Part shown: positions 1-64,000 of the stretch, one piece after another
Layout of the letters: each line of letters starts with the position of its first letter
How positions within the stretch are numbered: the first letter of the stretch is position 1
Origin: Byssothecium circinans
Lineage: Eukaryota > Ascomycota > Dothideomycetes > Pleosporales > Massarinaceae
Assembly (NCBI GenBank): GCA_010015675.1
Contig: ML976982.1
Location: 76,612 to 140,611, forward strand
Direction: 5' to 3'
DNA: 64,000 nt
Made by a program: the position numbers and the translations under genes
The notes under the pieces: generated by a model
Seen by the model: the letters and a program-made list of their open reading frames with translations, nothing else
The model's database searches: none
Told to the model about the DNA's origin: nothing

Positions 1-283
1 GAGGATTGACCTGATTGAACTAATCAATCAGGTAAAAATTGACGTCGACCTGAGGACTTGATTGATTGATAGCAACTCTGGCTGCAAGAATCCAGAAAAG
101 TACAAACAATTCCTTGATAAATATCTAAGGTTAACTTTGCATATATGGACGTTTTTGTAACGATGACGTCACACGACACAGAATTTTTAGTCTTACACCT
201 CAATTGAATCCACGACATCATCTGAATCCGTATACAGACCTTCGAGACGCTACCGTTTCGCAGACACTATCGACTCCTTCAAC

Positions 284-1427
284 ATGTTTAAACTAGTGCA
301 CGCAATCCTTAATAGGATCTTGATGTGGCTGCACCTCGTAAGTGAATCATGGATCTGCACCTGCACACATGAAAGTAACATCTTCCCAATAGGTAGCGCA
401 CCAACAAGTCGGCTGGACTTCGCTCAATCGCAAGGTGCGTAAAACACCCACCAAGCAAAAACATACCACTCACCATCACGCAGACCGGCAAGCTCGAACA
501 CGAACAAGAGCCCCTCCTCAAAAAACTCAAGCTCATCTTCCTCTTCAACCCAATCGTAGAATGGATCGACACGACGCACGCAATGCGTCTGTGGATGCAT
601 CACAGGAACACAAAAGCCGGGATCGAAGAAGACAAGCCCATGTCACACAACAAAATCAAAGGCTTCATAGACACCTACGGCATCAACATGAACGATTTCG
701 AGCCCTCTGATCCGGAGAAGTATTCTACATTCGAAGACTTCTTCGTGCGCAAACATAGGGAAGGCGCGCGGCCTCTTGACGAGCCCGATAATCCGAAGCG
801 CGCGACCGTGGTTGCTGATTCACGCGTCGTCACGTATGACTCCGTCGACGAATCGAAGAAACTGTGGATCAAGGGTACCGACTTCAATATCACGAACCTC
901 GTCATGGACAACAGGCTTGGGGAACGCTTCAACAACGCCGCGGTCGCTAGCTTCCGACTCTCTCCACAGGACTATCATAGATATCATAGCCCGGTATCAG
1001 GCACGATCAAGGAGTTTAGAAGTTTGCCTGGCGACTACTACCAGGTTGATCCCGTTGCGCTGAGGAGCAGAGTCAACATCCTGACGAACAATGCGCGAGA
1101 CTACGTCGTCATTGACTCGCCTGAGTTTGGGGAGGTGCTCTTTGTGGCAATTGGGGCTACTGATGTGGGCACGGTGCAGTGAGTTTTGCTCGACTCTCAT
1201 GGACCTTACTTTCACTGACAGAACGTAGGATCCACGACAAGTTCCAGCAGCCGGGATCTAAGATCAGGAAGGGAGAGGAGCTTGGACTCTTCCAATTCGG
1301 TGGTTCTTCCATCATCGTTGCATTCAAGCCTGGTCGCGTTCGGTTTGATGACGATTTGCGGGAGAATAGCAAGAATTGCGTCCAGGTTTCGGTGGAAGTT
1401 GGTATGGGCTTGGGTAGGGCGACATAA
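284..1427 (+). CDS. Phosphatidylserine decarboxylase, short soluble type
   Basis: Decarboxylates phosphatidylserine to phosphatidylethanolamine with a pyruvoyl group made by self-cleavage. Three exons (284-337, 397-1178, 1229-1427; introns GTAAGT..TAG and GTGAGT..TAG) join in phase and give 344 residues. Visible family marks are the conserved Asp in VVADSRV (about residue 159), the His-rich YHRYHSPVSG (about 211-220) and FGGSSI near residue 302-307, where cleavage is expected between Gly304 and Ser305. There is no obvious presequence beyond a hydrophobic N-terminus (MFKLVHAIL) and no C2 domain, so it is not the mitochondrial Psd1 or the C2-bearing Psd2 form. It belongs to the shorter fungal PSD-like group, whose members are less well characterised. 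The first exon (18 codons) is the least certain part; the core is certain. Confidence 0.85.
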
Positions 1428-1923
1428 CCTAGCAGCGGCACGTCTGAGAGCAAGGGGAAAGTCCGCCATAGCCATGGGGAGGGGGGAAAGACGGCGAAGT
1501 GGGATAATTTGAACAAGCCTGCAGAGCAGTTTACATGCAAGCTGTGGTGAGAGAAGTTATTGGACTCTTTTAAGAAATCCGGCCACGGAGATACTGAACG
1601 CGGTAGCGTCGAGAATGGTGCAATCGGCTGTATGATAATCGATCGAGTGGCGAGATTAGCTGCTCTAAGAATAGAGGTCATTGTATTGCCCCTAAGTGTA
1701 ACCCTACCATGGTAGCGACCATTCTATAATATCAAAAGGAGACAGACTACACATGCGTTGAAGCTTTTGATGTGTGCATTAAGGTACTCTCACTATCCCG
1801 TCATGGGTGGCAGTTGTGTCCAGCAAACGAGCGGTAAACACTCTCTCGCGAATACCCCGAAATCCCATCCACGACATCGTTCGCCCATCGTCAATTCCAG
1901 AAGCCGAGTCACGCCATGCTGTA
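1428..1923. other. Intergenic, no gene seen
   Basis: This is the convergent gap between the phosphatidylserine decarboxylase and the HVA1-like gene. The open frames here have no protein-like composition or Kozak start. It presumably holds both 3' untranslated regions. Confidence 0.6.
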
Positions 1924-2347
1924 TCACTTCCCGCCATCATCGACAATATCCAGCGTACCCGGATTATGCGCAACGGGCTTACCCTTCTGATCCGTGAACA
2001 ACACCTGAACCCATCAGTAACTACCCATCAAACATCACCGTTCCCACGTCATGCACATACCTTGGGCGGGTTCTTCACATTCTCTTCTTTGGCTTCCTGC
2101 TCGGACGTGACGATCTTCTCGACCTAGGCGGTGATCAGCATCGATACTTATCAGTGCAGGTAGATGGAATACTCGTGCATGTGTATTCCATTTTGTGATA
2201 CTATGGTTGAGGCTGTGGAAGGGTAGATGGTAGGATACTTACATCGCCCTCATGCCGTCCACCACGGATCTTGGTGTACACATGATCGCCCTCCTTGATG
2301 GGCTCGCCTTGCTTGGAGAGGACTTGCTCGTCGTTCTTGGGGGGCAT
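1924..2347 (-). CDS. HVA1-like small Tudor-domain protein (DUF2945 type)
   Basis: A small 82-residue protein in three exons (2347-2243, 2123-2061, 2004-1924). Both introns are phase 0 with GTAAGT and GTATGT donors, and every junction keeps the frame. The core IKEGDHVYTKIRGGRHEGDVE (residues 17-37) is the start of the hypervirulence-associated-protein Tudor fold. It is followed by a charged strand region, VLFTDQKGKPVAHNP and a C-terminal DDGGK. Members of PF11160/DUF2945 are small beta-barrel proteins in bacteria and fungi; their molecular role is poorly known and they act as stand-alone domains. The gene is too short and too split to be found as one ORF. The start at 2347 gives the domain with a short charged N-terminus; the ORF upstream of it is not protein-like. 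The family call is from pattern recognition, without a search. Confidence 0.8.
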
Positions 2348-2846
2348 CTTGCGCTTGTGTATGGTGGGGTTGGTGGGTCTTTCTTGGTGAGGTCGTAGAT
2401 GGTGTTGGTATCGTGATTTGTATACAGTCAAAACAATGTCTACGGCTGCTTGTCGCCTTGATGAGCTGTTTGTTGCGATATACGTCATACTCTCCTCATT
2501 GCTTCATCATCCCGAGGTACCCTTGTACTTCTGAATAGGGAAAGGACGATGCGCTCAAGGAAAGCGCGAGCACGTCAGAAGGCAGGCAAAAGCAAACAAA
2601 CTTATCCAGCCCAAGGGTCGGAGTTACACACGAACAGCTATCTTGCTAAGCCTTCATGTATCTCTTGGTCACTCTTGGTTCTCTACATGTAAAGATTTTG
2701 GCAGGAAACTCTCATTTGAACTCCTATATCGTACACCTAGTATCAATACAATCTGTGTGCCGCCCAGCAAAACCGCTGAATGCTCAAATGCCGCTATTCA
2801 AACCCTCCATGTCCGCCTTTCGATACCCGGTTCTTGCCCTTCATAT
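2348..2846. other. Intergenic, no gene seen
   Basis: A head-to-tail gap: promoter of the Tudor gene and the 3' region of the ComA-like gene, both on the minus strand. The frames on the plus strand (2643-2957) are shadows without conserved motifs. Confidence 0.55.
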
Positions 2847-3815
2847 CTACTGACCGCCAGGCCTAAACGTCGTAATCTTGCCAAAAGTATCTGCCATACC
2901 CCAGATGCCTCTTCGGAGACAACTCAGCTGCACGATCTGACTGTGGTCGACGAATAAGTTCACATCGACGCCGAACTCTCTAATGTACCAGTTGAAGACC
3001 TTGGGATCCGCAGCTTCGAACATGACTTTCTCGAGCGGAATGTCGCGCAAGATGGCCTGTATGACATCGGTACGCCAGGACTTGACGTTCTCGGTGATTC
3101 CCTCGCTCTCGATCATCATACGTTCGACGCCCATATTTATAAATCTCTTCGCGATGTTGATCACACGCGAGGGATCGGAAGTGCCCATTGACTCCAAATC
3201 CGCAGCTTCCGTGTCGCCGCCGGCTCCGAATTGGATACCGAGTTCAGGCTTGGGCTTCAAACCTTTCTGCATTACACGTTCGCAGAGCCTCAGCCAATCA
3301 TCCGGTGGGAGAGAAAGGAATCCGGTGGAGACTTCGATTACGTCGAAGCCGACGTCTTTACACTTGTCGAGATACTTATCAACAGCGCTTCCAGCGTCGC
3401 TCTGTGTCAACACGTGCTCCATCCAGCCGCCTGTGGAAACGTAGACGCCATGGGAGTGTGCGAGGTCGATAAGTTCACGCAAGGCAGGTTCGGGAAAGAG
3501 GGAGAATGATCCACCAGCGAACTTCAGGCCGTCTACATGCGAGCCCATGGTTTTGAGGACGTCGGAGAGGTAGTTCGGTCCCATAGCGGAGTAGTATGGT
3601 CCACGGATCTCGGTTACGCTCGTGTTTCGAGGCTTAGGAGGAAGAGGGTTGTGTCGGATAAATCCATAACCACTGTCTTTGTCTTCCAGGAGGATCTTAG
3701 GCTGTGATGATAGTGCTGGGCGGACAGTTGAGAAGCAACGCGACAAGTTTGGTGTGGCTTTGCTGTGTGCTGCAAGCGATGTGGTTTGGCGCAGGAACGG
3801 ACGCATTAGAGACAT
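2847..3815 (-). CDS. ComA/HSA32-like phosphosulfolactate synthase family protein
   Basis: Intronless, 322 residues from the ATG at 3815, which sits in an AAAATGTC context. The N-terminus (MSLMRPFLRQTTSLAAHS...RCFSTVRPA) is basic, Ser/Thr-rich and lacks acidic residues, as in a mitochondrial presequence. The remainder is a TIM-barrel of the ComA family (PF02679): EIRGPYYSAMGPNYLSD, the DGLKFAGGSFSLFP segment, DVIEVSTGFLSLP, KPELGIQFGAGG and MIESEGITENVKSW are all recognisable. In archaea the enzyme makes phosphosulfolactate for coenzyme M; plant and fungal relatives (HSA32) are tied to heat-stress tolerance and their substrate is unknown. I therefore call the family, not the reaction. An upstream in-frame ATG at 3911 would add 32 residues that would mask the presequence. 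Confidence 0.85.
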   Translation of the reverse strand: MSLMRPFLRQTTSLAAHSKATPNLSRCFSTVRPALSSQPKILLEDKDSGYGFIRHNPLPPKPRNTSVTEIRGPYYSAMGPNYLSDVLKTMGSHVDGLKFAGGSFSLFPEPALRELIDLAHSHGVYVSTGGWMEHVLTQSDAGSAVDKYLDKCKDVGFDVIEVSTGFLSLPPDDWLRLCERVMQKGLKPKPELGIQFGAGGDTEAADLESMGTSDPSRVINIAKRFINMGVERMMIESEGITENVKSWRTDVIQAILRDIPLEKVMFEAADPKVFNWYIREFGVDVNLFVDHSQIVQLSCLRRGIWGMADTFGKITTFRPGGQ

Positions 3816-5350
3816 TTTTACTGGAGTGATTTGAAGGAACAAGCTCTGAGACTGCGAAAATGTGAAATAGAGAAAACAATACGACGGTAAGAAAGCTGGA
3901 GAGTTGCCCAAAGTTGAAGCTATAGGTTGTGAATGTTGTTGCTTTCGAAAGGTAGTCTTGCGTCAAAATGCGTCAAAACAACGTCATACGGCTCGGTTCG
4001 AACATCCGAGTGCGACCAAAAGAGTAATTGCGCTGTTGGCCTGTCTGTTGAGCACGCAAAAGCCTGAAATTGAAGTGGAGAGTCCTGTTGAGGATGCGAG
4101 ATGGCTAAAGCCGAAGCGTCGGAGGCTATCACTTGAACAGCGTTGACGTTGTCCTCTTCAAGGTCCCATATCGGAGCTATTTCTGCTGGTTATATCTGAA
4201 ACCGATTCTCTTGGTCTTGCGATAATTCAGTCATTGAAGGTTAGTATCACGTAGCCAGACTTCACGAGAATTAGACTTTCACACTAGGGAGTTGGTTATA
4301 TGAAGGATAGGTTTGACGGAGGTGCGGTGAGAACCTGTGGTCCAGGAATCGCATCCATTGTTGTTGAAAATTGCGTGTATTGCTCTTTATAGCCATCTAT
4401 TGAGTATGAGTTCATGTGAGGGTGGCGAAATGGTGATAAGTGATGGTGTTGATGGTTGCAGTTGAACTGGAAGTAACGATTGAGCCTGGCGCTAGTAGCC
4501 CCCACTTTCCGTTCGGTGTCCTTTCGCACCAGACACCATCCATCTCACCTCCCACTTCTCACTTCTACTCTCTTCGCACATTTCCTTCTCCATCTCAAAA
4601 TAGACGCTTGCGGTATTCTGCAAGCACGGAATAATGCATTTCGAGGTTCAGCGAGGCGGAGTTGCTGTACGATGCTGCAGCTACCGGGATGCCATCCACG
4701 GAAGCAACAATCGAGCGTCTATGCCTGATCCTTCACTAGCACTACAGCCATCTCTCTGCCGCTTCTCCCGATACTATATCTTCAGAACATGATGATCTCT
4801 CGGCTGATTACCCGCGCATATATTATTCGAGCTCGAAGCGCGCCGTTACACAGGATCGTGGCCTCCACAGCGGCTAAGCGCCGACGTTCTACTTTTATCT
4901 ACGCGATCTACTGCACTAACCCACGATAGTTCCCGAGCGCTTGTTCTGCATGAGGCTCATCACTGAACTAACTCTTTCCATCACGGCTAACGAGAAACGT
5001 TGTTCTTGGCTCGTGTAACCGCTGGGTGATACTGGGGCCATATGCTGTGTCGCAATATATCTTCAGTTGCCAAGCATGTTCGATGAGAGCTGGGAGTATG
5101 GGGGCAGAAATCCCAAAGTCTTTAAGATGGCAGGGTCTCACAGTGTTGTCTTGCATACATCGATTCCCATTTTCTCAGTTTCCTCAACAGGACCTTTTGC
5201 TTCTACCATCCCTGTCGCTTTTTTTTCTCGTTTGAAATGCGCAACAGATAAATCATCGCAAAGAGGAGAAGAAAATCGGGCATCCCACACAGCTCGTCGC
5301 CAAAATTCCAACATATTTCGTAAGCCACAGGCGAATATAGCGTCATATCA
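3816..5350. other. Intergenic, divergent promoter region
   Basis: A 1.5-kb gap between two divergently transcribed genes. I see only short overlapping frames without motifs, plus pyrimidine-rich stretches near 4540-4600 and 5160-5230 that are typical of fungal promoters just upstream of the start at 5351. No RNA gene was recognised. Confidence 0.55.
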
Positions 5351-8300
5351 ATGACGACCACGGACACCCCTCTAAGCCCGGTCTCCCCAATACAGCCATC
5401 TCCACCACCAATTCCGTCGAGGAACTCAAGCGTACCATCGTCAGGATCCAGTGTTACATCAGCCCCCTCAATAGCGACAATAACGAGCACTACGCAAAAT
5501 CAGGTCCAGCCGGGTGACCAAGCCCCAGTCGTTCAGTCGAATCGTAAGTTGCTACAGTAAGATTCGCGAGTATCCGAGGGTTAACCATTGCCAGCATCCA
5601 CCCATCAAACATTCCGAACCGATTGGCTTCCTTTCACACTTCGCTGGTACTTTTTGCTCATTCCAATATCGGCGAGTTTGGCCTTCTCAATCGCACTTTC
5701 GGTTCTGTGCTGGTACTCTGGCCGCAACTATGGACTCGGGAAAGACGACGGATCCTCCTCGATCCTGTTCGGCTGGCGCTTCACACCGACTCTCGTCGCT
5801 GTGTTGTATACCCAGACGACGGTCATCCTTTTCGAAGACGTCAAAAGAACTGAACCGTTTGCGCGGCTAGCAGGTGCACCCTCCGGTGGCGCTAGCGCAT
5901 ACGGAACACTGCTTCAGACTCCAAAAGCTTGGTGGGCCATTCTGATTGATCTCACTTTCAAGCGGAAGAATGTGGGCAAAACAAGTTGGGCACTGATCTG
6001 CGGCACCATCGTTTATGTGTTAGCTCTACTAGCCGTCTCGCCTTTGTCTTCTGCACTCCTCACATCCGAAGAGGTTGTCGTTCCGCGAACGGTCCCGTTC
6101 AAAAGGCTTGCGCTCAAAGCGAACACCCAGTACCCATTGAACCCAACTAGGGAGACTTATTTTCGAACCATATCCGCACTCTCACACAATATTACAACGT
6201 CTGCGTGGGTTTCGGATACTTCATTAACATTTCCATTCTGGCCAGCCGCGGAAAGCGCACAGTTGGGTCCGCATGTCGAGTCTAACCACGGATCTTGGGA
6301 AACCAATACGATCCAATACAGTTCTAGTTTGACATGCCAGAATATGACACTCGAGAGCGCAGAGATTGGAATGAAAAATTGGAAAGCTACCGATTGGCAC
6401 CAATATGAGTACAATGGTACTCAGCCTTTGGTGTCCTTTGTATTGACATCCGCCAATCGGTGCCGATATGAGTTAGACGGTATGTTCCCTTCTCATATTC
6501 GCCATTTCTTCCAACAGTCTCAGTGATACAGCGAGAGCGTGTACACAGAGGTGATTAGATGATCGTAAGCTTTGAGCTAAGAATTTGCATTATAGTTCAT
6601 CCTGGAGCTGATCTAGCTTACAACGGCGGAATTACCTGGTCAAGTGCCACTACCTTCCATCCTTTAGAAGACTATGGTCTCAACATCGAAAAGCTCCATC
6701 TCAATGTGAACGTGTCCGCTACCAGCCCTTACGCACGCGTAAGAACGTCTAAGGAATGTAATGATCAAGAGATCATCATCATGAGCACTCCTTGGACATC
6801 TCCAATCTCACTAGATGTGCCAGGCTATATGTGGCCCAATCAAACTTATACTCGTTCGCCAGATTTCCGCATGCGAGCATTACTCTGCGAAACCCAATTT
6901 TCCAGCACCCAGCGGACAATATCAGCTACGATGTCCGATGGATCTGAAACACTACTCGAAGACGCACCAGGTGAAATTGGAACTTCCGGAAAAATACCAC
7001 AGTCGCTTGTCAACTTCACGCGTTTTCAAGATCTTAGCTTGGGTGATCAATGGAAGAAATATGTGAGCCGCCAAGGAAAGGTCACAGAATTAGCTAGTCG
7101 GAAACCTTCGTCACCACGGCTAACATTCGATGAAGCTGAAGTCCCCCAATGGTTCGGTTTTTCTGGACTGGGCGTTGTGCTTGGTTCAATTTCCGCATGG
7201 AATGTTACTGCTATGATCGATGACAGATCCCTTACCGAAACGGCTGCTAGAATAAAAGGACGCTTCTTCATGGAGCTGGTCCGGGACACTTTCACTGATC
7301 CTGAGTTGATGCAGTCTGTTCCTTCTCAGGGAAAAGTCACTCTTCTCGAAGACCGGGTGATGGTTCTGCAAGAGGTGGGCATAATATTGGCCTCATGTTT
7401 CGCTATGTCTTTCTTGCTTCTTCTAGTCACTTTCTGGTCATCTCGACTACCTCGACGGCCGCTCAACTTGTCAACAGACCCAAGCAGTACAGTGGGCTTA
7501 AGTATTCTGCTTAACCCACGTACAACATCGATGTCGACTCTCAGGAAGATGCACAATGCGTCCAAGCGAAACATCCATGCCACGTTACGAAGTGAGACTT
7601 TCTTCACGTCGAACTCCACCCTCTTTGAGGATGACAGCACGCGAAACCCAAAACCAGGTCAGTACTACTCACGATTCTACGATACCAGGTGACAGACCTG
7701 CCCATACTTCATCGACCACTACTTCGTGGAAACGTTGCCAGACTCACACCACTGTACATATGTTAACCCCTACTTACTAATTGCTACCAGTTACCAAACC
7801 CAGAAAGCAACGCAACTGGCGCCCCCAAGCGATTCGCTTGAAGAATTTGTTTGCTCTGGGGGTGTTCCTCACCTTACTAGTCGCAGCACTTCTCATACTA
7901 CAAAGTTTTTCTTTACGATCTCGGCTCTATCAACAAGCTTTTACCCACGAGACGGATCTCTCAAAATTCGGCTTGAGTATATCTACTTTTGCTCCGATCT
8001 CGATCGCACCTACCATCACCAGTATCATCGTCACGTTGTGGTGGGACCAGTTAGATATGACGTTCCGGCTACTACAACCATACATCGCAATGTCCCGTTC
8101 ACCAACGCCTATTTCATCCGGAGCGGGCCTGACGTATCGGTCCAAAACCTGGATTGGAGCGGCCACCAAAGCCGCTTGGCATCGCCATTGGATCCTGTTC
8201 CTAGTCACGGTTGGTAGTACGCTCTGCCAGGTTTTAACAGTATCCATGTCCGCGCTTTTTGACCGACGAGCAGTAGACATCACGGGACAAGTAAGGCTCA

Positions 8301-10188
8301 ACCGAACCTTTGAGAGTCGCCAAGTACCTCTCAAAACTACGATCGCTATACAATTTGACATACAAGAGGCAGAAGACCCTACACGTGGACAGACCGAAAA
8401 GGTTATGGATCAGCTCTATCAAGGTACGTGTCATGATAAGTTCTGCCTCTATTGGGTAGCCGCAAGCCGTCATACCCTCGTTTCAATTGTTTTGAAACAT
8501 TGCCTGTGACAGGCACTGGCGGCTTGGGGATCAGCGTAACTGTGTAATGAGGTCAAATATGGTCTTCGGATAACATTTGCTGACATCTACCCCTTTCAGA
8601 CAGCTCTCGAAACTGGCTGTATGCTGCCACCGTCCAGTTGTCCTTGAACGGATCCCAGCTGGCCTGGACCCAAGGAGAATGGAACTTCGTTCCTGTTGAC
8701 CTTTCCGGCGCCCAAGGCGCAGGAGCAAGGTCAAATGCAGAAGAAAATAAGAAAAATACCCGCGGAAGTGCCATAATCTCTTCTAGAAATGTCACACTCC
8801 ACACATCTGCAATGCGAGCTTGGCTCCGGTGTGAACCGGTCGATCAGACTGCGAACCAGTCTTCCTGGCTGGAAGAACTTCCAGCTGCAGATCTTAGCGA
8901 AGGATACTCACCGAACGCTACTGATCTGGTGGACGGATATCAGCTCAAGCGTGTCCTCTTCGAAAACACGACTTATTCCACGACTGTACTCAGCCAACGG
9001 CAGAGAGTGTCTTGCTGTGCAAACGGCAGCGCGTCTGAACCTCGACGAGCTGCGATTGGATATTGGTCGCCCCCAGCCGGTTATCCCTTTCCGTACGACG
9101 ATCAACAATGGCCCTTCCCCTTTGTGAGTAAATGGATCGTCGGGAATCCGAAACGATTCGCATCAATATCGAACTCTGTTGCTACGCTTTATTATGAGAA
9201 GCCGCCTGCCATTCAGGCTGCAAGTTGCAAGCCTGTTATTGATGTCGCTGAAGCAACAGTTCTGGTTAACCAAGATACGGGTTTCATATACTCCTACAAC
9301 CTTAGTACTGCTCCCCAACCGATGAAGTCAGCTTGGTCCGAAGTATTTCAACGGCATGATCTATCGGACTCTAATGAGCACTACCATCGACTCCATATGG
9401 GGCACTTGAACTTTACAACCTCATTCGGCATTCTTTTCCTTGGAGGACTTCTCGGAGCCGCCGAACAGGATGCTGATATTGGATCCTTTGAGGATGTCGG
9501 CAAAGGTGTTCTCAACAATGCCTTTCGATTTCGGGATCAAGTGCGAGGATTGAATATGGATTTGATGTCGTACTCCATGTATGAACTCGCCGGACAGGAT
9601 CCAGAAGCTCTACTCAACTACACGACACTCACTACGCATGCAAACCGCACATTTCAGACCTTCTTCCAACATTTCGTCAACAACAAGCTATCTAAGACTG
9701 AAGGGGGGTGGGCGTACCAAAAAATCAACGAGAAGCTGGAAGGTCTAGGACGCCCGGTTGATATCAATGGGACCGCGATGCCAAATCGCACATATGCCGT
9801 CCTCGATACCAACAACACAGTCGCCGCATCCGTATCCAATCGCGTACAAGTCTTGTACGTGAGCCCCCTCGCTACGTATCTATCAGTTGGTATTACGATC
9901 TGGCTCATCGGTACAACCGCCGTTATTACTTGCATTCAGCGCAAATACACGAGCTCTTTACTGCGCAATGTAGAGCTGATCGCGGATGTTTTGGTGCTTG
10001 TGGCGGGTAGTGACAGGTTTCTGGAACTGGTGCAGGAGAAAGGGATTGCCCTGAAGAGAAATAGTGATGTTTTGACGAAACTCGGGTGGTTCAAAGGAAG
10101 AGATGGGCAAGTAAGATGGGGAATTGAAGTTGTTGGAGGAAGAGAGGCTATCGAATGGGTCGATCCGCCGATGAAAGCGTTCCCGTAA
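5351..10188 (+). CDS. Large polytopic membrane protein with two DUF3433 units
   Basis: Five exons: 5351-5543, 5595-6479, 6596-7657, 7791-8423, 8600-10188. All four introns are phase 1 with GTAAGT, GTATGT, GTCAGT and GTACGT donors, and the sum is exactly 1454 codons (1453 residues). The N-terminus is a Ser/Pro/Thr-rich cytosolic tail of about 65 residues. Unit one starts with DWLPFTLRWYFLLIPIS and a second helix around TLVAVLYTQTTVILFEDVKRTEPFARL. A long extracellular-looking region rich in Asn-X-Ser/Thr sites follows, then a TM helix near VGIILASCFAMSFLLLL. Unit two repeats the layout (LKNLFALGVFLTLLVAALL, then SIIVTLWWDQLDMTFRLLQPY), has another glycosylation-rich loop and a final helix near YLSVGITIWLIGTTAVI. 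This is the PF11915 arrangement, a Pezizomycotina family of unknown function probably in the plasma membrane. No catalytic motif is seen. Confidence 0.85.
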
Positions 10189-11826
10189 TGGGTAGATGGG
10201 CCTCTGGATCGCACATTGACGATGTCGATGTAGACTTGCGCTATACAATATATCCTTTTCGATTAGGTGGTGTAGCTTGCATGCACGGCCGTGAAAGCAG
10301 AGTATGGCACCACTTCTCAAATTTAGCTCTGGGAATCAGTAACGTGAGTTTAGGAACCCCGCCAGAACACAGGCACACATGTCAACTGGTATGACCTTTG
10401 AGGGGTCACGTGACATAATCGAGGTCGTACCTGCCTCGCAATGGGAGGGGTCAGGTTCAACGCTCCGAAGAGACAACACTTACAACACTCTGCTGACTTC
10501 ATCCACACCAGCGGTCAGCATTCGCGCTCTCAACTACATCCAAGACCTATCGTTGGCCATCTTCAAGCCGACATGTTAAGCGCTAGTCGTTCGGGACGCC
10601 ACGACAACCACGCTTCCAGCTCGTGCGTCTGTGTCGCTACGACGCTGTCCTACTCGCCGACGACTCCAAGCCTCGACTCCGACAGCAAAGAGGAAGTCTA
10701 GATGGCGATGCTCATTCGCAGCTTTATTGATCTCATCTTGATCTCATCTTGGGGAGCCTCGGCCGCTCGGCGGGCGGGAAATTACTTGTGGACGGACCAA
10801 GGCGACGATTTGGGGATGAATGGATGCCGAGTTCCACCACGGTCGGGCGGCTTATCGATACCATTGAGGTGATTCCATACCGTCAGCCGTCTTCCATGCT
10901 TGTCGGCCATTTTCGTATGGCGCGTTACAGCGCGACTAAGCTGACCGGCGACACGTTGTGCATCTCTGATGGGTTGTCTGAAGTGTATTGAGACTGCATC
11001 CTCGCATTGCCACGTCTGTGCAATCACGATCACGAGCGTCGAATACGCAGACGAAAAACCCCCTTTCCAGCCGAGAACCCCAGGATTCACGCCCAGGATC
11101 AATAACAGCGCAGCCTCGCCAAGTGCTTCATTTCGCTCCCTCGATCAAAAGGAACACGTAATTGTGGAAGGCGCTGGCCCGCCAGCGACAACTATCTTCT
11201 TCACAGCATGTCTTGGATACGGCCAGCACCTGCACCAGGTATCATTCTTCTGCTGTGTCATTACGGTGAAACGACACGTCTTCCCGAGTTGTGTTCCGCA
11301 AAAGAAAATTTCGACACCGCCAAAATCAAGAGCTGACCCCTATCATCCACATCCCAGTCGTAATTTACTCCTGTTTTAGAGCTTATCCGGCATGGGTAGG
11401 TCGGTCGCAGCCAGTGATATTGAAAGGCGTCTGCCGATCAGGCACAGCGCTCGCCCGATTGGTCTGCTCCGGCTTAGCAGATTCTACGCCTAACTCATCA
11501 AGGATAGGTTTGACCCCTGCAGCTTCTCCGGACCGCCACAACGTCTCGCAAGGTTCTAAACAAACTTGCGCCCTGAGCGTCGATTCGTTCCATGGCAGAC
11601 GGCCTGACAGGCGCGGCATGGCTGCTAGGATGCAGCCTCTGTTATTAAGGACTCCTGCCCCGTTGCCCCCGTTTTCTCCTCTACCGCACCAAGCAGGACT
11701 TCGTCAGCCTTCGTTACTGTTGAATAGCTTCACTCATTCAGCTATCAACATTCGCTCATTCATCGTCATTCCTACGAGTCCACAGAATCTTCGCTTGCCT
11801 TTTTTCTGAAAGTCCACTCTGTCAAG
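10189..11826. other. Intergenic, long promoter of the BYS1-like gene
   Basis: A 1.6-kb stretch without a convincing gene. A 172-codon frame at 11291-11809 has no ATG at its start, low-complexity content and no motif. One CACGTG palindrome lies near 10406. The region just before 11827 is rich in CATTCA/CATTC repeats and pyrimidines, as in fungal core promoters. Confidence 0.5.
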
Positions 11827-12696
11827 ATGCAGTACCTCTTCGCCGTTTCCGCTCTCATTGCGTCTGCCTTGGCCTCCAAACCCATGACGGCTGCCGAGCG
11901 TAATAAAGACTCTCTCGCCAAACCCAACCTCCACTACGCGAAAGTTGTCAACCGATGCCCCTACGATGTCAACCTTTGGTCCGTCGACAAGCAGATTGGA
12001 TGCACCAAGGATGATGGATTGGTCCTCAAGACGGGTCAGTCGTACCGTGAGGTCTTCCAAAATGACACTGAGGGCGGCATCTCTATCAAATTATCGAAGT
12101 ACAACACGTGCGGCGGAAAAGATCATACCCAATTGGAATACAAGATCAGCAACAAGACAGGCTTCCAAGGCAACTATCTGGACATGTCGTTCGTCGACTG
12201 CTTGGGAGGCGATTGCCCGGGTTGGAAGGACGGCTTTTATCTGAAGTCTGGCAACAATGGTGACCCCTCCTTGGCATCGACAAACAACAACGAGCACTGC
12301 CCAATCTTCAAGGTCAACAACGCAATCGAAGCCGCCAAGGTTTCATACGTCCTTCCCGACGACCGCCAAACCAAGTTTTGCAAAGAAATCGCCAACCTAG
12401 AGCTCTACCTCTGCGGTTCCCAACCGCCCAGCGACAGCGACGACGCTGCCTCCCCTATCGCTGCCCCTTCCAGCTCCAAACCGACCACGATCAGCACCCA
12501 GGCCAAGCCCACCACCACCCAGGCCCCTCCCAAGCCTGCCACCTCGGATGTCCAGGTCAAGGCTGCTGCCGTCACTGACGCGCCCAAGCCCTCTAAGCCT
12601 GAGGTCAAAACCGTCGTCACCTACGTCACCGTCGCTGTCGACGCCCCGGTCAAGAGGCACGCTCACGGCCGCCGCCACCAACACTTCAACGCATAA
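11827..12696 (+). CDS. BYS1-like secreted protein with Pro/Thr/Ser tail
   Basis: Intronless, 289 residues, start in CAAGATGC context. Residues 1-16 form a clear signal peptide (MQYLFAVSALIASALAS). Residues about 38-200 resemble the Blastomyces yeast-phase-specific/thaumatin-like fold (PF04681): KVVNRCPYDVNLWSVDK, GCTKDDGLVL, GGISIKLSK, QLEYKIS, LDMSFVDCLGGDCPGW, HCPIFKVN and a late LELYLCGS, with paired cysteines. Residues 205-280 are a low-complexity Pro/Thr/Ser/Ala linker likely to be O-glycosylated, ending in a basic His-rich tail (KRHAHGRRHQH), which is unusual for the family. The protein is predicted to be extracellular or cell-wall associated; BYS1 relatives have no assigned enzymatic activity. 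Strong third-position C bias suggests good expression. Confidence 0.82.
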   Translation: MQYLFAVSALIASALASKPMTAAERNKDSLAKPNLHYAKVVNRCPYDVNLWSVDKQIGCTKDDGLVLKTGQSYREVFQNDTEGGISIKLSKYNTCGGKDHTQLEYKISNKTGFQGNYLDMSFVDCLGGDCPGWKDGFYLKSGNNGDPSLASTNNNEHCPIFKVNNAIEAAKVSYVLPDDRQTKFCKEIANLELYLCGSQPPSDSDDAASPIAAPSSSKPTTISTQAKPTTTQAPPKPATSDVQVKAAAVTDAPKPSKPEVKTVVTYVTVAVDAPVKRHAHGRRHQHFNA

Positions 12697-15227
12697 GCGA
12701 TACCACTTCAACTGTATATCAATACCTGCTTAATGTCTTCACCTGTTGGATTGTTGGGAGGCAGCGTTGTCGCCGCGTAGAGCATGCTGCAGTTCAAGAG
12801 ATACCACGTTCGCGAAGTTCTTCTAGGAAGGGAGAGGAGGGAAAAGAGATTTGGGATATACCATTCCATGTAATGGCGGGAGAGGGATAGTCAGCGTCGC
12901 AGGCCAATTTCAGTCTTAATCAACCAATATCCTTATCGATCGACAGACGACGCTCTCCCGTCATTGCATCTGTGCTATTCTTTCGCTTTGCTTTCGCTTC
13001 TGATTCAATTCTCCAGCGCAACACACTTTGTTCACTTCGGTATGGCTGTCGCATCGCGACGCGGAGCCAGTCTCTGCGATGTTTCGTCCTTAGGCCACAT
13101 ACCCTCACGATGTCACGTCTCGATATCCCCTATTTCTTCCTTTCCTTTCTCCGTCTGTTATTAGCATTCATGTACTTTTGTCCCGCAAGGCGACAGGGGC
13201 TGGGGGTCGATACATTTACCTCCCCGTTTCGCGATTGGTGTCTTCTTCTGGATCGCTGTAAAATGTTTATTGTGTAGTTATTTTAGTCATTCCCTTGGAA
13301 ATCTAGATTTTTGATCTTAATTGCTCTGTTTATTACCGTCTCTGCTGATAGGTACGTGATGACCGCGACATATATGCGGGTAGCGCTGTGACGGGGTGAA
13401 ATGGGATGCGTCCCGTTCCTTGGGCGATGTGACTGTGACAAGGCAAACTACCTAATCTCGCGTACGACCCTATCCTCGTGGCCCTCCACGCGCGATTTGA
13501 GCGACGTGGTCACTGTCCATCCATCCACGCGATACTAAGTGATAGGGCCCGTGTAACTGCTACACTTATTTCCACCACAACGCGATACAACAAAACAATG
13601 CACAACTACCCATCGCAACACGACGAGATAGACTGAGTTGACCCCATGCAAAATCCTCCACCTACCTCATCAGACATCTACTACTGTTTCAACTATAACA
13701 GCCATCTATCCCCATTTCAACTATTCAACGTTTCAACTCTCAACCAACCACTCCACATTTCTCGTCTAATCGACAGGTACCCGTCCGTATCCGTACATCC
13801 CACCGTCAGTCCACACGCGACCACGGCGACTGGGCGACGACGTCAAAACAAGGTGCAATAAACCTTCAATTAAGCTATGAAACATCCAGCACCTACGCCG
13901 CTGGCAAGTTGAAACATCACATTTTTCTTCCCGTTTTGTGTTCGTGCCCGCTCACGCCGCTGCCCGTTGTTGGGCGGAGCTGCGCAGCGCCGCAGCCGTA
14001 ACCGCAGCCGGCGCGTGTGAGATGGGATCTGATGAGATGAGATGGGGATCAGATCGTTTTTTTGCTTACGCCGTACGTGTGCGTCTGGCGGATGGGCAGG
14101 AGTACCATTTCTTCGGCGTCGCGGTCGGTCTTTGGGCTTGTGGGTTTGGAGGGGGGGGAGGTCTTGCTGTTGCTGCTGCTGCTGCACCGCCTCGCTGTCG
14201 CAAGCACAAGGCTTGATGACTACGGACATGGCCTACGGTGCAGGGCTGAGCTTACGATTGATGGGATACTCCGTATTCATCATCGGACTCCGAGAAGTGC
14301 ATTCAATAATAATGTTGACTGATACCGGGGGGTCTGCCACTGTGAAGGATAGATAGCGTGCGTGAGAACTGAGAAGCAAGCGCGGCTCTGGTCGACTCTA
14401 CCGGTAGACTAATAAGTTGCAATGTGGCTGCCGTGAGTCTAACGTTTTTGCTCCATCATCTACGGTGTACATGTACAGTACAGTACATCCTCATCCATCC
14501 CGTCTTCTGAATCGATGCGATTAGATATAGGTATGCAAACCAAACCTCACGGCTCAACCCATGTCCTTTCTCATTCGTAAGTTGCCCCTACTCACTCTCG
14601 ACATCATGACAAGGTTCTCTAGTTTCTGGGAAGAATGTTCACACACTCACTGTGCAATACCACACCAGACTAGTCCAGCACCCGCGCGGCCGCGCCGGGA
14701 AGATACCCCAACTATACCGCGGTCCAGCGAAACGACGGCGTCGGGAACTACCCACTCACACTGACATGTGCTTTCGAGGTCGGATGGGTGAACGGGCGGG
14801 CTTGTGGCAGCGTTGTGGGCGCACGCCCGCAGGAGACTTTGGTTCCATGGTTCGAGACTTTGCGTTGTGGGGCATCGTAAGATAATTAAGATTTAGTTCC
14901 CCTGTCTTTAACTCGCGGGAGAAGGTGTACAGTAGCATGGTTTGTATCAGGTTTATGATGTTATCGCGTGCATGGTGTGGATTTTGACGGTATGGTTTGG
15001 ATGGAAGGAAGACGGTTAGGTCGAGCTCGGCAGTTGGACCGGTATTGTGAACCGGTGCTGCGCAATGGGGTTGAGATATTGAAAGGTTGAATGCGCATTT
15101 AGGCTATGATATTAAGAGAAAGTACTTTTTCTTTCATTGAATGTAGAATGCCTTTTGCAAACCAACGAGGCGAGTGCAAGAAGACTACCGGCATTCTACT
15201 ACAAAGCATTTCCGTCACCTCAAGTCC
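12697..15227. other. Intergenic, no gene supported
   Basis: A 2.5-kb gap between convergent genes. It contains a CAG/CTG-type trinucleotide run near 14165-14190, which reads as poly-Gln or poly-Ala in shadow frames, a 12-bp palindrome TGTACATGTACA near 14464-14475, and short frames with no conserved content. The 119-codon minus frame at 13870-14229 is compositionally odd (Arg-rich plus Gln run) and I do not call it. Confidence 0.5.
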
Positions 15228-18200
15228 TCAGCGATGCACGCCGATCATCCTCTCCCCATCCCCACCCCCAAACATCCGGATACTCTTCGCAAACTCATCA
15301 TCCTCGTCCTCTTTCTTAATCCACACCCCATCAACAAACGCTCCCTTCTTCATCCGCACCTCCTCAGCCTGAACCACAGTCTCAACCCCGGCTGGTACGA
15401 GCTCTTCGTCACCAAAGGGCAGCGCGTCGATATCGATCTCCCTCTCTTTCCCCACTAAACACATAATAATAACCAGTGCGCCTGCTTTACTCATAACTTG
15501 ATTCGCCTCTTTACACCGCTCGTCGCAGCAACACTCCAGACACCCTTCAAGGCAGTGGCAAGTCTGGAGCCGGGCGCATGCTTGACCAAGTAGCGTATCG
15601 ATGAACTCAAAAGCCTTAGTGCTGATACCCGAGCCGGACGCTCCACCTTTTGCGTCGTAGAAAGTTAGGCGCGCGGGGCGTTTTCGACTCGTTTCCCTCT
15701 TTGCGAATTCCTTGAGGGCGACTTTACATTCCGTGCGGACGTCGCCGGGCATACTGATGACGAAGTTGGGCATCAGACTCAGGACTGCATGTTCTGCTGC
15801 GTGGATTGCAGCTGCGATGTTCAGTCTCTTCTCTTTTAGAATATCGAGCGCTGATTTGGGAACATCGAGCCACATGCCCTTTGAATAAAGGATGATGGGC
15901 GGGTTGTCGACTTGTACGGCGTCGAGTATACGGCGCTTTTTGTCCACTTTGAAGAAGCCGAAGACGACTTGTTGGATCTTGATGGGGCCGTAGAAGGCTT
16001 TTGAGCGCGAATTTGGAATACGGCGGATAGCTTCTGTTTCGACGGGGTCGATGTCCGTGAAGTCGCGTTGTTGTGTTGTCCAGTCTACTTTTACGTACTC
16101 TACTTTTGCGATCATGCGTTCTTGGCTGAACTCCTTGACTAGGTACGTGTTGCCTTGATGAAGAAATATACCGCCTTCGTAGATGGTGAAGAAGGCGCGG
16201 GAAACTTCAAGCTCCTCTAAGACTATGTTCTTGCCATGTGTGATGTCGATGATGGCGAAATGCGAGTCTTCTGTATCGCGGATGGCGACATGCCGAGAGG
16301 GTTGAGGTAGGAAACGCTCGTTGCAGTGATAGAAGCCCTCTTTGTCTTTGCGCATGCGTTCCCGTGCGAGCTTGGGGAGTAGAGGACTGAAGTAAGCCAT
16401 ATCGGTTTCCGTGTTGATAGGCATCTCGTACGCCGCGCATTGGATATGACCTTCCAGCACGAGGAAGTTCTCGAGATCGACTTGCAGCTCGCAGTTTGGC
16501 TTCGTGAAGATCTCGTCTGGGTTCGACATGTAGTATTGGTCTGCCGGGAAACCGTCGCCCACCAGCACCGAAAGTGAGTCCTTGTTTCTGCGACCAGCTC
16601 GGCCACTTTGCTGGCGTAGATTAGCTATAGTGTAAGGAAAGCCAATAGTGAGCACAGCGTCTAGTGAGCCGATGTCCACGCCCAACTCGAGAGCGCTTGT
16701 CGCAACAATGCCGACGAGCTTGCCATCGAACATCTCGCGCTCTATCTGACGTCTATCTTGTGGCGTGTATCCACCGCGGTAAGACATCACTCTAGCAATG
16801 GCCTCAGGCCGTTCCAGCTCTTGCAACTCCGTCCTGATTGCTGCTAGGAGTGCCTCACACTGCTTCCGTACACGGCAAAAGGCAATGACCCGCACACCTC
16901 GAAGGATCAATTGACAAAACAGCTTTGCCGACTCCGCCAGGGCATTACCACGACCGGAGGTAGGATCACCTGGATCCTTGAACGGCGTGTTCCAGCAGAG
17001 AAACTCTTTTCTCCCGGATGGAGAACCGTCGAAGTCTGTCAACTTCACATCTTCCACACCAAAAATCGTCTTCATGTGCTTTTCCGGGTTTGCGACTGTT
17101 GCTGAACAAGAGATAAACTTGATATGGCGGTTTCCCACCGCCGCGCATATCCTGCGCAGCCGTCTCATAATCAATGCAACGTGGGCCCCGAACAGCCCGT
17201 TATACACATGCAATTCGTCCACGACAACAAACTTCAAATTTTGCAAAAACGACCTCCATGCTTCTTCTTGCGGTAGGATCGTAATGTGTAGCATATCAGG
17301 ATTGGTGAAGATGATTCGAGCTTCGTCTCTTATTTGATTTCGATCCACCATCGGTGTGTCGCCATCAAAGGTCTCAACCATGATATCTTGTAAGCCATCC
17401 ATGAACCGCAACATCTCTTTCAGACTTCGTTTTTGGTCTTGTGCTAATGCCTTTGTAGGGAAAATGTACATTGCCCTAGTATTAATATCTTGCTCGAGCT
17501 GATCTAGGACCGGTATTTGATAGATCAAAGACTTTCCGGAACTCGTTGACGTTGAGACGATAACGTTATGACCGTCATAGAGATTGTTGATTGCTTCTGC
17601 CTGATGCGCATAAAGTCGTTCAATGTTACGCGTGTTGTAAAGCGCATTAACCAGGCTCTGCGTCATCTGGAAGTTGAGGTCGCCGTATATAGGAGGCTGG
17701 GGATCGAAGACACGGTGACCATCTGGCACAATCTGTCCAGTGTACCACTCCAGTGTCTTGACTTCGTCGATGATCTCTGGTATGGCCTTGCGCTCCGTCG
17801 GTATCGTTGTTGGTAGAAGCGACTTCTCAGGTCCTGGGGTGGTAGACCTACTCTCTGAAGGAAAGGGGATGTAGGCAGTAGCCGTCTCCTTCAGTACCTC
17901 TACTGCATCCGCTTCTTCCTCATGGCACAGATTCAGGAACGCATTGACCGCCGAAGTGAACTTTGTGTTCCTCTTCTCAATCAACTTCATCATCTGCTTC
18001 TGACTGTATACCGGCATCTTCAATTCCTCATTCTTGAGCTTCTGAACAGCCTTCGCAGGCTCGCCGGTCTTTGCATGCTGAACCTGGCGCTTCAAATCAC
18101 CATCAATGAACTCGAACAACAGTACCTCTTTATGCTCAAGCTTGTCCAGTTCAGGTTGCGCAATGACAAAATCTCTCGCTTTCTTCCCGCTCTTGTTCTC

Positions 18201-18713
18201 TTCAGAGCCCATCAAGTTAATCTGCAACATGGCTTCGTCCACGTATGCGAAATTGATCGACTTGGGAATCAGCGCTGTGATTTGCGCAATATCCTCAATG
18301 ACTAGCTCCCGCTGTATCTGCCCTTCCACAGTACTCTTGAGATTGTCCAATGTAGTCGCAAGATGTTTGCGCGTACAGCAAAATGTGTATACGAGGTTCA
18401 ACGCGCGATGAACCTGAGCCAGCTTCGTGAAGTGCTCCGGCCATGGTATTGATGTCTCAACGACGGTCGACGAGCCATGTCGGAGCAGCGTAGGCCGCCC
18501 ATCCGCACCCTTCTTTGGTGTCCTCTTGGGCTTCTTTCCGCCATCGTGTGTCTTCGTGGGTACTTTCGTGGTCGTGGTGACTTCGTTCACGTTCTCATCT
18601 GGTAAAGGACTAACGTCCGGTGTGGGCTCAGCTGGCGGTTCATCTTCGCCGGTTTTTCGCTTTCGTTTGCGTACGATTTGGTCAGAGACAGATGCTGCTT
18701 TCAGTCGGGGCAT
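15228..18713 (-). CDS. HRQ1: HRQ1-type ATP-dependent 3'-5' DNA helicase
   Basis: Intronless, 1161 residues from the ATG at 18713; an in-frame upstream ATG at 18818 would add 35 residues. This is a RecQ4-like SF2 helicase implicated in crosslink repair and genome stability. In order there are a basic nuclear-type N-terminus (RKRKRKTGEDEP), a charged domain, then the helicase core with motif I STSTSSGKS (about residue 385), motif II VVDELHVY (about 496; DELH rather than DEAH), motif III SCSATVANP, motif V ATSALELGVDIGSLDAVL and motif VI QQSGRAGRR (about 700). The C-terminal DUF1998/MrfA-like zinc site is seen as CHCLEGCLECCCDERC (about 1050). These marks and the length fit fungal Hrq1. The extreme C-terminus is acidic with an MFGGGDGERMIG end. 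Confidence 0.95.
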   Translation of the reverse strand: MPRLKAASVSDQIVRKRKRKTGEDEPPAEPTPDVSPLPDENVNEVTTTTKVPTKTHDGGKKPKRTPKKGADGRPTLLRHGSSTVVETSIPWPEHFTKLAQVHRALNLVYTFCCTRKHLATTLDNLKSTVEGQIQRELVIEDIAQITALIPKSINFAYVDEAMLQINLMGSEENKSGKKARDFVIAQPELDKLEHKEVLLFEFIDGDLKRQVQHAKTGEPAKAVQKLKNEELKMPVYSQKQMMKLIEKRNTKFTSAVNAFLNLCHEEEADAVEVLKETATAYIPFPSESRSTTPGPEKSLLPTTIPTERKAIPEIIDEVKTLEWYTGQIVPDGHRVFDPQPPIYGDLNFQMTQSLVNALYNTRNIERLYAHQAEAINNLYDGHNVIVSTSTSSGKSLIYQIPVLDQLEQDINTRAMYIFPTKALAQDQKRSLKEMLRFMDGLQDIMVETFDGDTPMVDRNQIRDEARIIFTNPDMLHITILPQEEAWRSFLQNLKFVVVDELHVYNGLFGAHVALIMRRLRRICAAVGNRHIKFISCSATVANPEKHMKTIFGVEDVKLTDFDGSPSGRKEFLCWNTPFKDPGDPTSGRGNALAESAKLFCQLILRGVRVIAFCRVRKQCEALLAAIRTELQELERPEAIARVMSYRGGYTPQDRRQIEREMFDGKLVGIVATSALELGVDIGSLDAVLTIGFPYTIANLRQQSGRAGRRNKDSLSVLVGDGFPADQYYMSNPDEIFTKPNCELQVDLENFLVLEGHIQCAAYEMPINTETDMAYFSPLLPKLARERMRKDKEGFYHCNERFLPQPSRHVAIRDTEDSHFAIIDITHGKNIVLEELEVSRAFFTIYEGGIFLHQGNTYLVKEFSQERMIAKVEYVKVDWTTQQRDFTDIDPVETEAIRRIPNSRSKAFYGPIKIQQVVFGFFKVDKKRRILDAVQVDNPPIILYSKGMWLDVPKSALDILKEKRLNIAAAIHAAEHAVLSLMPNFVISMPGDVRTECKVALKEFAKRETSRKRPARLTFYDAKGGASGSGISTKAFEFIDTLLGQACARLQTCHCLEGCLECCCDERCKEANQVMSKAGALVIIMCLVGKEREIDIDALPFGDEELVPAGVETVVQAEEVRMKKGAFVDGVWIKKEDEDDEFAKSIRMFGGGDGERMIGVHR

Positions 18714-19284
18714 CGTGGGTGCATGCGGATGCTGCGGTCGTGCGGTGAAGAAAGTCCGTAGAGGCGTGTCGAAAGGGAAGCGCGGGAAATTCAATGCGCA
18801 TATCCTCGAGATTGACAAGATACTGTGGATCTAGGCAAAAGTGGGAAACAGTTTGTGCGTTATTTACAGCGAGCTAGAGAGGCTTGAGATGCGTATTGAA
18901 AAGGTGAGAAACGGAGGGGCGATTCGCGAAATCGCGCGCTCACGTGAGTCCGTGCTCCCATCTCGAAAGAGACAATGCATTTAGTCGGAAGTCTCTACGC
19001 ACTAATAGGGTCAATTAGCAAGTGAGGGGTATTAAAGCCTATGATTAATCATACTAAGCATGCGTGTGATGCTTGATGCGATATATACAAAAGAGTGACC
19101 CTATCTAAGAAATCATACCTAATGCAATCTTCGATTGCAACTGAGCAACATCAGCCTCAATTCCTCTTTATGTTCCCAATCCCAATGCTTATTATCCCCT
19201 CCTCAGGCTATAAAACGGTAACGGTAGTAGTAACAAGCCAGAGTTAGACCAGTCCCCGATCTTCATTCAGAAAAACCGTTCAGA
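18714..19284. other. Intergenic, HRQ1 promoter side
   Basis: Tandem minus-strand genes flank this gap. One CACGTG E-box-type palindrome at about 18941 lies some 230 bases upstream of the HRQ1 start. No open frame of interest. Confidence 0.5.
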
Positions 19285-20510
19285 CTACCTCGGCTGCTGC
19301 GGTGGCGCAACAGCTCCCCCAACATTCGGATAACCTCCCCCATCCAGTTCCGCTGAGAAAGGTCTCTCGTTTACCTCCGGCTGTTTATAAGCCTGCATAT
19401 TCTGCTGCATCTGCGGCGGCGGACTCCCCGTCATCGGAGGCGGGTACATCTGCTGTCCCTGTTGAGGCATAGGCTGCCATTGCTGCTGAGGCGGTGGCGC
19501 ATACGGACTCTGTGGTGGATGAGGCGACACTGAGCCCTGAGTAGTAGGCGACTGCGGCGCCCAACTACCCTGAGATGCCACACCGAAAGGCGCCATGCCT
19601 GGTTTCTGCTGGTGAGCGAAGTATGCGCTTTGGTGAGCTTGGTTGGGACTTCCGGGGTAGCTTGGTGCTGCGCTATTGGGACCGGCCTGTTGGGCCATAA
19701 GAGGTTGGGCTGGCAGTGTGGTTGTTTTCTTCTTGCGGCGCATGAAGAAGAATATGATGGCTCCGAGAAGCGCGAGGCCGACGACGGGTCCCACGACTAC
19801 CCCGGCAATCCAGGCTTTGCTGCTTGACTTCTCCGGGGGCCGAGGTTCGGGCGGGGGTTGAGGTCCGGGCGATGGGCTTGGAGTTGGGGTTGGGGTGGTA
19901 CTTGCTGGTGTGGATTGAGGTGACCTGGGCGATGGCGTTGGCGAAGTGATATCGGGTCTGACGCGGTAGTAGCTCCAGTTCACAGAACTCACTCCACAGA
20001 AGATGTTCGTGAGAGCATCAGGATCCGCGGTGTTCTCGTAAAGGAAACCCGTGTTACACACCGAGAAGGTCGAATCGGTAGGATCATATGCTGAAGTACT
20101 AGGATGCAGTATTAGCGTACGTAACGTCTGGTATTTCCGTGACATCCTCACCAAGGAATCGTCCTCAACGTTGATGTCTGTGTTCCAGAAGTTGTCACTC
20201 GATATACCAAACTGCCCGCAAAACATCCAATTGGCACATTGCATCCCGCTAGAGTTGTAGCGCAACACCTCCAGTAACTCGCACTCTGATAGTAAGTACC
20301 ACCAGACTCGCACGCTCGGCTCGTATACGTCCCACCAATGGACAGCCAACCCATGAATCGATCATTGTTTTGTTTTCTCAACAGTTCCATAGGAACCTCA
20401 GGCGCCGGTGTGATCGTCGGATCCGAAACCGCAGGCGTAGGTGTGAGCAGTTTTGCAAGGCCGCACCCTGCAAAGAGCGCGCAACTCGAGAAAGAGAGCA
20501 CGCGCATCAT
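19285..20510 (-). CDS. Single-pass Cys-rich cell-surface protein (sensor-like)
   Basis: Two exons (20510-20152 and 20098-19285; GTGAGG..CCTAG) join in phase 2 to give 390 residues. The junction creates a cysteine in RTIPCTSAYDP, extending a Cys-rich ectodomain. Layout: signal peptide (VLSFSSCALFAGCGLA), ectodomain of about 160 residues with WRCCATTLAGCN, a Pro/Ser/Thr stalk, one TM helix (AWIAGVVVGPVVGLALLGAIIFFF) followed by RRKKK as stop-transfer, and a Pro/Gln/Tyr-rich cytosolic tail. This matches the architecture of fungal Mid2/Wsc-like wall-stress sensors and related orphan surface proteins, but the ectodomain is not a WSC domain I recognise, so a sensor role is only inferred. Two tandem ATGs lie at the start; either could be used. 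Confidence 0.75.
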
Positions 20511-21313
20511 GTGGCATTAATGCTGTTGTGTTGTTGCAATCCGGTCTGGGGGGCTATCGACTTTGAAACACTTCTTGCAGATGATGTGCAGGAAGTAGGA
20601 AAACGAGCTGAATGAGCCAGAAGCCAGGCTGGAGTGATAGAGAAAAGCCATTTTCCATTACTAATAGGCCTACCACCAGCGCCGTATCCACTTCCGAGCA
20701 AAGCGAAGTGCAGCCACAGCAGCTGACAGGAGTGTCTCGTGAAGGCGCACCAGACTCGAGAATTGGGTGTATCTACGAATCACGGCACGCTGAGGTACCG
20801 CGCCTACCTTAGGGCGATGCCACTCCACAATAGTCAGTCAAGTGTAGCCGCGTTTTTGCGAGGGGATAGCGAATACGACGTGTCGTAGCATTGGGTGCGG
20901 CTGAGAAAGGCAATGCTCGATGCGCCAAGGCATGCACCTTCCGTATTTTAGCGTGGTTTTCAAGGCGGTGGTGATGTGGCTTGGGGCCAAATTTAAAGAT
21001 GTGATGCCGCATCCAAAATCGGCCTCGCCATGCGCCCGCTCGAGTAGTGGTAGACCGCACCCCCATACAGATTTGTCTTAAACGATCGGGTAGCAGCGGA
21101 GCAAGATGTGCGAAGTCTTCCATATGCCCAACCGTAAACAGCCACGATATTCAAGCAACTGCTCAACCACAAGCTCTCAATCGATGTGTGACAGATGAGT
21201 TTGCAGATCGTTTTCAGCCTCTCAAACTGTGCATAGCATAGCCAGACTTTTGACACACGACTGCACAAACAGCCTTCTCTTGCGTGCTCTCCCCAGTTGC
21301 GGCCAGATGCAAT
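20511..21313. other. Intergenic, no gene seen
   Basis: Between two minus-strand genes. The frames at 20809-21268 are short, overlapping and without motifs. It presumably holds the promoter of the surface-protein gene and the 3' region of the phosphopantetheinyl transferase. Confidence 0.5.
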
Positions 21314-22021
21314 TCAACTGTCCGACCGATTGTGCCCCGTTCTAGTCGATTGGTCGTCCGGAGCAGCGCGTTGAGCTTCCACTCTCATGCTCTCACATTC
21401 ATCCATGGTGTTGCACGGCCAGTCCAACATTGGCACGATGGCCACGGCAGTCGCCCAACTCTTGTCATGACTGATGCTGACCTCACAAAATTGGCCTTCC
21501 ACAGATTCAATATCGAAGGTCGCATCGATTGGAGGGCCCTGGGCAATGCGCGTCTTGGGGTCGTCGGTCGGGCGTTCAGGCAATTTATTGCGCAGGATGA
21601 GTCCTTGAGGGCGCGAGGTCTCGGTATCCGGTCGCTGATCTGGTGGAGAAACCGGCAGGATGATGATCGAGTGGAAGCCGTTCGAAGTTCCCAGGTGCTC
21701 GCAAGCTTTGCGACAAGCTTCCTTTGCGGCCCATCTACCAAAAATTAGCTTCCGAGCAGGGCCAGGCAATACGAACATCAGAGCGCCATACCTTCCAGCA
21801 AGAAACTGTGAGATGGCAGCTATATCATCGTCTGTGCTTGGACCGGACTGGAAGCGGTTCCAGAAATACTGTCGTTCAGGCCATGTTAACAGCTTGGGGA
21901 GAAAACGATCCAGTCTACGTGCCGAGGAATTCTTGGAGATTTGGAGGATGCCCCTAATTCGCTTTATGCTGCAGATATCGGTGCCCACGCGGAGGGATAA
22001 AGGAAAGGCTCGCGGAGGCAT
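21314..22021 (-). CDS. PPT2: Holo-[acyl-carrier-protein] synthase, PPT2/AcpS type
   Basis: Transfers 4'-phosphopantetheine from CoA to a carrier-protein serine; the yeast counterpart Ppt2 activates mitochondrial ACP. Family marks are VGTDICSIKRI at residues 12-22 (Mg-binding Asp), FLAGR..WAAKEACRKA (Glu and Lys of the active site) and VSISHDKSWATAVAI. The frame is open throughout (235 residues), but the AcpS signature is interrupted after FLAGR by 19 residues. A 57-nt segment (21791-21735, GTATGG..GGTAG) has intron ends, and its removal joins FLAGR directly to WAAKEA, giving 216 residues. I favour the spliced form. The C-terminus carries a low-complexity tail after the conserved core. Confidence 0.88.
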   Translation of the reverse strand: MPPRAFPLSLRVGTDICSIKRIRGILQISKNSSARRLDRFLPKLLTWPERQYFWNRFQSGPSTDDDIAAISQFLAGRYGALMFVLPGPARKLIFGRWAAKEACRKACEHLGTSNGFHSIIILPVSPPDQRPDTETSRPQGLILRNKLPERPTDDPKTRIAQGPPIDATFDIESVEGQFCEVSISHDKSWATAVAIVPMLDWPCNTMDECESMRVEAQRAAPDDQSTRTGHNRSDS

Positions 22022-22198
22022 GAGAGTCGCAAATTAGGGGACGTTTAAAACTCTGGGCCAGTGGTCAGGGAAGCTCCGTGTTTAGTCATGCAATAATCAA
22101 CCGCGCCAGTGAATATTTGAGGGCTGCGCTAACAAGAAAAAGCGCACATGCGACATTCTTGGACATGGCCCCCTTGCATGCAGTGCAAAAGAAAGGCC

Positions 22199-22203
22199 AA
22201 AAA
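22199..22203 (-). terminator. Pol III T-run terminator of tRNA-Ser
   Basis: Five T residues on the minus strand lie 22 bases after the tRNA 3' end, the usual RNA polymerase III stop signal. Confidence 0.7.
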
Positions 22204-22225
22204 GAAATCAGTATCATGCGATATA

Positions 22226-22306
22226 CGACGCCCACAGGATTCGAACCTGTGCTCCCGAAGGAATAAGATTTCTAGTCTTACGCAATAACCACTCTGCCAG
22301 AGCGCC
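22226..22306 (-). tRNA. tRNA-Ser (anticodon AGA)
   Basis: Reading the minus strand gives a full cloverleaf of 81 bases without an intron. The acceptor pairs GGCGCTC with GGGCGTC (one G-U at pair 2, one U-G at pair 6), with discriminator G. The anticodon stem is TAAGA/TCTTA with loop CTAGAAA, reading AGA. The long variable arm TTCCTTCGGGAG is diagnostic of serine, and the T arm is CACAG-GTTCGAATC-CTGTG. Internal A-box (TGGCAGAGTGG) and B-box (GGTTCGAATCC) sequences are intact. It decodes UCU, and UCC after A34 is changed to inosine. Confidence 0.96.
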
Positions 22307-23564
22307 TTAGCCGATACCTGTTGAGATTTCACAAAATTTTGCCCCATTTAAAGTCTATATAACTAATTCTTTGCTTCGTTTTTCTTTTCGAAGGAGAATC
22401 CCAACGATCGTCCAGAGTGGGTGGCAGGGCTAAGAATAGCACGTTTCTAGCTCATCCGTCAACCAGACTTCTAGCGTACGGCCCAACCCGAGTGCTGCGC
22501 ATCCATCATTTGGTACATCTCAAGCTTGTTTCTATCGCATCAAGCTGCAATCATAGAAAGGCTTTATTTTCGCACATTGAAGATTAGCAAGTGCCTTTAG
22601 CGCTCGACATCATTCCTTAGTCGTTCCGCCGACTTCCGACGGCGTGTGGGTAACGAAACCTCGAGACATCTAGTTGCATCATTTCAAACCCTCTTCCTCG
22701 AACCCCAGCTCTATTGAACCATCTACATAATGCTACATGTAGCAGGCATCATCATCTGCCGTCATTCTGCGCTACCCACCATCGTCATGTCAGATTCTAT
22801 ACGACTCCACTGCGCAGCTTCGCCAGGCCTGATGTCTACTGAGAGCGGAGAATCACTCTCCGTAGCTTCCTTCACCACCCTGGCCTGGCGATCGCAAACA
22901 CAAACCAGCCCCATCGGCTTCCAGATGTCTCCAAGAACGACTGCTTCTCACATGAGCGCAACACACATAATCAATTTTCGGACTTCGAGCTGAACATCCA
23001 TGGCCGTAGCCCGACGGACCACGTCCAATCGTGACACCCTGGCTCGCAGCTTAGTCCCCTATTGGCTCGTTTTACTACATTGACCTCGATACCCCGATAT
23101 GCGTATACAAGTATAGCATGCTGACCGCAGCCAACTTCCAAGGGCATGCAGAAACTTCTGACCGAGATGGTGCGTCTCGACCTCTGATCAGGGCAATTGT
23201 CTGCAAATCCCTGGTCCAGGAGTTTGGCGTCGTGTGGAAAAGGCAAAAAGAAGCCACTGCCGGGTGTCGCGAGTTTGACTGGGATGACTTGGCTGGAAGC
23301 CCGCGGCTGCGGTCACTTGCATGTTGCTTACGGTTGTCCGGAGGAGGTCATCATGGAGGTTGCGCCGTTGCGGACACTTATATTCTCACAGGTGCCGTGC
23401 ACGGCGTGCAGCTTCCTTGTAACAAATGTCCGGTCTGTAGCCTACTCCGCAGCCTACACTAAGGTGCAACGGACTTTTATCAAGAGCTGGCTCCCCTTAC
23501 AATTACTCTCCCCATTTCCAGCTTCGTGGTTTCAAACTCAGATTGAATACTTGTCGTCGCCACC
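22307..23564. other. Intergenic upstream of the Gag-like gene
   Basis: Contains only short frames (22730-22993, 23118-23462, 23197-23658) with no recognisable protein. A 12-bp palindrome GCTACATGTAGC lies near 22732-22743. I looked for an LTR or a primer-binding site ahead of the Gag-like ORF and saw none. Confidence 0.5.
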
Positions 23565-25496
23565 ATGCCACCAATGCCTTCTCTCCGCCTGCCTGGCGTT
23601 ATGGTACTACGAGCAGAAGCGTCCGGACCAGAATACGCAAGGTGGAGACGAGAAGTGAAGGCTGTATTTACAGCAAAGGGGATTTGGGGTCATTGTGATG
23701 GGTCAATTCCTATGCCGATGCCTGAAGCTGGCCCGAGTTTCTTCTCGCCGGCTGCACCGACAAACCTTCAACCACAGCTGTTGGAGGATAGGAAAGCATG
23801 GACAAAAAAGGACCGCGATGTCAAGACCGACATCTTCATGTCAATATCAGATGATATCAAGCTTGAGGTATTCGAAGTCGGTCCACCGCTACCGCCTGTG
23901 TCTTTGACTGCGCGAGACATGATGGATGCCTTGGATGCGCAATTCGCCGAGTTCAAATTCGAAGACTACCATCACGTCTTCTGTCACTTTCTCAACCTTC
24001 ACATCGACCAGTACGCCTCTATTGACGACTTCAACGCCGAGTTCGCCGCCACCCTAGACGATCTATTGGACCATGGCCATCCGATGTCCAACATTCAAGC
24101 CTGCAGCGCCTACTTCTCCAAACTACGATGTGCACAGAACCCATGGGTAGCTAAGAAGCTGAAAGAGTGGGACAGCCTGGAATTGGAAACACCGATAGAG
24201 CATTTGATGAAGCAATCACCTCCGTGGTCTATCATCCAGCCATTGAACGCGCCAGCCAAGTTCGCCTCATCACCTCACTCGGTGCCAGAATCCATTCCCG
24301 AGGAGCACCTAGAGGACACTCCCCATCACTCCGACAGCGAATACACACCATCGGAACACTCCGTTGCTTCCACCACATCTTCCAAGTCTTCAAATTACTC
24401 GCAGGCGCATCACGGCCATTCGCGCGATATCTCTGTCATGACCACTCGATCCCAAGAAATCACCATCCACGCTTCATTCGAAGATCTTTCAGACATTGGC
24501 GCCTTCCCCCATGTGCCCATGCCTTCACACTCTCACACTCCTATCCCAAAGCGCGTGTCTAGCATGCAAAAGATGACGCTGCTACCACCATCTCCTCCGC
24601 CACTCAACCGCCCCTTGCCTCCCCTCCCTACAAACCGATCGCCCACTCCATCGGAAAGCTCCCGATCCGTCTCACCTATTCCTTCAGTCACTAAATCTAT
24701 CGACTCACGCAAGAGTGGCCGAAGCCGCAAGAAGGTGCAGCTCCCCATCCTGACTCCATCAAGCACTCTCCTCGGCATGGAAGCCATCCATCCCGCATTA
24801 CGCTCGCCCGCGCCAACACCACGCTCAGTCCCAGAAGACGAACAACAAGCACACATCCACCCAGCACTCCGCAGCGTCTCACCAACGCCACCACTGAGAT
24901 CACAAACACCGCAACAATCCTCACCCCCAGCAATCGTCACAACGACAATCACGGTCCCCACACCAGCGCCATCTAACCATATCTCCGAAGCCATGCGTCC
25001 CAGTACCGCGTCGCCAACACTACCAAACTCCCCCTTTTCCGTCTCAACACCACGAATGTCCCTCTTCCCCGCACCACCAACCTCAAACCCGTCTGCCTTT
25101 GAGCTTCAACGCCCCTCCTCCTCGCGCTCAGCAATCCACCCAAACTACGATTCCTTCAGCCTCCAATCCCCACCTCTCCTTCGCATCGACTCGAACAACA
25201 GTTCCACCATCTCTCTCCCTCTCCAAGGCTTCTCCCCTGAAGCCGAGGTCCCAGAGTTCAAGGATACCATGATCACCGAAATCGCGCGGAGGAACACAGG
25301 AACGCCGCCACCGTCCAGCAAACCACTCTCTAAAATCGAGGCTGCGAGGTTGCGCTTCGAAGGTGTGGGTAGTGGGGCTTCGCCGCCGAGGGGATTGAGC
25401 CCGCCGATGACGGAGGACGAGAAGAAGAATCGGAAGAGGAGTTGGAGTATTAAAGCGCGGTTGAGTGCTAGACACGGGATCAAGGAGATTATTTAA
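23565..25496 (+). CDS. Copia-type Gag-like protein with long Pro/Ser-rich tail
   Basis: Intronless, 643 residues, with a strong start context (GCCACCATGC). Residues about 20-215 look like the Gag polypeptide of Ty1/copia retrotransposons (UBN2 / PF14223 pattern): RWRREVKAVFTAKGIWGHCDG, WTKKDRDVKTDIFMSISDD, a Thr-Ala-Arg-Asp pre-helix before MMDALDAQFAEFK, then FLNLHIDQYASIDDFNAEF and TLDDLLDHGHPM. There is no CCHC zinc knuckle, protease, integrase or reverse transcriptase. Residues about 225-600 are disordered and rich in Pro, Ser and Thr with many SP/TP sites, and the C-terminus is basic (KKNRKRSWSIKARLSARHG). The intact frame without flanking LTRs suggests a domesticated gag gene; whether it is expressed is unknown. 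Confidence 0.72.
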   Translation: MPPMPSLRLPGVMVLRAEASGPEYARWRREVKAVFTAKGIWGHCDGSIPMPMPEAGPSFFSPAAPTNLQPQLLEDRKAWTKKDRDVKTDIFMSISDDIKLEVFEVGPPLPPVSLTARDMMDALDAQFAEFKFEDYHHVFCHFLNLHIDQYASIDDFNAEFAATLDDLLDHGHPMSNIQACSAYFSKLRCAQNPWVAKKLKEWDSLELETPIEHLMKQSPPWSIIQPLNAPAKFASSPHSVPESIPEEHLEDTPHHSDSEYTPSEHSVASTTSSKSSNYSQAHHGHSRDISVMTTRSQEITIHASFEDLSDIGAFPHVPMPSHSHTPIPKRVSSMQKMTLLPPSPPPLNRPLPPLPTNRSPTPSESSRSVSPIPSVTKSIDSRKSGRSRKKVQLPILTPSSTLLGMEAIHPALRSPAPTPRSVPEDEQQAHIHPALRSVSPTPPLRSQTPQQSSPPAIVTTTITVPTPAPSNHISEAMRPSTASPTLPNSPFSVSTPRMSLFPAPPTSNPSAFELQRPSSSRSAIHPNYDSFSLQSPPLLRIDSNNSSTISLPLQGFSPEAEVPEFKDTMITEIARRNTGTPPPSSKPLSKIEAARLRFEGVGSGASPPRGLSPPMTEDEKKNRKRSWSIKARLSARHGIKEII

Positions 25497-27349
25497 TCTC
25501 TCCTTTTTATCTTCTACTGCTTGCTTTCGGGTTGTGGTTTTCGGGCGTTTTTTTTTTTTTTGTTGGAGATGGTTGGGTTAACTACAGCGTTGGCGAACGC
25601 TGATGAGTGGGTTTTTCTTCTCTTCTCTTCTCTTCTTTCTTCTTTATGTTCTTGTCTTGCATACTACCCGCTCGCACTACGCGATACCTTTCCTTATCTC
25701 CCCATCTTCCATGTCAATCTCGTTCAGCATCTTTATACCCGCTTCCTGTGGCAGTTAGCGACGGCGTTTCGCTCACTCGGTTTTCTCGATTATTATTCCT
25801 ACCCCCCGGTTTCCATGTCCAGACACTCGCTTTTGGAAGCAGCGATACCCGACATTTTCCCTTCCCCTTCGCCGTTTCGGTACATGTATATATTCCTTCA
25901 CGCGCCACGAGCGTCCGCTTCCTTTTATTTCGATACAGTGCCGTATGGTACGGAACGGAAAGCCTCTCGATTCGCGACGCTCATTCTTGTTTATAACCTT
26001 TATTACCTACCCGTTCATCATTATCGTCATTATCTTTAGACTACTCACGAATGTCGATATGATAATGAACAAATACATAACTACTCTTATAATTTACAAG
26101 CTCACTTGCATCATTCTCGCGTGACGTGTGAGATTTGCTCCCTGGATGACTTAGGGCGAGTCGAGTCGAGTCGACTTCTCTTCTCTTCTCTACTCTACTC
26201 GAATCTACGCCGATGGCCTTTTTTCTCCATCATCTCACAAACCAACTGCCAGCTCAACTTTAATCTCACCCCTCTCTCTGGTCAGCTTCATCACTGATCA
26301 CTCACCCCTCCATGCAACTCACCTCCCCCACCCATAAGATCCGAGACACATGGTCATCACCGCAACTTCCCACTCACTCTCTTTGCCCAAAGCGAACCCA
26401 ACCTACCCACTTCCCGCATCAGCGTCTCCCCCCTCGGTCCCTACCCACTGCCCAGCGGGAGCCAACTACAGCAACAGCTACAGGGCGTTTTCATCTCCGC
26501 TAGAACCTGCCACATGACTTGTACAGTACCTCTCATCACCTCACGTCACTTCACTCCGCTATCCGCACTCCTGTCCACGACTCCTCCAGGCTCCAGCCGA
26601 CGATCTTGACGAACATACGGGCGCTGGAAGCAGCACAGAGAGATTGCCGAAAGCTTGGTAGAGGCGCCGGAAAGGGTAGGTAGGTAGGTAGGTCTTCAAC
26701 TCCGGGTCGAGCCAGGTCGGGGCTGTCCTGGAGTTGGATGGATACCGTATGTGCTGTACCATAATCGACTCCCAACTCCCACGTGGATCGGTGACCGACC
26801 GCGACCGACCGCGACTGACGGCAACGGACTTTTTTCAAACTGGGAAAAATTTGTACCTGCAGATAGATGCATGCACGTGCACATAAGAAAAGGCTGCGGA
26901 GATTCGACATTTAGCACACTTAACCCTATGCAGCCAGCAGTATTTCTACACTTAATCGCCCCACTGTCCAAGGCCCAAGCGCAGCATTGATTATTCTTTC
27001 CCTTTCTCTGGCATGCGTGACGACTACAGTCCGTCTATAAAGGAGAGGGAGAGGGGAAAGATGAAGAGGGATTTGGGCTTTTTGCCCTTTTTGAACCTAT
27101 ATAGTACCCATATCCATAATCCCGCTATCATGTTCCCCAGAAAGATTCGTGTCGTTAAAGGAAATACCCATCGGTGATGGCCGAACAAGTGTTGGATCCC
27201 CGAATCCGAGGGGAAGAAACCTGACAATGGGTTCATAATCAACCCCACACACAACCGATGGTTGGCGACCCACTCAACCCCAACGCAGCTCGCATAAGGG
27301 TCCCTGCAACAAGTGAGCCGAGTACCGAGAGAACCCCGCGAGTAACCGC
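25497..27349. other. Intergenic, pyrimidine-rich and simple repeats
   Basis: A 1.85-kb convergent gap. It holds a T13 tract at 25549-25561, TCTTC-type runs at 25615-25650 and 26180-26200, GAGTC repeats at about 26158-26175, a GGTA tetranucleotide run at 26676-26691 and CGACCGACCG repeats near 26793-26815. The frames inside are products of the low complexity; no gene or RNA is supported. Confidence 0.55.
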
Positions 27350-28859
<1,510 letters not shown>

Positions 28860-29315
28860 GACTACGAGCTCCACACCGCCCTCCAGGCGCTAACCCCGCA
28901 AAAACGCGACCCAAGTCAACTGGTGGTGTACAGGAGAATGGAGGATGGAAATAATATGCTATGCCTCAACTTCTTGAGCACTAGGTTGCGCTCCATATGA
29001 AGCAGCGAACCCGTCTTTTATCACGGACCACTCTTTCGTCATCAGCCGTCTGCCGAGGTATGAATATCTGGGGCTGACAGTGACGTCTGTCCTCTCACAT
29101 GTGCCAGATATCAAACATGAGGAACCATCAGATGGAACTGCTGCATCTCGGCAGTCAGCAAGTTAAACCAAGCCATGGATGCATCAATTCGGTGTCCGCA
29201 TGCATGTGCCACGAGGATTTGATTAACTTGATTGTCCATTATTTCGGCTATTCTTGCATTTCAGTCAGCAGCCTCTCCTCTCGCATGTCCATCTTCACAA
29301 ATACAGCCGAGCAGA
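28860..29315. other. Intergenic, no gene seen
   Basis: Promoter of the aminotransferase and 3' region of UFE1, both on the minus strand. Only shadow frames are present. Confidence 0.5.
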
Positions 29316-30486
29316 CTATATGAACAAGTCCCAAAGGATCAATGTGCTGCAAAACAGGCACGTCGACCAGAAGACCATCTGCGCCGTGCTTTTTCTCTCC
29401 ATCGCCCTCCTCAGCTGCTTGTTTCCGCCCCCCACGTTCTCGGTAGTCAAGTAGGAGTCCTCCACCAAGTGCTCAATATGCTCGGCCTGGAGCTCTAGGT
29501 TGTTCGCAAGCGTCGATTGTAATTCCGAGATCTCTAGCAGCGACTTCTCGGCAGTCCTACACGCATGGTCAGAAAACAATAGCTACAGGCAAACTCATCA
29601 CCTACCGAACTTGGTCCAGATGGTCTTCGTAGTGCTTGAGCAGGTCCTGGTTCTCTTGCGCGAATAGTTGAAGCTGTTCGGCGTCGAGCGTGTTCTCAAT
29701 AGCAAGCGGGTCGGCTTCCTCGATGTGGAAAGTCTTTCCGCGATAGTCGGGTCCTCCATTACTCGCCCCATTCATGCCGCTGTAGTCGTCGGGCACAGGC
29801 ATCGTGCTTCTCGCCTTGTGTAGCATGCTCTTGCTCTTCTCCATCTCGCGCGTGAGCCGTATTTCCATCATGGAGCTCTGGTGGCGCCCACATTCTTCCA
29901 ATGCCCGTTGTAGGGACCATATTATGCTCTCCCGATGCGCCTGGATTGTGTTCGCCTTTGCCTCTTCTTCCTCTTCCTCGGGACTCTTCGCCGTGAAAGC
30001 GCCGCCCGCTGCCCACCGTCCCAAAGCACCCAAACCCTTCCTTGCACGCTTCTTGATCGCTATTGCCTTATCCGCGGCCTGTCGCACTTGCTCTGTATCT
30101 TGGAGGCTCGAGATGGCATAGTTCAGCTCGCGGAGGAGTTGCTTTGCGGAAGCGTCTATGTCGTTTCTTTGGGCATCAGTGAGGTACTTTGCGTCCTTGT
30201 CCGCAACACCTGTGTTGCTGCGCGCAAACTGCTTCCGCCGGGGAGGATGCGCGGTAGAGAGGTAGCTCTGTCGTATTGATCTCAGGTAGGTGTGGAGGTC
30301 AGCAATGTGTTTACGCTGCCATGGTTAGCTGGCTGTTTGGAGGCTACGGAGCGCAACGTGGCCTACAATGCGGTATGCTTCCTTTACGAATTCGTCCAAG
30401 TCTTGTACTCGAAACACATGGGGTTCCACAGGTCGCGCGCCATCATGTGAAGCTAGAATAGTATTGAAGACGGGCGTTATGTCCAT
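29316..30486 (-). CDS. UFE1: Syntaxin-18/Ufe1 ER Q-SNARE
   Basis: The t-SNARE of the endoplasmic reticulum for Golgi-to-ER retrograde fusion. Three exons (30486-30367, 30315-29606, 29556-29316; donors GTAGGC and GTAGGT) give 356 residues. The N-terminus MDITPVFNTILASHDG plus the following helices is the syntaxin-18 N-terminal domain (PF10496). The middle holds QVRQAADKAIAIKKRARK and an acidic run. The Qa-SNARE helix runs from ENTLDAEQLQLFAQEN through HYEDHLDQVRTAEKSLLEISELQ to EHIEHLVEDS, crossing the last intron. A C-terminal membrane anchor (MVFWSTCLFCSTLILWDLFI) leaves almost no lumenal tail, as expected for a tail-anchored SNARE. All three frames must be joined to see the gene. Confidence 0.9.
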
Positions 30487-30981
30487 GGTCGTTGGGGAGT
30501 GGTCAACATTTGGAGGTGGAATTCACGAAATAGTTGGGTATGACGCGGGGTGCACGGACCGTTCTTCCTACCTTTCTTGGGCTTCTTGCATCCCAATGCA
30601 TATGCATCCATCCCCGCGCTCTCTCCCTCTGACATTGACCCTATCTCAGCAATTCTCTTGATGCTGGAGTACTTTGAGAGATCATCGTGTATTGTCGGCC
30701 GCTTGCCTATCCTCTAATGCAGGCAAAATCCGGCGGAACATTCATCCTATCACGACTCTCAAGAGTATGTAAGACTTCAGCCTCGTCATATGATATCGGC
30801 GGACCTCGCCCAAAACCGGCAGAAGCCTGTCTCCAACATCGTGTTTTCCCGAGATCGGCATCGTGCACGAAACAGTACTCTTCTCGTCATTCTATAGATA
30901 TCTTGTTTCCCAACATCTGGCTGTGGCTCCCTAAATATCCTTCATCATGGGAGAGCTCTGTACTCGGCTTTCTTGATAACC
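30487..30981. other. Divergent promoter between UFE1 and the MFS gene
   Basis: About 0.5 kb shared between two divergent starts. It contains only short frames without motifs. Confidence 0.5.
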
Positions 30982-32763
30982 ATGCCATCCGGGGCGAGAC
31001 CACACCAATACGCGAAGAGCGAGGACAGTGTAAAGCAGGGGGCCGAAGCAAGCCTAGATGTTCTTGCCCTTCCGGCGAAGGCTTCATCGACGGAACATGA
31101 TGAGAAGAGCAAGCATTCGCCAATCTCTTCCATCAAGGGAAAATCTGTATCCGTCCTTCATCACACCGAACACAGTGACGGAAACCTGGAGGCCGTGACC
31201 ACCACGCCCAGCCCCCTACCGCCGTACTCTGTCTTCAGCAAGAGGAAGAAGCTCTTCGTTGTGTTTCTTGCAGCATGGGGAGGCTTCTTTTCGCCCTTGT
31301 CCGCAAACATTTACTTCCCAGCTTTAACTACATTGGCCCGCCAGTACAATGTGTCGAGCACACTCATGAATTTGACTCTCACGTCATATATGATCTTTCA
31401 AGGACTTGCACCAACCATCTTCGGCGACCTGGCTGACATGGCGTAAGTCTCCCCTTTTTATCTGACAACTGTACTGATTACGTTGATGTCTAGTGGACGA
31501 AGGCCTGCCTATGCCATTGGCTTCACCATCTATTTCTTTGCCAATATTGGGCTCGCCATTCAAAGCTCCTATACTGCTCTCTTCATCCTCAGATGCCTAC
31601 AAAGCTCTGGCAGTAGTGCCACGATTGCGCTTGCAAACGGTGTAGTCGCAGACATTGCGACGAGTGCAGAGCGTGGTACTTGGATGGGCTATGTCACGAG
31701 CGTTAGTTTGCCCCAGTCGAGCTCCCTGTCTAAAATCTGACAAGTGTAGGGCCCAATGGTCGCCCCAGCTATAGCACCGATCCTAGGAGGCCTATTCGCA
31801 GACTTTATGGGCTGGAGAGCCATCTTTTGGTTCCTTGTGATCATGTCAGGCGTCTACATGATAGCCTTCTTCATCGCCTTTCCCGAGACTGGCCGTAACG
31901 TTGTCGGCAATGGAAGTATACCTCCACAGGGCTGGAACATGTCTCTGTTGGATTATCTCAAGTACCGAAAGGTCTCCAAGACCAACGAGATTGGGCTTAC
32001 ACAGTCAACATCACGAGAAGGACAAGCGGCTCTGGCGCGACCCCGCAAATTACGATTCCCTAATCCACTTGGCACCCTACGCGTCGTCAAGCAAAAAGAT
32101 GCTGGACTTCTGCTCTTCTACAACAGTTTGGTATATACAGCCTTCTACGATGTCATAGGTTCAGCGCCCTATCTGTTTCAAAAGATCTACGGGTTCAGGG
32201 AATTACAGGTCGGTCTTGCATTCATCCCATTCGGTATAGGGGCTCTGCTCGCACCTATGACATCCGGCAAGCTCATGGATGCCAACTATCGTCGTCTCGC
32301 GCGCAAGGGCGGCTTTCCTATTGACAAGAAGCGAGCCAACGACTTGAGAGACTTCCCGGTCGAACGAGCACGCTTACAAGTCGTTGTGCCACAACTCGCT
32401 CTCGGGACGGCTGCGGTCCTGTGCTACGGCTGGATCCTTCAGGTGGAAACCTCACTCGCGGCTCCTCTAGTCATGCACTTCCTGATTGGCCTTTGCCTGA
32501 CAGGCGCCTTCAATTGCATGAGTGTCATGCTCGTTGATTACTATCCGCTTTCTCCCTCTACCGCCACAGCTGCCAACAACCTTGTGAGGTGCCTCATGGG
32601 CGCGGGCGGAACAGCCATCATCAACATCATGATTGAGACAATGGGAAGAGGGTGGTGTTTCACATTCATTGCAGGCGTCATTGCGGCCATGTCTCCTAGC
32701 CTTTGGGTCTTGCTGAAATGGGGTCCAAAATGGAGAGAGGACCGGAGAGTTCTGAATGCTTGA
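30982..32763 (+). CDS. MFS drug:H+ antiporter, DHA1 (Qdr-like) family
   Basis: Three exons (30982-31442, 31494-31701, 31750-32763) with GTAAGT and GTTAGT donors give 560 residues. The ATG at 30982 is the first real one. A hydrophilic N-terminus of about 85 residues precedes 12 predicted TM helices. TM1 covers KLFVVFLAAWGGFFSPLSANIYFPAL, the usual DHA1 start; TM2 follows at NLTLTSYMIFQGLAPTIFGDLAD. The A-like motif GGRRPAYAIGF is made by the first splice. Motif C-like GPMVAPAIAPILGG sits at the start of exon 3 in TM5, where DHA1 exporters carry it. A central cytosolic loop (KYRKVSKTNEIG...) and an ARKGGFPIDKKRANDLRDFPVERAR loop match Qdr-type transporters. It likely exports toxic compounds or metabolites; the substrate cannot be read from sequence. 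Confidence 0.9.
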
Positions 32764-33911
32764 TTCGAAAGTCCGCGCGGAACATTCGACATGCAATATT
32801 ACGTCAAGAGTCGTTGCGATGCTTCGCTAGGCCTGAGTTGTGGAAAAAGATTGCAAGACGGTACTCGAATCACGCCTACATATCTGCAGCAGTCGCTCTC
32901 CAACATTGGCATTGGGATTGGGTGGATGCTATTTACGCTGCGAGTATGGCGTTCAGCTCCACAAAAGCAATCGCCCCATCATACCAGCTCAGCGGTTCCC
33001 CCGGCTCTAGTCTTACTTACACAACATTCACATTGTGCAACCGGCTGCATGCTGATGGTTTCATCCACAGGTTGCAGCCGTAACATGTGTTGTGGTATTT
33101 TAATGAAGCATCGAACGACCTTTTATAGTCATGCATCTTATCAGCAGTTACTCGAGAGTCCGAAGTCAATATTATCAATAATTTCGTCACTGAAAGAGGC
33201 AGTCTAACAAGTTTTCGCCCATTTTACACTGACCTGCGGCCGGACCCGTGTGTGCATGTACAAGTACGAACCTATTTTTAGAACGAGAACGTGGATGCGC
33301 AACCGTCTTAGTATCCAATAACGCTGCACGCTTAGGCTTTCCTTTTTTTTTTCTGGAGGTCTTACCAAATCATTTGCCTCGTTATAACGTAGCTGTATAG
33401 AGCACATAGGATACCATTGGCTATGTATACATATGTAGGGCAGACCATTTTAGTCAGCTGACTCACTACTGGACGAGGCAAACCAATAACCTAGACAGGT
33501 CTCCTGATGGTCACCTGGATCCTCCATCGTGAAGAGTCGGGAGTCCTTTCCGCACGTTTGGAGAACCGGGGCTGTGGATTGGATTGGTTGTTTTCCAATG
33601 TGGCGGAATCGAGGCGCGAGTCTGTGTCTCGCGAGTGCGGCTGAGGAGGATTATACTGAGAAGTCACAGGATGACTGGAGGAGGCAAAATGAATGATGGC
33701 AAGAGGTCTGACCGCTAGAATCGATGACAGGTTACGGTGAGTCGGATCGGTATTTAAGAAGGTGCGGTGTCGTTCTTTGCTACTTCTCTCTACCTTTACC
33801 AACCGCGGCACTCACCCATCGATTCCATCTCTACCCTTCTCAAAACACCAACAACAAACACACCAACCCAGCCCACTCCGCCCCAAGCCTGCCCATACAA
33901 CCATCATCACC
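32764..33911. other. Intergenic, no gene seen
   Basis: A 1.1-kb region before the secreted-protein gene. It includes a T10 run near 33343-33352 and a CA-rich leader just before 33912. No motif-bearing ORF. Confidence 0.5.
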
Positions 33912-34538
33912 ATGTTCATCCGCCCGCTAATCACTCTCCTCCTCCCAACCCTCCTCCTCGCAGCCCCCCTCGCCCCCCGCGCCGATGACTGCGTCCCAAC
34001 CATCTACACCATCAACGAGTACACCTTCACCACGGGCGCGAACTCCACCAATCCAGCCGTTCACTTCTACTTCATCCCCACATACACCAACCCCTCCATC
34101 ATCACGGACCCGTCCCTCATCACCACCGGCGGCTCGAGCTGCGGAGCAAATGCCGCGACGTTGGACACGTTTCCTACGGAGAGCGAGTGCTCGACTGGTC
34201 GTGCGAATTTGATCTGGGACCTGAGGAATCGGGTGGATCGGGCGGAGATTCAGATTATTCATGGGTGGGGGTGTAATGCGTAAGTATTTTTCCCTTTTCT
34301 TTTAGTGTTGCGTGGCGAGCGCGGAGATAGAAGAGGTGGGCTAGAGAAACGGGGAGTTGGTAAGAGATGCTAATGGTGAGGATATAGGCAATCATGGATT
34401 TCATCTACGCCTGTCAAGATCGACCCGATTAACTGCAATACTGCAGCTGATGGCAGTGTGACATGCTCGAGTGCGTCGCAGCAAGTCACGCCGCAGAATG
34501 TTCGCCGGATCTGCTCGACACCTACGTGTCCGGAGTAG
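33912..34538 (+). CDS. Small Cys-rich secreted protein, unknown family
   Basis: Two exons (33912-34279, 34388-34538; GTAAGT..ATATAG) join in phase 2 to give 172 residues. Residues 1-18 are a strong signal peptide (MFIRPLITLLLPTLLLAA), and an Arg (PLAPRA) may mark a pro-site. The mature part is about 148 residues with eight cysteines (DDC, SSC, SEC, GWGC, INC, VTC, RIC, PTC), an even number fitting four disulfides, and one N-glycosylation site (NST). It ends in CPE. The size, Cys content and position next to a decayed, AT-rich region are typical of fungal effector candidates or apoplastic proteins. I do not recognise the fold; AA1-like proteins are an alternative but their spacing was not convincing. 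Confidence 0.72.
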
Positions 34539-34684
34539 GTTCTTGCGACGAGTTGAGTTGAGGCGAGTCGAGACCTGATGGAAGGGTTCTTTGGCCGTGG
34601 TAGCATTGCCAGGCTTGCCGGCAGCTATCCACGGAAAATAGCTCAGGGAGCGGGTTATATATTTGTCCTGATTAATACATAATC

Positions 34685-35345
34685 TCAATCACAATTCAAC
34701 TCGATGCCTACCCCCTTCGAACTAATATCTAACAGGTTCATATCGGTCTTTGCAAATTCACACCATAACTTCCCAGCACTCTGATAATAGAACACACGAA
34801 GCCAAGGAAACCGGCCCAATACACCGCAAACATAACCCCAAGCCTGCGGGTCCCGCAACCCACGTATCTGACCCACCATCCCAGCCAGCTATAGGAATGA
34901 TCCCGCATATCCATAATCGTCACACAGCCCACAAACAACGCCCACAGGAAAAGCTCACCATTGCGCTCCATCATTGCGGAGCAGGCTTGGAGTGTGCACC
35001 TGAGATGGTCCGCCAGAAGTACGTATTTCGCTTGGTTGTGTCCGTACTCTGGCATCAAAGTCGTCATGATGGCGACGAGACTCAGGTGGACGAGGTTATC
35101 AAGTGGTTCGAGAGTTCTTGGTCAGCCTAAAGGGGCGAAGTTGACGAGTGCGTGCGGACGTCGGTGTACGGATTCTGCGTAGTCTGTTGGTGCAAATTTA
35201 TTGTTTTCTTTCACGGCATAGAGGCGGTGGGTGAAGCATGTGATGTCGAAGAGGAAGGTGAGGAAGGCTGGACCGAGGTCCCGATAGAGATCTTCTTGCC
35301 TACATATCGATGATGTCGGAGCTGGGGTTCTGTGGGCCTTCTGAG
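34685..35345 (-). pseudogene. Decayed C-terminus of a fungal transcription factor (DUF3468/Fungal_trans_2 type)
   Basis: On the minus strand a continuous homology-like segment runs QEDLYRDLGPAFLTFLFD, then VNFAPLG, an in-frame TGA (near 35130), then LEPLDNLVHLSLVAIMTTLMPEYG and ELFLWALFVGCVTI. A frameshift near 34880 leads into the other frame: MVGQIRGLRDPQAWGYV and GRFPWLRVFYYQSAGKLW. This order (loop before the helix pair, FLWALFVG, WF/MV..QI, L.RFPW..) is the C-terminal end of Zn2Cys6 regulators with a Fungal_trans_2 domain. The Zn2Cys6 domain and N-terminal half are absent, and the homology ends near a C22A21 tract. One stop plus one frameshift mark it as a pseudogene. The family call rests on remembered patterns. 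Confidence 0.6.
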
Positions 35346-35447
35346 AGGTAAACGGCGGGATTTATGTCTTTATGTCCAGACGGAAATGCATCGGCCCACC
35401 GTCCTGAAGCGCGAATTCAGCATCTAACCTATCAATACATCAGCCTG

Positions 35448-35448
35448 C

Positions 35449-35479
<31 letters not shown>

Positions 35480-35490
35480 AAAAAAAAAAA
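35448..35490. repeat. C22-A21 homopolymer junction
   Basis: Twenty-two C residues (35448-35469) run directly into twenty-one A residues (35470-35490). The tract lies between the decayed regulator and the AT-rich island, so it may mark a rearrangement or insertion border. Homopolymers of this length are also prone to sequencing or assembly error. Confidence 0.9.
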
Positions 35491-38400
35491 TCTAATCACT
35501 TACACACACATGTCACAAAGGTTTCTGCGCCAGCGCCGCGTTTTCCCTCGCTAACTTAGATAAACCACCGCGTAGTTGTATCATTCGGCATAATCCATTG
35601 AAGTGTACCAGACTGTTCTGTGGTTGGTGATGCATGATGTAAAATGCATTGAGGAGTTTTGAAGGTTTTAGTCAAGGTATCCTGGAGACCGTATATCCTG
35701 TTGACGCATCTTTGCAGGCCCCACAGGAAAAAAACAGACATCATCCTACTTGAATTCGTTTTTGGAGCCGACAGGACTTAAACGACATGAGTTCCAAACT
35801 CCTACATTTCAGTATATCAAACTCGAGATCAAGAGTACTTCATTTAAAGATAGTTTGTTAGGTTCTAGACCTCCACATCATGTTTGTTCACCGATCAACA
35901 CGATTCCAAGAAGGTACCAGGACGATTTCTTTCGCAAGGGTAGTTGGAGAATCTGACAAGGGATCCCTATATCAATATATTATATGGCTTTTTGGATCCC
36001 CGATCCCACTTATTAGTTCTCTCAAACTGGGTTTAGAATATTTCTGTAAGACTGCACGAGAAGCTCACCCGCCAAAAACATCTCCAAGGCGGCCATTCCC
36101 TTTTGATTTGAGACTCGAGCTAAATGTCTCATTTAACCCTTTACTTCTCCATTGACTGACATCGGTCTTTAGTCCCTCTATTTTAGTTTTGAGATTCGTC
36201 CTGCAAACATCGTTTGCGGCCATACTGATTTTGAAGTCCTGGACTCGAAAGGAGCGAACACCGCAAGACTTTATCTTTGGTGAATTCGAGCCACAAATGC
36301 ATAGGTTAAGATAGCAATCATTTTCAATAGGGATATATAAACTTCTATTATATCGTCCGCTATAAGATTATCATAGACTTAGCATAGTCATATCATATCA
36401 TTGAGCTAATTTTTAGGGAGTATAAACTCCGACACCATTATATGGTTGCTGTACATTTTTAGCCCGTTGCGGCCAGGATCTAAAACTTGAGTATCACTTT
36501 TGCTCTTGCCTTCTTCTTAAACTCGGTAACTATTTCCGGCCACGGGCGACACAACTCACGACGTTGTCTTTTGGTGGAGTCTTTTTTCTTTTTAGAAGTC
36601 TGCAGGATAAGAGAGAGAGGCATATGTTGGCTAGCTGGGAGGTTCTCTATTAAGTTCCAAATTCAACTTATATCTCCGGAGCCAACAGACTTCCGGAAAA
36701 TTCTCGCATTACATTACAAAGGGACTAGGCCAACGGACATTTTTCAGAATCCGCTGTATTTTCATTTTTCCGTCTTACCGCAGAGCACGCCATGTTCGTT
36801 GTGGAATTGGTTCTTTTGAAAGCTTAGCGCGTGGTCCAACGTGTCTGGTAATGCGTACGCCTTTCGAGACCCATAGACGGAACAATAGACATTCATGAAC
36901 CATCTTACTCCTTCGATCCAACGGAGCACTTTCCAGTCATCAAGGCTCATTTTTTCTTATTTTGGCCTGAATAGTGGTAATGGTTAAGATACTACCCTCA
37001 AGGGGTAATTGAACGTAGGTTGGAGATATAGAGGAGGTGTTGAGCATGATGAAGTAAAGGTAACATTTTACAAGACGCAGTGCTGGCGTGAAAAATCAAG
37101 ATCGTATGGTGTGACTTTCAGAGACGCATGGATTTCTGCACTTTGCGCTTTTGAAGAATCGAAACAAGGTTCACGTGTGTGTCCTTCTGCTACGGTTTTC
37201 TAGGTCAAAAGCCATATAAATTATCATGAGAACGCAGGATTTCTTTGAAATCTCATATGCCCTTCAGCCGAGGCATTTTGGAAATCAGTGACAGACCTCT
37301 TGGAGTCGAGTTCCAATGGTCCGAGAGCCCAAGAAGCGACACATACACCGATATTCTTTTGCTTTTGCCCAGTCGCTCCAGGAAAGGAGAAGCATTTGGT
37401 CGTGGGATGACCATCTCCGATGCCATTATCACTATTGTAGAGGTGTGAAACAGAGACATCGTACTAAATTGAGAACCAACACAGAACATACGTCTTCTTT
37501 CCTTTGCGTTCTTAGAGGAAAAAAGAAGTTCATAGCATGACAAGTGCCAACATGGGTTTCGATAAGGCAGAGGAGATTTGATATCTTATGGGCCTCTTTT
37601 ATGCTTTAGTACTACTGCTAAGGACTCTTGACTTAGAAGAGAGCATGATGCTTGTCGCTGACCATTTATAGCATTTTAATCAGCCGCAGACCATGAAGTG
37701 AGGGCCGAAAGACTTTTTGTGGATAGCAGGAATAGAGACCATCAGATCGAGTCCAGTAGGTTTTGGGAAGAACTTTAGTGTGAAAGCTTCATAAGATTAT
37801 AGAAAAAGAATAACCATGATTGTTATCGTACAATAGTTTTGAAATCCGTCGCAGAACATAGGTAGCTCGCCTCTACTTTTCTTTTTAGACCTGGGAATAA
37901 ATAGATCCGTATGAGACGTAGATCAGATTCCGCGAACCTGATTTTTGTAATAAGAACTTCTAGAAAGAAGCACACATATGTATCGTAATATTTTCTTCTT
38001 CTCAGAGCCAGTGCTCCACATATCATCATCTGTGTGCTCATTGAACAGACCGAGATAAACAGCAAACATGTAGGGCCACGTCTTGCCTTTTCAACTCTGG
38101 TATATAAAAGATAAGTTCCCAGAAACGACACAACATTCGCTTTTCCCTGTTGATTTTTTCAAGAAATCCAAAGAGCCGGCACAACAACATTCAGCTTTTC
38201 GCTGAACTTTTTTTTTAGAGACCCGGGGGGGGGGGGGGGAGGGCGAACGAGGGCCATATATGCCATTTGGCGATCGTTTTAGACACTTAAAATAATGAAA
38301 TAAAAATTTGGTTGAAGGGCTGGTCATATGGGTGGTTGACTGCATCTTTTGGTTCCCATGTTTGGAGTTCCGGAGGGAAGTGAAGAACATTTCTTTGCCC

Positions 38401-38820
38401 TGTTCTTGATTCTGGAGACGGAGAAGTGTAGGGCTTATGCGACATTCTCTTTGCCAATTTCTTGAGAGTCTTAGATAGAATAAGGTCGATAGAACGAAAA
38501 TGACACCACGATTTCCTTCCTAATGTAAAACATTTTTACGGCCGAAGAGCCGGAGCGGAACATTCAACTGAAGCTCACGCCTTTTGGAAGAAGGAGGTGA
38601 ATGGGAACCAACATGAATGTCATTTCATATTGTTTTTAGTATCCCCGGTAGAGGAACTGAGTAGTGTAAAGAGGAGAAAAGGGGAAGGAAGGCGTTTATA
38701 TAGATATCGTTCATCTCATGTTTGGTACGAGTGTGTGGCTTGGTTAGCGCGGAGTATGGGAGGAAGTGAAGAGATGATGGTGGTGGTAGTGATGGTGATG
38801 ATGACGTTCACAACTTGAAC
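35491..38820. other. AT-rich gene-poor island
   Basis: About 3.3 kb whose base composition is clearly more AT-rich than the flanks. It is bounded by the C22A21 tract on the left and by normal composition near 38820 on the right. Only short frames occur (the largest is 110 codons at 36487-36819) and none has a recognisable motif. It contains a G15 tract at 38225-38239 and locally repeated phrases such as AACATTC-AGCTTTTC-type units. No LTR, TIR or transposase remnant could be identified, and it does not look like mitochondrial gene sequence. It could be a heavily mutated repeat or a relic of a different genomic compartment. Confidence 0.6.
38127..38224. repeat. Two diverged ~50-bp direct repeats
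   Basis: Two adjacent units share CAACATTC, then CTTTTC-CTG, a T-run, A/G-rich spacer and a GAGCCGG/GAGACCCGG end (first from about 38127, second from about 38176). Another related phrase, GCCGGAGCGGAACATTCAA, occurs near 38550. The units are diverged and the borders are approximate. Confidence 0.45.
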
Positions 38821-39120
38821 GGGATGAGACGACCCGGGATAAAAGACTCAATGGAGTCGGACGAAATAGATTCTAGTATCTTGAAAAACATAATATACCA
38901 ACTTCCAAAATGCACGTATCCGCCATGCACCCATCCGTCCTCCCGTGAGTGGAGTGCCATCCCATCCCATCCTAAACCAAATGCCAGGACCCAACCCAAC
39001 GCTAAAATATGCCAAAATACCGCACCAACCGCCCATGCATCATATACCCTTACACGTCTTATCATGTAAACTCTTTATTCGGCATGGTACCATCGTACTC
39101 TTTCGCGTCCATTCCAACAA

Positions 39121-40196
39121 CTACTCAAGCTTCCCCATCAACCCTCCCCTAACCTTCGTATTAACAACCCCACCCACGCCAAAAGCCGGCACGATTCTCC
39201 CCATCCTCGCCACCGCGCTCTTCGCCCAATCCCTCACGACCCTCCTCGTCCTGCCATCAACCCCAAAAACACCCACCCCCGACCTGTTATACAGATCCAA
39301 GCCCAGCAAATGCAACGGCGTGCTAAAGATCTGCACCGCCGCTGGTGTGACGAACTGCGCTACCGATGCCGCGCCGACGTATTTCTTGACTTCGGACGAG
39401 AGATGCGATTCGACGTGCGGAGCGAGGAGGGGCGGGAGATTGAAGGAGGCGAAGATTGTGAGGCAGTCGCGGACAATGAAGAGGGCAAAGGTAGTAGGAG
39501 GAACGGGGCGGGGAGATGTGGAACCGAAAAGTTTAGTGAAACGGTTATCTTTGTAGAGACAGAGGGCGAGGTTCGCAGTGGATGTTGCGACGAATTTCGA
39601 GGTACCGGCGGTAGTGGAGGAGGCGCGAGTATGGCGTATGGTGGAGGAGACGGTATCTATGGAATTTGCGGTGAAGTAGGTGCCGAAGTACAGACACTGT
39701 GCAACCACGATATCAGCTCACGCAGGTCTAGATGACATAGAAGGAGAAAGAGACTTACGAAGATCAGCCCAAATGGTTTGCTACCTAAGAACCTCCACGG
39801 TTTGGTGAGAAGTTCGCTTGTGCTACTTTTCAAGCTTTCTCCTAATGTACGCCTCCCACTCGCATTCTCCATGATCCCCTTGTCAATCATGCTGACAATC
39901 GGCGCAACGAGGACAGCAGATGAAGCCGCCGCTACAGCATCGACACCAACTCTCAATCCCAAGCGCGAGGTATTCCATTGAGCCCGTGAATCCACCATCG
40001 TGATCACAACGTCATCATCCGCAGACTTCATACCCTTGGAGAGCGAGACGGGAATCTTGGGTTTGGGTAATGTCGGTGCGGCGGTCCAAGGAACAGGTCC
40101 AAGTTGTGCAGCGGTTTGGGTCGATGTATAATTCCCCGCAGTCCCATCCACGTTCAAAGGTCTCCTTTCCTTCTGCTCCACTCCTTCCTCCCCCAT
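39121..40196 (-). CDS. Conserved fungal membrane protein, possibly mitochondrial
   Basis: Two exons (40196-39759, 39696-39121; GTAAGT..CACAG, phase 0) give 337 residues and join GSKPFGLIF to CLYFGTYFTANSIDT. Several hydrophobic segments are visible: VDAVAAASSAVLVAPIVSMI, PFGLIFCLYFGTYF, TTFALFIVRDCLTIFASFNLPPLL and RIVPAFGVGGVVNTKV. The arrangement with KFVATSTANLALCLYKD, FASFNLPPLLAP and TPAAVQIFSTPLHLLGLDLYNR reminds me of an uncharacterised Pezizomycotina family annotated as sequence orphan, sometimes placed near mitochondrial carriers, but no PX[DE]XX[KR] carrier signature is present. I do not assign a function. The ATG at 40196 opens a short charged N-terminus; no presequence stands out. 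Confidence 0.75.
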
Positions 40197-40993
40197 TGCA
40201 GCCTCCTAAGATGGTTAACAAACTCTTTCTTTCTGTGCGGCATGTAATCCCTTCTGGAGCCTTGGCTTGCCGTTCACCAATCGTCTACTACCAAAACGTA
40301 TCGAACCAAGATTGCGGGGGAAGTTGGATCCTTGTGTATGATGTGCGGATATACAGATTCGCGGTGGAGGTGCGATGACATGAGATCGATGGTTCGTAGA
40401 GTAGCGCGTGGACCTCGGAGATCGCGCTAAAGACCGAGATCGGAGGATCGCGAGCCGAGCCGACCATCGTTCTGATTCGTCAACGATACTACAACACCAT
40501 GGGTAGCATCGGGTGAGAATAGGCTCAATCTTGGTCTGCATGTTGAAGTTGCTCGGCTTAGCAAGCCACGCTGTGTCAAGCCTATCAAGGTCTAGAGCTA
40601 ACTTGTGGTTTTAAAGTTTGGGCTAGTAAAATTTATCTCCGTCCATCAAATCAAGAAACTCTGTCGCGCCGGAAATCGCTTCAAGATGTTACAGTAAAGA
40701 GACATTCGTTTACGTCCTTCCGCACAGATACCACCATTCGAGTTAGGGTTAGACTTTGGCTTTCCTCTCGTCAGTAATACATTCAATGTACACTATACGG
40801 GTGTGGAGAGGCATTTTTTACGAGAATTACGAGTAGACTCCATTCGATATAGACGCAAAAAATCGCTATCTAAGTTGTACATATGTGGTAATTCCCCAAC
40901 ATAGCACGGATAGTACGACTACCTCTACCCTTTATTTCCCGCACCGAAACATCAAGCCATCCAATCATCCCCATACGCCAAATCAGTCCTCCC
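40197..40993. other. Intergenic, no gene seen
   Basis: Promoter of the membrane-protein gene and 3' region of the TPR-HET gene, both on the minus strand. Short shadow frames only. Confidence 0.5.
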
Positions 40994-43900
40994 TCAAGCC
41001 ATCCTAATCATCCTCATCTGCGGCCCCGCTTCCTCCCACGCCTTAACATGAATCCTCGCCACAGTAACCCTCTCCGCATACTCATGTCCCATATCCCCAT
41101 CCACAGCCACCACATTAACAAGCCCACTCCCCCTTCCCACCTTCCCATACACCCCTCCATCAAAAATCTCAATCTCGCCCTCCACCCTCTTCGGCCCCTC
41201 GCGCGCCTTAAACGTATCCTCGCACCGACTAATCCCGACAAACATCATCTTCTTTTCTGCTTCCGGGGAAACGCCGCGACCAACGTAGACGTAGCCTGCT
41301 TGCTCCCACCACAGGCCGCAGCGCTTGCCGGCGCGGTCCAGGATGGGGCGCACGGCTTGGTTAGTCGTGGCGTGGATGTGCGAGGAGACGGAGATGTATT
41401 CATGGGTTGGGGAGATGGAGAAGGCTGTGAGAGGGACGGTGGGGGCGCGGAATTGGAGGACGTTTGGGAGGGTTGGGGTGAGGCTCCATGAGGAGGCTTG
41501 TTCTTGCGAGTCGGATATATTCAGGGCCCCCAGTTCCGCAGTAATGGTGTTTGTGCTGTGGGCGGCGGTCGCGGGTGCTGCAGAACTTTGCGATTCAGGT
41601 ATAGGCTTCCTCTCCTGCACACGGTCTTTGACGATAAGGAGTTCTTTCCCATCTTCGCCATCGAGAACCATCGCATACTCCGAGACCAACGGCGTCGGAA
41701 TCGGCTCTTTGGCAAGCGCATCCGCAAAGAACCGGTACTCCACCGACCCTTTCCAGCCCGCCCACGACCAACTCGGGAACTGTCTATCGACTGAGTCATC
41801 GAATGTCTGAACTGCAGATGGACCATAGACACTGAGAATAGTCCCTCGATTCGTCACCAACCCCTGGCCAAGTCGTTGCCGGCCTTCTTGACCTGCTAGC
41901 CAGGGAAGTGCAAGGGCGCCAGCGCCGACATAGAGGCTATGACCACGGCGCGGTACTCGTCCACATGGCGTCCAGAGAAGTGCCAAGTCGAGCGTTGGTA
42001 GAGGAAGGCCGCAGAGGACCTGGCCTTGGAAAGTCTCGAGCGCTTTGAAAGTACCCAGGAAAGCGTTGATGATGTCCGAATCGTACGAGAGCTGCCGATG
42101 CGTATACTTCTCCACAAGCTTACTGTATGCTCTGAAAGTTTCTGCTCGTTTTGATTCAGCTGGAAGGTCCACTAGCGAAGGCGCCAGGTCATATAGAGGG
42201 TTCTCGAGCGCAGTGATGATCGGGGCTTTTCGCCGAGGACCTTCATATTCGTCGTCGTCGTCGTCTTCGTCCGGTATCTGCTCGTTGATACCGCATTCGG
42301 ATAAGACGCGACCGCGCTGGCCACACTGGAAATACAGGTAATTCTGAGAGAAGTAGATACACCGACGTGAAAGCAGGCGTTCTTGGAACGTCCAACCACG
42401 GCTGTCCCACCACGAAGATTCAAGGGCGAGATGGAGTTCTGGCGGCGTGGCTACTAGATTGATCGCAACGTTGTCGTCGTCGCTGGCGTCCGGATCATAG
42501 TCCAAATCCTCTGAGCCAGCTTTGATAACCAGTGTTTCTACCTCCTGGGGCGGCCTCGTTTTTGGTCCGACCCCAGGAAGTCCAGCCTCTGCACTTGTGC
42601 CATGCATGGCAACGACTGTCGCAAAGGCTTTGCTGTAGACCGCATCCATGTTTGCAATATCGCGAGCCTTCTGTATCTTATCATCCTGCACAATGCACAG
42701 AGCGTCAATCCAAAGGTAAGTCTCACCAAGCGATCTCACCAGCTGAATAGCGTCGGACATTGTCTTCGGAAAAGGAAGCCCAGTCAAACCACCAGGTTCC
42801 TTTCGAGCCTCGAAATTTTCAGTTAGGGTAGGCAGCATGTCGACCTTACCCCAGACATAGCTCAGTGCGATGTATTTCTCGATGGAGGTGCTTTCTACGA
42901 GATACAAGCGCACGACGTCAATAAGAATCAATGGCACATCGTCAGCGGGACGAGCATCTGTCGTGCTCTCGCGGAAACTCCTGTTGCATATCTCGCCATG
43001 ATTGCTGTCGCAGTCCTTGAGCCAGACTCTAAGTGCGCCAACATTAATCTGCTGGTTGCTTTCCTTCTGAGGAAGCACCACATCAAGGCTTTGCAGCATC
43101 TCGCTCTGGTAGACGGGCGTCTTGCCAAGTGCAAATTGCAAACGCCTGCCATCTTCCCATCCCTGGCGTAACGCCTGTGAATAGTTAAGATTGGAGACCA
43201 TTCTCAACTGCCCAACAGGACGCATGCCATACTCGACTTGCAGAACCGTTTCGCCCGTGGATAGCCGAACTGGGTTTAGCTGCGTTCCCTGTATCTCTCT
43301 ATCGATCGCCCGAAGACGTGGATGCAGATTGTTGCTTATCTGATCGGATACGATCAAAGAGAGGATGAGTTTACAGATTGAACAACCGGTCCGTAGCCTT
43401 AGCTGACTCCAGTTCCCAAATGGCAAAAATAGCTTGTCATTCCACTCAAACCTTGGTCGGCTATGAGTACCTGTACTCGATTTTGCAGTCGTCGGCTTCA
43501 GGATTTTGATGTACCTGCACATATAGCAGAGTTTCGGGTTCGGGTGCTGGCCTTTCGCCTTCGCTTTTGCAACGCTGTCTGCTTCAATCTGTTGATGTTT
43601 GGCGACGAACTCAGCATGTGACATCGTTGTCTTGGACGGATCGAAGCCGAATATATCCTCCATCAAATTTCTCATGTCGAAAACGATCCGTTTGTTCGTG
43701 GGGTCGATGGCCAGCGACCGCAACCCTAATTCAGTCGTGTAGTTGCTTGACTTCCACTGCGGTCGTGACAACCGTTCTTGAAGCTCTTTCTCATTCTTCG
43801 CGTGCGCCTCATCCGCTCTGACATCCGCTTGTGCATCGGTGAGAGACTCCCTGGCTAATGAAGCTTCGGCGTATACTTTCGCAAGTTCGAGAAACCATTT

Positions 43901-45345
43901 ATCGATCCGAAGCAGTCGTTAATGAAATCAGCTGATTGGCACTGCTTACAAATATGCTCATAGATTCTCTGCATCCCTCTATCTTTGGTCTGACTAGCTG
44001 ATGCTTGCAATAAGCGCCGCGCGCTGCTAGCGAGACTGTAGATGAGTTGTGAGTCCACTGAAGGTCTATCTCCTGCCTTTTCGGTCTCGCTGTTCCAGCT
44101 ATAGCCACACTGTTGGATGTGTTCCATGGCCTTTGAAAAATCTACGAGTCTTTGCGATAAAACGTATGTTCGACCAAGGATGTCGCCGTAAACGATACGA
44201 CAATCAAGCTGCTTGATGCTATCCTTGCGCAGGTTTGCGACATAGTGCCCAGCCGTCAATACCGCTTTTTCGACTTGCGGAAGCGAACGCACAGTGTTCG
44301 CATATTCTCGGAGAAGGCGGAGATGGTTGAACAAATAGGTGCCAAATACTGAATGGGAAAGTGGAACCGTCCGTAGTAACGACTCTGAATACTGAACCGC
44401 AAGATGAAAATCCGCCTCGTCCTGGGTCTTCTTGTACCGATGTTTGTAGAGGTTGGATGTCTGTTTATAAACATCCGGTTTTCTCTCAAATGAATCCGTA
44501 AGACCAGTAATAGCCCTCTTCAGCTGCTCCAACGCGTCATCGAGATTCTCCAACGTATCTTTCTTATTAAACTTATCCACCGCAAGCTGCGAAAGCAGCG
44601 TAATCGCTCCCGCTCTCTCCTTCGATCCTGGCTGGGATATACGCTGTAGTTCTTGAATCAACTGTACCGCTTCTGCTTGGTCTGCTTCGTTGTCCGTCAT
44701 GGCGTACTGTCTCATAAGCCGAGAAGAAAGGTTGGAGATTGCGCCTGTATATGCTGGTAGATCTCCCACTGTGTGATGCTTGAGTCTTTTGGCGCATTCA
44801 ACTGACTCGTTGAGATCAGCTTCCGCTGTTACACCGATCTCATTGCCCTGCCCAGTGCTTGTCGAGCGAGCAACCTTGACACGTGTATCTTCAGATCGAT
44901 ACGACAATGCAACTCCACAGTTATTCAAGATCTCCCGGTACAGATGTATATCAGCCTTGTCTAGAGACGCGAGAGTCGCTTCCTCAAGGGCTAATCGCCC
45001 GGTACGGACAGCTTCGTCTAGCGCTCTCCTCGACTCCGTCGCCAAATACTCGGACAGCCATGTATACGAAAGCCGAGTGAGGTATTCGGGACGCTTGGGG
45101 GTGGTTTGTGGGAGCCGTCGCAAGATTGCTTCATAATGCTCGATCGCGGTGCGGAGGTACTGGACGTTGCCGCGGGCTCCGCGTTCGTATTCTTGGATAA
45201 GGAGCGAGGCGAAGGTTTCGCGAAAGTCAATCTCTTGCTCTGTGGACAGATTTCCCTGGGCTAGTACTCTCTGTAAGTGAGACTGCCCTTCTATGAGAGT
45301 GCTGGCAATATCGCCGGGATAGGGTTGGTTGGGTTGAGAAGCCAT
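40994..45345 (-). CDS. TPR-HET fusion protein
   Basis: The N-terminal frame (45345 to 43855) encodes TPR-like helical repeats. The next frame (to 40994) encodes a HET domain but has no in-frame ATG between the stop near 43919 and 43771. One intron, 43949-43855 (GTAAGC..CATTAG, 95 nt), removes the TPR stop and joins both frames in phase 1, giving 1418 residues. TPR part: helices such as LRTAIEHYEAILRRLP, YLTRLSYTWLSEYL and LDDALEQLKRAITGL. HET part (about residues 785-960, PF06985): KYIALSYVWGKVD, MSDAIQLVRSLGETYLWIDALCIVQDD, IANMDAVYSKAFATVVAMHG, then WDSRGWTFQERLLSRRCIYFS. A CxxC pair (CYMCRY) and a second Cys motif (GCSICKLI) between TPR and HET could bind metal. HET proteins trigger vegetative incompatibility or regulated cell death. 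If the splice is wrong, these are two genes and the second lacks a start. Confidence 0.78.
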
Positions 45346-46106
45346 TTCGAGAGACCCTCGCTGGCTGGTTTAAACTGTTGTCCTTTTCTGCTTTCTGTCA
45401 AGTCTAAAAATCGTGCAAAGGTAAGGCAGATGAAATGCGCGATGGATGCAGGTTCACGGACGAGGTTCTACTTGATTGGACGAATGGTTGGTAGGATATT
45501 CAGAACATATGCTGGTATTGTTAACGCTGTAAGAGTTAGGAATGAACATCCTACTTCGTGCGTGCGTATCCAATGATGCTTACCGTGTACTTCATCGACA
45601 TATTCCTTCTCTGTCCAGGTTGGGTTTTGGTGGCCTGGAATCAACTTGGAGCATCTTGCCGTAAAAGAGGGTGCTTATATGCTCTACAATGACCGGTGAA
45701 AAGCAATGTATAACCCTGCACTTTGAAGTCGTATAAACCTTGGAAATGTAGAGTGAGCTAGATGGCTGGACCGGTAAGGCTGCTATAGTCCAGGCAATCG
45801 CGAGCCGTGCCGAGGACAGAAAGCAGACCACGCGGCATGTCCAGTACGAGGTCGATACCGTCTGCTCTCATGATTCGTCGTTACTTACCGCAGTCAGCCA
45901 ATAAAATTCCGTAGCCGACCTCCGCTTTCTAAAGCAGGGTATCCGAAAAGGGTTAAGTGAACGAGGGGAACGAGATTCGGCCATTAACATGGAAGATTAC
46001 CTATGATATCTATGAGCGCTAACAATGCGCACAACACACTAACTAACGCAAGTGAGCTCGTAATAATTATGTAGTACTCATTGCTGGATTCCTATTGCTA
46101 GTTCTA
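45346..46106. other. Intergenic, no gene seen
   Basis: Promoter of the TPR-HET gene and the 3' end of the broken DUF7924 gene. Frames at 45277-45831 show no motif. Confidence 0.5.
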
Positions 46107-46762
46107 TTAAATGAATTCACAATACTTCTCGTTTGTCTTCTCGCCACGTACTTGCAAGCTGTTGGATATGCTGCTATTCCTGCGTGATGAGGATTTGTGC
46201 TTCTTACGGTCGCTGGTCCCGTCGTCAGACGGTGGCTGGCGAGCCTTTGCATCCTCCGCAACCTTCTTCCTGTTTTCGTCAAGGATGATATCCAATGCAT
46301 CCTTGATCTGCGGCAAGCGAGTGTCCTTCCCCCAATCGAGGATGTTTCGAACCTGTTTGCGAAACTCCCTGAAATGTTCTGGACAGGACAAGAGAAAAGC
46401 ATCGACCCGTTGCAGGTAATAGTTTAGATTAGCCTCCTTCCATGATATATATAACTGGGCAGTACTGTTGTCCACAGCTATACTGTAGGATAAGTTGTCA
46501 ACTCTTTGCTCGCTCCCGGTTTTCTGAAGCAAGGTATTCAGTCGGTCGACAGCATTGAGACAGGCTGATGAAGCACCTGCACACTGATTTGTGGCAACCC
46601 AGAGGTCACCTCGACTACCCCCGGCCGCTTTGAATTCAATGGCGAAGAAGGGAAACCGAAGTCCTTGTGTTGTCGCTTCCGCAAACCATGCATTTTGAGG
46701 GTGTAGACCAGACTGGGCTAAGAATTGCGATTGCGTGAAGTCCCCGTCCCGGAACGCACCAG

Positions 46763-46788
46763 AATATCCGTAAAGAATATCCGTAAAG
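46763..46788. repeat. 13-bp tandem duplication causing a frameshift
   Basis: AATATCCGTAAAG occurs twice in direct tandem. A single copy keeps the DUF7924 frame open through PDLLYGYSGAFRDGDF; two copies shift the frame by +1 and lead to a premature end at 46636. Confidence 0.9.
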
Positions 46789-47240
46789 AAGATCGGGTTT
46801 TGGCTGGGAAACCCTAAACTGGCTTTCAGGATTGTTAGGAATGAGTTGAGAAGACATTAGGGATGACTTGGCATCTGCCAGGCCTGCCGTCCGTCCGTAT
46901 ATGTTGTCCCAGTCCTTCGGAAATACCACATCTTCGAGGAGTCCCTGCACGTCTGCCTCGGTACATCCTTCGGCAAGAGTCTCGAGCTTGTCAAGAAATC
47001 CATCAATCTGATCCGAAGGCAAACCAGGCGAGCCCCGGTCCTCTTGTAAGCCATCCAAATGACTGGAGATATGAGCAGGAAGCTGAGTACGGGCATGTTG
47101 GACGTCAAGGCCATTTGAGTTCAGGTTGTTCTGGCGATAGGACGGATGGCGAACGCTGGCAGTGCTGGAAGCAGAATCGTCTGTCCGTGCTCGGTACGAC
47201 CGGGATCTAGTAGAAGCCGGCGTCGGCGGCAGCGCAAAAT

Positions 47241-47242
47241 TA
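47241..47242. other. TA target-site duplication, left
   Basis: TA dinucleotide directly outside the left inverted repeat, matching the right copy at 50993-50994. Keeping one TA joins the host codons GGT-TTT-AAT-TTT-GCG in frame. Confidence 0.88.
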
Positions 47243-47278
47243 GCGTATGCAGAATTCGAGGAATTCTTGGCGTATGCA
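47243..47278 (+). promoter_or_regulatory. Dyad with flanking direct repeats in left TIR
   Basis: AGAATTC-GAG-GAATTCT (47251-47267) is a perfect 7-bp dyad. It is flanked on both sides by the direct repeat GCGTATGCA (47243-47251 and 47270-47278). Such terminal arrays are where Tc1/mariner transposases bind; the function here is inferred. Confidence 0.6.
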
Positions 47279-47389
47279 CAAGATTCCGATTCCCCCCCAA
47301 ATCCCCGCCAAATCGTAGTTTCTAGTGAATCTCAGCCATTTCCACACCACATGGGCGAAGGCCGTCGTATCGTAAGTTGAGGCTGTAAA
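47243..47389 (+). repeat. Left terminal inverted repeat (147 bp)
   Basis: Begins GCGTATGCAGAATTCGAG and runs to GAGGCTGTAAA. It matches the reverse complement of 50846-50992 except position 47378 (T versus C). It contains a likely transposase-binding dyad, a promoter-length non-coding part and a 21-nt coding leader with splice donor. Confidence 0.93.
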
Positions 47390-48593
47390 TACAGCTGTAT
47401 GGGCCTATACTGACGACTTTTTGGTGTTGTAGGATCCCATGAGCCAGCTCAACCTGAGTAGGGCACCTACAGGGACGCGTCGCCTGCCGCCCAAAATCCC
47501 CTTCGATGATACTCTCCCATTACACATTGCCTCGAGGCACGCTCAGGCGTATAGTCGTCGCCGCTCCCAGGTGTATCACTTACTAATGCTTAGTGTCAAC
47601 TTTAAGGAGATCCAAACACGCGTTGGTGTTAACTACAAGTTCGTATGGCGCGTCCATCAGAACCTGATGATGTACGGGTCTCTTCACACACCGCGGTTTA
47701 GGAAGTTAGGGAGACAGCCCTCACTTACGCAGGGGGATCGCCAGGCGTTATTTGAAGAGCTGGCAGAGCATGGGTGGATGTTACAGCAGGAGATAGTGTA
47801 CTGGTTTAAGGCAGAGCGTGGCGTGAAGGTTAATCAATCCACTGTCTCCCGTATGCTGGCTACAGAAGGATGGACGAGGAAGAATCTCCGGCTCCTCTCC
47901 CTTGGCCAGAGCGAGGATTTGCGCGACGATTATCACCACAGGATGAGTAACTACTCAGCGGATGAGCTGGTGTTTATCGACGAGTCTATCTTCAACGAGA
48001 AAACTGGGTGGAGGCAGCGCGCCTATGGGCCTATAGGTGAGGAGAATCGGTGGGTTAGTAATGCTAGCCGTGGAAAGTCCTAGTCAGTGTTGCCAGCCTA
48101 CACGCTCCACTATGGGTATCTGGACTGTATGGGCATTAAAGAGGGATACTACAACCTTAAGGCGTTAATTAATTAGTTAGAGACTTAGCTGTTTCCTACA
48201 ATTAATCATTAACTAGGCGGTCGAGCTGTGTGTGTTGTACTAGATAACTGCTCAGTCTATTACAATGAGATTGTAGGCGACATCATCCAGAGAGCTGGCC
48301 ATACAATACAGTACCTGCCGCCCTACTTACTAGACTATAACCCGATTAAGCTCACCTTCTTAGTGTTAAAGGCCTGGATTCGACGCCACTACTATTACCG
48401 CCGGCATGAGTTTGACGACTTTGGGGCCTTCCTTAGGTGGGTAGTTGTTGCAAGCCATTATGACAGATTCTTAGTAGAGCACTTCAGGCACGCTGGAGGA
48501 GGAGGATTATACTTAGATAAGGCTACGCTAAGTAGAGCAAGAGAGCAGCTAAGGGCGTATAAAAATGGGGAGGTAGATTTACTTATAATGTAA
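47351..48593 (+). pseudogene. Tc1/mariner DD34E transposase, RIP-like stops
   Basis: Leader exon 47351-47371 (ATG plus six codons, inside the TIR) is followed by GTAAGT at 47372, branch site TACTGAC and acceptor TGTAG at 47432. Exon 2, 47433-48593, continues in phase with DPMSQLNLSRAP; the full frame would be 393 residues. The N-terminal HTH region is RRRSQVYHLLMLSVNFKEI and KVNQSTVSRMLATEGW. The first catalytic Asp is in LVFIDESIFNEKTGW, the second in CVVLDNCSVYY; the third site, 34 residues on, reads DYNPIKLTF, with Lys where Glu belongs. Four in-frame stops occur, at 48081, 48174, 48186 and 48210, clustered between the first and second catalytic Asp. TGG-to-TAG and GAG-to-AAG are G-to-A changes expected of RIP. 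Transposase activity from this copy is not expected. Confidence 0.9.
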
Positions 48594-48683
48594 CTAGAAA
48601 TTGCTACGTAGAAAACCTCCGCTTCCTACTTGCATATCTAGCAGAGTACCAGCTACTTTATGCTGCCGAAAAGCTGGCTTAAA

Positions 48684-50884
48684 CTACTTTAAATAGCGCC
48701 TAAAACTCCTTACTATTCCGTCAGGTAAACTACAGCCTTGCCCTATTGCTATCCTGTACAGTTCTAATGACGGATTCTCCATCATCTTAAGGTCGTCAAG
48801 AGTCCAGTACTTCGCAATTGCTACCTCCATTGCTTGCCGGTAGTCGCCCTGTCAAGCCTCTGTTTTTTGTCTCTGTATAACCCACTGGAAAAACTGCTCA
48901 ACAAGGTCGTACTCATCCTCAGCTAGGTCGATAGGGCTTGAGGGCTGCTGGGTTGGCGGGTGTAGAGTAAGAGCAGGTTGAATTGCAGGAGCGTACGGTG
49001 CAGCCGTCGGCGGCAGCTTATAGGTAGAGGTTCGATTTTATATAGGAAATAGCTGAGGATTTAACCCTTCTGTATAATAGGACACCGCCCTCTGCTGCCG
49101 GCCCTCAAACTCGTTCCTCTCCTTCTCTAGTTTGCTTATCTCTCTAGCCTGTTTCTCCTCCATCCAGAGCTCCATCTTTTCCCTCATAAGCTCCATCTTC
49201 TCCACCATCATATCAGCCTGTATTTGAAGCTGCATCTCCTGCATCTCCTGCCTCTGTTTCTCGATTTGCTCCCTCATCCGCTGCGCCGGAGTCTGCTTGT
49301 TTGATGCCAGGTTGCCTCTCTCTACATGCCCTTTGGCGTATATCCTGTGTTTACACTCATCTGTGGCTGCCCATTTAGTAGTCTCATCACGCTCCATTGC
49401 AGAAGCCCAGCTATCAATATCTGGCTGATCAAGCTTAAAGTGTAGGCTAGGTTTCTCAGAGGCGTTCCAGTAGCAGAAGTTACGATTATTTAGGCACCCT
49501 TCCTGCAGGCACCTCCACTGCTCGTGCAGCTGTTGTACGAAGTCGCCACGTTTGGCATACCCAGCAAGCTTAGTGACGGCGTTAACTTGCTTCAGCTGGT
49601 TTAATCGATCGTTCCGTGTGCCACTCAGTGTAGATAGGAGCGTCGTTAATGGGGAATTAGGCTTAGCAATCCTCTTCTTCTCTACCCTAAGTTTGCCGTA
49701 CTCAGTAAGGGCAGAGCACTTAACCCGGATCTTAAAGGTAAGCCTGATGGGCTAGGCTCAATGAGTAAAGTGCTGGGAATCTGCCATATTGAGTATCCAC
49801 TCTAGAGTAACGTCACTAAAATCCTTAAAGGTTTGCGAGTTGTTCTGCCCCCGGCCGGCTATACTCCTCACAATTACCTGCTGGTGCAGGAACGTAAACT
49901 CCTCCTCACCAACTTTGCCCTCAACAGCCTCACGCACCAGCTGCTCCACCCAGTCAAGGCCACCCTCAGCGAGCGTCGAACGCTTCATGTCGCCAGTCTT
50001 GCTATCGTTGAGTACGTTGGCCTTGTTAACCCATACTTTCAACACTAGGTTGACGATGTAGTCAACCTCAACTTCACGGTTAACGCGGTAGTCAATCTCC
50101 TCGTCCTCAAGAAACTCCTCTGCAGCGTACGTATCGGGCGTCTCCTTACTCCTCTGCTTCAACTCACGCTGTAGATTTTTCTTTGCCCACTCACGCTACA
50201 GGCCCTCCAGCGATAATGGCCGCCCGTCAAAGCCATGAGTACGAGGAGGTCCCACTGTACTTTGCTGGCGACGGCGAGCTTCATGAGTACGATCCTCGTA
50301 CGCGCCAGCATCAGCCTCATCAAGAGCCTCTTCCTCACTAGAAATAGGTCCCTCAGTCTCCTCAACGCCCTCCTCAACAAGGTGGGCCCGGCCCTCTTGC
50401 ATACGCTCTAAGTACGCCAGCTCCGCGCGCTTTTGCTCCAGCTGAGCCTCCAGCCCCACTAGCCTCCTCCTTGGCAGCACACTTTGAAACGGATCGGGCG
50501 AGATAGCTCGCTCAGCAGGGCGCTTTCGCGGAGGACCTGGCGCCCGAGGAGTCGCAGGAGGTGCTTTGCCGCCTCGAGCAGGAGGTCGCCCACCGCGTCG
50601 AGCAGCTCCCCGGCGAGCAGCAACTCCTCCACGAACAGGAGCAACAGGAGCAATAGGAGCAGGAGTTTGGAGCTCATCAAGGGCGGCAGCACTGTGGTTG
50701 TTGACGCCTTTTTGAGCTCTCTTAGAGCGACGCGTCGCAGTCGGTGTGGCTTTTGGGGGCATGGTATAGGCAAATCGGCTGAGTACTCGAAATCTCTGCA
50801 GTTGCAACATAAGAAAACGCGTCAGTATATGCCCTCACTAACAACTTTACAGCCTCGACTTACGATACGACGGCCTTCGCCCAT
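48684..50884 (-). pseudogene. Transposon partner gene, unknown family
   Basis: Leader exon 50884-50864, inside the right TIR, encodes the same seven residues as the transposase leader. The intron 50863-50796 (GTAAGT, branch TACTGAC, acceptor CTGCAG) joins it in phase to an exon beginning RFRVLSRFAYTMPPKA. The frame then runs to 48684, 710 residues in all, broken by five stops near 50198, 49760, 49754, 49040 and 48854. Layout: a basic Arg/Gly/Pro-rich start with an AT-hook-like RRGGRPPARGG, an acidic Glu-rich stretch, a helical middle (VEVDYIVNLVLKVWVNKAN), a Trp/Cys-containing segment (QWRCLQEGCLNNRNFCYW), then a Glu/Met/Lys coiled coil (EIEKQRQEMQEMQLQ-like heptads) and a C-terminal helical domain (YDLVEQFFQWVIQRQ). 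It is not a transposase. A DNA-binding or assembly role is inference. Confidence 0.8.
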
Positions 50885-50992
50885 GTGGTGTGGAAATGGC
50901 TGAGATTCACTAGAAACTACGATTTGGCGGGGATTTGGGGGGGAATCGGAATCTTGTGCATACGCCAAGAATTCCTCGAATTCTGCATACGC
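50846..50992 (-). repeat. Right terminal inverted repeat (147 bp)
   Basis: Reverse complement of 47243-47389 with one difference. It supplies the leader exon and splice donor of the partner gene on the minus strand. Confidence 0.93.
50957..50992 (-). promoter_or_regulatory. Dyad with flanking direct repeats in right TIR
   Basis: Mirror copy of the left terminal array: the AGAATTC-GAG-GAATTCT dyad between two GCGTATGCA repeats. Confidence 0.6.
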
Positions 50993-50994
50993 TA
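50993..50994. other. TA target-site duplication, right
   Basis: Copy of the TA at 47241-47242, directly outside the right inverted repeat. Confidence 0.88.
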
Positions 50995-51811
50995 AAACCA
51001 TCGGTGTCCTTAGTGTAACCTATCTTCGGCTCCGATCTTGTGAGTTGTCGCGAAATGAGACCGCCGTCTGAGTAGTGCAGATGGCTGTCCGACCGGCAGC
51101 GTTTCTCTCGGTCCGAGCCAACGGTCTCGAGCCACTCGGAAACAAAGCTGTGGAAAGATGTGGAGTGTAGATCCGGAACAGGTTCAACAGCATCTTTGAG
51201 AAATGAGGCGTATGGATACTTGGAAGGCTTGGGCTTGGGCTGTTGTAGAATCGGCCGCAGAAGATCCCTATTAGTTCGTGGGCTCAACATTGTCAGGGTT
51301 GGCCATACCTTGTCAGCCTGCTCTGATGCCTCTTCCTCAACTCCAGGCTGTTGCGTGTCCGTCTGCGCCAATCGGGTTCTCTTCACAGGCAACGGATCGA
51401 CGTCGGAAGTCACATCAAGCAGCCTTTTCGTAGACCGGAAAGGCGCGTCTGGTTCTGGGGAGATGTCTCCATCCACTGGAGGTTGATCTCTGGGGTTCGG
51501 TAGAAGTTCTGTACGTGATGAATTAGCACGACTCCTCACCGTCCACACACGGGGGAGTTGTAGACACTCATACCTGCACTAGAGTTTGCAATAGCCGCTA
51601 GCAGTGTTTCTTGTAAGGCCTTGGATAAGGTCACATGAGAGCGACGGGTGGTGCGCGCCTTGGAGATTCCCCCGTTCATGATGAACACGCCGGCGGCTAG
51701 TTCCTTGGCGAGGTCGGCCGCGTGAAGAGCCGCGAAGGGATCCGTGAGAGACACTTCGTCGGTTTTGGCGCCGTGGAAGTTCTCTTTGACGGTGAGGCTG
51801 GGCTTGGCGTC

Positions 51812-53206
51812 TCACCCAATCGGTCTGCAGGGTTAGCATTCCGACATCCGACATCCGACATCCATTGGTTTGGTATAAACATAAGTCCAATACCTGAGAG
51901 CCATGGAACGAGTATTGTAACAGCTCTATCCGTTTCATAATGTATAAATATAACCAGTTCTTAATGCACGCGTGAATAGCTAAAACATAGACAAAAACGC
52001 TTTACCTCAACCCAACCAATAACCAACGAAGCATCCATCTAACGAGTGACCAGGGTACATAAAGCCAACACTCTAGTCAAACAACAAAACCAAAAAAAGA
52101 AGAACCAACAACCAGCACCCAACCAGCTAACACTATAAAAAAACCCCGTTGAAAAAGCAAAACAAGAAAAGAATGTTTCACCACGTCCAACCACGAGCCC
52201 TTCTCACAGTATCTGCAGTCGGAACAACCATACACTCAACCCACCTTCCCATGATCAAGTACTGGCCTCCGCAAGCCTTGCCCCTGGAAGAGTCAAACCA
52301 GCAAAGCGGGTCATTTACATATGAGTAGGAAGAGTTAAATCAACAAGGTTGGTCATCTGTGGATGAGTAATATACAATTTGTACTCATCGTACTGGATAG
52401 AGTCAAGTTGGTTGAAGTGACGTGGTAAAACCCGTCCTACCAGCTTCCAAAACCGCACCCAACGTCTCACTATATGCAAGAACTTATTCTAATGGGAGAA
52501 CTTCAGCAGCATATCCAAACGCAGTCATTACATCAAAAAAGCGTGTACTCAAATTGACATTGATTACTGTCGCCGGCGCCGCCGCAAGACTCTACACCTA
52601 TGTAATCCTCTCCTTTCGTGTCCTACATCATTACATGACTCATGTTTCCTTCACGTTCCTCTGTGCCTTGTCATCCCCAATCGTGTTCGTAACCAACAAA
52701 CCAACCCATCATCATCATCCAACCCAGGCTACCTCATAACCCCAACCCCTTACTCCCGCCCAATAACCAAACAGCAACCCCTACATTTCGAACAAAACAA
52801 TACAGCTACCCAAAATGTACCCGGGGAATAGAGGAGTATAAGACAATCTGACGCCATGATGCTCCCAGAAACACCCCACCATGCCCGCATCCCAACCTCC
52901 CTATTTCAAGCACGCCCAATTCAAGTCTCGATTTTGGGAACGCCGTCAAGTCGTGTCGAATAGCGCCGTGAGAAAAAGTAGACAAGTGGTGTCCAAAATA
53001 AAAGTCTGAAGAAAGTCGAAGAAGTAGAGAAAGAAGGGCGAATCCATCGAACATATCCAACTGAACAAGCACACCTCACCAAACGCGGACAAGAGATCCA
53101 AATTCCCCGCCTTGTACATCATGACGAAAGCCATGCCGTGCAAAAGGACTGAAGGGAGAGAAGGGTGAAATGCTAACAGGAAGACTCGACACCGCAAGAA
53201 CGAGCT
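51812..53206. other. Intergenic, AC-rich
   Basis: About 1.4 kb without a supported gene. CCGACAT occurs three times in tandem at about 51839-51861, and the region 51960-52800 is rich in AACCAACA-type sequence. A 42-bp tandem repeat lies at 52289-52372. The 105-codon frame at 52422-52739 shows no motif. Confidence 0.5.
52289..52372. repeat. Two 42-bp tandem repeats
   Basis: AGAGTCAAACCAGCAAAGC and AGAGTTAAATCAACAAGGT open two adjacent units of the same length that also share GGTCAT and GATGAGTA-like ends. Several differences are C-to-T or G-to-A. Confidence 0.6.
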
Positions 53207-55290
53207 TTACCTCGCAACAGAAACTGATAGGTTCAATTTTGGATTGCGTTCCACGGCAATTTGAAGATCCTCGTCGTTCTCAATCGGGTAGTATTTGGCT
53301 TCCACTTCGTCCCGGTATTCGACGTACAGCTCTTCGTTCCGTTCTTCTGGCTTTTCCATTTCTCTTCGCTCCCTTAGCTTTGCGTAAAGGTCTGCGTATC
53401 TCATGGAAGGCGGCATTCGAATGACGACACAATTGTCTTCCTCAAACCACACCTTGATCTTGAGCGGTGAACCAGCGTTTGAGGAGACTGCTGAAGTTGC
53501 TGAAAGACCGGTGTGTTGGTGTTGCATAGGCGGTGGGTTGAGGCCACCATACGATGGCCCGCGCTGGTGGCCGGGGAAGTTTGAACCTGTCGAATACGGA
53601 GTCTGTGGAGTGGTGGCTTGCAGCTGATCGGCGGACGATTGCCTCGATGTGCCCTGCGACGGATTGGATGAATGTCCTGACTGTCCTGAAAGGCGGTATC
53701 CTTCCTGGGCGAAGGCATCCGGTTCTATTTCGTAGTCGCCTTGTCTTGGTGCGAAGAATTTCTTCACGAGATATCCGTTCGTAATGTGCGAGCCTAATAT
53801 TAGCAGATTCTGTATGTACTCGTCCAGGTTCGCCCGACGACCATTCGAGATGTTGTCCGTGACGTAGGTGACAGGCCCGGGCATGAATGGTAGCGTGCGT
53901 TCGCCTCCATTAGTACCGGCTTCGATGGGATATGTTGCAATCAGCTGAATCTGCAAATCGTAAAAATCCTGGTATAAGCGTTGCAGCTCCCAGTACCGGC
54001 CATCAGACATTTCACACTCAATAATGAACCAGAAAATATCGTCGGCGAAACAGTACCGTGGTACGCTAGCCTTGATGGGCGCAAGCAAGTTCGAATCGGA
54101 TGATTCGTATTGCGGTCGTTGAGCCATGGACGTGGCTCGCGTATGCGACGTGACCTGTAACACCACATTAGGACCTACGGAGCCCGGCCGATTAGGAAAA
54201 CTTACCGAAGGTGCTTGTCCATAGCTGCCATTAGATGTGCCACCCGCCGGACTTTTGCTGCTCAAACTCATCCGTTCCATACCCTGCTGCAACGTCTGCT
54301 GGGAATTGGCCTCGAGCTTGCCGAGCGGAATGCTGCCATTTTTGTAGTCGGCCGCCATCTTTTTCCATTCTTCGACCTTGGGCACGCCTGCACGCCGCAC
54401 AGCCTCCTGTGGGTCGGTTGCTGCTTTTCCTGTAGTCATGTCGCGGATCTCTATGAAGGATACGGGAATAAGGCCAGGCCCGCCGAGTCGTGTGATGGGC
54501 TTCGCGACGAACCACTCGGGGTTCGACTGCGCAATGACGATGATGGCTTCCCCCTCTTTTGCCTCGAGCTCGTCGGGACGCTCAGCCTTGAAGTCGTAGA
54601 TGACGATGCCGTAGACCATAGCGCCCGAGCCTTTGCCCATCATTGCGGCCATATTAGCCATGCCTGCCATACCTGCCATCGCACCGGGACCACCCATTCC
54701 CGCCTGTGCCGAGGCACGTCCGGCTGTGCGCATGCCTCCGTCTGTGCCGGCCGGGCTGATGACACTGCGCTCCTGATATCCGGAATCGTGAGGTGCGTTT
54801 GTGGGTGCTGAGCCGTGCGAACCGGCACTGTCGCGAACCGTCTTCCCCACGGGCTCAAAGTATGTCACCGGTACCAGTCCGCGCGTGCCGTGCAGGGGGT
54901 TGCAGGCCTCGTACCAGTCGGTGTCGTTTTCGCGGCCGACGACGTGGAGGAAATCGCCCTGGGAGAAGCTCAGATAGCCCGGGTCGGGGGTCGAGTGTGT
55001 GTAGTCGTAGAGTGCCTTTATTACCTGGGGGTGGCTTGTTGTTAGCAGCTGGCGGGGTAGGGTAGGGTAGGGCAGGGCAGGGTAGGGGCGGATGGATGGG
55101 GAAGGAGCGACTCACCTTCTTGGGAGGCACGATCGCGATGGCGTCTTTGGGCGGTATCGAGATGTGGTGAGGACGGCTGTCCTTCTCACTCTTCATAGAG
55201 CGTCGGAACTGCGGCGAGAGTTAGCATGCTACGCGGCGATGACTCGGCGGTGGACGTGGGCGGGAGGGACCGGGCGCGTACCTTCATCAT
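53207..55290 (-). CDS. BEM1: Bem1-type polarity scaffold (SH3-SH3-PX-PB1)
   Basis: Scaffold linking Cdc42, its GEF Cdc24 and PAK kinases at growing tips; it has no catalytic function. Exons 55290-55282, 55208-55116, 55024-54206 and 54154-53207 give 622 residues. The first coding exon holds only Met-Met-Lys, before FRRSMKSEKD. SH3-1: VIKALYDYTHS, GDFLHVV, WYEACNPLHGTRGLVPVTYFEP (about 35-90). SH3-2: YGIVIYDFKAERPDELEAKEGE, GLIPVSFIEI (about 145-205). PX: VPRYCFADDIFWFIIEC, YWELQRLYQDFYDLQIQL, LPFMPGP (about 310-420). C-terminal PB1: KIKVWFEEDNCVVIRMP, MRYADLYAKL, VEYRDEVEAKYYPIENDEDL (about 535-615). A 51-nt intron (54205-54155) is in frame and stop-free, so read-through would add 17 residues between SH3-2 and PX. 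Domain order and length fit filamentous-fungal Bem1 closely. Confidence 0.95.
55051..55090 (+). repeat. G-rich GGGTA/GGGCA repeat (G4-prone) in BEM1 intron
   Basis: The plus strand has about seven runs of three or more G separated by one or two bases (pattern GGGTA, GGGCA), inside the second BEM1 intron (55115-55025). Such spacing can form a G-quadruplex. It lies on the non-template-like strand relative to the mRNA, so the pre-mRNA is C-rich here. Confidence 0.6.
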
Positions 55291-57186
55291 GGCGCGAGGG
55301 TTGCTGGCGCAGACGACAGACTCCAGATGCGAAAATAGACGGGTGGGAGAGTCGAGGTGCAGTCGGTGGAGGTGTGGTCGACGCTCGGGTTGGGTGGTGT
55401 TGGGTTGATTGCGCTGTGATGTGCGGGACCAGGATGAAAACCGGCCGGTTGGGGGCCGTGGGGAGCGACGTAAAATGAGCTCAAGCTGCTAGTATGGGCT
55501 GCGGCGTGCAGGGACGTGCGCGGCGCGGGCGTGAAAGCGATATGGCATACGGCAATGCCCAAGCCAAGTTCGTCGTCGTCTATCGTAGGGCTGCAGCCGC
55601 CGGTGGTGTTGAGTGTGGATGACGCAGGAGCTCAGGTGGAGAAGCGCGTCGATATGTATGATGTCTGTCTGGGAGGGGCGTCCTTTGGCGACCACTGGGC
55701 GGCACTGCTGCTTTCTCCGCCGGCGGCGTGGCTGACAGCCTGACACTGTGATCGGATCGGACAAGGGCCCGATGCGCAGCTGGATGGCCGAGTGAATACA
55801 AATAATGTCCTGTCGTTCTTTGTGGGAATTCCGGGCACACAATGAACAGGGCGAAGGCTGAGGAATGAGACTGACGGAGACTTGCCGGCGAAACGGTGGA
55901 GAGTCTCCACTCCAGACGTCCAAGCCTCCAGTCGCTCCAGATGGCTCCTAAATTAACAAGCCAGGCAGCTATGCATGCAGGCACGCTGTCAGGCGTCGTT
56001 CACAGCTTTCACCCGTCTGAATTATGCCCCATGGGCCAATGACCCCTCGACAAAATCTCCCAATTATCTGTATTTTCCTCCCCGCCTTTACACCCGGAGC
56101 CATGCGAGCCCACACAGCATGATGTCCATAGCCACTGCCATCGCATCAGTACAATTCACCCTTGTACTCAGTCGCCAAGTCCGTCTGGTCGTAGGTGGTG
56201 GATCAGGCGCTGAGCTGAGTGCCCACAATGTCATGTCCGCTCTCCGAGACGAGAAACAGGGCCAAACATCACGTCACTGCGCGCAACGGGATAAACGTAG
56301 CTTGAAGCAAAACCAGTGAATTAAGTCGACTATCTGCGTAGACTGCGCCGCCTACTCAATGTGGAATGGTGGCGCCGTTGCCACAGTCTGGCCTGGCGAA
56401 TCGCAACCACCCATGCCACTGCGTCCAATTCATTGGGCCTCTCCTGGCGCCTTCACCGAAAACCACAAAGAAGAACGACACCCACGTGAACCAAAACACG
56501 CATTGCCGCCCATTCTAACGCCGTGTCCATAGCCCAAGTCGCACATCGGATATGATAAACCGGATGAAATCGTTCCTCATGCGCAGCTCGGCCGAGAAAA
56601 GGGCGAGCAAATCTCACAAATGGGTACTTGCCTTACTGGAAAAGTGAGTTGTGCTGCCCGCCTCGTCCGTAGTCCCACGTATGATGCCGGGCAACCCTCT
56701 CCGCCATGCGTAGGTTTCAAAAAGACGAAGGAACCAACTATGTCCGAGCGCCAAATCTGTCACCAAATCCATGTTCTTCCTCCTTCCCAGCCCAAAGGGT
56801 GCCACCTCCAATTTCTAAACACCCTCATTTCCAGTCCCGTCCATGATAGCAGAGATGACGTACTGTGGGGAAAGAAGTGGCTTTATTCGAATGTGGTGTG
56901 TGGCCGAGAATACATTTCGAGACGCGAAACGTCCGAGACATGGGGAACTAGAATTCGGCCGTCATTGCATTGCAGCGGGTGCCCCACGTTCCGGTCGAAT
57001 TGACATCGGGAAGACGTTATAAGTGATACCGGGTAATGGTTGTTTGACATGCTTTTACTAGCCTCCGCGCAAGCTAGTGACGTATGAAAGAGGCGCAGGG
57101 TATCGAAAAGGAAAAAGAGATGATACGTGAAAGCCCGGAATACAAGATGCTGAAGAAGATGCCGTATCAAATCCTCGAGGACGAGC
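55291..57186. other. Intergenic, no gene supported
   Basis: A 1.9-kb region upstream of BEM1 and downstream of the THP3-like gene. Overlapping frames at 55489-56003 and 56614-57003 arise from GC-rich sequence and lack motifs or good starts. Confidence 0.5.
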
Positions 57187-58803
57187 TCATATCTGTCCCT
57201 TGATGTCTACTTTGCGGAAGGCGGTCTGGCGGAGGCCGTCGAATAAGGCGCTGCCTTCTTTCATCTTAATACGAGTTTGGAGCTTGCCATTCTCGTCGGT
57301 CTTCTGGTCAAAAAGATGTTGAGCACCAATGGAGATGAGGAATTCACGGCAGGCGTCATCGTTGTCGAAGCTGAGCTCATCCGTGAGGAAGCGAAGCGCA
57401 ACGGTCATATATCTGCAACTAGTCAGCCCTTGTTTCTTGTCAAAAATAGTGTATACGTACGCTCTGGAGATGTTAGCGAGAGCATGGAGTCGCTCGCGCT
57501 CGATGAACATGTCGATCAGGTAGCTACCCATGTTCGGAGTGTCGAGGTAAAGCTGGAAGAATCTGTGGTAGTTGCCGAGAGCCAGCGACGAACGAACGTC
57601 GAGCGCATGTTTGATCCACGGCTGTACCTTGTCTGCTGCGGTTAATTCTGCCAACATGTCGTTCATGTCGGTCTTGTTGCACGTGTACACAATGTAGAGA
57701 ATACGATAGGCGGTGAACTCGGCCGGATTGCCTCCCAACTTTTGCAAATAGAGCGCCTTGAGTTGCGTCTGGCACTGGTTATACTCACCCAGATCCCCCT
57801 TTTCTAATGCAATGCGGGCATGGAGCTCATAGGCTTTCACAGTGAAGGCGTTCTTGATGTGCTGAACGGTGAGATCTTGGCGCAGGGACTTGAACTGGTT
57901 GCAGATGTAGCCATAGTTTTTCTCTTCTTTCCATTTGCGCGTGAGCATCTGCAGCGTCTTCTCCAGCACCTTTTGAGGGCGCACCGTCTCGGGTTTCGGC
58001 GGGGCAGTCAGACGGAAGTAGCTCTTTTCGAGACTCTGGTTTGTGCCGACGCACGGCGCGGTGTTCATATCTGAGTCAGAGTCGTGGCGGGGGGAGTTCC
58101 AGGGTGGTGTGGGCTTGTTGCCGGCTTTTCCGAGATTGAAGCGCTGCTTACGCTTTTCGAGCTCAGCCTGATCAAACTTACTTGGAGAGTCCCGTGATAG
58201 AGCATTCTTCTTGTGGCGCTTGTCGGTCCCGCTGGCAAAGGTGATGCGGTCTTCTAGGTTAGTTCTGCGCCAGGGTGGGATGGAAGTCTCAGGCTGTGGC
58301 TCGTCTGGATCCAGCGACTTGCGCTTTTTGGATTGAGGAGGGTCAAGGGCAGGGTTAGTGAAGCCATTGGAGATTTTCATGGAAGCTGCAGCCTTGGCCT
58401 CTGCGCGCTCATCTCTGAGAATCTCTTGCGGCAGCGGATGTGTCGGCCAGTCGATTTCGTCGAGCTGCCCCAGGTTGGCGAAGCCGCCGATCACGTCCTT
58501 GAGCTTCTTCGTCATATCCTCTTTCGTTATTCCCTCGATAGCGTTCTGCGGCTCGAAAGCACGGCCAACGTACTCGCGGACGGCGGGCGGCCAATCGACC
58601 TTGGGCGGTCTGGCGGGCGACGCAGCTTCGGCCTGCTTGGGTATAAGGTTGGGCCGGATGGAGTTGACGCCGCGGGGGAGACTCACTGGAGCGGGAGGCG
58701 GTGGACGGGCGAGGGTTGTGCGTGCAGTGACTGTGGTGTAGGCGGGTGGTTGCAACGGGCTCTGGGTCCACGCCACGGTGGAGGAGGAGGTCGGGAAGGC
58801 CAT
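57187..58803 (-). CDS. THP3: THP3/LENG8-like SAC3-GANP domain protein
   Basis: Relative of yeast Thp3, which works with Csn12 in transcription elongation and splicing-coupled mRNA metabolism. The start at 58803 gives MAFPTSSSTVAW. The first 260 residues are disordered, with VREYVGRAFEPQN (the conserved N-terminal helix of the family), PLPQEILRDERAEAKAAA and SKKRKSLDPDEP. The SAC3/GANP domain begins near KSYFRLTAPPKPETVRP and LEKTLQMLTRKWKEEKNYGYICNQFKSLRQDL, continues with KNAFTVKAYELHARIALEKGDLGEYNQCQTQL, and ends with a winged helix near MTVALRFLTDELSFDN and REFLISIGA. A 48-nt intron (57460-57413, GTACGT..TGCAG, branch GCTGAC) is in frame and stop-free. Splicing gives 522 residues and restores ISRAYMTVALRFL. 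Confidence 0.9.
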   Translation of the reverse strand: MAFPTSSSTVAWTQSPLQPPAYTTVTARTTLARPPPPAPVSLPRGVNSIRPNLIPKQAEAASPARPPKVDWPPAVREYVGRAFEPQNAIEGITKEDMTKKLKDVIGGFANLGQLDEIDWPTHPLPQEILRDERAEAKAAASMKISNGFTNPALDPPQSKKRKSLDPDEPQPETSIPPWRRTNLEDRITFASGTDKRHKKNALSRDSPSKFDQAELEKRKQRFNLGKAGNKPTPPWNSPRHDSDSDMNTAPCVGTNQSLEKSYFRLTAPPKPETVRPQKVLEKTLQMLTRKWKEEKNYGYICNQFKSLRQDLTVQHIKNAFTVKAYELHARIALEKGDLGEYNQCQTQLKALYLQKLGGNPAEFTAYRILYIVYTCNKTDMNDMLAELTAADKVQPWIKHALDVRSSLALGNYHRFFQLYLDTPNMGSYLIDMFIERERLHALANISRAYVYTIFDKKQGLTSCRYMTVALRFLTDELSFDNDDACREFLISIGAQHLFDQKTDENGKLQTRIKMKEGSALFDGLRQTAFRKVDIKGQI

Positions 58804-59167
58804 TTTCGGCGGGGCGCCAAGACGCAAACGAAATCCCAGACTGTAGAGTGAGTATGTATGAGGAAAGAGCAGGTGAAGACAGCACGATAATCCGAAATGT
58901 GCGGCGTTGCTGTGGTGAGGGTGATGTGGAGAGAGAAGATGAGGAAGAAGAGGAAGAGGGAGAGAATGGATGTGTGCGGTGAGGCGGGTGATCCCCAGGC
59001 TGTCACAGGTTGGGATGGCGCGCCAAGCCGATTGGGGCCGCACTAGCGATCATTCTGGACGCGTGAATGAAGCCGGCGGTGTCTGTGAATTGCGACGAGA
59101 TGTGTGCTATTAGAGTCTTCTGTCCAGCCTGGTTCTGCCCTGACTGTCCTACTCATGCGCACTCTTT
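58804..59167. other. Divergent promoter, THP3-like and VPS36
   Basis: A short gap between two divergent starts, containing GAAGAGGAAG-type purine runs near 58930-58965. No gene. Confidence 0.5.
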
Positions 59168-61032
59168 ATGTTCCTCCATCAGCTCGACCTAACAACGGCC
59201 CTGCGTCCCTCGCTCCTGCCTGAGGAGACGCTGCTGTTTGTGCAAGATGCCGTTGGCTTGTATGAGGGGTATGTTTGCATCCGCTTGCTCTGCCTTTGCC
59301 CCTCCTCCTAACCACCCACAGCAAATTCAAGATCCCGCAGTACCAGAATGGCCAGGCCTACTTGACCTCGCACCGGGCTTGCTACGTCGACCATGACGAA
59401 CCACGCCAGAATTCCGTCGCCATCCATTTGAAGTATGTGGAGCGGCACGAGTTCTACGTAGGTCCGCCAGCGAGAGTGAACGGCGTCGTTAACGCTGTGC
59501 AGGCCGGTTTCCTCAAGTCGTCTCCAAAGATTACGTTGTATCCAAAGCCATTGAAACAATTGTCTCGAGGTCCAACAACGACCGCCACCCCCGAGCGCGG
59601 CGGAACTCCTGCCCCCGCACCCGCACCTGCTGTGAGCGCAACATGGGTCTGCCCGATATGCTCATTTTCGAATCCAGTGCCGTCTAATTTCGATCCCGCG
59701 ACTGCGAATGCTCGGACACCATTGCCGCCGTGTCTGGCGTGTGGGATAAAACCGCCACTAGTGCATGTGGTGAAGGCAGCTATAACCGCCATGTCAAATC
59801 GACAAGCATCTGAACTTCCCCCTAGATATGATGATACACGGGGTCCTACGCCGTCAAAGTCGGCAACAGGATACAATAACCTTGTGTGTCTACGGTGCAC
59901 GTTCCAGAACCATCCCTCATTGACCACGTGTGAGATGTGCGGAGGTCCCCTTCCACCTCCGGCGGACAAACGCTTAGAGATCCAACAAGAAATTGGCCGA
60001 GCCGCATCACCTGGACCATCGCTCAAGACACCACTGAAGGATGAGTCGATTGAGTGTATCAAGTTCTCGTTTCGGTGCGGTGGTGAGAAAATCTTTTACG
60101 AGAGACTGAAAAATGCACTCGTCCAGCGCAAGTGGCTGCTCCAAAGCGCACCCCCCATCCCAAAACCACGTCCCGCATCTAGCGCACCTGAGGAAGGCCT
60201 CTCTACGCCTACAGATTCATCATCTCAAGATCCTGCACGAAACAAGGTCGTCGGTATCGCCGGCTTAGAGCGTAGAGGTCTCGAGCAGAGAAAGAACAAT
60301 GAAGCCATGATCGGCAGCTCCTTTGAAGATCTCGAAGCCTTGATGACTTCCGCGAAGGAGATAATAGCACTCGCTGAACAGTTTGCATCACAGGCGAATT
60401 TAGGGACAAATGGAAGCTCCGAAGCCAGCGCCCTTGCCTCGCAATCCGCATCAGCGCTCGGTCTAGTAACCACAAAAGACATGCTTGGATCAGGATCAGA
60501 ATCACTCTACGTTTCTGAACTATCACGGAATCTCGCGGAGTGGCTCACAGATGACACTCGCGGCATCTTGAAGAAAGAAGGAGGTATAGTGACTCTCGTC
60601 GATCTATGGGCTGTCTTCAACCGAGCGCGAGGCGGCGTAGAGCTCGTCAGCCCCGCAGACTTTGAGAAAGCTGCTCGCATGTGGGACAAGCTCAAACTCC
60701 CCGTGCGTCTACGGCAGTTCAAGAGCGGTCTCCTCGTCGTGCAGGGCCGCGACAGGACCGACGAGAAGACAATCGCGAGTCTAATCGCCTGGCTCAAGTT
60801 GCTGCACACAGAGGCTCCATCGCCGGACACGTCGTGGGACTGGCAAAAGTTTGGAAGAGGAGTCACGGCGCAAGAGGCTGCTGAGTGGTTTGGCTGGAGT
60901 GTGGGTGTTGCTACAGAAGAACTCGAAATGGCGGAAGAGGCGGGCGCGCTTTGTCGTGAACAGGGTCTCGATGGTGTGAGGTTCTGGGAGAACTGGCTTG
61001 TCAGCTTGCCGGTTGGGGATTCCGTCACCTAG
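59168..61032 (+). CDS. VPS36: ESCRT-II subunit Vps36
   Basis: Links ubiquitinated cargo and PI3P to ESCRT-II on endosomes. Exons 59168-59268, 59322-59457 and 59503-61032 give 588 residues. The GLUE domain starts at LDLTTALRPSLLPEETLLFVQDAVGLYEG and continues with GQAYLTSHRACYVD and FLKSSPKITL. Two NZF-type zinc fingers are inserted in it: WVCPICSFSNP..PPCLACGIKPP (about 125-165) and LVCLRCTFQNHPSLTTCEMCGG (about 205-227). The winged-helix ESCRT core then runs from YVSELSRNLAEWLTDD through LVDLWAVFNRARGGVELVSPADFEKAARMWDKLKLPVRLRQF to GLDGVRFWENWL. The second intron (45 nt, 59458-59502, GTAGGT..TGCAG) is in frame and stop-free; splicing gives EFYAGFLKSSPK, as expected for the family, and read-through would insert 15 residues into the GLUE fold. 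The first exon carries the real start. Confidence 0.95.
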
Positions 61033-62050
61033 ACCTATGTTTATAATTGATTCAGCTGCTCGATTACTCCGATTCCATGCCCAAGCCAACGCTGTGCGAC
61101 TTCGCCTGCCCGAACACCACCGCCATGCACACAATTTGTACAAAGCTTCGTTTCGCAGCGTTCAACGGGCACGTTAGTTTGTGATGTTTCGCCAATCAAA
61201 TGGCTTGTCACGATGAGTCGAGCATGTTATACTGCCCGTGAGTACTACTTGAGCATTTACCGCTATGGGGCCCCTGGCACGACGCACCCTGTTTGATTCG
61301 GAGAGCTCCTTTATCGATTTGTGGCCTTGGGCCGTCGACTGAAGTGTCACTGCTACTTTATGCCGTTTTAGTACAAATGAATACGTTTCCAGCATTGGGA
61401 TCATTTTTCGGTGCCAACCACCTGGTTGATGCCCCATGTTACCACCCGGTACCTGGGGCACAGCACCTGGAATCTAGGTCACGTGGGGTGTACTCACCCG
61501 TACTCAATATTTCAAGACTTGCACCTAGACAGCAACGCTGAGTCTGGGTGTCCCGGTGGTAATCTCGAAATGCAATTAAGTCATCAACCACTTGCCTAGA
61601 CATGATACTTCAAATGGAGGGTCTCACCGAACACAACCAAATTACTACGCCTCTGCACAGGAAAAAACGGCCTGTCATCACCGTTGCACCGTCCGAGTAT
61701 TTCAAGTCGACACGTTCCCTCTCTCAGGAGATCTTCCTACCCGTGGCCGCTTGACTCTTATTCATAACCGATCAGGCCTCCCTACGCAGCGTGCGTAGCT
61801 ACTCCCTACCTAGATGTACCATGTTGGTACTCCCACACCAGGAGTCACCGAGACCAATGTGTCACCCACCAGGGGCCTCAGCAAAGACTCATAGGCCTTA
61901 ATCATGCTCAATGTATGACTCCGCACTCCTATATAAAATCGCTATGGCTCTTTTCAAAACAGTCCATCAATCGCACACCGTCCACTTTAATACGAAGACT
62001 TTTCCTATACGAGCGGACAAATATCACTACACTACAAAACCCCGATCACA
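61033..62050. other. Intergenic, no gene seen
   Basis: A 1-kb region upstream of the SRR1-like gene. It contains repeated ACCTGG/CACCAGG-type words around 61420-61490 and 61830-61880, and one CACGTG near 61481. No protein-like frame. Confidence 0.5.
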
Positions 62051-63424
62051 ATGTCAGTCGACACACGTGGCAAGTGGCCTGAAACGACAGAAGAAGAGCG
62101 CAAGTACCGCAAGGACGCGTTACTGAAGATAAAGATGGCTTTAGGAGAGGACGACGAAGGCCGGATTCGGGGGCCTATTTTTACGAAGGACCGCTTCAAA
62201 ACGTTTATCGAAGAGTTCGAACCGTTCATTAAGCGTGAGAAAGACCCTTTAACGGCTGCCTTAAAAACTATGAAAATACCGCACATGGATGGCAAACCTG
62301 AGAACTCCGTCACCGCCACTCTCACTCATAGACAAGAGAAACTCAAAATCGGAAAAGATGGAACTAGGGCTCTTACGAATGATGATAATGCAGAGGAAAA
62401 GATGATGAGTATCCGAGTTGTACAATTCAAGAATAAATCCGGGCATACGGCGACCATCAAGCTACTCGAGAACGATACCTTCAACATCAATTACCGGGGA
62501 ACTCTTGACTTGACCAAAGAAGAAGAAAAGGTTGGAGAACCTCGAAACAAGATTCCGGATTATGAAGAGAACACGAAACTGCGCAACATGCTGAGACAGT
62601 GTCCTCTTGGTCTGAGATATCAATCGTCCAGAAGTCACATGTACAACCCAGAGGAAAAAATATCAAGTGAGGATTTGGAGAAATCGATCTTGAGATGGAC
62701 GGCGGCATGGAAGGGAAGTGGTATCTGTGACATCATAGTCAAAACCCTCAAAGCCAATGCCGAAACCATGCCGCGAATCAACCGAGTCGTATGCTTTGGT
62801 CTCGGGTGTCTCAATCGCGACTCTAAGGACGGGCCCGGTATGTGTTATGTGCAGCATCTAGCTGCAGCTACCATCCGGGATACTTTGCAAACGGCACAAC
62901 CCAACGACCAAGGTCATCCGAACGTTATCGAGGTTCACGCTCAGGATCCAGAATACACTCCGCGTTGTAAAGGGCTCCTTGAGAAGATCAACATTAAGAC
63001 TGTTAACGCAACACTCGCAGAAGGCATGACTCTCATCGACAAGAACACATTTGTCATGACCATGACCTCGGATCCAGACATCTTCGATCCTGTAGTTGTC
63101 CTCACACTTCCTGAAGGACCCGCAGGTCTCTGGAGTTACAAGATCACAGGGAACGTGGAAGATCTCTCGACAGTTATTGCTGAGACCAAACGTGACGAAC
63201 TTGACACTAGTGAAATAGTCAGCGATCGTATGTGGAACTATATCCAAAGCTGCAAGCGCTTCCCTATCACTGGTAGCGACTGGTTCGGGGTAGCCCCGAT
63301 CAAATCAATATCAGGTTTCGATGCAAATGGGAATCCCATTTACAGGCTCGACGAAAACGGGAATGTCGTGTGCAAAACGGTTGATACGGAGCTATATCTC
63401 AGGAAGCTCCCGGAGTCGAAGTAA
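62051..63424 (+). CDS. SRR1-like domain protein
   Basis: Intronless, 457 residues, with a clear start (CACAATGTC). The C-terminal half has the SRR1-like pattern (PF07985): INRVVCFGLGCLNRDSK, YVQHLAAATIRDTLQ, IEVHAQDPEYTPRCKGLLEKI, ITVNATLAEG-like NATLAEGMTLIDKNTFVMTMTSDPD. The N-terminal 230 residues are charged and have no recognised domain (KWPETTEEERKYRKDALLKIKMALGED; later a segment with DTFNINYRGTLDL). SRR1 was named for a light-signalling factor in plants, and the yeast relative Ber1 is linked to microtubules; the biochemical role is unknown. Expanded fungal paralogues are common. The C-terminus ends in ELYLRKLPESK. Family confidence is moderate to good; no function beyond the domain is assigned. 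Confidence 0.8.
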   Translation: MSVDTRGKWPETTEEERKYRKDALLKIKMALGEDDEGRIRGPIFTKDRFKTFIEEFEPFIKREKDPLTAALKTMKIPHMDGKPENSVTATLTHRQEKLKIGKDGTRALTNDDNAEEKMMSIRVVQFKNKSGHTATIKLLENDTFNINYRGTLDLTKEEEKVGEPRNKIPDYEENTKLRNMLRQCPLGLRYQSSRSHMYNPEEKISSEDLEKSILRWTAAWKGSGICDIIVKTLKANAETMPRINRVVCFGLGCLNRDSKDGPGMCYVQHLAAATIRDTLQTAQPNDQGHPNVIEVHAQDPEYTPRCKGLLEKINIKTVNATLAEGMTLIDKNTFVMTMTSDPDIFDPVVVLTLPEGPAGLWSYKITGNVEDLSTVIAETKRDELDTSEIVSDRMWNYIQSCKRFPITGSDWFGVAPIKSISGFDANGNPIYRLDENGNVVCKTVDTELYLRKLPESK

Positions 63425-64000
63425 TTTGTATGTGTTGCCCGTCAGCACACTGCATATAGGGTACATTGTCATCCTCCCCAGTGAGACAGACAAATTTTCA
63501 ATTTCTCTCATGCGACTAGATAGGTAGTTGGATTTTCAACCTCAGCGGGCTTCACGGCCGTCCACTCTTTTGCTACCGATAAAATCGAATACAATCATTT
63601 TACTCTACACCAATCTTCCCATCATGATCTTGTACTAACAAGCCAAAGTTTGCAGCACTTCCCTAGACCCGAGTGGAAACATTATTGCTCATCTTACTAT
63701 GAAACTGCTTCGAATGCATTATACTTCAATTTGCGACGTTTTCCATACTTCAGACCTAGTAAAGTGTCACCATGCTTTCGCACTAGTCCTGTACACTCTG
63801 TCATATCGCTAACGAGGCCAGTCATTCACCGATTAGTCACGCTCCTGTACCACGTTGCAGAGCCGCATCGTGGCACAGAGCTATTGGAATCAATGCGTCA
63901 ACTAGTAGTGGTGTGTAGAAGGTGTCAGAAGGTTCAAGAGTTTAAGATTGTATGACTCCTACCATTCTTTCTGTATAAGATCTTGGGGGCCTCCTTCCCC
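63425..64000. other. Window end, no gene seen
   Basis: The 3' region of the SRR1-like gene and flanking sequence. The 101-codon frame at 63650-63955 has no motif or convincing start. Confidence 0.5.

Follow-up and report, generated by a model that had tools for sequence, protein, structure and literature searches.

A Tc1-like element with two convergent genes

The window, the whole 64-kb stretch of DNA that was analyzed, contained at positions 47243-50992 a 3,750-bp Tc1-like (DD34E) element with TA on both flanks. The element is a RIP-damaged DNA transposon from a filamentous fungus, the host being judged as such from the introns, the RIP-type mutations, and the relatives of the encoded proteins. 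It was bounded by a left terminal inverted repeat (47243..47389, plus strand) and a right terminal inverted repeat (50846..50992, minus strand), each 147 bp long and identical to the other at 146/147 positions. The sole mismatch was at repeat position 136, inside the predicted intron. The TA target-site duplications were located at 47241..47242 on the left and 50993..50994 on the right, beside the element ends. Among the genomic copies of the element (family A), TA was present outside 10/10 first ends, counted one per copy, and outside 6/6 second ends located by exact match; the remaining four second ends had no exact match and were left out of this count. Both marks by which Tc1/mariner (IS630-Tc1-mariner) elements are recognized, a TA target-site duplication and terminal inverted repeats, were therefore found. 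In the part of PMC4188875 cited here, such elements usually measure 1.3-2.4 kb and carry the transposase as their only gene, a usual trait and not a defining one. The window element departed from this form, with 3,750 bp and two genes.

The transposase gene was located on the plus strand, with its exon 2 (47433..48593) encoding an HTH-like region and a DDE_3 DD34E catalytic domain. When its in-frame stops were read through, the product matched PF13358 (DDE_3) with an E value of 9.9e-24 and showed the D, D34E spacing, the 34 residues being counted by eye on the alignment. Matches of the window transposase to Arg_repressor, HTH_ABP1_N, HTH_32, and HTH_33 were all under the Pfam cut-offs. At the third catalytic position, the window, C56, C23, and C74 copies had K, whereas C4 and 7/7 aligned relatives covering the position had E. 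C4 also had two stops in the transposase frame. The protein relatives numbered 23, among them one named, from Polyplosphaeria fusca.

The second gene was located on the minus strand (exon 2, 48594..50795). The initial annotation had given it 703 codons, a length that we corrected to 733 codons and a stop, running from 50795 to 48594. The two convergent genes met stop to stop, with TAA at 48591-48593 (plus strand) closing the transposase gene and TAG at 48594-48596 (minus strand) closing the second gene, and the stop codons abutted in 5/5 copies readable there. As in the transposase gene, in-frame stops were present in the second gene of the window copy. No family was found in Pfam for the second-gene protein. 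It had two relatives, P0024 (55% identity) and P0025 of Polyplosphaeria fusca (38%), and homology to both was found with the proteins compared singly. P0024 and the transposase relatives P0004, P0006, and P0009 are carried on metagenome contigs (about 3.6 kb). By analogy, and from its presence in two families of elements, the second gene may be accessory, and a protein family without a Pfam model is now linked to a DD34E transposase.

Predicted leader exons and introns at both ends

The initial annotation had reported that each 147-bp repeat carried an ATG, six codons, and GTAAGT, and we located all three on both sides exactly as reported, with the ATG at repeat position 109 and the donor GTAAGT at position 130 on the left and right alike. 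Two other ATGs were present in the repeat, at positions 5 and 32. The leader ATG and six codons (MGEGRRI) occupied 47351..47371 on the plus strand at the left end and 50864..50884 on the minus strand at the right end, the ATG being present in 7/8 and 6/6 readable ends, respectively. The left repeat thereby contained the ATG leader, the 5’ splice site, and the first 18 nt of a predicted intron. This predicted 5’ intron of the transposase gene (47372..47432, plus strand) was 61 nt long and consisted of GTAAGT ... TACTGAC ... TAG, with the branch site at 47408..47414 and TACTRAC in 8/8 readable left ends. The predicted 5’ intron of the second gene (50796..50863, minus strand) was 68 nt long and consisted of GTAAGT ... 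TACTGAC ... CAG, with the branch site at 50821..50827 and TACTRAC in 6/6 readable right ends. Both introns, the TACTGAC in each, and the open joins in phase 0 had been proposed before and were recovered as predicted sequence features. The left join gave MGEGRRI-DP-MSQLNL... and the right join MGEGRRI-RFRVLSRFAYT-MPPKAT..., and without splicing the frame from the leader ATG soon met a stop.

We further examined how often such signals occurred in the 64-kb window. A strict pattern (GTAAGT, 20-70 nt, TACTGAC, 4-30 nt, YAG) matched once per strand, and the two matches were exactly the two predicted introns. A looser pattern of donor and branch site had 11 matches on the plus strand and 16 on the minus strand (27 together), and 254/127,780 anchor positions, or about 0.2%, had TACTRAC and a YAG 20-110 nt downstream. 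The chance of both joins being in phase 0 and open was about 7%, so the joins alone were weak evidence.

Copies of the element in the genome

The left end of the element was searched against the 48.4-Mb assembly of 109 contigs. The 17 matches were assigned to ten copies, and the genome held at least 10 copies of the element. Four copies were free of gaps (window, C56, C23, and C74), and the six others were broken by runs of N. In total, 14 ends (8 left and 6 right) were readable through the intron; three more right ends stopped short of the leader, and three copies showed a single end. The initial annotation had predicted that the ATG and the GTAAGT would be conserved among genomic copies, and this held for each signal in 13/14 readable ends, with both losses in the heavily RIP-mutated C74 copy. 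TACTRAC was present in 14/14 readable ends, and the first YAG was at the same place in 12/14, both exceptions being again in C74. This copy, which held all exceptions among the readable ends, was without its left ATG, right donor, and right acceptor. C>T and G>A changes were dense in both C74 and C23 and fell mostly on CpA, the mark of RIP; in C74 they reached about 9%. The losses of signal in C74 were therefore explicable by RIP. Since the unmutated copies were near identical, conservation within family A was regarded as modest evidence.

A diverged family with a predicted intron at the left end

Relatives of both genes were found at eight places in the same genome, in the same convergent arrangement and within an element of about 3.5 kb (family B). 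Identity to family A was 38-47% for the transposase and 27-31% for the second gene. A search with an extended donor motif gave 20 exact sites, 12 in family A and 8 assigned to family B, versus 1 for the reversed control; the family B donor sites of C11 and C15 were left out of the end-by-end comparison. An intron of 59 nt with TACTAAC was present in 7/7 readable left ends of family B, with the donor GTAAGT in 6/7 and GTAGGT in C29. No ATG was found within the 110 nt before the left donor in any of these seven ends. At the right ends, AAAACT was found at the donor position in 7/7 readable cases, and TACTRAC was absent from the stretch read in 7/7. Judged from these signals, family B seems to have a 5’UTR intron for the transposase without a matching intron for the second gene, although the second gene of family B may have a different donor. 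Since the right ends of family B had no matching donor, a 5’ intron in the second gene was not general, and in the data examined a donor at both ends was specific to family A. Repeat length also varied between the families, being 147 bp in family A versus 98-101 bp (92-96% identity) in 4/6 family B copies where a repeat was found and 75-77 bp (85-86%) in the other 2.

Inverted symmetry of the ends stops at the coding sequence

Ends and introns of the two families were aligned and scored against 1,000 shuffles each, using one copy apiece (the window copy for family A and C24 for family B). The left intron of family A aligned with the left intron of family B (z 4.8, 0/1,000 shuffles as good), and so did the right intron of family A (z 3.4, 1/1,000), which identified the transposase intron at 47372..47432 as homologous to that in the family B left ends. 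The whole leader including the repeat was alike in the two families (z 3.5, 3/1,000). For the 60 nt directly upstream of the donor, which include the ATG in family A, 379/1,000 shuffles scored as well, so the families showed no likeness there beyond shuffled sequence.

These alignments bear on whether the splice signals could be idle, with translation starting at the ATG after the intron on unspliced or internally started transcripts. The start codons of the database relatives, which lie after the intron, are consistent with such chance occurrence. Against it, the strict combination of signals occurred only twice in 64 kb, both times at the element ends, and a homologous intron was found in family B, whose transposases were 38-47% identical to those of family A, while the adjoining 60 nt of the leader were not alike. 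We consider chance a highly improbable explanation.

We also compared the two ends of each element with each other. In the window copy, the two introns could be aligned past the near-identical repeat (z 4.3, 0/1,000 shuffles as good), whereas the starts of the two exons 2 could not (z -1.1, 892/1,000). In C24, the two ends could be aligned between the repeat and the ATG (z 7.0, 0/1,000), whereas past the ATG they could not (129/1,000). Both start codons of C24 were 211 bp in, a distance measured from the end of the alignable family B repeat because the outer limit of that element was uncertain. Both genes thus had their 5’ regions inside the inverted symmetry, which ended at the coding sequence. 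This halt at the coding sequence was our strongest finding and went beyond the initial annotation. Duplication or conversion, and not function, may account for part of this symmetry.

A related explanation is that the leader and donor were copied from one end to the other through gene conversion or end duplication, in which case the second gene would tolerate an extra intron and the second donor would have no role. The difference in repeat length between the families, together with the second gene of family B having no matching donor, agrees with such copying. However, the right intron had its own branch site and acceptor outside the near-identical repeat, and its alignment with the left intron continued past this repeat, which indicated that a whole intron was present and not a donor alone. 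Homogenization as the sole source of the second donor is therefore unlikely in our judgment.

Start codons of the two proteins

The conserved start codon of the transposase was the post-intron ATG at 47439..47441 on the plus strand (MSQLNLSRAPTG), and that of the second gene was the post-intron ATG at 50760..50762 on the minus strand (MPPKATPTATR). P0001 of Polyplosphaeria fusca (beginning MSTSRQAPRAPVG) and P0025 (beginning MPPKATRTSTR) start at the counterparts of these two codons, both starts being database gene models from one species and not experiments. From the starts of the relatives and the lack of a leader ATG in family B, the leader ATG looked like an addition of family A and not the ancestral start. 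Judged from the reading frames, it may extend the transposase by 9 residues and the second protein by 18.

We weighed whether the leader ATG is nonetheless the true start of both proteins, in which case MGEGRRI would be their common N-terminus and neither could be translated without splicing. The joins were in phase 0 and open, the unspliced frame soon met a stop, the ATG was kept in 13/14 readable ends, and a transcript beginning anywhere between repeat positions 33 and 109 would have no earlier AUG. Moreover, C23 kept the leader ATG while its post-intron transposase ATG was changed, but C23 was full of stops. On the other side, the 110 nt preceding the left donor of family B were free of ATG in 7/7 ends, the final 60 nt of the leader were not conserved between the families, and database relatives begin after the intron. 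The 7% chance of two such joins and the near identity of unmutated family A copies also reduced the weight of the favorable observations. Translation of both proteins from the leader ATG is possible in our view, though doubtful. The proposal that the repeat was a 5’ gene module was partly supported, namely for the leader and 5’ splice site of two convergent genes, on the signals kept across copies and the left intron in family B, whereas the shared start codon and MGEGRRI were not supported as a conserved property, since family B was without the ATG and the relatives start after the intron.

A proposed role for the element ends

Together, these results suggested that the ends of the element probably act as shared modules of promoter, leader, and splice donor serving two convergent genes. 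Each terminal inverted repeat would be a transposase-binding end as well as a promoter and transcription start, and would provide the first exon together with the 5’ splice site, with a short intron joining this leader to the gene inside. Inward, the near-identical repeat passed into predicted intron sequence that was still an inverted, though diverged, match between the two ends; this likeness ended at the coding sequences, and the conserved start codons came directly after the intron. In family A only, the in-frame leader ATG would place MGEGRRI at the start of both proteins. Outside the two conserved start codons the element had only 196 and 230 bp, so the promoters are most likely in the repeats and introns; they may alternatively be in flanking DNA or inside the opposing gene. 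As read from the sequence, transposase binding, transcription from the repeat, splicing of the predicted introns, and use of the leader ATG are candidate properties of these ends. Coupling of expression to intact ends, which the initial annotation had proposed, would follow from the anatomy, and the ends may have promoter activity and be homogenized. The architecture with leader and donor at both ends was known from one genome.

In a stronger form of this proposal, one and the same repeat would bind the transposase, act as promoter, and give two unrelated proteins their first exon, 5’ splice site, and start codon. The proteins would share an N-terminal tag, and a copy with a damaged end would make neither of them. 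This would act as a safeguard that only mobilizable copies are expressed, with selection or conversion keeping the ends identical. We regard this full form as rather doubtful. If the first exon and splice donor of the genes do reside in the ends, as the weaker form with shared leader modules has it, expression and mobility would be tied to the same sequence, and this would help explain the long, near-identical repeats. Fungi would then offer a testable system for the interplay of repeat-borne leaders, splicing, and RIP.

Comparison with known systems

The Mutator/MuDR superfamily is marked by a MULE-type transposase and 9-bp target duplications. Membership of the window element in this superfamily was ruled out by its DDE_3 transposase and TA duplications, and the resemblance is one of layout only. 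In maize MuDR, a transposase gene and another gene of unknown function converge between long inverted repeats that hold the promoters and transcription starts of both (PMC3440606, in the part cited here). The window element had the same layout of two convergent genes between long inverted repeats, with a promoter role that is predicted for its own repeats. In MuDR, convergent transcription yields antisense RNA (PMC3440606); in the window element the 3’ ends of the genes abut, so convergent transcripts would overlap. Unlike MuDR, the window element has TA duplications and a DDE_3 Tc1-like transposase and thus belongs to a different superfamily. The cited part of PMC3440606 mentions alternative splicing of MuDR and makes no mention of a splice donor or start codon in the repeat.

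Among Tc1-like elements with long repeats, Bari3 of Drosophila mojavensis has promoter activity in its left repeat and spacer, overlapping transposase binding (PMC4120734). Bari3 differs from the window element in having a single gene, with cryptic splicing inside the transposase gene, and the part of PMC4120734 cited here does not mention a second gene served by the right repeat. The Tc1-Mariner families of Sclerotinia sclerotiorum have TA duplications and introns in their transposase genes. They differ in size (1.8-2.3 kb), in repeat length (36-70 bp), in their HTH_psq/HTH_Tnp_Tc5 transposases, and in having introns of 124-276 nt inside the coding region (PMC4188875, in the same part). The ciliate TBE/Tec elements combine a Tc1/mariner-type DD34E transposase with more than one ORF. 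They differ in having three ORFs, with a site-specific recombinase in Tec, and repeat-borne exons are not mentioned in the cited part of PMC7325037. In literature surveyed by titles and abstract openings, no Tc1/mariner element was described as having an exon or splice donor within its repeats, an absence that is not proof of novelty. What would be new here is the superfamily, relative to MuDR, and, relative to both MuDR and Bari3, a family A repeat predicted to reach past the 5’ splice site. If this is correct, the layout of MuDR would be seen in an unrelated superfamily, Tc1/mariner.

Results

In the window copy of the family A element, the two convergent genes meet stop to stop at 48591-48596, where the TAA of the transposase (+ strand) directly adjoins the reverse-complement TAG of gene 2 (- strand) with 0 nt between them. 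The same contact was found in all five copies that were readable at this junction. Since no spacer separates the stops, the 3' ends of both transcripts would have to overlap. C23, another gap-free family A copy (locus L020), differed from the window copy by about 7% over its whole length, mostly through RIP-type changes (C>T or G>A), and was unchanged at alignment columns 1-150 and from column 3601 onward.

The right ends of family B, a second family with the same gene pair, were inspected by eye (loci L035, L038, L040, L034, L037, L039, and L041). The less mutated copies retained an ATG, which opened a short upstream frame that closed before the start of gene 2; the left-end counterpart of this ATG lay within the predicted intron. 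This arrangement could keep the translation of the two genes apart. When family B ends were compared (L048, L049, L050, L053, and L054), several copies shared about 25 bp on the outer side of the point at which other B copies diverged. The limits of the B element are therefore putative, and insertion into another repeat is conceivable.

Three remote transposase relatives (L057, L058, and L059) were 29-34% identical, and their matched stretches were free of stops. Long inverted repeats were sought within these loci and none was found. The three are possibly older single genes or genes used by the host.
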